Shown here one piece after another: positions 1 through 64,000 of a stretch of DNA of 64,000 nucleotides. This stretch comes from Halieaceae bacterium (GTDB taxonomy: Bacteria; Pseudomonadota; Gammaproteobacteria; Pseudomonadales; Halieaceae): the NCBI GenBank assembly GCA_016744355.1, contig JADGEN010000009.1, positions 1 to 64,000 on the forward strand. The letters are read 5' to 3'. How positions within the stretch are numbered: the first letter of the stretch is position 1; each line of letters starts with the position of its first letter. A program made the translations under genes and the position numbers. The notes below the pieces were generated by a model that had not been told where the DNA came from, made no database searches, and was given only the letters and a program-made list of their open reading frames with translations.

Positions 1-792
1 GCCCAGCAATATTGGCCAAAATTTGCCGGAGACAAGCTCCCGGAAAATCCAACCGCTTGTGCAGTTGGTTTGGCCGATAGACTGGACACCTTGTGCGGGA
101 TTTTCGGAATTGGCCAAACACCTTCGGGCTCAAAGGATCCTTTCGCACTGCGCAGGGCTTCTCTGGCTGTGCTGCGTATCATCGTCGAAAAGAATCTCGA
201 CCTGGACTTGCGCGAATGCCTCGATATGGCTGTTGCGCAGTACCCCACAGATTTGATCGCGCCAAACACAGCGGCACAGGTTTTCGATTATATGGTCGAA
301 CGTTTTCGAGCCTGGTACGAAGACGAGAATATACCGGTCGAAGTGTTCAGAGCAGTAAGCGCGAAAAATCTCAGTCGACCACTGGATATCCATAGGCGGG
401 TACAAGCCGTGCACGCCTTCAGCGCTCTGCCAGAAGCGAGTGCTTTGGCAGCGGCTAACAAGCGCGTCTCCAACATCCTTGGAAAGCTGGATGCGGACCA
501 TACTTTTAGTGATGTAAGCACCAACTTACTATCGGAGCCACAGGAAAAGGCACTTCATCACGCACTGATTGCCGTGCAAGATATCTTTGGCGGCCACCTG
601 GAGAAGGGTGAATACACCGAGGCACTGGCTGCCCTTGCAGAATTAAGGGCACCCATTGATGCTTTTTTTGATGACGTTATGGTCAATGCAGACGATGAAG
701 CGCTTCGAACTAACCGCTTGAACTTGTTAAAGGGTTTGCGCGACAAGTTTCTTCAAGTTGCAGATATTTCACTGCTGGTTGCCGCCAAGTAG
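1..792 (+). CDS. glyS: Glycyl-tRNA synthetase beta subunit, C-terminal part (truncated by window start)
   Basis: Only the last 263 codons are present; the reading frame is already open at base 1 and ends with TAG at 790-792. The GlyS beta subunit pairs with GlyQ in the alpha2-beta2 enzyme that charges tRNA-Gly. The visible part carries the family landmark ADRLDTLxGIFGIGQ followed by SKDPFALRR (about residues 24-50 of this fragment), then the helical C-terminal anticodon-binding region. The gene is convergent with the P450 and closed by a hairpin terminator. Identity is secure from the motif; the upstream half and glyQ lie outside the window. Confidence 0.95.
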   Translation, partial: AQQYWPKFAGDKLPENPTACAVGLADRLDTLCGIFGIGQTPSGSKDPFALRRASLAVLRIIVEKNLDLDLRECLDMAVAQYPTDLIAPNTAAQVFDYMVERFRAWYEDENIPVEVFRAVSAKNLSRPLDIHRRVQAVHAFSALPEASALAAANKRVSNILGKLDADHTFSDVSTNLLSEPQEKALHHALIAVQDIFGGHLEKGEYTEALAALAELRAPIDAFFDDVMVNADDEALRTNRLNLLKGLRDKFLQVADISLLVAAK

Positions 793-855
793 CGTGAGGT
801 GATCAGTATAGGAGCTGCCCCACGCCGACCAAGTGGCCGGCGAGGGAACAAAAGG

Positions 856-878
856 AAGCCGGGACTAAGCGGCTTTTT
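856..878 (+). terminator. Rho-independent terminator after glyS
   Basis: AAGCCG (856-861) pairs with CGGCTT (870-875) across an 8-base loop and is followed by a run of five T ending at 878. It lies about 65 bases after the glyS stop and overlaps the last codons of the convergent P450 gene, so it most likely ends glyS transcription. Confidence 0.6.
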
Positions 879-2133
879 CTTCTTTCTTCACCTCCGGGTC
901 GAAGGTGATATGCATACGCTTTATACCGTTAACCAGGTTTGACCGGGTATAAGCAACTTCCTCGACTAACTTTGGGTTTCGCAGCCTAGGGATAATTTCC
1001 TCAAACATTACCTTCACTTCCAGGCGTGCAAGGTGAGTCCCCAGGCAAAAATGCTGACCGACACCAAACGCGCGGTGCTGGTTGTACATGTCTGGCATTC
1101 GCTCAGCACGCTTCACGTCAAACTCCATGGCGTCTTCGCCAAAAATACTCTCGTCATGATTAACCGTGTGGTAATGCATGATGATTTTGTCGCCTTTTTT
1201 AATCTGCTGACCACCCACTTCGACATCTTCCATCGCCTGACGGCGCATCAATATAAACGCCGTGTTGTAGCGCAGCATTTCTTCACAGGCGTTTTCGATT
1301 TTGTCTGGATTCTCAACCAGGTACTGCAACTGATCCGGGTGTTGCATCAGCATGCGCATGCCGTGACTGGTTATGGTGCGGGTTGATTCATTGCCCGCGG
1401 CAATCATCATCAGGAAAAACCATACAAATTCGTCTTCGTCCAGCCCGGGGTCTTTTCCATTACCATCGAGCAGGGCGCCGATAATATTGTCTTTGGGCTC
1501 TTTGCGATGCTCTTCCATCAGCTTCATGGCGTAGGTGATCACGTTCATAGAAGCCAGTTCCGCTACTTCCTTGTCTGCTGCCATTTCGGGGTCTTGATTG
1601 AACATCATGGCATTAGTCCAAGCGAAGAAATCCTTGCGATCTTCAGCGGGGATACCGCACAACTCAAGAATAGCCAATAGCGGCAACTCTGCCGCCACCT
1701 CTTCCACAAATTCACATTCACCTCGGCTAGCAACACGGTCAACAATATTTTTGGCGTGCTCCCGAAACCTCCCCTCATATGAAGCGACAGCTTTAGGCGT
1801 AAAACTAGGTCTGACAATTTTACGAGACTTCATTTGACGCGGAGGATCCATATTAATGGTCATATTCTTGAAAATAGCGTCAATTTCCTCTGGCGGGTGT
1901 TCATCCGCAAGGGCGGTAGCCTTCTCACTTGAGAACAGGGCTGGATTTTTGGAGATGAAATCCATCTCGTCCCGGCCGGTAACCAGCCAGTAGGGCACAC
2001 CCATGGTAGGGTCTTCCATATAATGAATGGGGCCAGACTTGCGAATACGGGCCAGTTCCTCATAGGGCATACCATTGGCGTAGGTATCGGGATCGATCAT
2101 ATTTGAAAATTTGGCAAATGGGCACTGGCTCAT
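865..2133 (-). CDS. Soluble bacterial cytochrome P450
   Basis: A 422-residue haem-thiolate monooxygenase of the soluble class I type, which would need a separate ferredoxin and ferredoxin reductase. Visible motifs: I-helix oxygen-binding AGNEST (246-251), ExxR at E285-R288, and the haem loop FGVGQHFCLG with the cysteine ligand at C363. There is no signal peptide or membrane anchor, so it is cytoplasmic. The I-helix has S where T is more usual just before the conserved T251. The start is supported by a strong GAGGAGG ribosome site. No redox partner or substrate pathway gene is adjacent; the neighbours are glyS and gyrB, so this looks like a single inserted gene. A palindrome inside its promoter suggests repression by a TetR-like factor encoded elsewhere. 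The substrate cannot be told from the sequence. Confidence 0.93.
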   Translation of the reverse strand: MSQCPFAKFSNMIDPDTYANGMPYEELARIRKSGPIHYMEDPTMGVPYWLVTGRDEMDFISKNPALFSSEKATALADEHPPEEIDAIFKNMTINMDPPRQMKSRKIVRPSFTPKAVASYEGRFREHAKNIVDRVASRGECEFVEEVAAELPLLAILELCGIPAEDRKDFFAWTNAMMFNQDPEMAADKEVAELASMNVITYAMKLMEEHRKEPKDNIIGALLDGNGKDPGLDEDEFVWFFLMMIAAGNESTRTITSHGMRMLMQHPDQLQYLVENPDKIENACEEMLRYNTAFILMRRQAMEDVEVGGQQIKKGDKIIMHYHTVNHDESIFGEDAMEFDVKRAERMPDMYNQHRAFGVGQHFCLGTHLARLEVKVMFEEIIPRLRNPKLVEEVAYTRSNLVNGIKRMHITFDPEVKKEEKAA

Positions 2134-2169
2134 GACGGGCCTCCTCGAAGCTGATGTCTGTAGCCACAG

Positions 2170-2199
2170 ACTATAAACTAATAGTTGTTAGTTTGTAAA
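2170..2199 (-). promoter_or_regulatory. P450 promoter with internal palindromic operator
   Basis: On the minus strand TTTACA (2199-2194) and TATAGT (2175-2170) are separated by 18 bases. The spacer is almost exactly filled by the inverted repeat AAACTAA-6-TTAGTTT (2175-2194). The arrangement is typical of a repressor operator that blocks RNA polymerase; arm length and spacing suit a TetR-type dimer. Promoter and repeat are seen directly; the class of regulator is inferred. Confidence 0.55.
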
Positions 2200-2281
2200 T
2201 ACCGTCGCCTGCAGCTAAGTGTCGTTATCTTAACCGCAGCTAACAGTTTGGCTTTTTAGTAGGCTCAGAACACCGGCCTCA

Positions 2282-4777
<2,496 letters not shown>

Positions 4778-4782
4778 TTACT

Positions 4783-5871
4783 TCAAACCGAGGTTACCAC
4801 CCCATGTTCCACGTGGAACACTTTCATGCCATCACTGTCCGGCCAAACAGCACAAAGATCATTCTGCTCTATGCTTGTCGCAAATACCTGCACGTTCATG
4901 GACGAAAGCAATGCACATACTAGCTCGCAGTGCGGCCTATCAAGTTCTGCTGACAGATCATCCAGCAGATAAGTACACGCACCATGCCCCTGTGTTGCCA
5001 TTAACTGCCCCTGGGCAAGCTTCAAGGCGCAAACCACCAGCTTCTGTTGTCCCCGGGAGAGCACGTCAGCCGCAGAACGGCCATCGATTGTAACCCTAAT
5101 ATCAGCCCGCTGTGGGCCGACATGTGTATAGCCTCTTTCTAGATCTACGGCCTGGCTTGCATCCAGCGCTTCCGCGTAGGCCAAGGTCTTATCCCAGCCT
5201 CGCCGGTAATGAAGCTGTAGTCCCTCAAGCTCGGGGGCCAAGCTCTCTATTACTGCCTGAATCTTCGGCGCTAGCTGCGTAAAATAAGCTAACCGGTATT
5301 CATTCAGGTTCGCCCCTGAGGCCGCGAGGTCCTTGGTCCACACTATTAGTTCTGTGCTGGACATTTTACCATGACGAAGCAAATTATTGCGCTGTTTTAT
5401 ACATCTCTGAAACCGTTGCCACTGATGAAAAAAGCGATGTTCCACGTGGAACACTCCCCAGTCGAGGTATTGTCTTCTTGTTTGAGGAGCACCAGTCAGT
5501 AAATCGAAACTATCGGCATTAATTATCTGTAGCGGCAGGTGTTCCGCGAGCTGAGCCGCAGATCGCACCGCTTTCCCAGCAACTTTTATTTGAACGCCTC
5601 CCTCCAGAGCCCGCTGTACTCCAAGAGAAAGCTTACTCGAGGCGTCGCCAACCGACCCGAATACTGTACAATGAGGCTGACCGTGAGAAATTAAAGGCTT
5701 AACGCTTTTCCCGCGAAAAGAGCGCGCCATGCCCAGCAAGTGGATTGCCTCTAGAACGCTTGTCTTCCCGGCTCCATTTGCACCAAAAAAGATATTCACT
5801 CTATTCAAATCCTGCAGCTTTACGCGCTGCAGGTTTCTCACGCCATTAATTTGTAGCTTGGAAAGCTCCAC
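4783..5871 (-). CDS. recF: DNA replication and repair protein RecF
   Basis: An SMC-like ATPase of 362 residues that loads RecA at gaps together with RecO and RecR. The Walker A motif GANGAGKTS lies near residues 30-38 and the signature/Walker B region SRGQQKLVVCALKLAQ...LLDDLSAELD near the C-terminus. The start is GTG with AGGGG upstream. Two perfect parS sites lie within the coding sequence, each read in the same phase so that both encode VFHVEH, one in the middle and one six codons before the C-terminal end. The order dnaN-recF-gyrB is standard. Confidence 0.97.
   Translation of the reverse strand: MELSKLQINGVRNLQRVKLQDLNRVNIFFGANGAGKTSVLEAIHLLGMARSFRGKSVKPLISHGQPHCTVFGSVGDASSKLSLGVQRALEGGVQIKVAGKAVRSAAQLAEHLPLQIINADSFDLLTGAPQTRRQYLDWGVFHVEHRFFHQWQRFQRCIKQRNNLLRHGKMSSTELIVWTKDLAASGANLNEYRLAYFTQLAPKIQAVIESLAPELEGLQLHYRRGWDKTLAYAEALDASQAVDLERGYTHVGPQRADIRVTIDGRSAADVLSRGQQKLVVCALKLAQGQLMATQGHGACTYLLDDLSAELDRPHCELVCALLSSMNVQVFATSIEQNDLCAVWPDSDGMKVFHVEHGVVTSV
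4805..4820. other. parS centromere site 1 (ParB binding)
   Basis: TGTTCCACGTGGAACA is a perfect 16-base palindrome matching the general bacterial parS consensus tGTTnCACGTGnAACa. It lies in the 3' end of recF, about 11 kb from parAB, where ParB would load and spread. Confidence 0.93.
5438..5453. other. parS centromere site 2 (ParB binding)
   Basis: A second identical 16-base parS palindrome, 633 bases from the first and also inside recF in the same codon phase. Two close parS copies beside the origin are typical of the Pseudomonas-type ParABS system. Confidence 0.93.
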
Positions 5872-5955
5872 TCAACCCCTCTGCAGCCCAAAACCGAGCG
5901 TAGGGTTCGAGACGCTATAGCACAAAAATATAAGCTCAACCGCTACCTGGGCGCA

Positions 5956-7062
5956 TCAAAGGCGCATTGGCATAACAACATAAAGGGAGTCACCGCTTTC
6001 GGATTCCTCCAGTAGAGCGCTGCTGCTAGGGTCAGCCAAAGAGAACTTCACTTGCTCCCCGCTTAAAACACCCAGAACGTCTAGCAAATAGCCCACGTTA
6101 AAACCCATTTCCAGACTCTCGCCAGTGTAGTCAACGGAAACAACCTCTTCTGCCGACTCCTGCTCTGGATTATTTGCAACAATTTCAAGGCTGCCATCCG
6201 TTAACTTTAGCCTAACTCCCCGGTACTTCTCATTTGAGAGAATTGCCGTGCGGGAAAAAGCTTCTCGCAGCTCTTTTCTTGATCCCAGTACTGTTTTATC
6301 TGTGGACCGGGGAAGAACACGTTCATAATCCGGAAACTTGCCGTCCACTAACTTGGATGTGAAAGTGAACTCGTCTGTAGTAGTTCTAATATGATTACTA
6401 CCAACGACGACGGCAATGTCAGCCTCCTCGTCCAACAGGAGCCTGGCGAGCTCCAAAACACCTTTACGAGGAAGAATAATCTGCGTGGTCTCTGCTATAT
6501 TCAGATCTGATTGCAGCGTGCACATTGCCAACCGGTGGCCGTCTGTGGCAACTACACGTATTTGCTTCGACTCAAGCTCCCACAGCATGCCATTAAGATA
6601 GTAGCGTACATCCTGCTGTGCCATGGCGAAGCTGGTACGATCAATCAAACGCTTCAGTTGACCCTGCTTCACGGTGAACTGGTGAGTCCCCATGCTTTCC
6701 TCTACATTGGGAAACTCTCTTGCGGGAAGCGTCGATAATGTAAAGCGGCTTCTACCCGATTTTACGGTGACCTTATTTTCCGCGGAGCTAAACTCTATAT
6801 CACTACCCTCTGGCAATGACTTACAGATATCCACAAGCTTTCTGGCAGGAACCGTTACTTCGCCCGACTCCACTGCCGGACCAGGTAACACGACACGGCC
6901 CACTAACTCGACCTCCAGGTCAGTACCGGTCAATGAGACTCTATCCCCTTCCACCACTAGCAAAATATTCGCTAGTATTGGCAGTGTTTGCCGCCTTTCG
7001 ACGACACCTGCCACAAGATTCAAAGGCTTTAATAATGCATCCCGAGAAATCACAAACTTCAT
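5956..7062 (-). CDS. dnaN: DNA polymerase III beta subunit (sliding clamp)
   Basis: Encodes the 368-residue ring-shaped processivity clamp; E. coli has 366 residues. The start MKFVISRDALLKPLNLVAGVVERR and the end YVVMPMRL are classic for the family, the latter contributing to the hydrophobic partner-binding pocket. Three clamp repeats are present by length. It lies between dnaA (68-base gap) and recF (84-base gap) and is probably co-transcribed with dnaA. Confidence 0.98.
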   Translation of the reverse strand: MKFVISRDALLKPLNLVAGVVERRQTLPILANILLVVEGDRVSLTGTDLEVELVGRVVLPGPAVESGEVTVPARKLVDICKSLPEGSDIEFSSAENKVTVKSGRSRFTLSTLPAREFPNVEESMGTHQFTVKQGQLKRLIDRTSFAMAQQDVRYYLNGMLWELESKQIRVVATDGHRLAMCTLQSDLNIAETTQIILPRKGVLELARLLLDEEADIAVVVGSNHIRTTTDEFTFTSKLVDGKFPDYERVLPRSTDKTVLGSRKELREAFSRTAILSNEKYRGVRLKLTDGSLEIVANNPEQESAEEVVSVDYTGESLEMGFNVGYLLDVLGVLSGEQVKFSLADPSSSALLEESESGDSLYVVMPMRL

Positions 7063-7130
7063 AGTAGATACTTCCTTTCCTCGATTATTCTAGTATTTTG
7101 TCGATAACGTTGATGGTGCACAGGATACCA

Positions 7131-8609
7131 TCAGGTTGTGAGAGATCGTAGCAAGTTCTTGTAATCTTCGCGAATATCAGCATTGCTTTCACGAAGTTCC
7201 TTGATTTTGCGGCACCCGTGTAAAACTGTTGTATGGTCTCGACCACCAAAACTGTCACCAATTTCAGGAAGGCTATGGTTGGTGAGTTCTTTCGATAGCG
7301 CCATAGCAACTTGCCTGGGCCGTGCAACAGATCGACTGCGTCTGCGTGACATCAGGTCAGCTACTTTTATCTTGTAGTACTCTGCCACAGTGCGCTGAAT
7401 ATTATCCATGCTCACCTGTCTCGCCTGCAGTGCCAATAAATCCTTTAAGCTATCTTTGACCAGCGCAATGTCAATAGGCCTTGACGTGAAGTGAGCGCTC
7501 GCTATCACTCTCTTAAGCGCACCCTCTAGCTCTCTCACATTCGACCGAATACGTTGAGCAATAAAAAAAGCGGCATCACCCGGCAACTCTATACGCGCCT
7601 GGGCGGCCTTTTTCATCAAAATGGCCACTCGAGTTTCCAGCTCCGGAGGTTCAACAGCGGACGTTAGGCCCCAACCAAACCGGGACTTTAGTCGTTCTTC
7701 AAGGCCATTGATCTCCTTTGGATAGCGGTCACACGTAAGAATCATTTGCTGCCCACCCTCTAATAGGGCATTAAACGTATGAAAGAACTCTTCCTGGGAG
7801 CGCTCTTTCCCCGCAAAAAATTGTATATCGTCTATCAAGAGAGCATCCACTGACCGGTAGTAGCGCTTAAAATCCGTGATGGCATTTAGCTGTAACGCCT
7901 TAACCATGTCAGCTACAAATCTTTCCGAGTGCAAATAGACCACCTTTGCGTCCGGGTCTCGTTCTTTTAATGCATTACCTACAGCATGCATTAAATGCGT
8001 CTTACCAAGGCCAACCCCTCCATACAGGAAAAGCGGGTTGTAGGATTCGCCTGGATTTTCCGCTACCTGTCTCGAGGCTGCCAGCGCCAACTGATTGGAT
8101 TTTCCTTCTACGAAATTGTCAAACGTGTAACTATCGACGAGATGGTGTTGGTGTTGCAAAGACCCCTCAACCTCTACTCGTCGCTGTGGTTTCTTTGGTC
8201 CACTGCCCCAGCCATTTATAGGCGCTTGAACGGGACTAGTATTAGCAATACCTGGAGAGGAAACCGAAACAGGCGTTATATCTTGTGTATGCTCCACAGG
8301 TGGAGGTGGAGGTGGAGTTACAGCTTTAACCTGAATCGGCGCGTCATCATTTACAACTGCAGAAGTAGCCGCACCAATCTCCAGTACGACACTGGTTGCT
8401 CCCTGTGGTTGCAATTCCTTCACAAGCTCACTAATCCTCTCAGCAAACTTGTCGGATACAAACTCTTTAATGAATCGATTTGGTGCGAGTAATGTTAGTT
8501 GCTGACCATCAATACTGGCCTGCAAGGGCCGTATCCAGGTGTTGAACTGCTGCGACGGGAGCTCTTCCTGTAGGCGATTAACGCATTGCTGCCATTCTAT
8601 TTCAGGCAA
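7131..8609 (-). CDS. dnaA: Chromosomal replication initiator DnaA
   Basis: A 492-residue AAA+ initiator that binds DnaA boxes and melts the origin. Domain I is at 1-75, a proline-rich linker with a six-proline run lies at about 99-104, Walker A is GGVGLGKTH (197-205), Walker B is LLIDDIQFF, and the C-terminal domain IV carries the DnaA-box recognition segment [15 protein letters not shown]. The start codon is TTG at 8609, with AAGGGGAAAG upstream; no ATG or GTG in frame would keep domain I. It reads away from the AT-rich gap with DnaA boxes, consistent with autoregulation. Confidence 0.97.
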
Positions 8610-9064
8610 AACTTTCCCCTTGAAGCGAAGCCAAAAAGACTCTCCTCTAACTCATTTATTGGAATTTACTGATTTTTTTCGAGCTGGTTTCTAAGTTAAC
8701 TCTTATTTTAATCGCATTATACTAGTTGGCTCAGAAGCCTCTACCGAAGAAAGTATAATACGCTTGAATATTAGAGTTATCCACACAAATATAAAAAAAT
8801 ACAATTCACACTTATCGTTTATTTATCAGTAAGTTAGTATACTTTTGGTTGTTTTTTGTACTCATAGAGAAAAATAAATATAGGACAGTTTTCCTGTGGA
8901 TACTATGTATATATATGTTGGAAATAATGTGGATGGATCTCTGTAGGGTGCTAAACCTCTAAGCTTGGTAAGAACAAAAATATTCTTGGGGCGACTTATC
9001 GATTCCGCCCAACTATTTTCAACACGCCGCCTCTCAACCAAGCGTAAAAATACCATCAATTAGA
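8610..9064. other. Candidate replication origin A (dnaA-rpmH gap)
   Basis: A 551-base gap between divergent dnaA and rpmH with no gene. It holds a perfect DnaA box TTATCCACA at 8777-8785, a one-mismatch box on the minus strand (GTATCCACA, 8903-8895) and a weaker one (CCATCCACA, 8936-8928), plus AT-rich DNA at 8781-8880 and 8901-8927 that could unwind. In Pseudomonas the origin lies in this interval. A possible dnaA -10 (TATAAT on minus, 8721-8716) has no good -35. The mnmE-mnmG gap is a rival. Confidence 0.6.
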
Positions 9065-9093
9065 TTGAATTACGTTAGCCGTTTCAATAGAAT
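9065..9093 (+). promoter_or_regulatory. Sigma70 promoter of rpmH-rnpA
   Basis: TTGAAT (9065-9070), a 17-base spacer and TAGAAT (9088-9093) lie about 68 bases upstream of the rpmH ATG. Both hexamers are one mismatch from or close to consensus. Confidence 0.65.
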
Positions 9094-9160
9094 ACAGCAC
9101 CTTTTTTCTCGGACTCATCAATCTTGTGGTTCGGATAATTTACTTACTTGGAAATTCGTC

Positions 9161-9295
9161 ATGAAAAGAACATTTCAGCCCAGCGTACTAAAGCGCAAGC
9201 GCACCCACGGTTTTAGAGCTCGCATGGCTACTAAAGCAGGCCGCCACGTATTGAACCGTCGTCGTGCAAAAGGCCGTAAGCGTCTGGCAGCGTAA
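9161..9295 (+). CDS. rpmH: 50S ribosomal protein L34
   Basis: A 44-residue, highly basic ribosomal protein with the universal pattern MKRTFQPS...KRxRxHGFRARM...GRxVLxxRRxKGRxxL. The internal ATG at 9161 is the true start; a longer open frame begins upstream. It heads the rpmH-rnpA-yidD-yidC-mnmE run next to the origin. Confidence 0.98.
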
Positions 9296-9304
9296 CAAGG
9301 AAGT

Positions 9305-9697
9305 GTGAGCCATCCGATTGATGCAACTTTCGGGAAAGCCAAGCGACTGCTCAATGCCCATGACTACAGCCGGGTATTTAACGCGACAGAAGCCAAGGCT
9401 TTCCACAACAACCTACTTTTATTAGCAAGACGGAACGGTGGCTCCGGGCACCGTCTTGGCTTGGTTATCGCCAAAAAAAATATTCGTTTAGCTGTACAAC
9501 GAAACCGAATTAAACGAATTTCCAGAGAATTTGTTCGCAAAGACCCACACGGGATCTCTATGGACGTAATCGTATTGGCCCGCCGTGGACTGGATCAACT
9601 CGATAATGCCGAGATGGCATCGCTGTTTGAGCGGCAATGGAATAAACTGGCACGCCAGATATCCAAAATAGACCAAAAAAGCCCCCAGAGTCCCTAA
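9305..9697 (+). CDS. rnpA: Ribonuclease P protein component
   Basis: The 130-residue protein cofactor of RNase P, which removes tRNA 5' leaders together with the RNA subunit (not in this window). The motif [13 protein letters not shown] (about 62-74) matches the RNR signature of the family, in the usual alpha-beta fold. It starts at GTG 9305 just after AAGGA, only 9 bases behind rpmH. Its stop overlaps the yidD ATG by one base, showing translational coupling. Confidence 0.95.
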
Positions 9698-9927
9698 TGC
9701 GCCGAATTTTCATTTTTTTCATCTCATGCTACAAAGCACTGCTGAGTCCCTTCATGGGAAACAACTGCCGCTTTTATCCCAGCTGTTCCAGTTATGCGAT
9801 AGAGGCGATAGAAGCTCACGGTGCATTAAAGGGCTGCTATCTATCAGCCAAACGGCTTTCAAAGTGTCACCCATGGCATGAAGGTGGTGTAGATCCCGTA
9901 CCTCCATGTATCCACTCCCACAACTAA
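9697..9927 (+). CDS. yidD: Membrane protein insertion efficiency factor YidD
   Basis: A small 76-residue membrane-associated protein of the YidD family that helps YidC insert inner-membrane proteins. Diagnostic elements are the [11 protein letters not shown] segment with paired cysteines (about 24-34), then AI...HG, the CHPWHEGG motif and DPVP near the end. It sits in its conserved place between rnpA and yidC. Confidence 0.95.
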
Positions 9928-9945
9928 CTAACTGACTAACCACTT

Positions 9946-11643
9946 ATGGATTTGCAACGTTATTTGCTCATCGGCGCTACGGCTGTTCTCTCATTTATGT
10001 TGCTCACCGAATGGGTGGCGTTTAAAGAGAGCAACACAATAGCTCCCCAGGCTGCAGCTCGCTTAACAGCCAGTGCGTCGGATATTTCTTCTGAGATACC
10101 CGAAACCACGTCAGAAATAAAGCAACAGGCTGAAGATGACATCCCTCAAGCCATTGATATCCCGGACAAAGTTGACGCAGAAACGCCTGTCATCAAAGAT
10201 ATGAGCAACAGCTCAAAGTTTATCCGCGTGCATACAGGCACCGTACAGCTTGCGATAGATTTAGCCGGCGGTGATATCGTCGAATTGGCATTATCAAAAC
10301 ATCTGCAGCAACTGGACGACCCAGACCATCCCTTTATCTTGTTGGAAGAAAACACCAATCGCACCTACATCGCACAAAGCGGCTTGATTGGACCAAATGG
10401 CATCGATAAAGGACAACGCGCACAATTTTCCAGTCAATCCAGCAGCTATACATTGGACGCGGGAGAAGAGTCTCTTAATGTTGATCTACTGTGGAGTAAC
10501 ACAGATGGCCTGGAGGTCATAAAACGCTTCACTTTTCATCGTGACAGCTACGTCGTAAACGTTGACTATTTAGTTACCAACGGCAGTTCCTCACGATTTG
10601 AAGCCAACCTGTTCGGGCAAATCAAGCGTGACAGCAGCGAAGATCCGGCCGCCAGTTCTTCCGGCATGGGCATGGTGCCCTTTCTGGGCGCAGCCATAAC
10701 CCAGCCTGACGATCGCTTTACAAAATTCGATTTTGATGACATGAAGGAAGAGCCTTTCAAGGCCCAGTTGCCCGGTGGCTGGATCGCGATGATTCAACAC
10801 TATTTTCTCAGCGCATGGATCCCCAACCCGGAAAAGACGCACAATTACAGTACACGAGTTACTAAAAGCGGATTCAACATAGCCGGCTTCACCAGCCCCA
10901 CCTTAACCGTAGAGCCAGGTTCTACAGGGTCTACGGGCGCAAAGTTATACGCTGGGCCAAAAGATCAATATGACCTCCGAGACATTTCTCCCTACCTGGA
11001 GCTCAGTGTTGATTACGGCTTTTTATGGTGGATAGCACAGCCAATCTTTTGGTTGCTCACACAAATTCAATCAATCGTAGTGAACTGGGGCTTGGCAATT
11101 ATTCTGCTCACAGTGGTTATTAAGGCCGCGTTTTTCCAGTTGTCGGCTAAAAGTTACAAGTCCATGGCTAACATGCGCAAAGTTCAACCAAAAATGGCCG
11201 ATATTCGCGAACAGTTTGCCGATGACAAACAAAAACAGTCCCAGGCCATGATGGAGCTGTACAAAAAAGAGAAAATAAACCCCATGGGTGGGTGTTTACC
11301 TATTCTTGTGCAAATGCCGGTATTTATCGCTTTGTACTGGGTACTAATGGAGGCTGTGGACTTACGTCACGCGCCCTTTATATTGTGGATTGATGATCTC
11401 TCTGTTATGGACCCGTATTTTGTTCTCCCTTTAATTATGGGAGCAAGTATGTGGTTTATGCAAAAACTAAACCCTCCGCCACCAGACCCAATGCAAGCCA
11501 AGATCATGCAGTGGATGCCTGTTATGTTCACCTTCTTCTTCCTGTGGTTCCCGGCAGGTCTGGTATTGTATTGGGTGATCAACAACCTGCTGTCTATGGC
11601 CCAGCAATATGTCATTACAAAAAGAATCGAAGCTGCAGACTAA
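9946..11643 (+). CDS. yidC: Membrane protein insertase YidC
   Basis: A 565-residue inner-membrane insertase (Oxa1 family) that works alone or with SecYEG. One N-terminal transmembrane segment (about 5-22) is followed by the large periplasmic beta domain and then the conserved C-terminal membrane core, including [21 protein letters not shown] and [20 protein letters not shown]. Length agrees with gammaproteobacterial YidC. It overlaps the start of mnmE by 35 bases. Confidence 0.98.
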
Positions 11644-13015
11644 CCCTACATTAGATGGCGACACGATTGTCGCCATAGCCACGGCTCCCGGTCGTGGTGG
11701 CGTGGGGATAGTTCGCGTCTCTGGTCCCAACGCCCAAGCAATAGGGCAAACGGTTAGCAGACTCGACCCTCTGGCGCGCCACGCTCACTTCACTCCATTT
11801 TACGGAACAAGCGGCACAGTGCTGGATTCCGGTATTACCCTATTTTTTCCTGCACCCAACTCGTTTACGGGCGAAGATGTCATTGAGTTTCAGGCTCATG
11901 GTGGCCCCGTGGTGCTGGACCTTTTGGTAAAGGAGTGTTGTTCAATTGGGGCAAGGCCCGCAAGAGCCGGAGAATTCACCGAACGCGCATACCTTAACGA
12001 TAAAATAGATCTTACCCAGGCAGAGGCCATAGCAGACTTAATTTCAAGCACAACAGAAAAAGCTGCAAGGAATGCTAGCCAATCTCTTCAGGGTACTTTT
12101 TCTAAAGAAATCAATACGTTAATTTCAATTGTAACCGAGCTTCGAATTTTTGTAGAAGCCGCAATTGATTTTCCAGAAGAAGAAATAGACTTTATTGCAG
12201 ACGGTAGGGTACTGGAGAAGTTACTCGATATTATGGCCCAACTGCAGCGGGTGCAAAACGAGGCCACCCAGGGAAGTATCACTCAGGAGGGAATGAAACT
12301 TGTTCTAGTGGGAAAACCCAACGCGGGAAAATCCAGCCTTCTCAATGCGCTGTCGGGACAGGACACAGCAATCGTTACTTCAATTGAGGGTACGACAAGA
12401 GATTCCCTGCGCGAACATATTCAAATAGACGGTATGCCATTACATATTGTTGATACTGCAGGCTTGCGTGACAGCGAAGACCAGATAGAGAAGGAAGGAA
12501 TAAGACGATCCTGGAAAGAAATGGAATCTGCAGATCGGATTTTACTGCTCATTGATAAGAATGCGGATACTACAGATTCTGATAAACGCGCTCTGATTCA
12601 TTCTATTCGAAACAACGAAGCCCTGAAGAATACTCCCGTCACTATTATCTACAATAAATGCGATCTCGAAGGCACAGAACCTTCATTATCGGTAGTAGAA
12701 GATATAACTGAAATATCCCTATCAGCAAAAACAGGGTCAGGTATCCATATTCTGAAAGACCACCTGAAAGTCTGTATGGGATATGGCGATAGCATGGAAG
12801 GCAGGTTTAGCGCCCGACGCAGACACTTGCAATCCCTGCACGAAGCAGCAGCCTTCCTCGAAACTGGTCATAGGCAACTCACCCAGGCTGGAGCAGGTGA
12901 ATTGTTGGCAGAAGACCTGAGACACTGTCAAAGTTGCCTTGGGGAAATTACAGGCGCTGTTTCCAGCGACGAACTTTTAGGAAAAATATTTTCCAGTTTC
13001 TGTATTGGAAAATAA
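11609..13015 (+). CDS. mnmE: tRNA modification GTPase MnmE
   Basis: A 468-residue GTPase that with MnmG builds the cmnm5 side chain on wobble U34 of certain tRNAs. It has the N-terminal tetrahydrofolate-binding domain ([22 protein letters not shown]), a helical domain, a G domain with P-loop [15 protein letters not shown] and NKCD, and the C-terminal FCIGK with its essential cysteine. The only upstream standard start is ATG 11609, which overlaps yidC by 35 bases and adds about 12 residues compared with E. coli. No clear ribosome site precedes it, so coupling to yidC translation is likely. Confidence 0.97.
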
Positions 13016-13407
13016 ACGAATCACGAATCACCACAGCTAACCCAGAGCTTATCCCCAACATTTCCTATTAAATTTTTTTTAAACGTCCTGTGTGGAAAAG
13101 TCATGTACAAGATTGTGGCTATCCCCTATAACAAAAAGAGCATATTTCGTAGCGGCTTTTAATGAGGGATTTGATCCACAGAAAAAGGCCTGTTATGCAC
13201 GGCTAACGAAGCCGTTTTGAGCAGTTTAAACAGTTCTTCTACTGGGGTTTATACTTTCTGTAAGTTATTGTTTTTATTATAAAATATACGCTTATACACC
13301 GAAAAAGGTGCCCTTAATAATAATAACTATAATAATCCTATATATCTAACTACATACATATATATTTAATTAGTAATTATGTTTAATAGTTACAAGGCGA
13401 ACATTTT
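13016..13407. other. Candidate replication origin B (mnmE-mnmG gap)
   Basis: A 472-base gap without a gene. I see several DnaA-box-like nonamers within one mismatch of TTATnCACA: TTATCCCCA (13049-13057), TTTTCCACA on the minus strand (13099-13091), TGATCCACA (13172-13180), TTATGCACG (13193-13201) and TTATACACC (13292-13300). They are followed by very AT-rich DNA (13261-13385) with repeated TAATAAT and TATATAT runs that could unwind. The origin next to mnmG (gidA) is the E. coli/Vibrio arrangement. Confidence 0.55.
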
Positions 13408-13436
13408 TTGTACAAGCTAAACTAGCCGCGTATACT
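13408..13436 (+). promoter_or_regulatory. Sigma70 promoter of mnmG
   Basis: TTGTAC (13408-13413), a 17-base spacer and TATACT (13431-13436), about 50 bases before the mnmG GTG start. Confidence 0.65.
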
Positions 13437-13487
13437 CCCGCCCCCACACATTTCCAAACATCAGTTAAGTTAAAACACAGGGTTCTC

Positions 13488-15389
13488 GTGCAAGACACAC
13501 AAACATTTGACGTTATCGTTATTGGCGGAGGGCATGCGGGTACTGAGGCATCTCTTGCTGCTGCGCGAATGGGTTGTCGTACTCTGTTATTGACTCACAG
13601 CATTGATACCCTGGGTCAAATGTCCTGTAACCCGGCAATAGGTGGAATCGGTAAAAGCCATCTGGTTAGAGAAATTGATGCTCTGGGTGGGGCAATGGCC
13701 ATCGCCGCGGATAAGGCGGGAATTCAATTTAGAATCCTGAATTCCCGTAAAGGTCCGGCGGTGCGGGCCACACGCGCCCAAGCAGACCGAATACTGTACA
13801 AAAACGCCATACGAGAAATGCTGGAAGCACAGGAAAACCTGTTTATTTTTCAGCAAGGCGTTGATGATCTACTGATTGAAAATGGCAGAGTCGCTGGCGC
13901 CATCACACAGATGGGCTTAACGTTTAAAGCGCCACGTGTCGTACTTACCACAGGTACATTCCTAGGCGGCAAGCTTCATATAGGGCTAGAAACCAGCGCC
14001 GGAGGACGGGCAGGTGATCCACCCTCTATCGCTTTGGCTCAACGTCTGCGTGAAATGCCTTTTCGGGTAGATCGATTAAAAACCGGAACGCCCCCGAGAA
14101 TTGACGCTAACTCAGTGGATTTCAGCGACCTTCAGGAGCAATGGGGAGATACACCTACCCCTGTTATGTCTTTTCTGGGTCAACAATCTGACCATCCTGA
14201 GCAAACTTGCTGCTGGATTACCCACACCAATGAGAGAACTCATGAGGTTATCCGAGGCGGGCTGGATAGATCGCCTTTGTACTCCGGTGTTATCGAAGGC
14301 GTGGGTCCGCGTTACTGCCCCAGCGTAGAAGATAAAATCCATCGCTTCGCTGATAAAGATTCTCACCAAATATTTATAGAGCCTGAGGGTCTGAATACCC
14401 CGGAGCTTTACCCCAACGGTATTTCAACCAGTTTGCCCTTCGATGTGCAAATGGAGTTTGTCAGGACTATCAAGGGCTTTGAAAACGCACACATTTCTCG
14501 TCCTGGTTACGCCATTGAATATGATTTCTTTGATCCGCGGGATTTACATTATTCTCTGGAAACAAAACACGTCCCAGGACTGTATTTTGCGGGCCAAATT
14601 AATGGCACCACAGGATATGAAGAGGCCGCGGCACAGGGTTTACTCGCGGGAATGAACGCTGCGCTCGCAATCCAGGAGAAAGAACCCTGGTGTCCCCGAC
14701 GCGATGAAGCCTACATTGGCGTGCTAGTCGATGACCTGGTGACCATGGGTACATTGGAGCCCTATCGTATGTTTACCTCCCGTGCGGAATACCGGCTTTT
14801 GCTTCGAGAAGACAATGCCGATATTCGCCTGACAGAGCAGGGTAGGAATTTCGGTTTGGTTAATGATCAGCGTTGGCGACGTTTTGAGCAAAAAATGGCC
14901 GCCATACAAGCAGAAACTGAACGCCTCACCACGACCTGGATTCACCCGGGTACAGCCCAGGCTGATGTTCTGGCAGAAAAAATTACTGGCCCCATAAAAC
15001 GCGAGTACTCCCTGGCCGAACTTCTAAAGCGGCCAGAGCTGGTGTACGACGATGTTGCCAACTTGAAAGGGGAGGGAACGAAGGATAGACAAGCGGCTGA
15101 GCAAGTAGCAATTCAAGCGAAGTATGCGGGTTATATCGATAGGCAAAAGGAAGACATCGAGCGTCTACGCCGTTACGAAAATACAGCATTGACCGCTGAT
15201 ATTGATTATTCAGTGGTAGATGGCTTATCCAACGAAGTTAAGCAGAAGCTGAGTGAAGCTCGGCCGGAGACCTTGGCCCGAGCCAGTCGTATTCCGGGCG
15301 TTACCGCTGCTGCGGTGTCACTTCTCCTGATTTATCTTAAAAAACAAGGTGCACTGGGTCGGCCCGATGTTCCGCGAAAGAGCGCCTGA
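13488..15389 (+). CDS. mnmG: tRNA uridine-5-carboxymethylaminomethyl modification enzyme MnmG
   Basis: A 633-residue FAD-binding partner of MnmE in wobble-uridine modification. The N-terminal dinucleotide fold [13 protein letters not shown], the conserved [23 protein letters not shown] and the C-terminal helical MnmE-binding region with R.PGVT are present. It starts at GTG 13488. Its TGA stop (15387-15389) overlaps a CTG that probably starts rsmG. Confidence 0.98.
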
Positions 15390-16024
15390 CTCTGGATAAA
15401 CAACTTGAAAGCCAGCTCTCCTTTGGTCTGGAAAAATTAGGTCTGAACACAACAGCTGTTCAGCGGCACTCCCTGCTCGAATACCTGAATTTATTGATTA
15501 AATGGAATAAGGTTTACAACCTGACCGCTGTTCGTGATCCTGTGCAAATGGTGACACGCCATCTTCTGGATAGCCTCTCAATAGCGCCCTGGTGCGCGGG
15601 GCAGCGCTTGATCGATGTGGGTACAGGTGCAGGCCTGCCGGGTATCCCCTTGGCTATTTTGTATCCCGGCAAGGAAATTCACCTGCTGGATAGCAATTCG
15701 AAAAAAACCCGCTTTCTCGTTCAGGTCAAATCAGCACTAGGGTTGAATAATATTTACGTTCATCATGCTCGAGTGGAATCTTTTGTTCCTCCAGAGCGGT
15801 ATGATGCGGTGTTGTCCCGAGCTTTTGCATCTCTTGAGGACATGGTTGGTAGCTGTGAACATTTATTGTGCGAGTCAGGGCAATTTCTTGCGATGAAAGG
15901 TGTATTGCCTGAATCAGGTATGGCCTCTTTGGCTGATTATGCTGCTGATGTACATGAGCTCACTGTGCCCGGGCTGGATGAGCAGCGGCATTTGATAATA
16001 CTTTCAGGAAAATACAGTGGCTAG
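15386..16024 (+). CDS. rsmG: 16S rRNA (guanine527-N7) methyltransferase RsmG, probable CTG start
   Basis: A SAM-dependent methyltransferase of 16S rRNA G527. The motif [15 protein letters not shown] forms the SAM site and [17 protein letters not shown] is the family's N-terminal hallmark. The first standard start in frame, TTG 15494, falls inside that hallmark and would remove about 36 conserved-region residues. The frame is open back to a stop at 15338, with no ATG, GTG or TTG in between. CTG 15386 overlaps the mnmG TGA as CTGA, the geometry of a coupled start, and gives 212 residues (E. coli 207). CTG 15392 is an alternative. The stop overlaps the parA GTG. Confidence 0.85.
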
Positions 16025-16817
16025 AGTTCTCGCAATCGCAAACCAGAAAGGGGGGGTTGGAAAGACCACCACTTGTGTGAATCTCGCAGCTTCGCTGGCA
16101 GCTATGAAACAGCGAGTCTTACTGGTTGATCTTGATCCCCAGGGCAACGCGACCATGGGTAGCGGCGTAGATAAACACTCCCTGAATATGAGCATTTACC
16201 ATGTGCTGGTAGACGGAATTGATATTGCTGGTGTGGCCGTGCCGGCTGGAGAGGCAGGCTTTGATGTTCTACCTGCCAATGGAGACCTGACGGCGGCCGA
16301 AGTTGAATTACTGGACGTAGATCACAAAGAGCGCAAACTGCGTTCGGCTCTGGCTACAGTGGATGAGCGCTATGACTACATCCTCATAGACTGCCCTCCA
16401 TCCCTGAATATGCTGACTCTCAATGGTATGGTCGCCGCCGATGGGGTGATTATTGCGATGCAGTGCGAGTATTACGCCCTGGAGGGTCTATCTGCGTTGA
16501 TGGAAACAATCAGGGGAATATCGCAGAACCTTAATCCTGCCCTGAAAGTAGAGGGTATCCTGCGTACTATGTACGACCCGCGAAACAGTCTTACTAATGA
16601 AGTATCGGATCAACTTCACAGCCACTTTGGTGAAAAGGTCTATCGTACAGTGGTACCGCGCAATGTTCGGTTGGCGGAGGCTCCCAGCCACGGTTTGCCC
16701 GCTATGCACTATGATAAATATTCACGAGGAGCCCGAGCTTACATGGCTCTGGCCGGCGAAATCATTCGGCGAGAAGAAAAACGTGAATCTGCAGCCAAAG
16801 AGCTGCATTGGCGCTAG
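16017..16817 (+). CDS. parA: Chromosome partitioning ATPase ParA (Soj)
   Basis: A 266-residue Walker-type ATPase that binds DNA nonspecifically and moves ParB-parS complexes. The deviant Walker A motif KGGVGKTT is at about 11-18, followed by DLDPQGN and the Walker B segment YILIDCPPSL. It lacks the N-terminal DNA-binding extension of plasmid type Ia ParA, so it is a chromosomal type. The start is GTG, overlapping rsmG by 8 bases; parB follows after 35 bases. Its partner sites are the two parS palindromes in recF. Confidence 0.97.
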   Translation: MARVLAIANQKGGVGKTTTCVNLAASLAAMKQRVLLVDLDPQGNATMGSGVDKHSLNMSIYHVLVDGIDIAGVAVPAGEAGFDVLPANGDLTAAEVELLDVDHKERKLRSALATVDERYDYILIDCPPSLNMLTLNGMVAADGVIIAMQCEYYALEGLSALMETIRGISQNLNPALKVEGILRTMYDPRNSLTNEVSDQLHSHFGEKVYRTVVPRNVRLAEAPSHGLPAMHYDKYSRGARAYMALAGEIIRREEKRESAAKELHWR

Positions 16818-16852
16818 GCGTCGGTATTCATTAAAACCGGAGAAATGGATTA

Positions 16853-17737
16853 ATGGCAGCAAAAAAACGAGGTTTGGGTCGTGGTCTGGATGCTCTGCTT
16901 GGAGCGACCGCGGCGGCGGAACTCCCAAATGAAGCAAGCGGTACCGGGCAAACTCTTTCCACATCCCAGCCTAGAGAATTGCCTGTAGATCTTGTGCAGC
17001 GGGGAAAATATCAGCCGCGTCGGGATATGGATCCTGAGTCTTTGCAGGAATTGGCAGACAGCATTAAAGCTCAGGGCGTTATGCAGCCAATAATCGTGAG
17101 ACCTATATCGGATAAGAAATACGAAATCATTGCCGGCGAAAGACGCTGGAGAGCTACTCAACTTGCGGGTCTTGAATCCATTCCTGTGATTGTTAGAAAT
17201 GTGAGCGATGAAACAGCCATTGCCATGGCCCTCATCGAGAATATTCAACGTGAAGACCTGAACCCGATAGAGGAGGCCGCTTCCCTGCAGCGTTTGCAGC
17301 AGGAATTTGAACTGACCCAACAAGAAGTTGCGACTGCTGTGGGAAAATCACGATCTACGGTAACCAATTTACTGCGTCTAATGACCCTGGAAGCTGATGT
17401 ACGCAGGTTGCTGGAGCATGGGGATTTGGAAATGGGGCATGCCAGAGCTCTACTTGCTTTGTCGGGTACAGACCAATCCCACGGTGCCAGGGTAGTGGTA
17501 GCGAAAGGTATGTCAGTGCGCCAAACAGAGTCGATGGTGCGCTCCACACTCGAAAATCAAACTAATCCCCCGTCTGTAAAAACGGTTGATCCTAATATCA
17601 GGCATTTGCAGAATGAACTGTCGCAAAAAATTGGGGCAAAGGTGCAAATAAACCATACGGCCAAAGGGAAAGGCAAAGTCGTGTTGAGTTACAATAGCTT
17701 GGATGAATTGGACGGAATTCTTGGTCATATCAAGTAG
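16853..17737 (+). CDS. parB: Chromosome partitioning protein ParB (Spo0J), CTPase clamp
   Basis: A 294-residue parS-binding protein. It opens with the ParA-activating GLGRGLDALLG (7-17). The CTP-binding core has GERRWRA (95-101) and ENIQREDLNPIEEA (129-142), followed by a helix-turn-helix (about 153-175) that reads parS and a C-terminal dimerisation domain. The family loads at parS and slides as a CTP-dependent clamp. It forms an operon with parA. Confidence 0.97.
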   Translation: MAAKKRGLGRGLDALLGATAAAELPNEASGTGQTLSTSQPRELPVDLVQRGKYQPRRDMDPESLQELADSIKAQGVMQPIIVRPISDKKYEIIAGERRWRATQLAGLESIPVIVRNVSDETAIAMALIENIQREDLNPIEEAASLQRLQQEFELTQQEVATAVGKSRSTVTNLLRLMTLEADVRRLLEHGDLEMGHARALLALSGTDQSHGARVVVAKGMSVRQTESMVRSTLENQTNPPSVKTVDPNIRHLQNELSQKIGAKVQINHTAKGKGKVVLSYNSLDELDGILGHIK

Positions 17738-17806
17738 CATGGCGCGCAGAATTGGCATTTGGGCGACAAACCTTAATCTTTAACCGTGATACTCGCTATT
17801 ACTTGG

Positions 17807-17835
17807 TTGAACCTGTCTATTAATAAATCTATAAT
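17807..17835 (+). promoter_or_regulatory. Sigma70 promoter of the atp operon
   Basis: TTGAAC (17807-17812), a 17-base spacer and a perfect TATAAT (17830-17835), about 80 bases before atpI. Confidence 0.75.
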
Positions 17836-17913
17836 GCCGCCGCTTGAATTGAAGGGGAGCGACCCTTTCAGTACATGAAAAGTGATGTGCAATGAAATTT
17901 CTAAGAGGCCAAT

Positions 17914-18303
17914 GTGGCTGGAGCTGAGATAAAACGGCCTCCCGTTTATCGAATTTCAACTTTCCAGCTATTGATTTTGCTTGGAGTAAGCCTGATTTTG
18001 TTGGCACTCCGCATAGAGTGGGCTTACTCAGTTCTCTGTGGAGGTTTGATAGCAGTATTACCGCAGGCCTATTTTGCTGCCAGAACATTCCGGTGGCGCG
18101 GTGCGCAGTCAGCACAGGCTATAGCCCGGTCAAGCTACGGTGGCGTAGTAGGCAAGTTTATATTTAGCGCCGCAGGTTTTGCGCTTGTTTTTGCCCTGTT
18201 AAGGCCAATTAACGGCCTGGCAGTTTTTGCAGCATATTTAACCATGCTGTTGATACAGATTATTGGAAGTTGGCTGTTATTACGTAGAGCTAACTTGAAT
18301 TGA
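17914..18303 (+). CDS. atpI: ATP synthase accessory protein AtpI
   Basis: A 129-residue membrane protein with four predicted transmembrane stretches, at the head of the atp operon. AtpI aids assembly of the c-ring and is not part of the finished enzyme. The sequence is weakly conserved in the family; position and topology support the call. The start is GTG 17914; an overlapping ATG at 17912 opens only seven codons in another frame. Confidence 0.85.
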   Translation: MAGAEIKRPPVYRISTFQLLILLGVSLILLALRIEWAYSVLCGGLIAVLPQAYFAARTFRWRGAQSAQAIARSSYGGVVGKFIFSAAGFALVFALLRPINGLAVFAAYLTMLLIQIIGSWLLLRRANLN

Positions 18304-19215
<912 letters not shown>

Positions 19216-19244
19216 TTTACTTTAACTGTAGTTTTTAACGCTAG

Positions 19245-19484
<240 letters not shown>

Positions 19485-19548
19485 GCACTACAACGGATAG
19501 GAATTGGGTTGCCGATAGGCAATCCACAACAACAGTGAGGAGCAAAGC

Positions 19549-20019
19549 GTGAATATTAATCTTACGCTGTTTGGACAGATGGCAGCTTTTGTCTGCTTTG
19601 TCCTGTTCTGTATGAAGTATGTTTGGCCGCCTATTTTGGCTGCTATGCAGGAACGGACAGAAAAAATTGCAGATGGCCTGGCCGCAGCAGATCGTGCCAA
19701 TCACGATCTTGAGCTTGCACAGGAAAAAGCCGTTGAGCGTCTAAAAGAAGCTAAAACGGAAGCGTCAGGAATTGTTGATGCCGCGAACAAACGTGCGAGC
19801 CAGATCGTTGACGAGGCCAAGGAAGCGGCAGTCGTTGAGGGCGATCGGGTTAAAGCGTCAGCACAGTCTGATATAGATCAGGAAATAAACCGAGCCCGTG
19901 AACAATTACGCGGTCAGGTTGCCACTCTTGCTCTTGCTGGCGCAGAGAAAGTTCTTGGTGCTGCAATCGACAGAGAGGCTCATGCCGATTTGGTCGATAA
20001 ATTAGCCTCAGAACTGTAA
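19549..20019 (+). CDS. atpF: ATP synthase Fo subunit b
   Basis: The 156-residue peripheral stalk subunit: one N-terminal membrane helix (about 5-27) followed by a long charged coiled coil rich in A, E, K and R. The start [10 protein letters not shown] is typical; the codon is GTG 19549, preceded by GTGAGGAG. Confidence 0.97.
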
Positions 20020-20032
20020 TAGCGAGGAAGCT

Positions 20033-20569
20033 ATGGCTGAATTAAGCACAATTGCACGCCCCTACGCTAAAGCCGCATTTGAGTATGCCCGTGGGAATAG
20101 CTCACTGCAGCAATGGTCAGAGCAATTGACGACTGTCGCGGCAGTTATGGGTGATGAATCTGTAGAGTCGGTGCTTGGTAACCCAGGCTTAACCGCAGCC
20201 CAGCAGGCGGAGGTTTTGAACGAAGTCTGCGGCGAAGAGATTGGTTCCCAGGTTCGAAATTTCTTAGTGATACTGGCGTCGAATAAGCGACTGCCATTAC
20301 TGCCGGAAATTCATACCCAGTTTGAGCAGAACAAGGCCAACCAGGAAAAATCTGTTGATGTTGAGGTTGTATCGGCTTTCGAAGTAGCTGATGAAACCAA
20401 AAGCAAACTGGCAGAAGCATTAGGCAAAAAACTTGAGCGCGAAGTAAGGGTCAGCTCGTCTATCGACGAAGACCTTTTAGGTGGCGTTTTAATCAGGGCC
20501 GGTGATCTGGTGATCGACGGTTCCGTGCGCGGACGACTAAACAAGTTGTCCGAAGCAATAAATTCCTAG
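20033..20569 (+). CDS. atpH: ATP synthase F1 subunit delta
   Basis: A 178-residue peripheral stalk subunit linking subunit b to the alpha3-beta3 head. It begins MAELSTIARPYAKAAFEYA, the family N-terminus, and ends with the conserved GGVLIRAGDLVIDGSVRGRLNKL. It lies 13 bases after atpF. Confidence 0.97.
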   Translation: MAELSTIARPYAKAAFEYARGNSSLQQWSEQLTTVAAVMGDESVESVLGNPGLTAAQQAEVLNEVCGEEIGSQVRNFLVILASNKRLPLLPEIHTQFEQNKANQEKSVDVEVVSAFEVADETKSKLAEALGKKLEREVRVSSSIDEDLLGGVLIRAGDLVIDGSVRGRLNKLSEAINS

Positions 20570-20601
20570 GTGTCTAGGATTTAGGATTTGAGGAATATAG
20601 C

Positions 20602-22146
20602 ATGCAGCAACTGAATCCATCAGAGATTAGCGAAGTTATCAAGCAACGCATCGACCAGCTCGATGTGTCTAGCGAAGCACGTAACGAAGGTACTATCGTA
20701 TCCGTTACTGACGGTATTATTCGAATACACGGTCTTACCGATGTCATGTTTGGCGAAATGATCGAGTTTGACGGCGGTACCTACGGTATGGCTTTGAACC
20801 TTGAACGCGACTCCGTTGGCGCGGTTATCCTCGGCGACTATAAGGGGCTGGCTGAAGGCCAAACCTGTCGCTGTACAGGTCGTATTCTGGAAGTACCTGT
20901 AGGTCCAGAGTTACAGGGCCGCGTAGTAGACGCTCTAGGTAACCCTATCGATGGCAAAGGTCCGGTTAATGCTGCGATGACAGACGCGTTGGAAAAGGTT
21001 GCCCCTGGTGTTATTGCTCGTCAATCTGTAGACCAACCCGTACAAATTGGCTTGAAGGCTATTGATGCCATGGTTCCAATCGGTCGAGGCCAGCGTGAAC
21101 TGATTATTGGCGATCGCCAAATTGGTAAAACAGCCATTGCTATTGATGCCATCATCAACCAGAAAGGCACGGGCATTAAGTGTATTTATGTTGCTGTTGG
21201 CCAGAAAGCTTCTTCGGTTGCCGCAGTAGTACGTAAGCTCGAAGAGCACGGCGCGATGGAGCATACGATTGTGGTTGCAGCAACTGCTGCTGACCCCGCC
21301 TCCATGCAATATCTGGCTCCTTTTGCTGGCTGCACCATGGGCGAGTATTACCGCGATCGCGGCGAAGATGCGCTTATCATATATGATGATTTAACCAAGC
21401 AGGCATGGGCTTATCGCCAGATTTCATTGCTCCTGCGTCGACCTCCGGGACGTGAAGCTTATCCCGGTGACGTGTTCTATCTTCACTCTCGTTTGCTCGA
21501 ACGTGCAGCGCGTGTAAACGCAGCTTACGTAGAAAAGTTTACCAACGGCGAAGTGAAGGGAAAAACCGGGTCACTAACGGCTCTGCCCGTTATTGAAACT
21601 CAGGCTGGTGACGTTTCTGCGTTTGTACCAACCAACGTGATTTCTATCACCGACGGACAAATATTCCTCGAAGCAGATATGTTTAATGCGGGTGTGCGTC
21701 CAGCGATGAACGCCGGTGTGTCGGTATCTCGAGTGGGTGGAGCGGCACAAACTAAAATCATGAAGAAACTGTCTGGCGGTGTTCGTACCGCGCTTGCTCA
21801 GTATCGCGAGCTGGCGGCATTCTCGCAGTTTGCTTCTGACCTGGACGATGCCACTAAGGCCCAGTTGGACCACGGTGAGCGTGTTACCGAGTTGATGAAG
21901 CAAAAGCAATACTCTCCGCAAAGCGTCGCGGAAATGGGTGTGATGCTTTACGCAGCGAACGAAGGTCACCTGAACGAAGTAGAAGTCAGCAAAATAGGCG
22001 ACTTCGAGGCCTCACTGCTTTCTTATATGCATGCTGAGTACGGCGATCTAATGAAGTCGGTCGTTGAAACAGGCGACTACAACGGCGAAATCGAAGCTTC
22101 CTTCAAAGAAGCACTCGAGAAGTTCAAAGCCACTCAAACCTGGTAA
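20602..22146 (+). CDS. atpA: ATP synthase F1 subunit alpha
   Basis: The 514-residue non-catalytic nucleotide-binding subunit (513 in E. coli). It has P-loop [13 protein letters not shown], where I replaces the usual T, and the [29 protein letters not shown] segment with the catalytic-interface arginine further on. The start [17 protein letters not shown] is typical. Confidence 0.99.
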
Positions 22147-22161
22147 GCCGAGGACCACGAG

Positions 22162-23025
22162 ATGGCAGTCGGAAAGGAAATTCGAACAAAGATCTCGAGT
22201 ATTCAAAATACTCAGAAGATCACTAGCGCGATGGAAATGGTCGCCGCCAGTAAAATGCGCAAGGCACAAGAGCGCATGGCACTGGGTAAGCCCTACGCAC
22301 GGCGCATGCGCTCGGTTGTTGGGCACATAGCTAATGCTGCTCCCGAATACCAGCATATGTATATGCAGGAGCGGGACGTAAAGCGAGTTGGCTATATTAT
22401 TGTGTCTTCAGACCGTGGGCTGTGTGGAGGTCTCAATGGCAACCTGTTCAAGGCCACGATCAAATCCATGAAATCATGGGCTGATCAGGGTGTTGAAATA
22501 GAGCTCAGCCTGATTGGCGCGAAAGCCGCTGCATTTTTCGGTAGTTATGGTGGAAATGTAACGGCAGCGGTGCGTGACATTGGTGAGGCTCCGGCTATTG
22601 CCGACTTGATTGGCGCAGTAAAAACCATGTTGGATGCTTACGCAGACGGCAAGATAGACAGGCTTTTTCTGGTGGGAAATCAATTTGTAAATACCATGAC
22701 CCAGGACCCGACGGTAGAGCAACTTCTGCCCTTGGTGGCTGAAGAAAACAGTGAAATGAAACACCACTGGGACTATCTCTACGAGCCCGATGCCAAAGAG
22801 CTCCTGGAAGGTCTTCTGACCCGATACATTGAGTCTCAGGTTTATCAGGCAGTCGTCGAAAATGGCGCCTGTGAGCAAGCGGCTAGAATGCTCGCAATGA
22901 AGAGCGCGACAGATAACGCCGGCGATATGATTGATGACCTGCAACTTATCTACAACAAAGCAAGACAGTCCGCGATTACTCAGGAACTGTCAGAAATCGT
23001 AAGCGGTGCTGCGGCAATCGGTTGA
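22162..23025 (+). CDS. atpG: ATP synthase F1 subunit gamma
   Basis: The 287-residue central rotor shaft (286-287 usual). N-terminal [36 protein letters not shown] and the C-terminal [19 protein letters not shown] helices match the family. It lies 15 bases after atpA. Confidence 0.98.
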
Positions 23026-23087
23026 TTGTTGCCAGTAAGTAACAGCACCAAAAAAATTAGAGGCTTAGCCAGAATCAATGGCCATAG

Positions 23088-24521
<1,434 letters not shown>

Positions 24522-24549
24522 GCAGAACTGGCAATAACGAGGTTTTTAT

Positions 24550-24978
24550 ATGGCTATGACAATTCACTGTGACATCGTTAGCGCGGAGGAAGAAATTTTC
24601 TCCGGGCTGGTTGAGATGTTGGTTGCTAATGGGGAGCTGGGAGAACTGGGTGTTGGTTACGGCCACGCACCATTGTTGACCTCGCTTGTTCCCGGTGCCG
24701 TTAGGGTAATCACCCAGGGAGGCGAAGAAGAAATTTTTTATGTCTCCGGTGGTTTTCTGGAAGTACAACCCGGTGTTGTCTCAATATTGGCAGATACTGC
24801 GCTGCGGGCACAGGACATGGATGAAGCCGCCGCCGAAGAGGCACGCAAAGAAGCAGAGGACGCACTGACTAATCAGTCTGGCGAATTCGACTATGGGCGG
24901 GCCTCCGCCAGGTTGGCAGAAGCCGCTGCCCAGCTTGCCACACTCAGAAAATTGAAAAACCGGGCGGGTCGAGGTTAA
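24550..24978 (+). CDS. atpC: ATP synthase F1 subunit epsilon
   Basis: A 142-residue subunit with the N-terminal beta-sandwich ([13 protein letters not shown]..., GYGHAPLLT) and the C-terminal helical hairpin that can inhibit ATP hydrolysis. It is the last gene of the operon, followed by a strong terminator. Confidence 0.97.
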
Positions 24979-24996
24979 ACTCAAAGCGTTCGTGCT

Positions 24997-25023
24997 AAAG
25001 CCCCGAAATATCGGGGCTTTTTT
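24997..25023 (+). terminator. Rho-independent terminator of the atp operon
   Basis: A perfect ten-base stem AAAGCCCCGA / TCGGGGCTTT (24997-25006 and 25011-25020) with loop AATA and a T run to 25023. The A-rich opposite side means it may also act for the convergent TrmB-like gene. Confidence 0.9.
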
Positions 25024-25040
25024 GTATGTGGAACAATGTC

Positions 25041-25790
25041 TTATAACAGCTCCCATAAGGTATCGAACAGTATCTGCTGTGTGGAGGCGATTGCCTGTGA
25101 ATCGATAATCACAACCACGGGATGTATATTGTTAGTCAGTGTAATCATTGCCACTTTAGGTGGATAGATGGCGATATACGACGCATCGGTGGATGCTCCG
25201 GCGGGAAGCCATTTACGCTCAGCCAATTCAGCTTCATCCCCTCCCTCTCCCACAGCCAGTACTCGCACTCTAATTCCTCGGCTTACTCGCTGTTTGGTAA
25301 AGTTTGGAAACGGTCTATATAGGTGCTCCCTAAGTGTTTTGGTGGAAATAACGGCATATCCCTTTTCGGGGGAATCAGCCGTGCTGTCAAGGATGTCGCG
25401 TAGCGCCATTTCGACGCCATCATCTCCTTCGTAGAATCTTACGTTCCCCGGACTGAACTCTGACTGTGTTTGTTTTAGCGCGGGTATTACATCTTTGCGC
25501 AACTGTTCCATTGCCAGTGAAAGCGCCTGTTGTTTACTTTCTCCCAGGCTTAAAAGTCGCTCCGGATCTTCAGCCTGGAAAACCCGTCGTCTACCCTTTG
25601 GGAAGTAGCTGACTACGCCTTTGGTGGCCAATTGTTTCAGGGTTTCATAGGTACTGCCCCGGTTAACTCCCGACTCTGCTGCTACCTCCCGTATAGAGGC
25701 CGGCCCCAGACGCAAAAGAGCCTGATAAATGCTAATCTGGCGATCACTCAGACCTAATTGATGCAGACATTCTTTTTTGTTTATTGTCAT
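25041..25790 (-). CDS. TrmB-family transcriptional regulator
   Basis: A 249-residue protein with an N-terminal winged helix (about 10-75: LGLSDRQISIYQALLRLGPASIREVAAESGVNRGSTYETLKQL) of the TrmB/SpoIIID-like type and a C-terminal ligand-sensing domain resembling the phospholipase D-like fold seen in TrmB proteins. It is divergent from glmU with 120 bases between them; the gap holds a palindrome that carries the -35 hexamers of both genes. In Pseudomonas the unrelated DeoR-type GlmR occupies this place and controls glmS, so control of amino-sugar synthesis is a reasonable inference here. The ligand is unknown. Confidence 0.85.
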   Translation of the reverse strand: MTINKKECLHQLGLSDRQISIYQALLRLGPASIREVAAESGVNRGSTYETLKQLATKGVVSYFPKGRRRVFQAEDPERLLSLGESKQQALSLAMEQLRKDVIPALKQTQSEFSPGNVRFYEGDDGVEMALRDILDSTADSPEKGYAVISTKTLREHLYRPFPNFTKQRVSRGIRVRVLAVGEGGDEAELAERKWLPAGASTDASYIAIYPPKVAMITLTNNIHPVVVIIDSQAIASTQQILFDTLWELL

Positions 25791-25857
25791 TTGTTTTGTG
25801 ACACAGGTAGTTGAATTTATGGAGTGCCTGTTTAATATGCAGCTTCAAGTAGAAAAT

Positions 25858-25876
25858 TGTCAAAAATAATTTGACA
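25858..25876. promoter_or_regulatory. Palindromic operator shared by the glmU and TrmB-like promoters
   Basis: TGTCAAA-5-TTTGACA is a perfect 7-5-7 inverted repeat. Its right arm contains TTGACA (25871-25876), a consensus -35 for glmU with TAAATT 15 bases on (25892-25897). Its left arm read on the minus strand is also TTGACA (25863-25858), with CATATT 18 bases on (25839-25834) toward the regulator gene. A dimer bound here would cover both -35 elements. Sequence facts are direct; binding by the adjacent regulator is inferred. Confidence 0.6.
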
Positions 25877-25910
25877 TAAAAACTAATAAAGTAAATTTGG
25901 GGTTCGAATT

Positions 25911-27284
25911 TTGTCAGAAAATCTTGAAGTAATTATTCTCGCTGCCGGGCAGGGTAGTCGCATGAAATCCAGCTTACCTAAGGTTTTACACCCTGTTGCG
26001 GGGCGCCCGATGTTGGCCCATGTTGTGTCTGCAGCGCAGTCGCTTGGTGCTAAGGCGATTCATGTCGTGGTTGGCCACGGAGCTGAACAAGTCAAGGAGG
26101 CGATGGGTGCTACAGACATCAACTGGGTATTACAGGAAGAGCAGTTGGGAACAGGGCATGCTGTTTTACAGGCCATGCCCTCGGTCTGCGATGGCAGCAC
26201 TGTTCTAGTCTTATATGGGGATGTGCCTCTTATTACAACCCGAACGCTCACTAGTCTGGCGTTAAAAGCAAAAGCCGCCCCGGCTCTTCTGACATCAGCC
26301 GTTAAGGAGCCATTCGGTCTTGGCAGAATCATTCGTGATGAGCGTGGAAAGCTGCTTGAAGTGGTAGAGGAAAAGGACGCAACGAATGAGCAGCGCTGCA
26401 TTTGTGAAGTCAACACGGGCGTTCTAGCCGCACCGGCGGTGGATCTCAAGACATACCTACCCCGCGTGGGAAACAGCAACAAACAAGGTGAATACTATTT
26501 GCCCGATATTTTGGGGCTAGCCGTTAAAGAGGGTAAAAATATAGAATCTTTCGCGGCAATGTCTGAATTGGAGGTGCAGGGCGTCAACGATCGTCTGCAG
26601 CTCAATCAGGTGGAGCGTGAATTTCAGCGACGCCAGGCAGAAGAGCTGATGCGGCAAGGCGTATCTGTCGCTGATATCAATCGTTTGGATATACGCGGTA
26701 GTTTGCGTTGCGGTAAAGATGTCACCTTTGATGTCAACGTGGTGATAGAAGGTAGTGTAGAGCTGGGCAATGGGGTGAGTGTGGGTCCAAATTGCGTGTT
26801 AATTGACACTCGGGTGGAAGATGGAGCGCAGATACATGCTTTTAGCCATCTACAAGAGAGCATTATAGGGAAAAACTGCTCAGTAGGACCCTATGCCCGC
26901 TTGCGCCCCGGTAGTTTAATGGACGAAGGGGCGAAAGTAGGCAACTTTGTAGAAATGAAGAAAGCGAATGTGGGTAAGGGCAGCAAAATAAATCACCTCA
27001 GCTACATTGGTGATTGTGAAATGGGTGCCGGAGTGAATGTGGGGGCGGGCACTATTGTTTGCAATTACGACGGTGTTAATAAGTCGAAGACCGTACTTGG
27101 AGATGGTGTTTTTGTGGGCTCTAACAGTACTCTGGTTGCCCCGCTTACCATTGAGCAGGGTGCATTTGTTGGGGCGGGTTCCGCCGTCACAAGAACAGTA
27201 GAAGAAAATGAGCTGGCTGTTAGTCGGGCGCGGCAAAAAAATATTCAGGGTTGGCAGCGTCCGACCAAGAAAACCGGAGAATAG
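25911..27284 (+). CDS. glmU: Bifunctional UDP-N-acetylglucosamine pyrophosphorylase / glucosamine-1-phosphate acetyltransferase
   Basis: A 457-residue cytoplasmic enzyme making UDP-GlcNAc for peptidoglycan and LPS. The N-terminal uridylyltransferase has [25 protein letters not shown], and the C-terminal left-handed beta helix has the hexapeptide repeats and [19 protein letters not shown]. The start is TTG 25911, which may limit its translation. It is followed after two bases by glmS. Confidence 0.98.
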
Positions 27285-27286
27285 TC

Positions 27287-29116
27287 ATGTGTGGAATTGT
27301 AGCAGCAACGGCACGTCGCGAAGTGTCCGAAATACTACTGGAGGGCCTGCGCCGTCTGGAGTACAGAGGTTACGATTCGGCGGGCATGGCATTATTGGAC
27401 GGCAACGGCCTCCTGCAATTACATAAGCGGGAGGGAAAAGTAGCAGAGCTGGAAAGCGCTCAACACGATAAGCCGCTCTCCGGTAACATTGGAATTGCTC
27501 ATACAAGGTGGGCAACGCATGGAAAACCCTCTGCGGCTAACTCCCACCCGCATCACTCCAGTAATCGCGTGGCCGTTGTGCACAATGGCATTATTGAAAA
27601 CCATGAGGCGCTGCGCGAGGAGCTTTGTGGCCAGGGTTATGAGTTTCTCTCTGAAACTGACAGTGAAGTTGTCGTTCATCTCTTGCACGGATTTTTAGTT
27701 CAAGGAGAGTCGCTTCTCGATGCCATGAGAAAAACAGTCGCTAGACTCGAGGGCGCGTATGCTTTGGCGGCTCTTGATTGCGAGCACCCCAGAGAGATTG
27801 TGGCTGCCCGAGAAGGCAGTCCACTGGTTATAGGCATAGGCATAGGTGAGAATTTCCTCGCTTCAGATCAGCTCGCTCTGCGCCAGGTTACAGACCGTTT
27901 TATTTTTCTTGAAGAAGGCGACCTGGTTAGTATGTCGCCAAGCAGCTTCGAAATTTACGATCGCGACAACCTGGCGGTTGAACGTGAACGCACCCACATC
28001 TCAGATGCCATAGAGGTTGCCGATAAAGGCAGCTATAACCATTTTATGATGAAGGAAATATTTGAGCAGCCCAGGGCGCTGGCAGATACGTTTAAAACCC
28101 GCCCTGGCAAGCCTATAGCAGATGAGCGCTTTGGCCCTAAAGCAGCGGAGATATTCGACCAGGTCACCGCAGTACAGATTGTGGCCTGTGGCACAAGCTA
28201 TCACTCTGGCATGGTAGCTCGTTATTGGCTGGAAGAGTTGGCTGGTATCCCCTGTCAGGTGGAAGTGGCTTCAGAGTTTCGTTATCGCACCCGGGTCCAG
28301 CACCCCGGCACCTTACTAGTTACGGTTTCCCAGTCGGGCGAAACGGCAGATACCCTGGCGGCACTGCGCAATGCGGCAGAGAATGAGTTTGTTGGCAGCC
28401 TTGTGATTGCCAATGTCGACAACAGCTCGCTGGTGAGAGAGAGTGATCTTGTATTCTTGACACGCGCAGGTGCAGAAATCGGCGTGGCATCGACAAAAGC
28501 ATTTACCACACAGCTTGTAGCATTCCTTATGCTGACAGTGGCTTTGGGACGACGTGGGACTATGACGCCCGAGAAGCAGCAGGAACTTTCTGTCGCCCTA
28601 CACAAGCTTCCAGATTATGTAAGCCAAACGTTGCAACTCGACCCGGTTATTGAAGCGCTTTCCGAGTCATTTATACCCAAGCACCACTCGCTGTTTCTTG
28701 GGCGGGGAATTCTCTACCCTATTGCGATGGAGGGGGCTCTCAAACTCAAGGAAATTTCTTATATACATGCTGAAGCCTACCCTGCCGGCGAATTAAAACA
28801 TGGGCCGCTCGCCCTGGTAGATGCCGATATGCCTGTCGTGGCGGTTGCACCCAATGACGAACTGTTAGAGAAGCTAAAATCCAATTTGGAAGAAGTGCGC
28901 TCCCGCGGTGGCGAGCTCTATGTGTTCGCCGACCGGGAAGCAGGGTTTACAGATTCCTCTCGCGTGCATGTCATGTCTATGCCGAGCTGCCCTGAAGTGT
29001 TAATGCCTATAGTCTACACGGTAGCCCTGCAATTGTTGTCTTATCATGTGGCAGTGCAAAAAGGCACGGATGTTGATAAGCCGCGCAATCTTGCGAAGTC
29101 GGTTACCGTAGAGTGA
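27287..29116 (+). CDS. glmS: Glutamine-fructose-6-phosphate aminotransferase
   Basis: A 609-residue enzyme (E. coli 609) that makes glucosamine-6-phosphate, the first step of amino-sugar synthesis. The start must be ATG 27287 because the processed N-terminal cysteine of MCGIVAA is the glutaminase nucleophile. Two SIS isomerase domains follow and the C-terminus ends [12 protein letters not shown] lies ahead of the ATG. No GlmS ribozyme is expected and none is seen. Confidence 0.98.
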
Positions 29117-29511
29117 TATTGTTTGACGCACTTAAAACGCTTCATGTTTTAAGTGCGATCGCCTCCATAGGGGGCTTTATCCTACGCGGCTACTGGATGC
29201 TTACGGCTAACACTTTATTGGCTAGACGCATCGCTAAAACCCTACCCCACATTATCGATACAATATTACTGGGGTCAGCTGTGGGGATGCTGTTGATTTG
29301 GCATAGCTCACCATTTTCGATGAGCTGGCTCAGCGCTAAAATTATAGCTCTGTTGGTATACATTGGTTTGGGAATGGTGGCTCTGCGCTTTGGTCAAACT
29401 AGACGCGTACGCACATCGTTCTGGCTGATGGCGCTAGTGGTTGCCGCGTATATTGTCTCTGTCGCCCTGACTAAATCTGCGCAGGGATTTTTTATAGTCG
29501 TTATCGGTTAA
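29113..29511 (+). CDS. SirB2-family membrane protein
   Basis: A 132-residue protein with four hydrophobic helices and the SirB signature [23 protein letters not shown]...[13 protein letters not shown]. Family function is unclear. It starts at GTG 29113, overlapping the glmS TGA as GTGA, so it is translationally coupled to glmS. It is an inner-membrane protein by prediction. Confidence 0.85.
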
Positions 29512-29524
29512 GGAGATCCACCTG

Positions 29525-29593
29525 ATGGCCGAAACAGGGAAGACAATGCCGCGTTACTGGTACATAAAAGCAAAGAGCTATAGGGGCGCGTGA
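29525..29593 (+). CDS. Possible 22-residue small protein behind sirB2
   Basis: A very short frame (ATG 29525, TGA 29591-29593) preceded by a near-perfect Shine-Dalgarno AAGGAGAT at 29510-29517, seven bases from the ATG. That site itself overlaps the sirB2 stop. The peptide is basic (begins MAETGKTMPR, then YWYIKAK), without a membrane segment. I know no family for it. The strong ribosome site is the only support; it could be a chance match. Confidence 0.35.
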   Translation: MAETGKTMPRYWYIKAKSYRGA

Positions 29594-29605
29594 TGCCTGC
29601 CCCTA
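29581..29605. terminator. Stem-loop between convergent sirB2 and small exported protein gene
   Basis: TAGGGGC (29581-29587) pairs with GCCCCTA (29599-29605) over an 11-base loop. There is no proper T run on either side, so termination is uncertain. Confidence 0.35.
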
Positions 29606-29620
29606 CTGATGCAGCCGTAG

Positions 29621-29995
29621 TTATTTGGGGTTTGCAGCTTTGTATTCGCGAATGGCAGAGTTAAACGCACCGGCTACCGACTCCTCCGCAGATACCGCTT
29701 GATTATAGGCATCCGCAGTGTCACTGGAGAGCTTCTGGTTGGCCTCTTTTTCTGCCCCATCGGTCGCTTTTGCAAAGTTGGCCTCTGCTTCATTAATACG
29801 ACCTTCCAGGCATGACATGTATTCGATGTTGCTCGCCTGAAAAGACTTTACCGCTTTTTGCCCTGCGATCATTTGCTCCATAGTAGAGCTGGCGCCATCG
29901 GGAATGCTTGGGGCGTCGGGGTTTACACAGTCAGCGGCGCTGGCCATGGAAGAGCCGAGTATCAGGCTGAGTGCTGTTGCATTGATAAGCTTCAT
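29621..29995 (-). CDS. Small exported protein of unknown function
   Basis: A 124-residue protein with a clear Sec signal peptide (MKLINATALSLILGSSMASA, cleavage near AxA-AD). The mature part is helical and alanine/glutamate-rich, with two cysteines (CVNPDAP near the start, MSCLEG in the middle) that could form a disulfide. The start ATG 29995 has AAGGGA upstream; the frame is open further upstream inside the SPOR gene, but without a signal-like sequence. It lies 14 bases after the SPOR protein gene, suggesting a shared transcript and a periplasmic role. No family recognised. Confidence 0.7.
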   Translation of the reverse strand: MKLINATALSLILGSSMASAADCVNPDAPSIPDGASSTMEQMIAGQKAVKSFQASNIEYMSCLEGRINEAEANFAKATDGAEKEANQKLSSDTADAYNQAVSAEESVAGAFNSAIREYKAANPK

Positions 29996-30009
29996 AGAAA
30001 ATCCCTTCA

Positions 30010-30975
30010 TTATTGTTTGCCAACCCAAAGGCGTGACAAGTGGTGAGTCTGTTCCAGTTGAAGTGCTATTTTTCCAGCTATTTCCTTGCTGGGCAAGTCC
30101 AATACGCGTACCCGGTAGTAGAGTGCTCCCTTTTTCTCCCCCGAGACTACAGCAACGCGTCCGGAGCTTACGGACAACCTGGATGCCCAACTGTCGGCAG
30201 TGGCCCTACTTTTATAAGAGCCGAAATTTACAAACCAGGTATCCGCTACAATAGGGGGCTCAGGGGGAGCGGCTTTGGTTGTTGGTTCTTGCACTACAGC
30301 TGGCTTGACTGTTTTGGGTGTGGGTGCTGGTGCGGGTATAGGATCGACTGTCTCTGTTGGTTGCATGGGCGGCTCACTGGCCTTTTGGCGTAGCGCCTCG
30401 CGCAAAGCAGCAACTTCAGCTTGTAGAGCCTCTACCTGCGTCTGTAATTCTTCATTGTGAATTTGCAGGTTTCTTTGTGCCTGCCTACTCTCTGCTACCT
30501 CGGTGTTGCTGGTTGTAGTGGCGAGCTTGGCTCTGAGCAGGCGGACTTCTTTTTGTGTTTCCAGGCGCTGTTCCAGCACGCCGTACCCACCCGCCGCCAA
30601 AAGCAACAGGGCGATGATGCCTGCTGCGATCAAGCCCCAAGGCCAGGGTTGGCTATAGCCATCATCTTGTGAATCCAGATCGTCGTCCTGCCACTCTTCT
30701 TCATGCTCGAATTCGTAGCGTGGATCGTCTTCTGGAGCCGGCTCCGGGGCATGGTCAAAATCATCCTCGTCTTCAAATTCAAGCTCGTCGTCGAAGGGTA
30801 GTTCTTCCTCGAGGTCAGTTTTGTCCCAGTTTTTAGTCAGATCGGGTTCGAAGATATCTTCTTCCAGAAACTTGTCTGCGTTCAAGTCGTAGTCGATGGG
30901 CTCCTCGTCATAGTCATCCGCAAAGAAAGAGTCTTCGGCTGGTGCTTCTTTGTCGTCTTTATCTTCAATATCCAT
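30010..30975 (-). CDS. Acidic single-pass membrane protein with SPOR domain
   Basis: A 321-residue bitopic protein. Residues 1-108 are extremely acidic (48 D or E in the first 100) and should lie in the cytoplasm. A transmembrane helix is at about 113-134, a coiled coil follows at about 135-195, then a P/T-rich linker, and a SPOR domain at about 243-320 (WFVNFGSYKSRATADSWASRL...). SPOR domains bind denuded glycan strands at the septum, so a role in division or envelope maintenance is likely. It resembles FtsN/DamX in layout but is not clearly orthologous. No basic cytoplasmic FtsA-binding motif is seen. Confidence 0.82.
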   Translation of the reverse strand: MDIEDKDDKEAPAEDSFFADDYDEEPIDYDLNADKFLEEDIFEPDLTKNWDKTDLEEELPFDDELEFEDEDDFDHAPEPAPEDDPRYEFEHEEEWQDDDLDSQDDGYSQPWPWGLIAAGIIALLLLAAGGYGVLEQRLETQKEVRLLRAKLATTTSNTEVAESRQAQRNLQIHNEELQTQVEALQAEVAALREALRQKASEPPMQPTETVDPIPAPAPTPKTVKPAVVQEPTTKAAPPEPPIVADTWFVNFGSYKSRATADSWASRLSVSSGRVAVVSGEKKGALYYRVRVLDLPSKEIAGKIALQLEQTHHLSRLWVGKQ

Positions 30976-31090
30976 GGGGCTAAAGCTTAACAGACGTGCC
31001 CTTTGTTTTGACCACTAGTTTATGAGTAATTTGCTGCTCAATTAGTGCCTGTCTCTGTGAGCGAAGGGCACAAACAGGTAAGATGCTCCG

Positions 31091-33241
31091 ATGGATGTAT
31101 CAGATATTCTCTCCCCACTGAACGAAGCCCAACGGGATGCCGTGGCGGCTGAACCCGGTAACATGCTTGTCCTGGCTGGTGCTGGCAGCGGTAAAACTCG
31201 CGTGCTGGTGTACCGTATAGCCTGGCTTATTCGTGCACACGATTTCTCCCCGTTCTCTATTCTCGCCGTGACCTTTACCAACAAAGCGGCCAAGGAAATG
31301 CGCGGCCGGGTAGAGCAGATGTTGCAGATCCCTGTGCATGGAATGTGGTTAGGGACATTTCATGGGCTGGCTCACAGGCTGCTAAAAGCACACTGGAAAG
31401 AGGTGGGCTTGCCACAGAATTTTCAGATTCTCGATAGCGATGACCAGCTTCGCCTGGTGAAGCGTATTTGCAAGGAGCTAGAACTCGACGATGGCCGATG
31501 GCCTCCACGGCAGGCTCAGGGGTACATTAACGCGCAAAAAGATGAAGGTCTGCGTTCGCATCATATTGAGCCAGTGGGCGGCGATTTTTATCAGCAGACC
31601 ATGTTACAGGTATACCGGGCCTACGAGGGCGCCTGCGAACGTTCAGGCATGGTAGATTTTGCAGAGCTGCTGTTGCGCGCACATGAGTTGTGGCTGAAGA
31701 ATCCGTCCGTGTTAAAGCATTACCAGAATCGCTTCCAGCAGATTTTGGTGGACGAGTTTCAGGATACCAATACTATTCAATATGCCTGGTTGCGGGTTCT
31801 TGCGGGGTCAACAATCCCCATCGTCGCAGTGGGAGATGATGACCAGTCCATCTATGGTTGGCGCGGGGCAAAAATCGAGAATATCCAGCGCTTCACCGAA
31901 GACTTCAAAGAAACTAAAACAGTGCGCCTGGAGCAGAATTACCGCTCCACACAAACTATTTTGCGGGCCGCTAACGGCATTATCACTAATAATTTTGGTC
32001 GACTGGGCAAAGAACTGTGGAGTGCGGGTGATGAGGGCGACCCTATCACCTTGTATGCGGGGTTTAACGAGCAGGATGAAGCGCGTTTTATCGTTGAGCA
32101 AATTGGTAAATGGCTGGACGATGGTAACGATAGAAAATCTGCTGCAATACTGTATCGCTCCAATGCTCAATCGCGAGTATTAGAGGAAGCGCTGATACGG
32201 CAGGGCGTTCCCTACCGGATATACGGAGGTCACCGGTTTTATGAGCGCATGGAAATTCGCAATGCGCTGGCTTATTTGCGTCTGTTGGTAAACCGTGCCG
32301 ATGACCCGGCGGTCGAACGGGTGATTAACACGCCAACCCGGGGAATCGGCGGGAAAACATTGGAGGTAGTCAGGGAGTGTGCCCGCAATCGCGATATTTG
32401 TCTCTGGCGGGCCATAGAGGCAGTAATTACCGAGAAATTATTACCTCCCCGGGCTTTAAAAGCATTGGAAGGCTTTACTGTTCTGATTAATGAGCTGGAC
32501 TCCGGCACCGATGAAATGACGTTGGAGGACCTGGTAGAACATGTTGTGGAGGGAGCTGGGCTCATAGACTTCTTCAAAAAAGAAAAAGGAGAGAAGGGCC
32601 AGGCGCGGGTGGAAAACCTGGAGGAATTGGTGGTTGCTGCCAAACAGTTTCAACCCCAGGAGGAGGAACTTTCACCACTACAACAGTTCCTTGATAACGC
32701 TGCGCTGGATGCCGGTGACGGCCAGGCGGCAGAGCACGAAGACAGTATTCAAATGATGACATTGCACTCAGCCAAGGGGCTGGAGTTTCCCCTGGTGTTT
32801 TTGGCCGGCATGGAGGAAAACCTATTTCCACATCGAATGTCTCTGGAGGAGCCCGGGCGTTTGGAAGAAGAGCGGCGCCTCTGCTATGTTGGCATTACCC
32901 GCGCGATGCAAAAGCTGACAATTACCTATGCAGAAACCCGGCGTATGCACGGCAGTGAAAACTTCAATGCCCCCTCCCGCTTTATTCGTGAGATACCGGC
33001 AGAGCTGTTACAGGAGGTGCGACTGAACTCGACTGTGACGCGGCCAGTCAGCAACCTCTCTCAGGTTGAAGTACCCGACACGGGCCTGAATCTGGGGCAG
33101 CGGGTTTACCATCAGCTGTTTGGCGAAGGGGTGGTGTTAAACTTTGAAGGCCGCGGGGGTAATGCCCGGGTAGAGGTCAATTTTGATAGTGAAGGCAGTA
33201 AATGGCTGGTGGTGCAATACGCCAAGCTGCAACTCATCTAG
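31091..33241 (+). CDS. uvrD: DNA helicase II UvrD
   Basis: A 716-residue superfamily 1A 3'-5' helicase acting in nucleotide excision and mismatch repair (E. coli 720). It has Walker A AGAGSGKT, TFTNKAAKEMR, motif II VDEFQDTN, motif III VGDDDQSIYGWRGA and the C-terminal HQLFGEGVVLNFEG Tudor-like domain for RNA polymerase contact. The N-terminus MDVSDILSPLNEAQRDAVAAEPGNMLVLAG aligns with UvrD rather than Rep. No LexA box is visible upstream. Confidence 0.96.
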   Translation: MDVSDILSPLNEAQRDAVAAEPGNMLVLAGAGSGKTRVLVYRIAWLIRAHDFSPFSILAVTFTNKAAKEMRGRVEQMLQIPVHGMWLGTFHGLAHRLLKAHWKEVGLPQNFQILDSDDQLRLVKRICKELELDDGRWPPRQAQGYINAQKDEGLRSHHIEPVGGDFYQQTMLQVYRAYEGACERSGMVDFAELLLRAHELWLKNPSVLKHYQNRFQQILVDEFQDTNTIQYAWLRVLAGSTIPIVAVGDDDQSIYGWRGAKIENIQRFTEDFKETKTVRLEQNYRSTQTILRAANGIITNNFGRLGKELWSAGDEGDPITLYAGFNEQDEARFIVEQIGKWLDDGNDRKSAAILYRSNAQSRVLEEALIRQGVPYRIYGGHRFYERMEIRNALAYLRLLVNRADDPAVERVINTPTRGIGGKTLEVVRECARNRDICLWRAIEAVITEKLLPPRALKALEGFTVLINELDSGTDEMTLEDLVEHVVEGAGLIDFFKKEKGEKGQARVENLEELVVAAKQFQPQEEELSPLQQFLDNAALDAGDGQAAEHEDSIQMMTLHSAKGLEFPLVFLAGMEENLFPHRMSLEEPGRLEEERRLCYVGITRAMQKLTITYAETRRMHGSENFNAPSRFIREIPAELLQEVRLNSTVTRPVSNLSQVEVPDTGLNLGQRVYHQLFGEGVVLNFEGRGGNARVEVNFDSEGSKWLVVQYAKLQLI

Positions 33242-33255
33242 ATAAGAGAAATTCC

Positions 33256-34425
33256 ATGACAGCAAAAACTAACCCCGGGCGATATACACCGCTGATTATT
33301 CTGTCACTGGTTGCTGCATTGGTCACGGCGTTGGCCCTGTGGGCTACCGATCGGGCTACGCTAGATCCCGGGGGAAATGAAGCCGCTAATACTCAAGGGA
33401 CTGTGGCTGAGGGCGATAAATTTCACTGGAAAATAGTAACCACCTGGCCGAAGAATTTTCCTGGCCTAGGCGCCGCCGCAGAAAACTTTGCCACTATGGT
33501 AGACCAAATGAGTAATGGTCGCCTGATAGCCAAGGTTTACGGCGCGGGAGAAATCGTACCGGCCTTCGAGGTGTTTGATGCTGTATCCCAGGGCGTTGCC
33601 GACGCCGGACACGGTGCTGCCTATTACTGGAAAGGTAAAGTTCCCTCATCCGTTTTCTTTACGGCGGTGCCTTTTGGTATGAATGCACAGGAGATGAATG
33701 GCTGGCTCACCCGTGGAGGTGGTCTGGAGCTATATAGAGAAGCCTACGCCCCCTTTAACCTTGTCCCGATGGTAGGCGGCAGCACGGGTACGCAGATGGC
33801 CGGTTGGTTTAATAAAGAGATCAACTCCGTAGAGGACCTCAAGGGTCTCAAAATGCGAATTCCCGGATTAGCAGGAGAGGTTTTTACCAAGGTGGGTGGT
33901 ATTTCAGTACGCATTCCCGGAGGAGAGCTTTATACCTCGCTGCAAACCGGCATTATAGATGCGGCGGAGTGGGTGGGACCCTATAACGACCTTGCATTTG
34001 GCCTCTACGAAGTAGCTGACTACTATTATTACCCCGGCTGGCACGAACCCGGTGCTATGCTGGAATTTATTGTTAACAAACAATCATTGGAGGCGTTACC
34101 TGCAGACCTGCAAGCTATCGTCGCCATTGCAACACAGGCATCGAATCAACTGATGCTGGATGATTTTACGGCGCGAAACAATGAGGCATTACGCCAATTG
34201 GTGGACGTCCATGGGGTAAAACTACGCCGTTTGCCCGACGATGTGTTGATTGCACTAGCCGCGGCCAGTGAAGAGGCTATTCAGGAGCTGGTGACCAAGG
34301 ATCCATTGTCGGCCAAAGTCTATGCGTCATATAAATCTTTTTATGACGGCGTCAGAGCCTATCATCATATTTCAGAACAGGCGTATATCAATTCCCGGGA
34401 CGTGGCGATTGATGCACAAAAGTAG
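33256..34425 (+). CDS. dctP: TRAP transporter solute-binding protein (DctP family)
   Basis: A 389-residue periplasmic binding protein of the TRAP class, in the subgroup annotated for mannitol/chloroaromatic or keto-acid-like substrates (WKIVTTWPKNFPGLG..., GGELYTSLQTGIIDAAEWVGPYND). An N-terminal hydrophobic stretch (about 11-28) is a signal or anchor. ATG 33256 is chosen because the upstream extension overlaps uvrD. The membrane subunits dctQ and dctM are encoded 0.4-2.3 kb away on the opposite strand. The substrate is likely a carboxylate; the exact ligand is unknown. Confidence 0.9.
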   Translation: MTAKTNPGRYTPLIILSLVAALVTALALWATDRATLDPGGNEAANTQGTVAEGDKFHWKIVTTWPKNFPGLGAAAENFATMVDQMSNGRLIAKVYGAGEIVPAFEVFDAVSQGVADAGHGAAYYWKGKVPSSVFFTAVPFGMNAQEMNGWLTRGGGLELYREAYAPFNLVPMVGGSTGTQMAGWFNKEINSVEDLKGLKMRIPGLAGEVFTKVGGISVRIPGGELYTSLQTGIIDAAEWVGPYNDLAFGLYEVADYYYYPGWHEPGAMLEFIVNKQSLEALPADLQAIVAIATQASNQLMLDDFTARNNEALRQLVDVHGVKLRRLPDDVLIALAAASEEAIQELVTKDPLSAKVYASYKSFYDGVRAYHHISEQAYINSRDVAIDAQK

Positions 34426-34430
34426 ACTGC

Positions 34431-34823
34431 TCAGGAGCGAATTTCACGGGTTCGGCCGGACTCATCTATGGCCACAAAGACAAACTCGCCTTCTGTAACC
34501 TTGATGGGCTCGCCGTCGTGTTGGGAGTTGATCCACACTTCAACCATGATGCGGATTGAGCTGCGACCAATATCCAGAATATCTGCATAGCAGCTCACCA
34601 CTGCTCCCATGTGCACAGGAGTGAGAAAGACCATACCATCGATTGCCACTGTGGCGACTCTGCCTCCGGCCACGTCCCCTGCAGAGATAGCACCGGCAAT
34701 ATCCATTTGGGACAGTAACCATCCGCCGAAAATGTCGCCATTGGCATTGGTGTCTTTAGGCATGGCAAGGGTTTGTAGCGCAAGATCCCCCTGTGGTGTC
34801 GGTGCGGAGTTAATGTCTTGCAT
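34431..34823 (-). CDS. YciA-like acyl-CoA thioesterase
   Basis: A 130-residue hotdog-fold protein. PKDTNANGDIFGGWLLSQMDIAG (about 22-44) is the YciA/acyl-CoA hydrolase signature, with the catalytic D of NGDIFGG. Such enzymes release free CoA from diverse acyl-CoAs in the cytoplasm. It lies 35 bases after dctM on the same strand and is convergent with dctP, five bases from its stop. Confidence 0.9.
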   Translation of the reverse strand: MQDINSAPTPQGDLALQTLAMPKDTNANGDIFGGWLLSQMDIAGAISAGDVAGGRVATVAIDGMVFLTPVHMGAVVSCYADILDIGRSSIRIMVEVWINSQHDGEPIKVTEGEFVFVAIDESGRTREIRS

Positions 34824-34858
34824 GGGAGTTAAGCCTGAATTTTATGGATTGTGGCGGT

Positions 34859-36223
34859 CTAGCGATTTACCACCGAGGGTAGCCATGTGGCCAGAGAAGG
34901 CCAGAGCCACAAACTGGTGAGTACCAAAAGCTGGATGATTATAAAGGGAATAACCCCCCGGTAGATAGCACTGGTTGGCAGTGACTCAGGCGCAACGCCG
35001 CGCAGGTAGAACAGCGCAAATCCAAAAGGTGGAGTCAGAAAAGAAGTTTGCAGGTTTAACGCAATCATAATGCCCAGCCAGACAGGATCCAGCCCCATGG
35101 CCAGCAGAATAGGCCCAACTATAGGCACAACGACAAAGGTTATTTCAATAAAGTCGAGAATAAAGCCGAGCAGGAAAATCGCCACCATCACAACGAAAGT
35201 TGCGCCCATCACTCCGCCGGGCATATTTAAAAAGAAACCCTGTATTAGCTCTTCACCGCCAAAGCCCCGGAATACCAGCGAAAAAACAGCTGCGCCGATG
35301 AGAATCATGAAAACCATGCCCGTTATTTTCATGGTATTGGTGACGGCCTCAGAAAGCATGGTCAAATTCATCTGGCGCTTTACAATGGCCAAAATTAGAG
35401 CGCCGATAGCTCCCACGCCCGCGGCTTCTGTGGGTGTTGCGGCACCGGCGAGAATAGAGCCGAGCACAACGGTGATAAGTATTAGCGGTGGCAGCAGGCT
35501 ATTTCTGATTTCATGGCCAGCAATGCGCTCGGTATTTGCAACTGGCGCAGACTCTGGTTTCAGCATGGCATAGATCAACAGGTAGGCAATGTAGAGCGCC
35601 ACTAACAGCAGCCCCGGCAACAAAGCGCCCATAAACAAGTCGCCAACTGAGACCGTCTTGGGGTTGAATATATCCATACTCAACTGTGCCCGCTGGTAGG
35701 CGTTGGACATCACGTCCCCCAGTAAAACCAGGGCGATGGAGGGAGGAATAATCTGCCCCAGGGTGCCGGTGGCGCATATTGTGCCTGCGGCAAGCGATGG
35801 GCTGTATCCGTTGCGCAACATACTGGGTAGAGATAGTAGGCCCATGGTGACCACTGTGGCACCTACTATGCCGGTGCTGGCCGCCAACAGCATGCCGACG
35901 ACGACTACTGAAATGCCAAGTCCCCCGCGCAGGCCACCGAAAACCTTGGCCATGCTGCCCAGTAGTTCCTCAGCTACTTTGGACTTCTCCAGAATAACGC
36001 CCATGAGAATAAACAGGGGCACGGCAATCAGAGTGGCGTTGTTGATTGTTCCAAATAGCCTGCCAGGCAGGGCTGATAAAAAATCAGGGTCAAAATTACC
36101 GGCAAGGATGCCGCCCACAGCAAATGCCAGCGCGGTACCTGCCAGGGTGAAAGCCACAGGGTAGCCCAGCATGAGTAAAAGGCACACCGCAGCGAATAGG
36201 AATATCGGTAGATACTCGACCAT
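34859..36223 (-). CDS. dctM: TRAP transporter large membrane subunit DctM
   Basis: A 454-residue polytopic membrane protein carrying out sodium-driven solute transport. Family marks: AASTGIVGATVVTMGLLSLPSM, GTLGQIIPPSIALVLLGD and LLGFILDFIEITFVVVPI. Its ATG overlaps the dctQ TGA by one base. Confidence 0.95.
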   Translation of the reverse strand: MVEYLPIFLFAAVCLLLMLGYPVAFTLAGTALAFAVGGILAGNFDPDFLSALPGRLFGTINNATLIAVPLFILMGVILEKSKVAEELLGSMAKVFGGLRGGLGISVVVVGMLLAASTGIVGATVVTMGLLSLPSMLRNGYSPSLAAGTICATGTLGQIIPPSIALVLLGDVMSNAYQRAQLSMDIFNPKTVSVGDLFMGALLPGLLLVALYIAYLLIYAMLKPESAPVANTERIAGHEIRNSLLPPLILITVVLGSILAGAATPTEAAGVGAIGALILAIVKRQMNLTMLSEAVTNTMKITGMVFMILIGAAVFSLVFRGFGGEELIQGFFLNMPGGVMGATFVVMVAIFLLGFILDFIEITFVVVPIVGPILLAMGLDPVWLGIMIALNLQTSFLTPPFGFALFYLRGVAPESLPTSAIYRGVIPFIIIQLLVLTSLWLWPSLATWLPSVVNR

Positions 36224-36735
36224 CAGGCGTCACCCTCTACCAGAACCAGCGCATTTCGTAGTACCTCGGCCAGGCCCTGACAAAAAAGATTAATGGCCAT
36301 CAGTGGAACCAGGCTTTTGAGTAAAAATACAGCGGGGATTCCGCCTGCCTCGGGAGAGCTTTCCCTGATCGCCCAGGATTCTGTCACGTAGCTCCAGCTT
36401 ATAGCGAAAATAAATACGCAGAAGGGCAGTAGGAATATGATCCCACCCAGGCTGTTTATCCAAGCCTGTGCGCGTGCGCTGAAGCGCTGATAGAAAATAT
36501 CCACTCGAACATGGCCGTCAACTTTCAGTGTATACGCAGCCCCCAACATAAACAGGGCGCCATGCATATAAATGACCGCTTCCTGAGCCGCGATAGAGCC
36601 AATATTAAAACCGTAGCGCAGAAATACGATAAGGGCGGTGAGTGCTGCCATAGCGATACACAACCAAGCCAAAAATCGGCCGGTATAGTCGGTAAATGCA
36701 TCGATAGAATTCACGATGGCGCGCAGCACAGACAT
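36223..36735 (-). CDS. dctQ: TRAP transporter small membrane subunit DctQ
   Basis: A 170-residue, four-helix membrane protein of the DctQ family (FLRYGFNIGSIAAQEAVIYMHGALFMLGAAYTLKVDGHVRVDIFYQRF). It pairs with DctM; the two genes overlap by one base. The matching binding protein is the plus-strand dctP nearby. Confidence 0.93.
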   Translation of the reverse strand: MSVLRAIVNSIDAFTDYTGRFLAWLCIAMAALTALIVFLRYGFNIGSIAAQEAVIYMHGALFMLGAAYTLKVDGHVRVDIFYQRFSARAQAWINSLGGIIFLLPFCVFIFAISWSYVTESWAIRESSPEAGGIPAVFLLKSLVPLMAINLFCQGLAEVLRNALVLVEGDA

Positions 36736-36839
36736 AGCAATGAAGTCTTTTTGATTATTTGCGGGAAGGGTATCATAGCTGGCTTACTAGCGCGCCCAAT
36801 GTGCGTGTCCAGAGACTAATCTATATCGGAAGCCCAACT

Positions 36840-37625
36840 ATGATTACAGTGATTTCCCCTGCCAAAACACTGGACTTTGAGGTCCCCGGTACGACGCGCA
36901 AAGCTTCACAGCCCGAATTTTTACAACGCTCCGGAGAACTGATTGAAGATGCCAGAGCATTGAGCCCCGAAGGCATTCGTGCACTCATGGGAGTGAGTGA
37001 CAATATTGCCCAGTTAAACCACCGGCGCTTTATGAATTGGAGTGCACCGTTCGATTTGGACAATGCCAAGCAAGCTATTTTTGCTTTCCAGGGTGACGTG
37101 TATACGGGCCTTGAGGCCGATACACTGAATTTCAAGCAACTAAATTATGCCCAAAAGCATCTGCGTATTCTGTCCGGGCTCTACGGACTGCTGCGTCCGC
37201 TTGATTTAATGCAGCCCTATCGACTGGAGATGGGGCTGAAATTTGCCAACCGCGGTGGGGCAAACCTCTATCAATTTTGGGGGGATCAAATTGGTGAGGC
37301 CCTGAATTCTCAGCTGAAAAAGTTAAAGCAGGATGTCTTGGTCAACCTCGCTTCCAACGAGTATTTCAAAGCGGTACGGCCGAAAAACCTGAATGCGGAG
37401 GTGATCACTCCTGTGTTCAAAGATTTCAAATCCGGGAAGTATAAGGTGATCAGCTTTTATGCGAAGAGAGCCCGGGGTGAAATGGCGCGATATATTATCG
37501 AAAACGAAATTGAAGACCCTGCGGATCTGCGGAAGTTTAAAGAAAGCGGCTACAAATATAACAAAGCAGAATCTACAGCGAGAGAGCTGGTGTTTACGCG
37601 AGATACGCCACCGGTTGCTAGATAA
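36840..37625 (+). CDS. yaaA: Peroxide stress protein YaaA
   Basis: A 261-residue YaaA (DUF328) protein that limits free iron and oxidative DNA damage in E. coli. MITVISPAKTLDFE starts the domain, and RAPFDLDNA-like, YGLLRPLDLMQPYRLEMG and NLASNEYFKAV segments match the family. ATG 36840 is the true start; the frame opens 27 codons earlier without family similarity. Confidence 0.95.
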   Translation: MITVISPAKTLDFEVPGTTRKASQPEFLQRSGELIEDARALSPEGIRALMGVSDNIAQLNHRRFMNWSAPFDLDNAKQAIFAFQGDVYTGLEADTLNFKQLNYAQKHLRILSGLYGLLRPLDLMQPYRLEMGLKFANRGGANLYQFWGDQIGEALNSQLKKLKQDVLVNLASNEYFKAVRPKNLNAEVITPVFKDFKSGKYKVISFYAKRARGEMARYIIENEIEDPADLRKFKESGYKYNKAESTARELVFTRDTPPVAR

Positions 37626-37637
37626 AAGGTGTCAGAT

Positions 37638-39104
37638 ATGGCCGAAGAGAAAATTCTGAGTACGCTGATTGTGGGTGCGGGAATGTCCGGCATTTGCATG
37701 GGTGTGAAACTACAAGAGCGCGGCATCGATGATTTTCTGATTATAGAAAAATCGGCCGATGTGGGTGGCACTTGGTATGACAACAGTTATCCAGGCGCCT
37801 GCTGCGATGTCGCTTCGGTTCTGTACAGCTACTCATTCGAGCCCAACCCCGACTGGTCTCGTGTCTTCTCACCCCACGATGAGATTCAGGCGTATTTTTC
37901 CCATTGCGTGAAAAAATATGGCCTGGCCGCGCACATTCGTCTGAACACGGGGGTGAAGAGCGCATACTTTGAGGAATCAACAGGCATCTGGTTGGTAGAG
38001 CTGGAGAGTGGTGAGCAGCTGCGAGCTAAATGTCTGGTGAGTGGCCTCGGTCAGCTTAATCGGCCCAGCGTTCCGGAATTTTCTGGGGCACAGTCGTTTA
38101 CAGGAGAGAGTTTTCATTCGGCCAGGTGGCGCCACGACATTGATCTGACCGGCAAACGTGTGGCGGTCATAGGCAACGCGGCCAGTGCGCTGCAGTTTAT
38201 TCCCCAAATAGCGGCGCAAGTGGAGCAGCTTACTGTTTATCAGCGCAGCGCTAACTATGTGGTTAAACGAAATGACCGTGACTACACTACGGGCGAAAAA
38301 TCCAGATTCAAGCGCTACCCCTGGTTGCAAAAACTGCATCGTTTAACGGTGTATCTGCGTGGCGAGTTGTTGTTTTATCCGGTTATGCGTGCAAAAAGTT
38401 GGCTTCGCAGTTTCTATGAGAAATGGACCAAGGCATACCGGGAGGAATTTATTGCCGATCCGGAACTGCGCCGTAAGTTAACCCCGGATTACCCGGTGGG
38501 ATGTAAACGTATCCTGGTGTCAGATGATTATTTTCAGGCGTTTGCCCGCCCCAATGTTGAACTGGTGACATCGGCGATCACGTCGATATCGTCCAGTGGT
38601 GTAGAGGCAGCGGATGAGGTATCACGACCCGTCGATGTAATTATTTACGGCACAGGCTTCGAAGCCACTGAGTTTTTGTCAGGCCTTGATGTTTATGGCA
38701 GCGGCGGCGTGTCGCTGCAGCAGGCCTGGGCAGAGGGAGCGGAGGCCTATCGGGGGGTGAGCGTGGCTGGCTTTCCAAACTTCTTCATGCTGTATGGGCC
38801 GAATACTAATCTGGGCAGTAATTCCATCATATTTATGGTGGAGCGCCAGGCGAACTATATTGTGCGATGTGTGGATAAAATCCTCAGCCATCAGTTAAAT
38901 AGTATGGATGCGAATAAGGCCGTTATGCGAGCATACAATGATCGTATGCAGGGTGAGCTGGCCAAGACGGTTTGGGTGGCCAGTTGCGACAGTTGGTACA
39001 AAAATGAAGCGGGAAAAGTGGTTAACAACTGGCCTCGCTCAACTCTCGCCTACTGGTGGCATATGCGCAGTCCGGATTTTTCCGACTTTGATATGCGTAT
39101 TTAG
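37638..39104 (+). CDS. Flavin-containing Baeyer-Villiger-type monooxygenase
   Basis: A 488-residue class B flavoprotein monooxygenase. The FAD Rossmann motif GAGMSG is at 13-18, GGTWYDNSYPGACCDVAS at 43-60, the fingerprint FTGESFHSARW at 154-164 (pattern FxGxxxHxxxW) and a second Rossmann motif GNAASA at 179-184. These enzymes use NADPH and O2 to insert oxygen beside a carbonyl. The fingerprint W is followed by R instead of the usual P or D. ATG 37638 has AAGG well spaced; GTG 37629 is an alternative. It lies 12 bases after yaaA. The substrate is unknown. Confidence 0.88.
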   Translation: MAEEKILSTLIVGAGMSGICMGVKLQERGIDDFLIIEKSADVGGTWYDNSYPGACCDVASVLYSYSFEPNPDWSRVFSPHDEIQAYFSHCVKKYGLAAHIRLNTGVKSAYFEESTGIWLVELESGEQLRAKCLVSGLGQLNRPSVPEFSGAQSFTGESFHSARWRHDIDLTGKRVAVIGNAASALQFIPQIAAQVEQLTVYQRSANYVVKRNDRDYTTGEKSRFKRYPWLQKLHRLTVYLRGELLFYPVMRAKSWLRSFYEKWTKAYREEFIADPELRRKLTPDYPVGCKRILVSDDYFQAFARPNVELVTSAITSISSSGVEAADEVSRPVDVIIYGTGFEATEFLSGLDVYGSGGVSLQQAWAEGAEAYRGVSVAGFPNFFMLYGPNTNLGSNSIIFMVERQANYIVRCVDKILSHQLNSMDANKAVMRAYNDRMQGELAKTVWVASCDSWYKNEAGKVVNNWPRSTLAYWWHMRSPDFSDFDMRI

Positions 39105-39117
39105 CCAGGATTGATAG

Positions 39118-40260
39118 TCAGGGAGTGGCTTTGAAGGGCAGCTGCGCAGTGGTTTGTTGTAGATATTCCTCAATGTGCGCCTGCTCTTCTACCGTGAAAT
39201 CCGCTATAGCTTGTGAGAAGCCGGGGTCTGCGATCCAGTGGTTTGAATAGGTTCTCACGGGTCTGAAACCGCGCTGTATCTTATGTTCGCCCTGTGCACC
39301 AGGGTCGAATTTTTTCAGGCCATGGTCTATACAGTATTCGATGCCTCGATAATAACAGGCCTCAAAATGCAGGTAGTCGTATTCGCGAACGCAGCCCCAA
39401 TAACGCCCATACAAGGTGTCTTCTGAGCGAAAAAATAAAGCGCCGGCAACGGGCTCATTATCCAGGTGAGCGAGAATTAAAATAACCTGTTCCCCCAGGC
39501 TGGCTGCAGTTTGGGTAAAAAACTCTTTACTCAGGTAACCTCCATGCCCGCTGCGCTTGGCGTAGGTATGTTGGTAGAAGTGGTAAAACTGCTCCCACTG
39601 TACCCGGGTAATTTCCGGGCCTGCTAAGGTCTGAAATTCGAAACCCTGCTGGTCGACGCTTTTACGTTCCCGCCTCAGGCTTTTGCGTTTCCGGCTGTTG
39701 AATGTGGAAAGAAAATCGTCAAAACAGCTAAACCCGTCGTTATACCAATGGAATTGAGTGGCGGTTCGCAGGTGCAGACCTTCACGCACCAGCTTTGTGG
39801 CCTCAATTTCCTCGGGAAACAGCAGATGCCATGAAGACAGTCGTCGCTGCTTTGCCAAATTCTTAATGGCCGAAAGGACCACAGGCCAAATATCGTCGCT
39901 ATTATATTCATGGGAAATACAGAGTCTTGGTCCCGTTGCCGGGGTGAAGGGTATGGCGCTGACAAGTTTCGGGTAATAGGCGAGGCCATTGCGTTGCCAG
40001 GCATCGGCCCAGCTCCAATCAAAAACGTATTCACCGTAGGAGTGGCTTTTCAGATACAGGGGCAGCAGGGCGATAACTCGCCCCTGTTCTTCGCGAATAA
40101 TGGCATGGCATGGCTGCCATCCGGTCTCGGCGGTAACACAGCCGGTTTGCTCCAGCCCCCAGAGAAACTCATGGCGTAAAAAAGGGTAGTCAGTGCCTGT
40201 AATAGCATTCCATTCCTGTTCGGAAATGTTCTCCAGGCTAGTGAGAAACTCCACCGACAA
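39118..40260 (-). CDS. FemAB-like predicted N-acyltransferase (COG3146)
   Basis: A 380-residue cytoplasmic protein of the FemAB_like/GNAT-related family. Family marks: PFLRHEFLWGLEQTGCV, YLKSHSYGEYVFDWSWADAWQRNGL, FTPATGPRLC and GEHKIQRGFRPV. The biochemical role is not established. The start is TTG 40260 without a clear ribosome site; GTG 40254, two codons on, is equally possible. It is convergent with the monooxygenase, 13 bases apart. Confidence 0.85.
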   Translation of the reverse strand: MSVEFLTSLENISEQEWNAITGTDYPFLRHEFLWGLEQTGCVTAETGWQPCHAIIREEQGRVIALLPLYLKSHSYGEYVFDWSWADAWQRNGLAYYPKLVSAIPFTPATGPRLCISHEYNSDDIWPVVLSAIKNLAKQRRLSSWHLLFPEEIEATKLVREGLHLRTATQFHWYNDGFSCFDDFLSTFNSRKRKSLRRERKSVDQQGFEFQTLAGPEITRVQWEQFYHFYQHTYAKRSGHGGYLSKEFFTQTAASLGEQVILILAHLDNEPVAGALFFRSEDTLYGRYWGCVREYDYLHFEACYYRGIEYCIDHGLKKFDPGAQGEHKIQRGFRPVRTYSNHWIADPGFSQAIADFTVEEQAHIEEYLQQTTAQLPFKATP

Positions 40261-40292
40261 AGTTGTTTTATTTGTAGTGATAGCTGATTTGC

Positions 40293-41159
40293 CTAGTTAA
40301 GACTGCCAAGTTGATAGTGAAGTACCACACCCATAAAGATAATGAGCCCCACCCAGTTATTATGTTTGAAAGCTTTGAAGCAGCCCTCGGAGTCTCGATT
40401 TCTGATCAGGTATTGGTGGTAGATGAACAAGCCGGCGGCTATTAGCAAAGACATATTGTATGCCAGACCGAGTTCGAAGCGCCGACCGGCCATAAGCAGG
40501 GTTAGCAGAGACAAGCCTTGTAGTACTCCAATAATCAGGCGATCAGCATCACCGAATAATATGGCGGTAGATTTAATGCCAATTTTGGCGTCGTCCAGAC
40601 GGTCTACCATCGCGTATTGAGTGTCGTACGCTACTGTCCATAGAAGGTTGCCCACAAACAAGAGCCAAAGCGCTGAGGGCAGATCTCCTCGCTGGGCGGA
40701 GAATGCCATGGGAATACCGAAAGAGAAGGCCGCCCCCAAAACTAACTGCGGCAGGTTGGTGTAACGTTTGGCGAAGGGGTAGGCCGAGGCAATTAAAACA
40801 CCACCTAGAGACAGCGCAATGGTTAGTGTATTAGTGAACAGTACCAACACAAAAGCGGTGAAACAAAACGCCAAAAAGAGGGCGATGGCCTCATTGACTG
40901 TTAATACGCCCGTAACTAGTGGTCGCCCCTGAGTGCGCGCCACAGCTCCGTCCACATTTCGGTCTGCTATGTCATTGATAATGCAGCCCGCCGAGCGCAT
41001 CAAGAATGTGCCCGCTATGAATATGGCCAGGAGTAAATAATCGGGAGTACCTTCAGCGGCGATCCACAATGCCCCGAGAGTGGGCCATAACAGCAGATAG
41101 GTGCCTATGGGTTTATCAAAGCGGATGAGCTGCAACGCGGCTCTGAATTTAGTGATCAT
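40293..41159 (-). CDS. ubiA: 4-hydroxybenzoate polyprenyltransferase
   Basis: A 288-residue inner-membrane prenyltransferase that attaches the isoprenoid tail in ubiquinone synthesis. [22 protein letters not shown] and the metal-binding [20 protein letters not shown] are present, with about eight to nine membrane helices. It lies 11 bases after ubiC in the same operon. Confidence 0.96.
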
Positions 41160-41170
41160 TGTCTACCAGT

Positions 41171-41794
41171 TTACTGTTTCGGCTGCAGCATAGCAGAACT
41201 TACAGTGCCCCGTTGGGAGCGATGCACGGGAAGAGCTTTGGGCCATGGGGAAAATTTGTGCAAAAACACTTCACTCACAAGTAGTGCCTTGTTTTCAATG
41301 GTGAAGCGCGAGCGTCTGGCCCAAGCGTCATCGCCCTGTTGCAGAGCCAGTGGCAGGTAGTCGCTGTTGCCCCCTAACCGAGCGATTTCAAAGGGGCTGC
41401 GGTGCATACCGGGATGGTTAAATAAAATGGCTCCCAGCGGCTTATTTTTTAGTTTGCGCAAGTGGGTCAGGCTACCGGTTAGGCTGGTGTATGGAAAAAC
41501 ACTGCGAGCAAATACAACGGCACTTCCGTTGACCCGCAAGGCGACCTCTCTTACCAGAGCCAGCTGACGAGTGGGAATGTTCAGTAATATGCGCTCTGAG
41601 GGCAGCGGTACCTGCCACCCCTGATATAATCGCTGTACTCGAAATGGCCCGGTATTGAGGTCGATCAGACGCCTAGTCAGGGAGCCATCATCCAATAGCC
41701 AGTAGCGACAAGCGGGGGGGAGACTGGCTGTGGTGAACTGTTGTACCGGCAGCCAGTGTGGATCAGCACTGTTGGCCTTATAAAATCCTTGCAC
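41171..41794 (-). CDS. ubiC: Chorismate pyruvate-lyase
   Basis: A 207-residue enzyme that splits chorismate into 4-hydroxybenzoate and pyruvate, the first step of ubiquinone synthesis. LLDDGSLTRRL, REVALRVNGSAVVFARSVFP and the C-terminal RRSRFTIENKALLVSEVFLH match the family. The start is GTG 41794. UbiA, the next enzyme, follows directly. Confidence 0.93.
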   Translation of the reverse strand: MQGFYKANSADPHWLPVQQFTTASLPPACRYWLLDDGSLTRRLIDLNTGPFRVQRLYQGWQVPLPSERILLNIPTRQLALVREVALRVNGSAVVFARSVFPYTSLTGSLTHLRKLKNKPLGAILFNHPGMHRSPFEIARLGGNSDYLPLALQQGDDAWARRSRFTIENKALLVSEVFLHKFSPWPKALPVHRSQRGTVSSAMLQPKQ

Positions 41795-41858
41795 AATTTT
41801 TACACAGCCCTATAGTGATTTGCTTCAAAACCCGACTACTTTAAAGAGAGCGTGAACC

Positions 41859-43229
41859 ATGAGCAAGTGGGAATGTATAGTATGCGGCCTCGTCTATGAC
41901 GAGAAAGAGGGCTGGCCCGACGACGGTATAGCGCCGGGCACCAAGTGGGAAGATGTGCCCGAGGACTGGTTGTGCCCCGACTGTGGCGTTGGCAAAGAGG
42001 ATTTTGAGCTAATTGAGCAGGGCCCCGTAGACGAAACCCCACATCATGAAGAGCCGGAAGTAGATAAGGTTACGGCTCCTGTTGTCATTATAGGCACAGG
42101 TCTGGCGGGCTATGGCCTGGCGCGGGAATTTCGCAAGCATGACACTGAAACTCCACTGATTCTCATAACCTCTGACGATGGCCGCTCCTACTCAAAGCCT
42201 ATGTTGTCCACCGGGTATACCAAGAGCCTGTCTGCAGAAGACTTGGGCCAAATGGATGCGGGCACCATGGGAGAGCATCTCAAAGCCAGCGTCTGGACTA
42301 TGACCAAGGTCAGCGAAATAGACACGGCCAAGCAGATGGTACATTTGGGTGATAGTCAGACCTCAGTGCACTATGGCAAGTTGGTACTGGCTGTTGGCGC
42401 AGATGTCATTCGTCCGCCTATAGAGGGCGACGGTGGTGAGTCTGTGTACACAGTAAACGACTTATTAGACTATGCCGATTTCCGCAGCGCTATTGAAAAA
42501 GGCAATGTGAAGAAAATATGCATTATTGGTGGCGGGCTGATCGGTTGTGAATTTACTAATGATCTCCTTAACGGCGGCTTTGAAATAGAGACGGTAGACC
42601 CCCTCGCCTATTGCCTTCCAACCCTACTTCCGGAACCGGCTGGCAAGGCTGTGCAATCTGCACTGGAAGAGAAAGGTGCGAAATTTCACTTTGGACCTTT
42701 GGTCACTGCAGTGAACAAAAGTGAAAATGGAGTACTGGTTAGCCTCAATAATGGCGAGACCATTACGGCAGATCTGGTGCTTTCCGCTGTTGGCGTGCGC
42801 CCTCAAATCGCTCTGGCCCAGGCCTCCGGGATTGCAACCAATCGCGGTATCGTCACCAATCGCTTGCTAGAAACTAACGCACCTAATGTATATGCAATGG
42901 GCGATTGCGCCGAAGTAAGTGGTCACGTACTTGTGTATGTGGCTCCGCTGATGGCTGCAGTGAGAGCGCTGGCTAAAACATTGGTGGGCGAGCCTACCGA
43001 AGTGGCCTATCCGGCAATGCCGGTAGCAATAAAAACGCCGGCCTGCCCGGTAATTGTCGCGCCTCCTGCAATGGGTGCAGAGGGAGAGTGGCAAATTACG
43101 GTTGATGGTCGCAATGTGAAGGGCGAGTTTAGGGGCACCAATGGGGACTTACTAGGCTTCGCCCTCACCGGTGATGCCACCAAGGAAAAGATGGCTCTGC
43201 AAAAACAGCTTCCCGCTATCATGGCGTGA
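41859..43229 (+). CDS. Rubredoxin fused to NADH:rubredoxin reductase
   Basis: A 456-residue fusion. Residues 1-55 are a rubredoxin with the Fe(Cys)4 set C6, C9, C39, C42 (CIVCG...CPDCG). After an acidic linker comes a two-dinucleotide flavoprotein reductase: [12 protein letters not shown] near residue 75, [12 protein letters not shown] near 224, and the FAD motif [10 protein letters not shown] near 346. In Pseudomonas the same place next to ubiC/ubiA holds separate rubA and rubB genes supplying electrons to alkane hydroxylases. Here one polypeptide would carry electrons from NADH to an oxygenase or oxygen-scavenging partner, none of which is adjacent. Confidence 0.92.
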
Positions 43230-43789
43230 GGGAGATTGTCGAAAAACAGGTTAGAGCCTGGCTAGCGGAATTCGTTGTCGGTCTAAACCTGTGCCCGTTT
43301 GCCAAGCCGTTTGTGTTACCCGGTCAGCTGGGTGCCGACCGCCTTCGTATCGCCATCTGTTTGGGCGAGGAGCCAGAAGCTTTGCGCAGCGCTTTGTTGC
43401 AAGAGCTGGACTTATTACAGTCCAGCTCTGAGCAAGAGCTTGCAACCACGCTGCTGGTTTTTCCCTCGGCGCTGCAGTTGTTTGACGACTACCTGGAATA
43501 CTATGATGATGCTCAGGCCCTATTGGTTCAGGCGGGGCTTGAGGGCCTCCTCCAGCTAGCCAGCTTTCATCCTGGGTATCAGTTTGAGGGAGAGCCGGAA
43601 GGAGCCGCCAGCAATTTTAGCAACCGGGCCCCCTACCCTATTGTTCACCTTCTACGTGAAGATATGATGGAACGGGTGTTGAGTGATTACCCTAATCCGG
43701 AGAATATTCCGGACCAGAATATCTCTACCCTGGAAAGTATTGGCGCTGCGGAGTTAACACAGCGCTGGCAACAACTGTTTGATCAGTAG
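43226..43789 (+). CDS. DUF1415 family protein
   Basis: A 187-residue conserved protein of unknown function. Marks are [12 protein letters not shown] (about 19-30), [13 protein letters not shown] and [15 protein letters not shown]. The start is GTG 43226, overlapping the rubredoxin-fusion TGA as GTGA, so the two are coupled. It is cytoplasmic by prediction. Confidence 0.88.
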
Positions 43790-43844
43790 AGCAATCTGGG
43801 CTGATTATTCTCAAGCGTACAGCAGCGTAAGGCCTGACCCTCAC

Positions 43845-45911
43845 TTAAACTTTGGCAAACTCTGAATCTGTCCCGGTCCAGCGCTGTATTAGTGGCTCGA
43901 TCAGCTCGGGGTGGTGGGCAATAATTGCCCCGGCGACTGATTGCACCTTATCCAGTAAGTGAGCGTGCGCTGGTAGTTGGGCCACCCGAAACTCCATCAG
44001 CCCTGTTTGGCGCGTGCCCAAAACCTCCCCGGGCCCACGTAGTTGCAGGTCTTTTTCTGCGATAACAAAACCATCTGAGCTTTCTCGCATGACGCCCAGA
44101 CGCGCTTTGCCGTTGGCTGACAGAGGTGTCTGGTAGAGCAATACGCAGTGGCTTGCAGCACTGCCCCGGCCTACCCTACCGCGCAGCTGATGTAATTGCG
44201 CCAGTCCTAGACGCTCAGGGTTTTCAATGATCATTAAGCTTGCGTTGGGAACGTCAACACCTACTTCGATAACCGTGGTTGCCACCAACAGAGACGTTTG
44301 TCCCGACTTGAAGGCTGTCATAGCCGCCTCCTTTTCGGCCGGTTTCAGGCGTCCATGAATAAGGCCAATAGCCAGGCCCGGTAGTTGTTCCCGAAGTTGT
44401 TCTGCCACCGCTTGAGCGGCCTGGGCCTGCAGCGCATCGCTCTCTTCGATGAGTGTGCACACCCAATAGGCCTGTCTACCGGCTTTGCAGGCTTCGGCGA
44501 CTCTAGCGATAATTTGTTCCCGCCGACTATTGTCGATAAGCACCGTACTAACGGGCTGTCTTCCGGGAGGTAATTCATCGATGATAGAGCAATCCAGGTC
44601 GGCATAGGCGACCATGGACAGGGTTCTGGGTATAGGTGTGGCGGTCATGACCAATTGGTGGGCGCGACCCAGCTCTGGCCGGGCCTTTTCTGTGAGTGCG
44701 AGCCGCTGATGCACACCAAAGCGGTGTTGCTCATCGACGATCACCAGGCCCAGGCGGGCGAACTCGACATCCTGCTGGAACAGCGCATGCGTTCCCACCA
44801 CCAGGGCTATTTGTCCGGCTGCAATGCGGCTTGTTGTTTGTTCTCTTTTTTTACCTTTGAGGCGACCGGTGAGCCAGCCTAGCTCAATGTTGAGCGGTTC
44901 CAGCCAAGTCGAGAAGCTTTGCCAGTGTTGTTCTGCGAGAATCTCTGTTGGCGCCATAATTGCCACCTGATAGCCATTGGCGATGGCTTGCAGGGCGGCG
45001 CAGGCAGCAACAACGGTCTTTCCGGATCCCACATCGCCCTGTAACAGGCGCAACATGGGGTAAGGTTTGGCCAAGTCGCCTGATATTTCATCCAGGACTC
45101 TGTGCTGTGCACCGGTGAGGGGGAAGCCGAATTCAGACAGCAGAGCTGTGATGGCCTGAGGTGCAGGCGCAAGGGCTGGAGCCCCTTCCCGCTGGTGTTG
45201 TTTACGCAATTGGTGAAGCGACAGATTGTGTGCAACCAACTCTTCGAGAGCCAGGTGAAGCTGCGCTGGATGTGACCCTTCTCTTAATAATTCCAGTGCG
45301 GCATCAGGTGGTGGCGAATGAAGGTATATTAGAGAGGCGGACAGGCCCATTCCCTGGGTGCTGTCGACGGGTAAAAGCTCCCGGGGTTCGGCGCGCTGCA
45401 AGTAGAGCAGGGCTTGCCCGCACAGGCTGCGCCATTGATTTTGCCCAATACCGGCGGTGGTAGGGTAAACCGGTGTCAGGGACTCATCGAGGTCGTGCGC
45501 ATCGGCTTGTACTTCGCGATATTCCGGGTGATACATTTCCAGGCCACTGCTGCCCCGCCTGGCCTGACCAAAACATCGCAGTCGGGTACCGGGGCTGAGG
45601 TTGTTTTTCTGGGCTGCAGAGAAGTGGAAAAAACGCAGGGTGAGTGTGCCGCTGCCGTCCTGAATTCGCGCTACCAGACTGCGACGTTTGCCGTAAGCAA
45701 CATCGGCGAGTTTTACTTCACCTTCGATGACTACATCGATGCCCTCGCGTGCAGCGGCAATTGGTGTAATGCGAGTTCGGTCCTGATAGCGAAGCGGCAG
45801 ATGGAAAAGGAGGTCTTCGATTTGCCTAATACCGTATTCGGCGAGCTTTTCTGCCAGCTTCGGCCCTACTCCCCGCAATTCCCGCACTGAGATTGCCGCG
45901 ATTCCAGGCAT
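43845..45911 (-). CDS. recG: ATP-dependent DNA helicase RecG
   Basis: A 688-residue superfamily 2 helicase that remodels stalled forks. The N-terminal wedge domain includes an OB fold (about 65-160). The helicase core has GDVGSGKTVVA, DEQHRFG, TATPIPRTL and QLRGRVGRG. Length agrees with E. coli (693). It is the last gene of the yicC-gmk-rpoZ-spoT-ridA-recG series; trmH, which E. coli has before recG, is absent here. Confidence 0.97.
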   Translation of the reverse strand: MPGIAAISVRELRGVGPKLAEKLAEYGIRQIEDLLFHLPLRYQDRTRITPIAAAREGIDVVIEGEVKLADVAYGKRRSLVARIQDGSGTLTLRFFHFSAAQKNNLSPGTRLRCFGQARRGSSGLEMYHPEYREVQADAHDLDESLTPVYPTTAGIGQNQWRSLCGQALLYLQRAEPRELLPVDSTQGMGLSASLIYLHSPPPDAALELLREGSHPAQLHLALEELVAHNLSLHQLRKQHQREGAPALAPAPQAITALLSEFGFPLTGAQHRVLDEISGDLAKPYPMLRLLQGDVGSGKTVVAACAALQAIANGYQVAIMAPTEILAEQHWQSFSTWLEPLNIELGWLTGRLKGKKREQTTSRIAAGQIALVVGTHALFQQDVEFARLGLVIVDEQHRFGVHQRLALTEKARPELGRAHQLVMTATPIPRTLSMVAYADLDCSIIDELPPGRQPVSTVLIDNSRREQIIARVAEACKAGRQAYWVCTLIEESDALQAQAAQAVAEQLREQLPGLAIGLIHGRLKPAEKEAAMTAFKSGQTSLLVATTVIEVGVDVPNASLMIIENPERLGLAQLHQLRGRVGRGSAASHCVLLYQTPLSANGKARLGVMRESSDGFVIAEKDLQLRGPGEVLGTRQTGLMEFRVAQLPAHAHLLDKVQSVAGAIIAHHPELIEPLIQRWTGTDSEFAKV

Positions 45912-45960
45912 TGGGCCTCAGTCCTTCAGGGCGCTTGTCAGTGTCATGCCAGGAGTCCGG

Positions 45961-46344
45961 TTAGATAGCCAGGATCGCCTCGATCTCTATGGCTGCCCCC
46001 TTTGGCAGTGCCGCTACCTGTACGCAGGCCCTGGCCGGGAAAGGTTCGCTGAGAAACTTTGTCATAACGTCATTTACCGCTGCGAAATCGCTCATGTCGG
46101 TCAGCGAGATATTAATTTTTACCGCGCTATCAAGCGTGCACCCTGCGGCGGCGGCTACAGCCGTGAGGTTATTGAAAACCTGAGTAGCCTGGTCTCTGAT
46201 ATCACCGTCGACAAGCTCCATGGTTTCGGCAACCAGGGGTATTTGCCCGGATACCCAAACGGTATTGCCTAACTTGATTGCCTGCGAATAAGGGCCGAGG
46301 GCTGCTGGTGCTTCTGGTGAGGATATGACGGCGCGGTTGCTCAT
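45961..46344 (-). CDS. ridA: Reactive enamine/imine deaminase RidA
   Basis: A 127-residue protein of the YjgF/YER057c/UK114 family that hydrolyses reactive 2-aminoacrylate from PLP enzymes. GPYSQAIKLGNTVWVSGQIPL and the C-terminal PARACVQVAALPKGAAIEIEAI contain the conserved arginine and glutamate. It sits between spoT and recG as in Pseudomonas. Confidence 0.95.
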   Translation of the reverse strand: MSNRAVISSPEAPAALGPYSQAIKLGNTVWVSGQIPLVAETMELVDGDIRDQATQVFNNLTAVAAAAGCTLDSAVKINISLTDMSDFAAVNDVMTKFLSEPFPARACVQVAALPKGAAIEIEAILAI

Positions 46345-46367
46345 TTGGTACTCCTGCGGGGATGTCC

Positions 46368-48479
46368 CTAGTTCTTAACCCGCTGCACGCGGTGAACAGA
46401 TTTGATTATACGCAAACGCTTCATTATGCGGGCGAGATGAACGCGGTTCTGAACCACCATGGCCAAGTCTACGTAGGTGAATTGATAGTCTTTGTCTTCG
46501 GTGGATATTTTTTCGATATTAACATCCATGCTATTAATACGAGTCGCCAGTGTGGCGATCATGCCGCGTCGATTCTCAACCTCAATACGCAGCTCAACGC
46601 TATATTCACCCTCAACTTCGTCGTCCCAGCGCAATGCCACCAGGCGTTCGCGATTGTCTTTTGAATCAGACAGGTTTTTACAGGACTCGCGGTGCACAAC
46701 CATACCCTTTTCCGAGCTTAGATAGCCCTCAATGGCGTCGCCGGGAATGGGGTGGCAACATTTTGCGAAGTTGACCATGAAACCTTCGGTTCCACGTATG
46801 GCAACGGGCTCTACTTCCCCACCTTGTAGCGGGTCGGTACTCGACTTATTTGCCAGCTGTTGGGCTGTGATGGCAGGCAGGCGATTGCCTCTGGCAATAT
46901 CAGCCATCAGATCGTTTTGTTGGTCATAGCCATGACGCTCAAGATAGTCCTGCAGCTGCTCCTCGGGAAGTTGTTCCAGAGAGGTTTCAAAGCTGAGTAA
47001 AGCCTTTTCCAATAGTTTTATGCCTAACTCTATGGAGTCATCGCGGGTCTGGTGTTTGAGGAAGTGTCGAATATTGGTGCGTGCTTTCGCGGTTACCGCA
47101 TAGTTAAACCAAGAGGGGTTGGGCGAAGTACCCGGTGCTGTCAAAATTTCCACTGTCTGCCCGCTTTGCAGGGGCTCTGATAGAGGCGCTAGGCGCCGAT
47201 TAATTCTACAAGCTACGCAGCTATTGCCTACGTCGGTATGCACAGAGTATGCGAAATCTACCGCGGTGGCGTTTTTGGGCAGCTCAAGTATCCGCCCCTT
47301 GGGGGTGAATACGTAGATTTCGTCGGGGAACAGGTCGATTTTTACACTTTCGATAAACTCCAGCGAATTTCCCGCTCGTTGCTGCATTTCCAACAGGCCC
47401 TGAACCCATTGCCTGGCCCGGGCATGGCTGCCAGTGGCGGATTGGCCGTCACTTTTGTACAGCCAGTGTGCGGCAATGCCATTGTTGGCCATGTCTTCCA
47501 TATCACGTGTTCGAATCTGGATTTCGATGGGTACGCCATGCATCCCCATTAACACGGTATGGAGTGACTGATACCCATTAGCTTTGGGTATGGCAATATA
47601 GTCTTTGAATTCTCCCGGAACGGGTTTGTATAGGCTGTGAATGCTGCCCAGTACGCGGTAGCAGGTATCCACTGAATCGACGATTATCCTGAAGGCGTAG
47701 ATGTCCATGATCTCGGAGAAGGACTTTCGTTTGGACTTCATTTTTTTATAGATGCTGTAAAGGTGCTTTTCACGGCCTATGACTTCGGCGTTGTGCCCCT
47801 CTTGCTCCAGCGTGGTTTCGATCTGATGTCCGATTTTATCTACCAGCTCGTTGCGATGCCCCCGGGCTTTGCGTATGGCTGCATCTATGCGCCGTGCTCG
47901 CATGGGATAAAGTACACCGAAGCCCAGGTTTTCGAACTCCATACGCACATTGTTCATTCCGAGTCGCATTGCAATGGGTGCATAAATTTCGAGTGTTTCG
48001 TGGGCGATACGTCTGGCTTTCTCTGGCTTAAGTACTCCCAGGGTGCGCATATTGTGCAAGCGGTCGGCCAATTTGACCAGAATAACCCGGATATCTTTAG
48101 CCATGGCCAAGGCCATTTTCTGGAAATTTTCTGCCTGCTTTTCCTTCAGGGAGCCAAATTCCATCTGCGTCAGTTTGCTGACGCCGTCGACCAGATCGGC
48201 CACGGTTGTGCCAAACTGATTGCCAATGGCTGATTTTTCTATGCCGGTATCTTCGATGACATCGTGCAGCATGGCCGCCATCAGGCTTTGGTGGTCCATG
48301 TGCATGTCCGCCAATATGCCGGCGACGGCCAGGGGGTGTGTTATATAGTCTTCGCCGCTGCGGCGTAATTGGCCAAAATGAGCTTGCTCTGCAAAGTAAT
48401 AAGCGCGTTTTACGTGGTTGGACTGTTCGGCGCTAAGATAGCTCCGGAGGGTCGAGTCGAGGGCATTGATGGTTCGCAT
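46368..48479 (-). CDS. spoT: Bifunctional (p)ppGpp synthetase/hydrolase SpoT
   Basis: A 703-residue alarmone enzyme. An intact HD hydrolase domain (HDVIEDT, KLADRLHNMRTL) is followed by the synthetase domain (IYAFRIIVDSVDTCYRVLG...KDYIAIPKANGYQSLHT), a TGS domain (IYVFTPKGRILELPKNATAVDFAYSVH), and a C-terminal zinc-finger-like/ACT region (FAKCCHPIPGD). The HD motif supports hydrolase activity and thus SpoT rather than RelA. It lies 32 bases after rpoZ. Confidence 0.97.
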   Translation of the reverse strand: MRTINALDSTLRSYLSAEQSNHVKRAYYFAEQAHFGQLRRSGEDYITHPLAVAGILADMHMDHQSLMAAMLHDVIEDTGIEKSAIGNQFGTTVADLVDGVSKLTQMEFGSLKEKQAENFQKMALAMAKDIRVILVKLADRLHNMRTLGVLKPEKARRIAHETLEIYAPIAMRLGMNNVRMEFENLGFGVLYPMRARRIDAAIRKARGHRNELVDKIGHQIETTLEQEGHNAEVIGREKHLYSIYKKMKSKRKSFSEIMDIYAFRIIVDSVDTCYRVLGSIHSLYKPVPGEFKDYIAIPKANGYQSLHTVLMGMHGVPIEIQIRTRDMEDMANNGIAAHWLYKSDGQSATGSHARARQWVQGLLEMQQRAGNSLEFIESVKIDLFPDEIYVFTPKGRILELPKNATAVDFAYSVHTDVGNSCVACRINRRLAPLSEPLQSGQTVEILTAPGTSPNPSWFNYAVTAKARTNIRHFLKHQTRDDSIELGIKLLEKALLSFETSLEQLPEEQLQDYLERHGYDQQNDLMADIARGNRLPAITAQQLANKSSTDPLQGGEVEPVAIRGTEGFMVNFAKCCHPIPGDAIEGYLSSEKGMVVHRESCKNLSDSKDNRERLVALRWDDEVEGEYSVELRIEVENRRGMIATLATRINSMDVNIEKISTEDKDYQFTYVDLAMVVQNRVHLARIMKRLRIIKSVHRVQRVKN

Positions 48480-48511
48480 AGTTTGTAATGCCCTCGCAGT
48501 AGGTAAAAGGG

Positions 48512-48772
48512 TTACAGGGGTTCGCTGGCCTCCATAACTTCTGCCAGCTCTTCTTCTGCTTCAATTTCGTCTTCGCGGATCAAAATGTCCGCACTAATAA
48601 AGCCGTCAGCAATTTCACGCAGAGCAATGACTGTGGGCTTATCGGATTCTTCATCAACTAGCGGCTCTTTGCCTCCGGTGGCAATCTGGCGAGCTCGTTT
48701 GCTTGCTACCATGACTAGTTCAAAGCGGTTATCTACGTTTTCCAAGCAATCTTCAACGGTTACGCGTGCCAT
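48512..48772 (-). CDS. rpoZ: RNA polymerase omega subunit
   Basis: An 86-residue subunit that binds beta' and helps form the ppGpp site. [29 protein letters not shown] is universal for the family; the C-terminal tail is strongly acidic. It sits between gmk and spoT. Confidence 0.98.
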
Positions 48773-48813
48773 CTCTCAAGTTTCCTGAATAATTAGGGTT
48801 TAGCGAACCGGCT

Positions 48814-48844
48814 ATTATACCCCTAATACCCCCCTGTTGGTCTA
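48814..48844 (-). promoter_or_regulatory. Possible rpoZ-spoT promoter
   Basis: A perfect TATAAT on the minus strand (48819-48814) lies about 42 bases before rpoZ. The best -35 is TAGACC (48844-48839) at a long 19-base spacing, so the promoter is only tentative. Confidence 0.35.
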
Positions 48845-48861
48845 GGGGAATATTCCCGTGT

Positions 48862-49491
<630 letters not shown>

Positions 49492-50361
49492 TTACTCGAT
49501 ATTCTGGATTTGCTCGCGCATCTGTTCGATGAGAACCTTTAGTTCGACAGCAGCCATAGTGGTGTTGCTGGATTGGGATTTGGACGACAGAGTGTTGGCC
49601 TCACGGTTGAGCTCCTGCATTAGAAAGTCCAGTCTTCGCCCACAGGCACCGCCTTTCTTTAGCACGCGCCTAACTTCCGCGATGTGAGCGTCGAGCCGGT
49701 CCAGCTCTTCATCTACGTCCGCCTTTTGTGCTAAATGAACCAGCTCCTGCTCCAGCCGGTTTTCGTCTGTTTCGATGTTAAGTTCTGCAATACGGTTTGT
49801 AATACGGGCTCTTTGCGCTGCCATGAGCTCGGGCAGTATAGCGCGCATCTTCGTGAGCTCCACCTCAATGAGACTCAGGCGGGTAAGTATCATTTTGGCG
49901 AGCTCTTCCCCTTCGCGCTCTCGTGAACTGGCCAGTGAGTCAAGCGCCTCATTGAATACACCTAGAGCACCAGAAATAAAAAGGTCAAAGGAAGTTTCCT
50001 CTGCGGCGCATACGCCGGGGAACTGTAAAACTTCAAGGGGGCTTAAGGCGCGGGATTCCGGCAATTGTGCTGCGATTGCCCCGGCGGATTGCAATAGTTC
50101 GTGCAGACGTTCGTTGTCGACGTCTAATGAGTTACTGGTGTTGTTGTTGAACTGTATACGAACCATGCAATCGAGCTTTCCCCGTGATAGTTTTTTCCCC
50201 GCACCTTCGCGCAACTTTGGTTCCAACTGCCTCAGGGCATCTGGTAGCTTAAATGTGCAGTCGAGGTAACGGTGGTTTACCGACCGCAGTTCAACGGTTA
50301 GGTCGCCCTGTTCGGTGGCCAGTGTTTCCCGGGCGAAGGCTGTCATGCTGCGAATAGTCAT
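49492..50361 (-). CDS. yicC: YicC-family endoribonuclease
   Basis: A 289-residue protein (E. coli 287). RSMTAFAR at the N-terminus, RSVNHRYLD, and the C-terminal CGRRLDFLMQELNREANTLSSKS are diagnostic. YicC degrades certain small RNAs in E. coli. ATG 50361 is chosen over the upstream TTG 50382 because it gives the standard N-terminus. It is divergent from rph. Confidence 0.93.
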   Translation of the reverse strand: MTIRSMTAFARETLATEQGDLTVELRSVNHRYLDCTFKLPDALRQLEPKLREGAGKKLSRGKLDCMVRIQFNNNTSNSLDVDNERLHELLQSAGAIAAQLPESRALSPLEVLQFPGVCAAEETSFDLFISGALGVFNEALDSLASSREREGEELAKMILTRLSLIEVELTKMRAILPELMAAQRARITNRIAELNIETDENRLEQELVHLAQKADVDEELDRLDAHIAEVRRVLKKGGACGRRLDFLMQELNREANTLSSKSQSSNTTMAAVELKVLIEQMREQIQNIE

Positions 50362-50553
50362 GTTTTTCTGTGCTTCTAACAAGGTGAGGAAAGTGTTGGA
50401 AGTGTATCAGATCGCTGTGTAATTTGGTGACGATCAATCTGCACGGGAGGGTTTTGCAATCATAAAATAATCTGCAGTACATGGGGGGTCTAGCGTACCA
50501 AATTCTTGGTGTGTTCGCGTATACTGGCGGCCTTTTTACCTTAGGAGTACACC

Positions 50554-51276
50554 ATGCAACGACCCAGCGGCCGCACGCCACAGCAATTACGAGATATCAG
50601 TATTACCCGCAACTTTACTTGCCATGCAGAGGGCTCCGTTCTGGTCTGCTTTGGCAACACCAAAGTTATCTGTACCGCAACTGCTGAAGCCGGAGTGCCC
50701 CGTTTTATGCGTGGCCAAGGCAAAGGTTGGGTTACTGCAGAATATGGCATGCTGCCCCGCTCTACCGGCTCCCGTATGGGGCGCGAAGCGAGCCGCGGTA
50801 AGCAAGGCGGGCGGACGGTAGAAATTCAGCGTTTGATCGGCCGGTCACTGCGCGCCGCATTGGATCTGTCCAAGCTGGGCGAGAACACAATTACCATTGA
50901 TTGTGATGTTATCCAGGCAGATGGCGGCACCCGCACTGCAGCAATTACCGGTGCCTGTGTGGCGCTGGTGGATGCGCTCAATCATTTGCAGAGGAAAAAG
51001 CTGATTACCCAGGACCCTCTGCGGCACCTGATTGCATCCGTATCAGTCGGCATCTATCAGGGGGTTCCTGTACTGGATCTGGATTATCCGGAAGACTCCG
51101 CAGCGGATACTGACATGAATGTCATTATGACAGAGGGGGGAGACTTCATAGAGGTTCAGGGTACTGCGGAGGGCGCGACTTTCAAGCGCGACGAGCTCGA
51201 TAGCCTGCTGGACCTGGCGGGTACTGGCATAGGTGAATTGATAGAAAAGCAACGTGAGGCCTTGGCTGAGGGCTAA
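50554..51276 (+). CDS. rph: Ribonuclease PH
   Basis: A 240-residue phosphorolytic 3'-exoribonuclease that trims tRNA ends. [29 protein letters not shown] and the phosphate-binding GGRT, together with [18 protein letters not shown], are intact. AGGAG precedes the ATG. A TATACT at 50520-50525 is a possible -10 without a clear -35. It is 33 bases from the convergent crc-like gene. Confidence 0.97.
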
Positions 51277-51309
51277 GTCCTCCCATTAGCCGTGGCCTTC
51301 GTGCCGCGG

Positions 51310-52074
51310 CTAGACTTCCAGGTCGTAGTCCATGATAACCGGTGCGTGGCTGGAAAATTCCTTTCCTTTGTACAGCGCCCCGTACTCCACGGAATATTTC
51401 AGGCCCTTCGATACGAGCTGAAAATCAGTGCGCCAGCCGTTATCCGCTCGTCCGCCATCGGGCCACCAGCTGAACTCATCGGTATCAGAATTGATTTCCC
51501 TGAATGCGTCGACGTAGCCCGCATCAATCGTTTCATTCATCCACTGGCGTTCTTCTGGCAGGAAACCGGAAGAGTTGCTATTGCGCTCAGTGTCTTGAAC
51601 GTCTGCGGGTTTGTGGGCCAGTTGCCAGTTGCCACAAAAGATAAATTCCCGCCGTTTGTTCTGGATTTTAGTCATGTGGTTATGCAGCAGCGAAAAGAAT
51701 TCGTTTTTCCGGCTTTGCTGTTCTGTATTGCCGTTTTCTGCCGAGGGGGCCAGCAGGCAGCCGACACTTAAGTTTTCGTAATCGGCTTGAATATACCGTC
51801 CTTCCATGTCGAAATCGATAAAACCCAGACCCGTCATGATGGCTTTTGGCATTTGTCGGCAATAGATGGCTACGCCATTGGACTTGCCATTTACATCGTC
51901 GAAAAAATAGGCGTTGTAGTCGGTGGGGAAGTAGATGTTGTCCTGCAGGTCATATTCCGAGCACTGCAAATCGGCAATGCACACTATGTCTGCATCCTGC
52001 TCACTCAGCCATTCGTAAAATCCTTTCTCAGCAGCGTTCACAATCCCGTCAGCGCTGAAGCTGATAATCCTCAT
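51310..52074 (-). CDS. crc: Crc-like catabolite repression control protein (degenerate ExoIII fold)
   Basis: A 254-residue protein of the exonuclease III/AP endonuclease fold. The neighbourhood rph-crc-pyrE and segments such as GRYIQADYENLSV, FSWWPDGG, NGWRTDFQL and FSSHAPVIMDYD match Pseudomonas Crc. The nuclease residues are lost as in Crc: the glutamate after LQ is C38, the GDxN loop is CGNW (147-150) and the aspartate before the C-terminal H243 is S242. Crc acts with Hfq to block translation of catabolic mRNAs. ATG 52074 is used; the open frame begins further upstream inside pyrE. Confidence 0.85.
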   Translation of the reverse strand: MRIISFSADGIVNAAEKGFYEWLSEQDADIVCIADLQCSEYDLQDNIYFPTDYNAYFFDDVNGKSNGVAIYCRQMPKAIMTGLGFIDFDMEGRYIQADYENLSVGCLLAPSAENGNTEQQSRKNEFFSLLHNHMTKIQNKRREFIFCGNWQLAHKPADVQDTERNSNSSGFLPEERQWMNETIDAGYVDAFREINSDTDEFSWWPDGGRADNGWRTDFQLVSKGLKYSVEYGALYKGKEFSSHAPVIMDYDLEV

Positions 52075-52134
52075 TTCTAGCCCCTTATTATTAGAGCGTG
52101 TATGATACAGCAGCTTTGCGTCCCGGAATACTCT

Positions 52135-52779
52135 ATGCATCCTTATCAAATTGAATTTATTGACCTGGCCAGGCACTGTGAAGTGCTGAAATTTGGTGAA
52201 TTCACCTTGAAGTCGGGGCGAATTAGCCCGTATTTCTTCAATGCCGGCGCCTTTTCAACAGGCCGTGCCCTGGCCGTACTGGGGCGCTGCTACGCACAGC
52301 GAATTGTCGAGGCAGGGCTGGAATTCGATGTCTTGCTGGGGCCAGCTTATAAGGGCATACCCTTGGCGGCGGCAACAGCAGTGTCTCTTATGAATGACCA
52401 CGGTCGGGACGTCCAGTTTGCCTATAATCGCAAGGAAGCAAAAACCCATGGTGAAGGTGGCATGATGGTTGGTGCACCATTGCAAGGTCGCGTGTTGGTG
52501 ATTGATGATGTCATCACGGCCGGCACTGCGGTGCGTGAGGTTATAGCTATGATTCAGAGCGCTGGAGCTACGCTTGCCGGTGTTGCCATTGGCTTGGACA
52601 GGCAGGAGCGTGGTAAGGGCGCGTTGTCGGCAATACAGGAGGTAGAGCAAACATATGATGTGCCGGTGCTCAGCATTATTGAAATGGGTAACATCATCGA
52701 CTATCTGGAAACCGGCGTGAATGTCCCGCAAGATGCCCTGCCTGCCATGCGCACGTATCGTGAGACTTATGGGGTGTGA
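52135..52779 (+). CDS. pyrE: Orotate phosphoribosyltransferase
   Basis: A 214-residue pyrimidine synthesis enzyme (E. coli 213). [12 protein letters not shown]...[21 protein letters not shown] opens the protein and the PRPP loop is [19 protein letters not shown] 52135 gives the standard N-terminus; the frame is open 11 codons upstream. It is divergent from crc with a 60-base gap that must hold both promoters. Confidence 0.97.
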
Positions 52780-52829
52780 GGGTAAATAGTGTCCTTGAAT
52801 ATTAAGTCTACAAACCCTATATTTGCTGG

Positions 52830-53492
52830 ATGTTAGAAATTAAAGCATTCAGCACCTTATTCTGTGGCGTCGCTCTTCTGTTGATTCTGCCCACGCAGGC
52901 TCACTCCCGGGATCTATATCGCTATACAAATAATGAAGGCAACATGGTTGTTGATGACCGTGTGCCTACGGAATATGCCAACAAAGGCTACGAGATTATT
53001 AACGAGGATGGCATCGTTCTTAGAGTTGTGCCCAGAGAGCTCACTAGCGAGGAGTTGGAGCAGCTGAGCTTGAAGCAGCAGTTAGAACAGGTTGAGATAG
53101 CTGAAAAGGAACGTTTGCAAAAGTGGGATGAAACCCTGTTACTTCGCTACAGTACCGTTGAAGATATAGAGGCGGCGAGAGATAGAGCGCTCAGCGACCT
53201 GCGCATACGGGTGAGTATCCTCAAAAGTAATACCCGGTTTCTTAAGCAGCAGGTAGAAAATTATCAGGCCAGTGCAGCCGACGTCGAGCGAAATGGCGGC
53301 ACTGTTGATGTGAGCCGTTTGGCGGCAATCGAAGACCTACAATCAGAAATTAGTGCTACAGAGCGATCAATCGCCGATAGAGAGGCGGAAGTGGTACGGG
53401 CGCAACAAAGATTTCAGTTGGATATAGATCGTTTCGAATTGCTTCTCGGTGTTGTAGAAATGCGCCGCAACGTTGAGACAGCCAAAAACTAG
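52830..53492 (+). CDS. Exported DUF4124-domain coiled-coil protein
   Basis: A 220-residue protein with an N-terminal signal peptide (about 1-26), a DUF4124-like segment (LYRYTNNEGNMVVDDRVPTEYANKGYEII, about 29-57) and a long charged coiled coil (about 75-215). The domain is common in exported proteobacterial proteins of unknown role. The ribosome site is weak. It lies 50 bases after pyrE, and is convergent with slmA. Confidence 0.75.
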   Translation: MLEIKAFSTLFCGVALLLILPTQAHSRDLYRYTNNEGNMVVDDRVPTEYANKGYEIINEDGIVLRVVPRELTSEELEQLSLKQQLEQVEIAEKERLQKWDETLLLRYSTVEDIEAARDRALSDLRIRVSILKSNTRFLKQQVENYQASAADVERNGGTVDVSRLAAIEDLQSEISATERSIADREAEVVRAQQRFQLDIDRFELLLGVVEMRRNVETAKN

Positions 53493-53508
53493 ACGTCCTG
53501 CATGCAGC

Positions 53509-54144
53509 TCAGTAGGATGGACCCTCACGCGGTATGTGGCCAGTTGGGTTGATAGCGGGACGAAAAAACCCCTCTGTTAGCAGTGCCCATTGCTCCTGCC
53601 AGTCCACGGTTGGAGCGCGCTTAAAGCCACTTCGTACAAACTGTGAAATTCGCCCTTCGGCGGTCGCTAGCATTAGATTGGCTGCAGCTCCAGCTGAGAT
53701 AGTTGGTCGCAGGCCCTCCCTCATTTCTGCTTCCCGCACTATCTGCTTGAGTTGAGTCTCGAGGCGGTCGAATAACTGTGCAACTCTATGATGCAGCCGC
53801 TCAGATTCACCTGCCAGCGCATCTCCAGTCAGTATGCGGGTTATTCCTGGATTGCGGGCAGTGAAGGTGAGTAGCAGGGTCAATATTTTCTGGCAGCTTT
53901 TTAAAGCAGTTTGTTCCTCCGCCAGAATCATGTTGATGCGGCTAAACATGGTTTCTTCAACAAACTCTATCAGCCCTTCAAACATCTTGGATTTGCTGGG
54001 GAAGTGGCGGTATAGAGCAGCTTCGGAAACACCCACCTCTCTGGCGAGGCCGGCCGTAGTGATACGTTCTCCCGGGTTGACCTCGAGCATGTGCGCCAGG
54101 GCTTCTAGGATTTGTTGGCGGCGTTGGCTTTTCTTTGGTGGCAT
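53509..54144 (-). CDS. slmA: Nucleoid occlusion factor SlmA (TetR family)
   Basis: A 211-residue TetR-fold DNA-binding protein that blocks FtsZ ring assembly over the nucleoid. The N-terminal helix-turn-helix [34 protein letters not shown] and the C-terminal [20 protein letters not shown] match SlmA. Position between pyrE and argB/algC/coaBC fits the conserved pyrE-slmA-dut-coaBC neighbourhood. Confidence 0.92.
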
Positions 54145-54228
54145 GTCTGTCCAGATCAGGTCGCTACGAAACTTATGCTAGCGATTACCTGCAGTAGCTG
54201 CAATAACTCTTGTGTTGTTTAGGGTAGA

Positions 54229-57728
<3,500 letters not shown>

Positions 57729-57819
57729 CGTTGATTGATGCGCCGCAAGATTGGGTGATTAATGATATTACGCGGTGAGCTTTTCTGGAAAGGGATTAGT
57801 GGTGATTTTCACTGTTTTG

Positions 57820-59022
57820 TCAGGATTCAGGCTTAATTTGACCAGCGATTAGTTCTACAACTTGTCTCGCTATATTCAATTTTGAAGACTGTGCCAGAGA
57901 GTGTTCCCCATCGGGCCACACCACCGTAACTGCATTCTCATCACTATTAAAGCCAATATCTTGCTTTGAGACATCATTGGCAACGATCATATCCAGGCCT
58001 TTTCTCTGCATTTTCCCCCTGGCATACTGGACTACATCGTTGGTTTCTGCGGCAAAACCAACTGTAAATGGCCGTGGATTGGTGCTGGAAACAGTGGCGA
58101 CAATATCGGGGTTGCGTACCAGCTCCAGAGAAGTAAACTCGGCGCCCTTCTTGATTTTTTGTGTTTGTACTTCCGCCGGTCGATAGTCAGCAACGGCTGC
58201 ACAGGCAATAAAAATATCGCTTTCGGCGCTCAATTCTACGCACTGGTCCAGCATCTGCAGTGCGCTTTGAACTTCTACCCGCTTAACTTTGGCCGGTGCC
58301 TCAAGGTTAACTGGACCGCTTACGAGTGTGGTTCTGGCCCCCGCATCTGCGCAGGCGCGGGCCAGGGCATAGCCCATCTTTCCCGAGCTATGGTTGGAGA
58401 TATACCGCACTGGATCCAGGGCTTCCTGGGTAGGGCCGGCACTAATGAGAACTCTCTTGCCCTGTAACAGGCCGCTTTGGAATAAAGCTGCTGCGCTGGC
58501 GGCGATGACTGCCGGCTGCTCCATGCGACCGGGACCAACATCGCCACAAGCCTGCTCCCCAACAGCAGGGCCCACGAGACTCATGCCAAGGCTCTCTAAT
58601 CTTTCGACATTTGCAGCGCAGGCTTTGTCGTGCCACATCTGCTGATTCATGGCCGGGGCTATCAGCCTGGGAGCCGCAGTGGCGAGGGCCACAGTAGTGA
58701 GCAGGTCATCGGCGCGGCCGATAGCGAGCCTCGCGATTAAATCTGCGGTAGCTGGAGCAATCAATAGCAGGTCTGCCCAGCGTGCCAGCTCTATATGGCC
58801 CATACCCAATTCAGCTTCGCTGTCCAGTAATTCTGTGTGTACAGGATTGCCGGACAGGGCCTGCAAGGTCAGTGGAGTAATAAATTGTTGCGCCCCTCTA
58901 GTCATGATGACGCGCACCTCAGCACCGAGTTCCTGCAATTGTCGAATCAACTCTGCCGATTTATAGGCAGCTATGCCTCCACTGACTCCCAGAAGTACAT
59001 TGCGATTAATTAGATGTGCCAT
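57820..59022 (-). CDS. coaBC: Bifunctional phosphopantothenoylcysteine decarboxylase / phosphopantothenate-cysteine ligase
   Basis: A 400-residue flavoprotein (Dfp) for two successive steps of coenzyme A synthesis. The CoaC half has LLGVSGGIAAYKSAELIRQL and APAMNQQMW; the CoaB half has ISAGPTQEALDPVRYISNHSSGKMGYALA and the C-terminal VANDVS. ATG 59022 gives the standard N-terminus. The dut gene usually found between coaBC and algC is absent; only 91 bases separate them. Confidence 0.96.
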   Translation of the reverse strand: MAHLINRNVLLGVSGGIAAYKSAELIRQLQELGAEVRVIMTRGAQQFITPLTLQALSGNPVHTELLDSEAELGMGHIELARWADLLLIAPATADLIARLAIGRADDLLTTVALATAAPRLIAPAMNQQMWHDKACAANVERLESLGMSLVGPAVGEQACGDVGPGRMEQPAVIAASAAALFQSGLLQGKRVLISAGPTQEALDPVRYISNHSSGKMGYALARACADAGARTTLVSGPVNLEAPAKVKRVEVQSALQMLDQCVELSAESDIFIACAAVADYRPAEVQTQKIKKGAEFTSLELVRNPDIVATVSSTNPRPFTVGFAAETNDVVQYARGKMQRKGLDMIVANDVSKQDIGFNSDENAVTVVWPDGEHSLAQSSKLNIARQVVELIAGQIKPES

Positions 59023-59102
59023 TTCTTCGACCGAGTTGGGACAATGGCAGCAAGATACCACTGCACAATGCAATTTGACACTGCAGGCTCAAGGAGGAGC
59101 GT

Positions 59103-59777
59103 ATGAGTATTTCGCACTGGAATCAGGGCGAGGGCCCCAGAGATAAGTTGCTGGGCAGAGGTGCAGATGCGCTTTCAGATGCTGAGTTACTGGCAGTTTT
59201 ATTGCGTACTGGCTGCAGTGGCTGTTCGGCACTGCAGCTGGCAAACGACTTGCTCTGCCAGTTTGATAGTCTGGGAGGTGTGCTGCGAGCAGATCGAGGC
59301 CAGCTAGAAGGTCAGCGGGGTGTCGGTGCGGCAAAATATGCGCTCTTATGTGCCTCTTTGGAGATGGCCCGCCGCCAGGCACTGGAAGTGCTCGGATCTA
59401 TGGACGTGTTGTCCAGTCCGCAGCAGACCCGCCGGTTTTTGCAGCACCATTTGGGCGCGCGGCAGCGAGAAATTTTCAGTTGTCTGTTTCTGGATTCACA
59501 GAATCGCCTGATACGTTGTGACGATTTGTTTCTTGGGACACTAGGCGGCGCAGCGGTGTACCCTCGTGAAGTGGTATCGCGGGCTTTACAGTACAGCTCG
59601 GCCGCCGTTATTTTCGCCCATAACCACCCGTCGGGAGTGGCAGAGCCGAGCGCTGCTGACAAGCGCATCACCGAGCGTCTACAGGCGGCCCTCGGGCTGC
59701 TGGATATCCGTGTTCTGGACCATATTATTGTAGGTCGCGGGCACGAATACTCCTTTGCTGAAGCGGGACTTTTGTAG
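59103..59777 (+). CDS. radC: RadC/MPN-domain protein
   Basis: A 224-residue protein of the RadC family: N-terminal helix-hairpin-helix-like region (PRDKLLGRGADALSDAELLAVLLRTG) and a JAB1/MPN metalloprotease-like domain with HNHPSGVAEPSAAD (about 179-192). The exact cellular role is unresolved. It is divergent from coaBC. Confidence 0.95.
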   Translation: MSISHWNQGEGPRDKLLGRGADALSDAELLAVLLRTGCSGCSALQLANDLLCQFDSLGGVLRADRGQLEGQRGVGAAKYALLCASLEMARRQALEVLGSMDVLSSPQQTRRFLQHHLGARQREIFSCLFLDSQNRLIRCDDLFLGTLGGAAVYPREVVSRALQYSSAAVIFAHNHPSGVAEPSAADKRITERLQAALGLLDIRVLDHIIVGRGHEYSFAEAGLL

Positions 59778-59820
59778 CACTTGGGTGTCTGCGCTTAGGA
59801 GTTGCAGAATGATCTTTTTC

Positions 59821-59849
59821 TTGATCTGAAGTAATGGTTCTGGTATAAA
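59821..59849 (+). promoter_or_regulatory. Sigma70 promoter of rpmB-rpmG
   Basis: TTGATC (59821-59826), a 17-base spacer ending in TGG, and TATAAA (59844-59849), giving an extended -10. A GC-rich stretch follows at the expected start point, as is common for stringently controlled ribosomal genes. It lies about 90 bases before rpmB. Confidence 0.7.
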
Positions 59850-59936
59850 CTCGCGCTCCGCGCGGCTGGGACTCTCATTTTGGGGGCCCAAAGCCAAACA
59901 TTTACTTTGTCCGCATGTACTGGAAGAGGCAAAATC

Positions 59937-60173
59937 ATGGCAAGAGTATGTCAAGTTACGGGTAAGCGCCCAGTAGCTGGAAATAACGTATCACACGCAA
60001 AGAACCGCACACGCAGGCGTTTTTTGCCCAACTTACACCACCACCGTTTCTGGATTGAATCCGAGAAGCGTTTTGTCAGGCTGCGCGTCTCCTCTAAGGG
60101 CATGCGCATTATTGACAAAAAAGGCATTGAGCAGGTGTTGGAAGATATCCGCGGCCGTGGCGAAAAAATTTAG
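59937..60173 (+). CDS. rpmB: 50S ribosomal protein L28
   Basis: A 78-residue ribosomal protein. [39 protein letters not shown] is diagnostic; ATG 59937 is chosen over an upstream in-frame start because it gives this N-terminus and has GGAAGAGG ahead. It is followed by rpmG after 26 bases. Confidence 0.98.
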
Positions 60174-60199
60174 AGCGGTAGCCTAAAGGGAGAAATATT

Positions 60200-60355
60200 A
60201 TGAGAGAAAAAGTGAGAATGGTTTCATCGGCAGGTACAGGTCACTTCTATACCACTGACAAAAACAAGCGCACCACGCCCGATAAGCTGGAAATGAAGAA
60301 ATATGATCCAGTTGTTCGCAAGCATGTGATGTATAAGGAAGGCAAGATCAAGTAA
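60200..60355 (+). CDS. rpmG: 50S ribosomal protein L33
   Basis: A 51-residue ribosomal protein (ATG 60200, TAA 60353-60355), preceded by AAAGGGAGA. The sequence runs [20 protein letters not shown], then [17 protein letters not shown] and ends GKIK. It lacks the CxxC pairs of the zinc-binding form, so it is the zinc-free type used under zinc limitation or as sole copy. Confidence 0.97.
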
Positions 60356-60381
60356 ACAACTCGATCTTGTTCTGACTTTAA

Positions 60382-60406
60382 AACCTGGCCTCGGCCGGGT
60401 TTTTTT
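60382..60406 (+). terminator. Rho-independent terminator after rpmG
   Basis: AACCTGGCC (60382-60390) pairs with GGCCGGGTT (60393-60401), including one G-T pair, around a 2-base apex, followed by T to 60406. It separates rpmB-rpmG from mutM, perhaps only partly. Confidence 0.75.
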
Positions 60407-60437
60407 ATAGGTGAAGAAACAATGCAAAAAGGACTCT

Positions 60438-61250
60438 ATGCCTGAATTGCCAGAAGTTGAAACAACGCGCAGGGGTGTCGCCCCCCTTGTAGAGGGCAAG
60501 CGGATACTTGAGCTGACGGTAAGGGAGGGGCGCCTGCGCTGGCCTGTACCGGAAAATCTTGCAGAGTGTTTACGAGGGCAGCTAGTTGAAAGTGTAGAGC
60601 GCAGAGCTAAATACTTATTGTTTAATACAGTTAGGGGTACGTTACTGGTTCACCTTGGGATGTCGGGGTCACTCAGAATTATTTCTGATGGCAGTGCGCC
60701 ACAAAAGCACGACCATATTGATATTTTCCTGCAGGGAGGCAAAATTCTGCGCTACCGCGATCCTCGTCGTTTTGGCTGCTTTTTGTGGCGAGAGCCTGGA
60801 CAAGAGCACAAGCTTTTAAGTCATCTGGGGCCTGAGCCCCTGTCGGAGTCCTTCGACTCGGTGCATCTCTTCCGTCACTCCAGGGGCAGGAAGGGTCCCG
60901 TAAAAAACTTCATCATGGATCAAAAAGTTGTTGTTGGGGTTGGTAATATTTACGCTAACGAGGCACTTTTTGGCGCGGGTATTCGCCCTGATCGCCCTGC
61001 GGGACGGATTTCGGCAGCTCGATACCAACAACTGACAAATCAAATAAAGCGAGTGCTTACTTCGGCTATAGCGCAGGGTGGTACTACTCTAAAAGACTTC
61101 GTTAACACAGATGGTACGCCTGGTTACTTTGCCCAAAAACTGCACGTTTACGGCAGAGAAGGGCAGCCCTGCTCGGACTGTGGCAGGCCATTACGGGGTA
61201 TGCAGTTAGGCCAGCGCGCCAGCGTGTATTGCGTGGCCTGTCAGCGTTGA
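60438..61250 (+). CDS. mutM: Formamidopyrimidine-DNA glycosylase
   Basis: A 270-residue bifunctional glycosylase/AP lyase that removes 8-oxoguanine. The catalytic proline follows Met in [13 protein letters not shown], fixing the start at ATG 60438 with AAGGA ahead. The helix-two-turn-helix region has [23 protein letters not shown] and the C-terminal zinc finger has CSDCG...CVACQ with four cysteines. Confidence 0.97.
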
Positions 61251-61306
61251 AACGGCTACACTAGCGCTAAGTATAAAAAGACTAAAGAAAAATGGGGAGT
61301 GGAATC

Positions 61307-61675
61307 ATGAAAGTAAAATCCAGAACAAATCGTATGGTTGTTATGCTGTTTGCCAGTTGTATGTTGGTCTCTCAGTCGTTGTGGGCGCAAAGTTCAGCAG
61401 ACGAGAGTCCACATTTCGCGAAGATGGCGGGAGACTTGGTAGTGGCTAGGCCAATTGGAATAGTCATGACCGTCGCTGGTGCGGCCGCATTTGTCGTTAG
61501 TCTGCCATTTACGTTACTTGCAGGCAGCACCGGAGAGGCGGCTGAGACCCTGATGATTGGCCCGGCGAGAACAACGTTTGTGCGTTGCCTGGGGTGCACC
61601 AATACCGGTTACACCAACAAAGACATTGATCACAACCGTGCCAGAAAGGCAGAAAAAGAGGTCGCTGAGAGCTAG
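61307..61675 (+). CDS. Small exported or membrane protein of unknown function
   Basis: A 122-residue protein with a signal-like N-terminus (KVKSRTNRMVVMLFASCMLVSQSLWA) and one strongly hydrophobic segment (about 48-73: PIGIVMTVAGAAAFVVSLPFTLLAG). A conserved-looking CLGC pair lies near residue 95. Similar short proteins with RPIGIVMTVAG-like cores occur in other proteobacteria, annotated as hypothetical. ATG 61307 has GGGGAG nearby. It is convergent with coaD. Confidence 0.65.
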   Translation: MKVKSRTNRMVVMLFASCMLVSQSLWAQSSADESPHFAKMAGDLVVARPIGIVMTVAGAAAFVVSLPFTLLAGSTGEAAETLMIGPARTTFVRCLGCTNTGYTNKDIDHNRARKAEKEVAES

Positions 61676-61685
61676 CGCCAGCTGC

Positions 61686-62210
<525 letters not shown>

Positions 62211-62260
62211 TTAAACAAATTGGCTGAGGCCTACAACGCGAACGGGCGTGGGCTGACACT

Positions 62261-62845
62261 TTAGGGGGCTACACGATAGAGGCGATAGGCCACATCTCCC
62301 GCTACCTTATGCCTATACAGTGACCAATTTGTTGGAAGCTCTGAGAGCTCTTCTGCTTTTGGAGTTTCGACGTAAACCCAGGCCTCGCGTGCCAATAGGC
62401 CTGAACTCGACAGAGACCGGCATACTGATGCAGCTATGCCAAGTGCAAAAGGTGGGTCGATGAAGACAATGTCCACGGGGGCTTTCTCAGCGTTAAGGTA
62501 GTTTTGAGCTGAACCTGTAAAGCAGTGGCCCTGCGACTTTGCTCCCAGTGTCTCCAGGTGCCGTAAAATTTGCTGCTGCACCGATTTGGAGGTGTCTACG
62601 AAGTCGCAGTGGGCAGCGCCTCGCGACATCGCTTCTAGTCCCAGAGCTCCACTGCCCGCAAATAGATCTGCACAGCGTGCGCCGATAATGGTGGGCGCTA
62701 GCCAGTTAAACAGCGTTTCCCGAATACGATCGCTGGTAGGTCGCAGGCCTTCGGCGGGGGTGAAACTCAATTTGCGACTCCTCCACTTGCCCCCGACGAT
62801 TCGAAGTTCGCTTTGGCGTGGCTGTTTGTTTTTGGATCTTGCCAT
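62261..62845 (-). CDS. rsmD: 16S rRNA (guanine966-N2) methyltransferase
   Basis: A 194-residue SAM-dependent methyltransferase. RIVGGKWRSRKLSF, RPTSDRIRETLFNWL, the SAM-binding DLFAGSGALGLEAMSRGA and catalytic FIDPPF are present. ATG 62845 with GAAGAA upstream is chosen over an earlier in-frame start. It is divergent from ftsY. Confidence 0.95.
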   Translation of the reverse strand: MARSKNKQPRQSELRIVGGKWRSRKLSFTPAEGLRPTSDRIRETLFNWLAPTIIGARCADLFAGSGALGLEAMSRGAAHCDFVDTSKSVQQQILRHLETLGAKSQGHCFTGSAQNYLNAEKAPVDIVFIDPPFALGIAASVCRSLSSSGLLAREAWVYVETPKAEELSELPTNWSLYRHKVAGDVAYRLYRVAP

Positions 62846-62931
62846 TTCTTCGCTTTGCTCAAAAGTGGTAGGATAGCGATTCTTTCCGGATCGAAAATCC
62901 ACTGTATTCCACCCACTTTAACACGGCATCT

Positions 62932-64000
62932 ATGAAGTTTTTCAAACGTAAGTCTTCTGCAAAAGCTCCGGCTGATGCAGATCAAGTCGAGTCATCTAAT
63001 CCTCGCGATGTAAGCGATGATCAAAGCCAGGCACCGGCAGTTCAGCCTGTTGAGCCCGAGATTGTCGCGGAAGTATTGGTAGAGCCACCCAAGAATACGG
63101 TGGCGGGCGCTTCACAAACACCCGAACAAGCGGCTTCCGCTCCTGCGGCACCTGAAGTTCAAGCTTTGGCGGAGAGCGTTAAGCCAGCGCAGAGCGTTGA
63201 ACCGGCGCCGAAGCAGCCAGGGCTTTTCTCTCGCTTGAAGCGTGGGCTTAGCCGAACCAGCGACAGCCTGGTTGAAGGCATGGGAACTTTGTTCCTGGGA
63301 GCGAAGGAAATTGATACTGATCTGTTTGAGGAGCTGGAGACCAGGCTTCTTATGGCAGATGTCGGTGTAGAGGCAACGGTCGACATTATTGAGAGCCTCA
63401 CCAAGCGAGTGTCACGCAAAGAGCTGACGCGACCCGAGGCTATGCAGGGCGCATTAAAAGAAGAGCTACTGGCGTTGCTTGAGCCCTGTCAAAAACCCCT
63501 GGACGTCACTCCCAACAAGCCATTTGTGATCCTGGTCGTTGGCGTGAATGGTGTGGGTAAGACCACCACCATTGGCAAGCTTGCCAAGCGGTTTAGTCAG
63601 GAGGGTCGTGAGGTTATGCTGGCTGCGGGCGATACTTTCAGGGCCGCTGCAGTGGAGCAATTACAGGTTTGGGGGGAGAGAAATGCGGTACCGGTTGTTG
63701 CCCAGCACACTGGCGCGGACAGTGCTTCAGTGATTTATGATTCTGTACAGGCCGCCCAAACACGCGGCGCTGACGTGTTAATCGCCGATACTGCTGGCCG
63801 TCTGCATAACAAAGATAATTTAATGGATGAGTTGGAAAAAGTTGTGCGGGTTATGGGTAAGCTCGACAGCTCGGCGCCCCACGAAGTGTTATTGGTACTC
63901 GATGCAGGTACCGGGCAGAACGCTTTGGCTCAGGCCAGCCACTTCCAGAAAGTCGTTGGTGTTACAGGAATTTGCCTGACTAAACTCGATGGTACTGCGA
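62932..64000 (+). CDS. ftsY: Signal recognition particle receptor FtsY (truncated by window end)
   Basis: The first 356 codons of the SRP receptor GTPase. After MKFFKRK comes an acidic, A/P/E-rich A domain (to about residue 95), the helical N domain ([20 protein letters not shown]...[14 protein letters not shown]), and the G domain with [34 protein letters not shown] and TKLDGTA at the window edge. It delivers ribosome-SRP complexes to the translocon. The ribosome site is weak. Confidence 0.96.

Follow-up and report, generated by a model that had tools for sequence, protein, structure and literature searches.

Archaeal TrmB proteins activate transcription from sites upstream of a promoter and repress it from sites downstream (PMC4158304). 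Beside glmU and glmS, the genes of amino-sugar synthesis, Pseudomonas has a DeoR-type regulator, GlmR. A GlmR regulon in Shewanella is listed in one source, which does not name the regulator's family in that place (PMC3223726). A search of open-access literature for GlmR by gene name gave mostly the Bacillus-type protein, and nothing that joins a DeoR-type GlmR, glmS and Pseudomonas. Among the matches listed from an open-access library, we found no description of TrmB-type control of glmU or glmS; the preliminary description of the present locus named none in gammaproteobacteria either.

The locus studied here lies in a stretch of 64,000 nucleotides from a Halieaceae bacterium, which we call the window. 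A gene for a TrmB-type regulator of 249 amino acids (25041..25790, - strand) is divergent from glmU (25911..27284, + strand, TTG start; TIGR01173, 606.5 bits) and from glmS (27287..29116, + strand; TIGR01135, 822.7 bits), which starts 2 bp past the glmU stop. By eye, the aligned glmU start of many relatives is an ATG two codons after the apparent TTG start at 25911. On its other side the regulator gene is convergent with an open reading frame (24550..24978, + strand) that we take to be atpC, the last gene of the atp operon. A terminator-like hairpin stands at 24997-25020 (one found, versus 1.3 in shuffles).

We assembled 95 loci, of which 30 came from genus and family searches, 64 from named genomes (Halieaceae, Endozoicomonadaceae, Oleispira, Bermanella, Thalassolituus, Balneatrix, Pokkaliibacter, Saccharospirillum and others) and one was L001; one of the source searches had matches in 36 of 140 genomes, including one match that was a mere fragment of 32 residues. 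The regulator is divergent from glmU in 91 of the 95; the linkage remarked on from the window is deeply conserved. In the remaining loci (L078, L080, L086 and L087) glmU is absent from the sequenced stretch examined. At L087 (Saccharospirillum), near position 4001, the regulator start overlaps the 3' end of a frame that is presumably flavin-reductase-like, and the two may be co-transcribed.

The regulator had been said to stand where Pseudomonas has GlmR, but this is inexact, because the DeoR gene, in the loci where we found it, sits between glmU and glmS, and the TrmB-type gene between atpC and glmU. As a control set, we used 26 hand-picked regulator-negative genomes (17 from the same family, 9 from others). 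Both glmU and glmS are visible in 25 of these 26 loci, the exception being L191, which shows no glmS. Only L199 and L201 have room for an intervening gene, and there a DeoR gene, presumably GlmR, lies between glmU and glmS. Among the regulator loci, 68 (counting duplicates) contain both genes, and there the aligned ends of glmU and glmS are 3-298 bp apart, which is too short for an intervening gene. Separately, two genomes of family f6 (G144 and G446) have a frame between glmU and glmS (L169:739-1395 and L170:832-1485) that we take to be phosphatase-like, of HAD type.

The assignment of the regulator to TrmB is based on sequence and on a predicted structure. PF01978 (TrmB) matches the window protein with 54.5 bits, which exceeds the gathering cut-off of 25.6, and it matches 30 of 30 aligned orthologs at E <= 10 (best, 2.8e-15). 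None of the DeoR families (HTH_DeoR, DeoRC) is among the window protein's family matches. An AlphaFold2 model (pLDDT 87.4, pTM 0.51) has a winged HTH at residues 9-77, a linker helix and a PLD-like C-terminal domain at about 115-249, i.e., it combines the winged HTH and PLD-like C-terminal domain of TrmB proteins. The C-terminal region (model residues 116-249) resembles the TrmB sugar-binding domain in 2f5t (Z 11.4, rmsd 3.0 over 122 residues), while PLD-family proteins likewise score 10-12 against it. The best whole-length fold match is TrmBL2 (5bpd_B; Z 13.7), at an rmsd of 15.0 over 231 aligned residues, which suggests that the modelled domains are differently arranged. A sequence match to 3qph (E 1.7e-4) spans residues 8-101 only. 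The effector-binding domain PF11495, which marks the full-length sugar-sensing branch of the family, is absent among the 16 families that match the window protein at E <= 10. The 30 orthologs match 44 families, and PF11495 is not one of the 25 commonest, in searches where HMMER drops most matches above E 0.1. Five basic residues in the C-terminal half (R154, R168, R192, K193 and K212) are invariant in 30 aligned sequences, and this half would therefore appear suited to a phosphorylated ligand.

Attention had been drawn to the locus by the palindrome TGTCAAA-AATAA-TTTGACA, which we confirm at 25858-25876 (site B). In the form TGTCAAA-N5-TTTGACA it has a single copy in the 3.94-Mb assembly (93.85% complete). 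The palindrome is real, but it is only one of two matched sites, and the other had been overlooked. The gap between the regulator and glmU contains two predicted operators of the common design TGTCA-N9-TGACA, namely site B and, overlapping the regulator's ATG (25788-25790), site A (25785-25803). With at most one mismatch this pattern occurs twice in the window, versus 1.49 times expected; both occurrences are exact and both are in this gap. Site B on its own, without comparison, is unremarkable, and its significance comes from conservation across related gaps. The whole assembly has three exact occurrences (A, B and C133:35089), and the pattern read backward, as a control, has two. The third lies within a reading frame, presumably HypD-like, and its spacer is G or C at 5 of 9 bases. 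With only three exact sites, one of them intragenic, and two for the control, we rejected the idea that the regulon reaches beyond this locus in the genome of the window.

Conservation was assessed in the intergenic gaps. The 91 divergent loci yield 63 unique gaps, and an exact site is found in 62 of them; 10 loci from families f38 and f39, minus 2 duplicates, bring the number of unique gaps to 71. Site A, at no more than one mismatch and followed by TTG, is present in 71/71, while any such site occurs in 61 of 7100 single-base-shuffled gaps. The pair of A and B (spacers of 9 or 10) occurs in 45 of the 71 gaps, which are related to one another and are thus not independent counts, and in none of the 7100 shuffles; we rejected a chance palindrome on these counts. 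The distance between the centres of A and B is most often 73 bp (32 gaps), and otherwise 72 (1), 72.5 (2), 74 (6), 75 (1) or 75.5 bp (3). Site B is missing or degenerate in the other 26 gaps, which are 6 from Halieaceae genus g23, where the right arm has decayed, 7 of Oleispira type or from others of f39, 7 of Endozoicomonas type and 6 from f38. At L065, L068 and L095 the regulator and glmU are separated by about 2 kb, and site A remains 283-289 nt from glmU.

Two further observations concern these long gaps and leaders. A 388-aa reading frame (L065 2111-3277) lies within the 2.3 kb that separate the regulator from the glmU operator at L065, and the corresponding gaps at L068 and L095 are about as long. 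The Parendozoicomonas-type loci L071, L077 and L082 have long glmU leaders in which, by eye, an inverted repeat, TTTTCCATTG...CAATGGAAA, is followed by a T run; this element of the 5' leader looks attenuator- or terminator-like.

Promoters were inferred in the gap on both strands. Between A and B, the + strand promoter with the top mean score has the form TTGnnn-N16-TAnnnT, both across 25 gaps from Halieaceae and across 7 from elsewhere. In the window it consists of the -35 element TTGAAT (25811-25816), a spacer of 16 and the -10 element TAATAT (25833-25838), i.e., 25811..25838 on the + strand, with glmU transcription predicted to start at about 25845. The best -10 element begins 29 bases past site A in 39 of the 71 gaps, 30 in 5 and 27 in 9, with the others scattered. 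Given this conserved place, A would be centred about 51 bp before the glmU transcription start (-51), and B would lie at about +22. A is thus upstream and B downstream of the conserved glmU promoter, an arrangement that may be compared with the upstream/downstream rule for TrmB. The inferred regulator promoter (25834..25863, - strand) uses the left arm of B as its -35 element (TTGACA, 25863-25858), followed by a spacer of 18 and the -10 element CATATT (25839-25834). It ranks first among - strand promoters, both in the window and across the 25 Halieaceae gaps (mean 8.9), with a mean of 4.1 in the 7 gaps elsewhere. In the window its -10 element and that of glmU overlap on opposite strands, and the use of one promoter would therefore preclude use of the other. 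Inspection by eye showed no regulator promoter in the window at about -51 from B, the position that would mirror A.

The preliminary description proposed instead that one palindrome, B, supplies both -35 elements; on that reading the regulator would act there only. TTGACA is indeed present on both strands, each with the best consensus score for its strand in the window and each with a -10-like element downstream, namely TAAATT on the + strand (25892-25897, 15 bp away) and CATATT on the - strand (18 bp away). The left arm stands, since it belongs to the regulator promoter conserved in Halieaceae; the right arm does not, because it is not conserved for glmU. The + strand promoter that the right arm would form lies beyond B and was scored separately. 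Among the 40 gaps listed, the right arm reads TTGACA in 10, with no consistent -10 element (TAAATT occurs in the window and at L091), and in four relatives (L015, L056, L057 and L073) it lies only 7-11 nt before the aligned glmU start, which is too near. For the window alone the right-arm promoter scores 10.3, versus 7.4 for the promoter upstream. We rejected it as the conserved glmU promoter, and it is possible as a local second promoter in the window. The phylogenetic footprinting that had been suggested for the gap thus retains the regulator-strand promoter in Halieaceae but places the conserved glmU promoter upstream, after A. Because A is universal in these gaps, B accompanies it in only part of them, and glmU genes unlinked from the regulator retain an A-type site, we consider action at a single palindrome to be very unlikely.

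The unlinked glmU genes belong to f6 (Saccharospirillaceae-like) and f27, where operator and regulator can be compared in trans. This comparison used ten genomes (6/11 from f6 and 4/17 from f27 having a strong ortholog). In eight of the ten, glmU is preceded by a single exact site, 57-84 nt from its start, and G186 and G247 have only a site with two mismatches. These trans loci have the upstream, A-type site only, and a B-type site was seen only where the regulator is divergent from its target. In the control set, an exact site was found at 0/26 glmU loci (about 1.5 kb on each side). The 400 nt that precede glmU contain a site with at most one mismatch in 0/26 and a site with two mismatches in 4/26.

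The results in trans bear on the possibility that the palindromes serve another widespread regulator and that the TrmB gene is a bystander. Half-sites of similar kind occur for other regulators, and the pairing of TrmB with this operator comes from comparison of sequences. However, none of the 26 regulator-negative genomes has the site before glmU at the threshold of one mismatch, and the operator pair accompanies the regulator to a GlmS-like gene in family f35; we judge a bystander to be most improbable. This pair was found by searching 390 genomes of the order for the exact A+B pattern, which matched 12, with 0 for the backward control. Ten of the 12 have the pair at glmU and two f35 genomes (G209 and G288) at a GlmS-like gene, divergent from the regulator, with the two sites 71 bp apart. 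The GlmS-like gene of G288 encodes SIS and glutamine amidotransferase domains. In a third f35 genome, G173, two exact sites 92 bp apart lie between the regulator and a second glmS with 32-35% identity to glmS, and the main glmU has no site although the genome carries the regulator. At the f35 loci L108 (1595-3088), L109 and L158, a GlmS-like gene adjoins the regulator and two predicted operators.

Sites in f6 suggest additional targets. The three exact sites in G296 are upstream of glmU, pckA and fbp, and one in G412 is upstream of gap. With at most one mismatch, the pckA site is present in 7 of 10 f6 genomes, those with the closest pckA, and absent in the other 3 and in all 13 other regulator-positive genomes tested, that of the window included (16/23 in total). 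The gap site, at the same threshold, is present in 4 of 6 f6 genomes and absent in 2 and in the genome of the window. Shuffles would give one site in such a pckA or gap stretch in 0 to 3 of 100 cases. As for fbp, the gene itself was seen in one genome, G296, where it has the site. Gluconeogenic targets outside f6 were rejected, given these absences. It is important to emphasize that whole-genome counts by themselves do not reveal a wider regulon, whereas orthologous positions do: ten f6 and f27 genomes have 51 exact sites versus 23 for the backward control, and G296 has 3 versus 4. Of 35 other exact sites examined in these genomes, 28 are within mechanical reading frames and 7 between them; flanking genes looked up include a zinc dehydrogenase (G446) and a phosphotransferase (G412).

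The trans promoters of glmU, pckA, gap and fbp share a geometry. The best -10 element starts 30-33 bases past the site in 21 of 22, fbp being the exception, and TAnnnT is found 28-33 bases past the site in 18 of 22 versus 14% of shuffles. When spacers of 15 to 19 are allowed, none of the 11 pckA and gap promoters has a -35 element that stands out from shuffles (fractions between 0.05 and 0.63, none <0.05). A fixed distance from site to -10 element, together with no -35 element above shuffles, is the layout of activator-dependent promoters.

The comparison thus provides the operators, their spacing, their co-occurrence with the regulator and the promoter geometry, and from these we infer how the regulator would bind its sites, whether as a dimer, which effector it would respond to and whether it would activate or repress. 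We consider it likely, from sequence comparison, that in many related marine bacteria a TrmB-family protein seated at A activates glmUS, and in f6 also gluconeogenesis, with B giving autorepression. The regulator would bind TGTCA-N9-TGACA palindromes, probably as a dimer. At the core operator A, roughly 51 bp upstream of the start, it would most likely activate a weak glmU promoter and hence glmU-glmS, and would do so when sugar phosphates are scarce. Fructose-6-P, GlcN-6-P, UDP-GlcNAc or another phosphorylated sugar would probably be the effector. B would serve as an accessory operator over the regulator's -35 element, causing negative autoregulation, and at about +22 it would perhaps cap glmU. 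Built-in autoregulation, which had been proposed earlier, is likely, since the left arm of B is the -35 element of the Halieaceae regulator promoter and A covers the regulator's start codon. The spacing of 73 bp corresponds to seven helical turns and would place two dimers on one face of the DNA, where they could cooperate or, judging by the spacing, form a loop. In f6, gluconeogenesis and amino-sugar synthesis would rise together; in Halieaceae, glmUS alone would respond.

The same spacing lends itself to the opposite sign, in which the regulator represses glmUS, dimers at A and B loop or block the promoter, and an amino-sugar signal releases it. This would fit the inferred promoter between A and B, the separation of 72-74 bp in 41 of 45 pairs and the position of B downstream of the inferred transcription start; repression from a site at -51 is also conceivable, through exclusion of the alpha subunit of RNA polymerase. 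However, the trans loci have the upstream site only, and the gap and pckA promoters lack a -35 element above shuffles, which is common in activator-dependent promoters. We therefore regard repression of glmUS as unlikely, and activation from A as the better reading. A further proposal combines activation with history. A Saccharospirillaceae-type TrmB master activator would couple pckA, gap and fbp to glmUS, and in Halieaceae it would have narrowed to a local switch, in which overlapping divergent promoters share one -10 region that admits one RNA polymerase at a time and two operators seven turns apart choose the gene. We advance this combination tentatively, as a possibility rather than an expectation.

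The distribution of the regulator gives some indication of its age. A strong ortholog is present in 68 of 390 genomes of the order, and 8 more match weakly. A search of 369 genomes from the wider class matched 8, only that of the window strongly; the second-best match has E 7.4e-11. In the regulator tree the sequences cluster mostly by family, with two changes each for f38 and f8 and support of 79/70 for f6. For this reason, old presence with losses suits the data better than fresh recruitment here, and the suggestion that a different regulator family had been recruited independently is unsupported.

If these readings are correct, a family known mainly from Archaea gains, in a large bacterial order, a motif together with a probable regulon and a sign of control that can be tested. 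They would also connect carbon supply directly, at the level of transcription, with the synthesis of peptidoglycan and LPS precursors. Since A can be disrupted without B, and B without A, the locus also offers ready mutants.

The system resembles known ones only in part. GlmR of the Pseudomonas and Shewanella type is likewise encoded beside glmU-glmS, but it has a DeoR HTH and sensor domains, and its gene is positioned between the two. GlmR (YvcK) of Bacillus also ties growth on gluconeogenic carbon to GlmS, but it is a UDP-GlcNAc-binding protein proposed to stimulate GlmS; to our knowledge, it is not a DNA-binding regulator. Closer are TrmB, TrmBL1 and Tgr of Thermococcales and TrmB of Halobacterium, which share the PF01978 winged HTH and an inverted-repeat operator. 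They also control sugar metabolism and gluconeogenesis, with activation or repression described as depending on position (PMC4158304, PMC10817205). However, the archaeal TrmB operator is TATCAC-N5-GTGATA, while that of the window system is TGTCA-N9-TGACA, and the latter differs further in its sigma-70-type promoters, its regulator of 249 aa with no PF11495 match and its target, amino-sugar synthesis. Finally, the Pyrococcus chromatin protein TrmBL2 is the best whole-length fold match and is of similar length, but it covers DNA (PMC4877046), whereas the window regulator has few specific sites, three of them exact in the genome.
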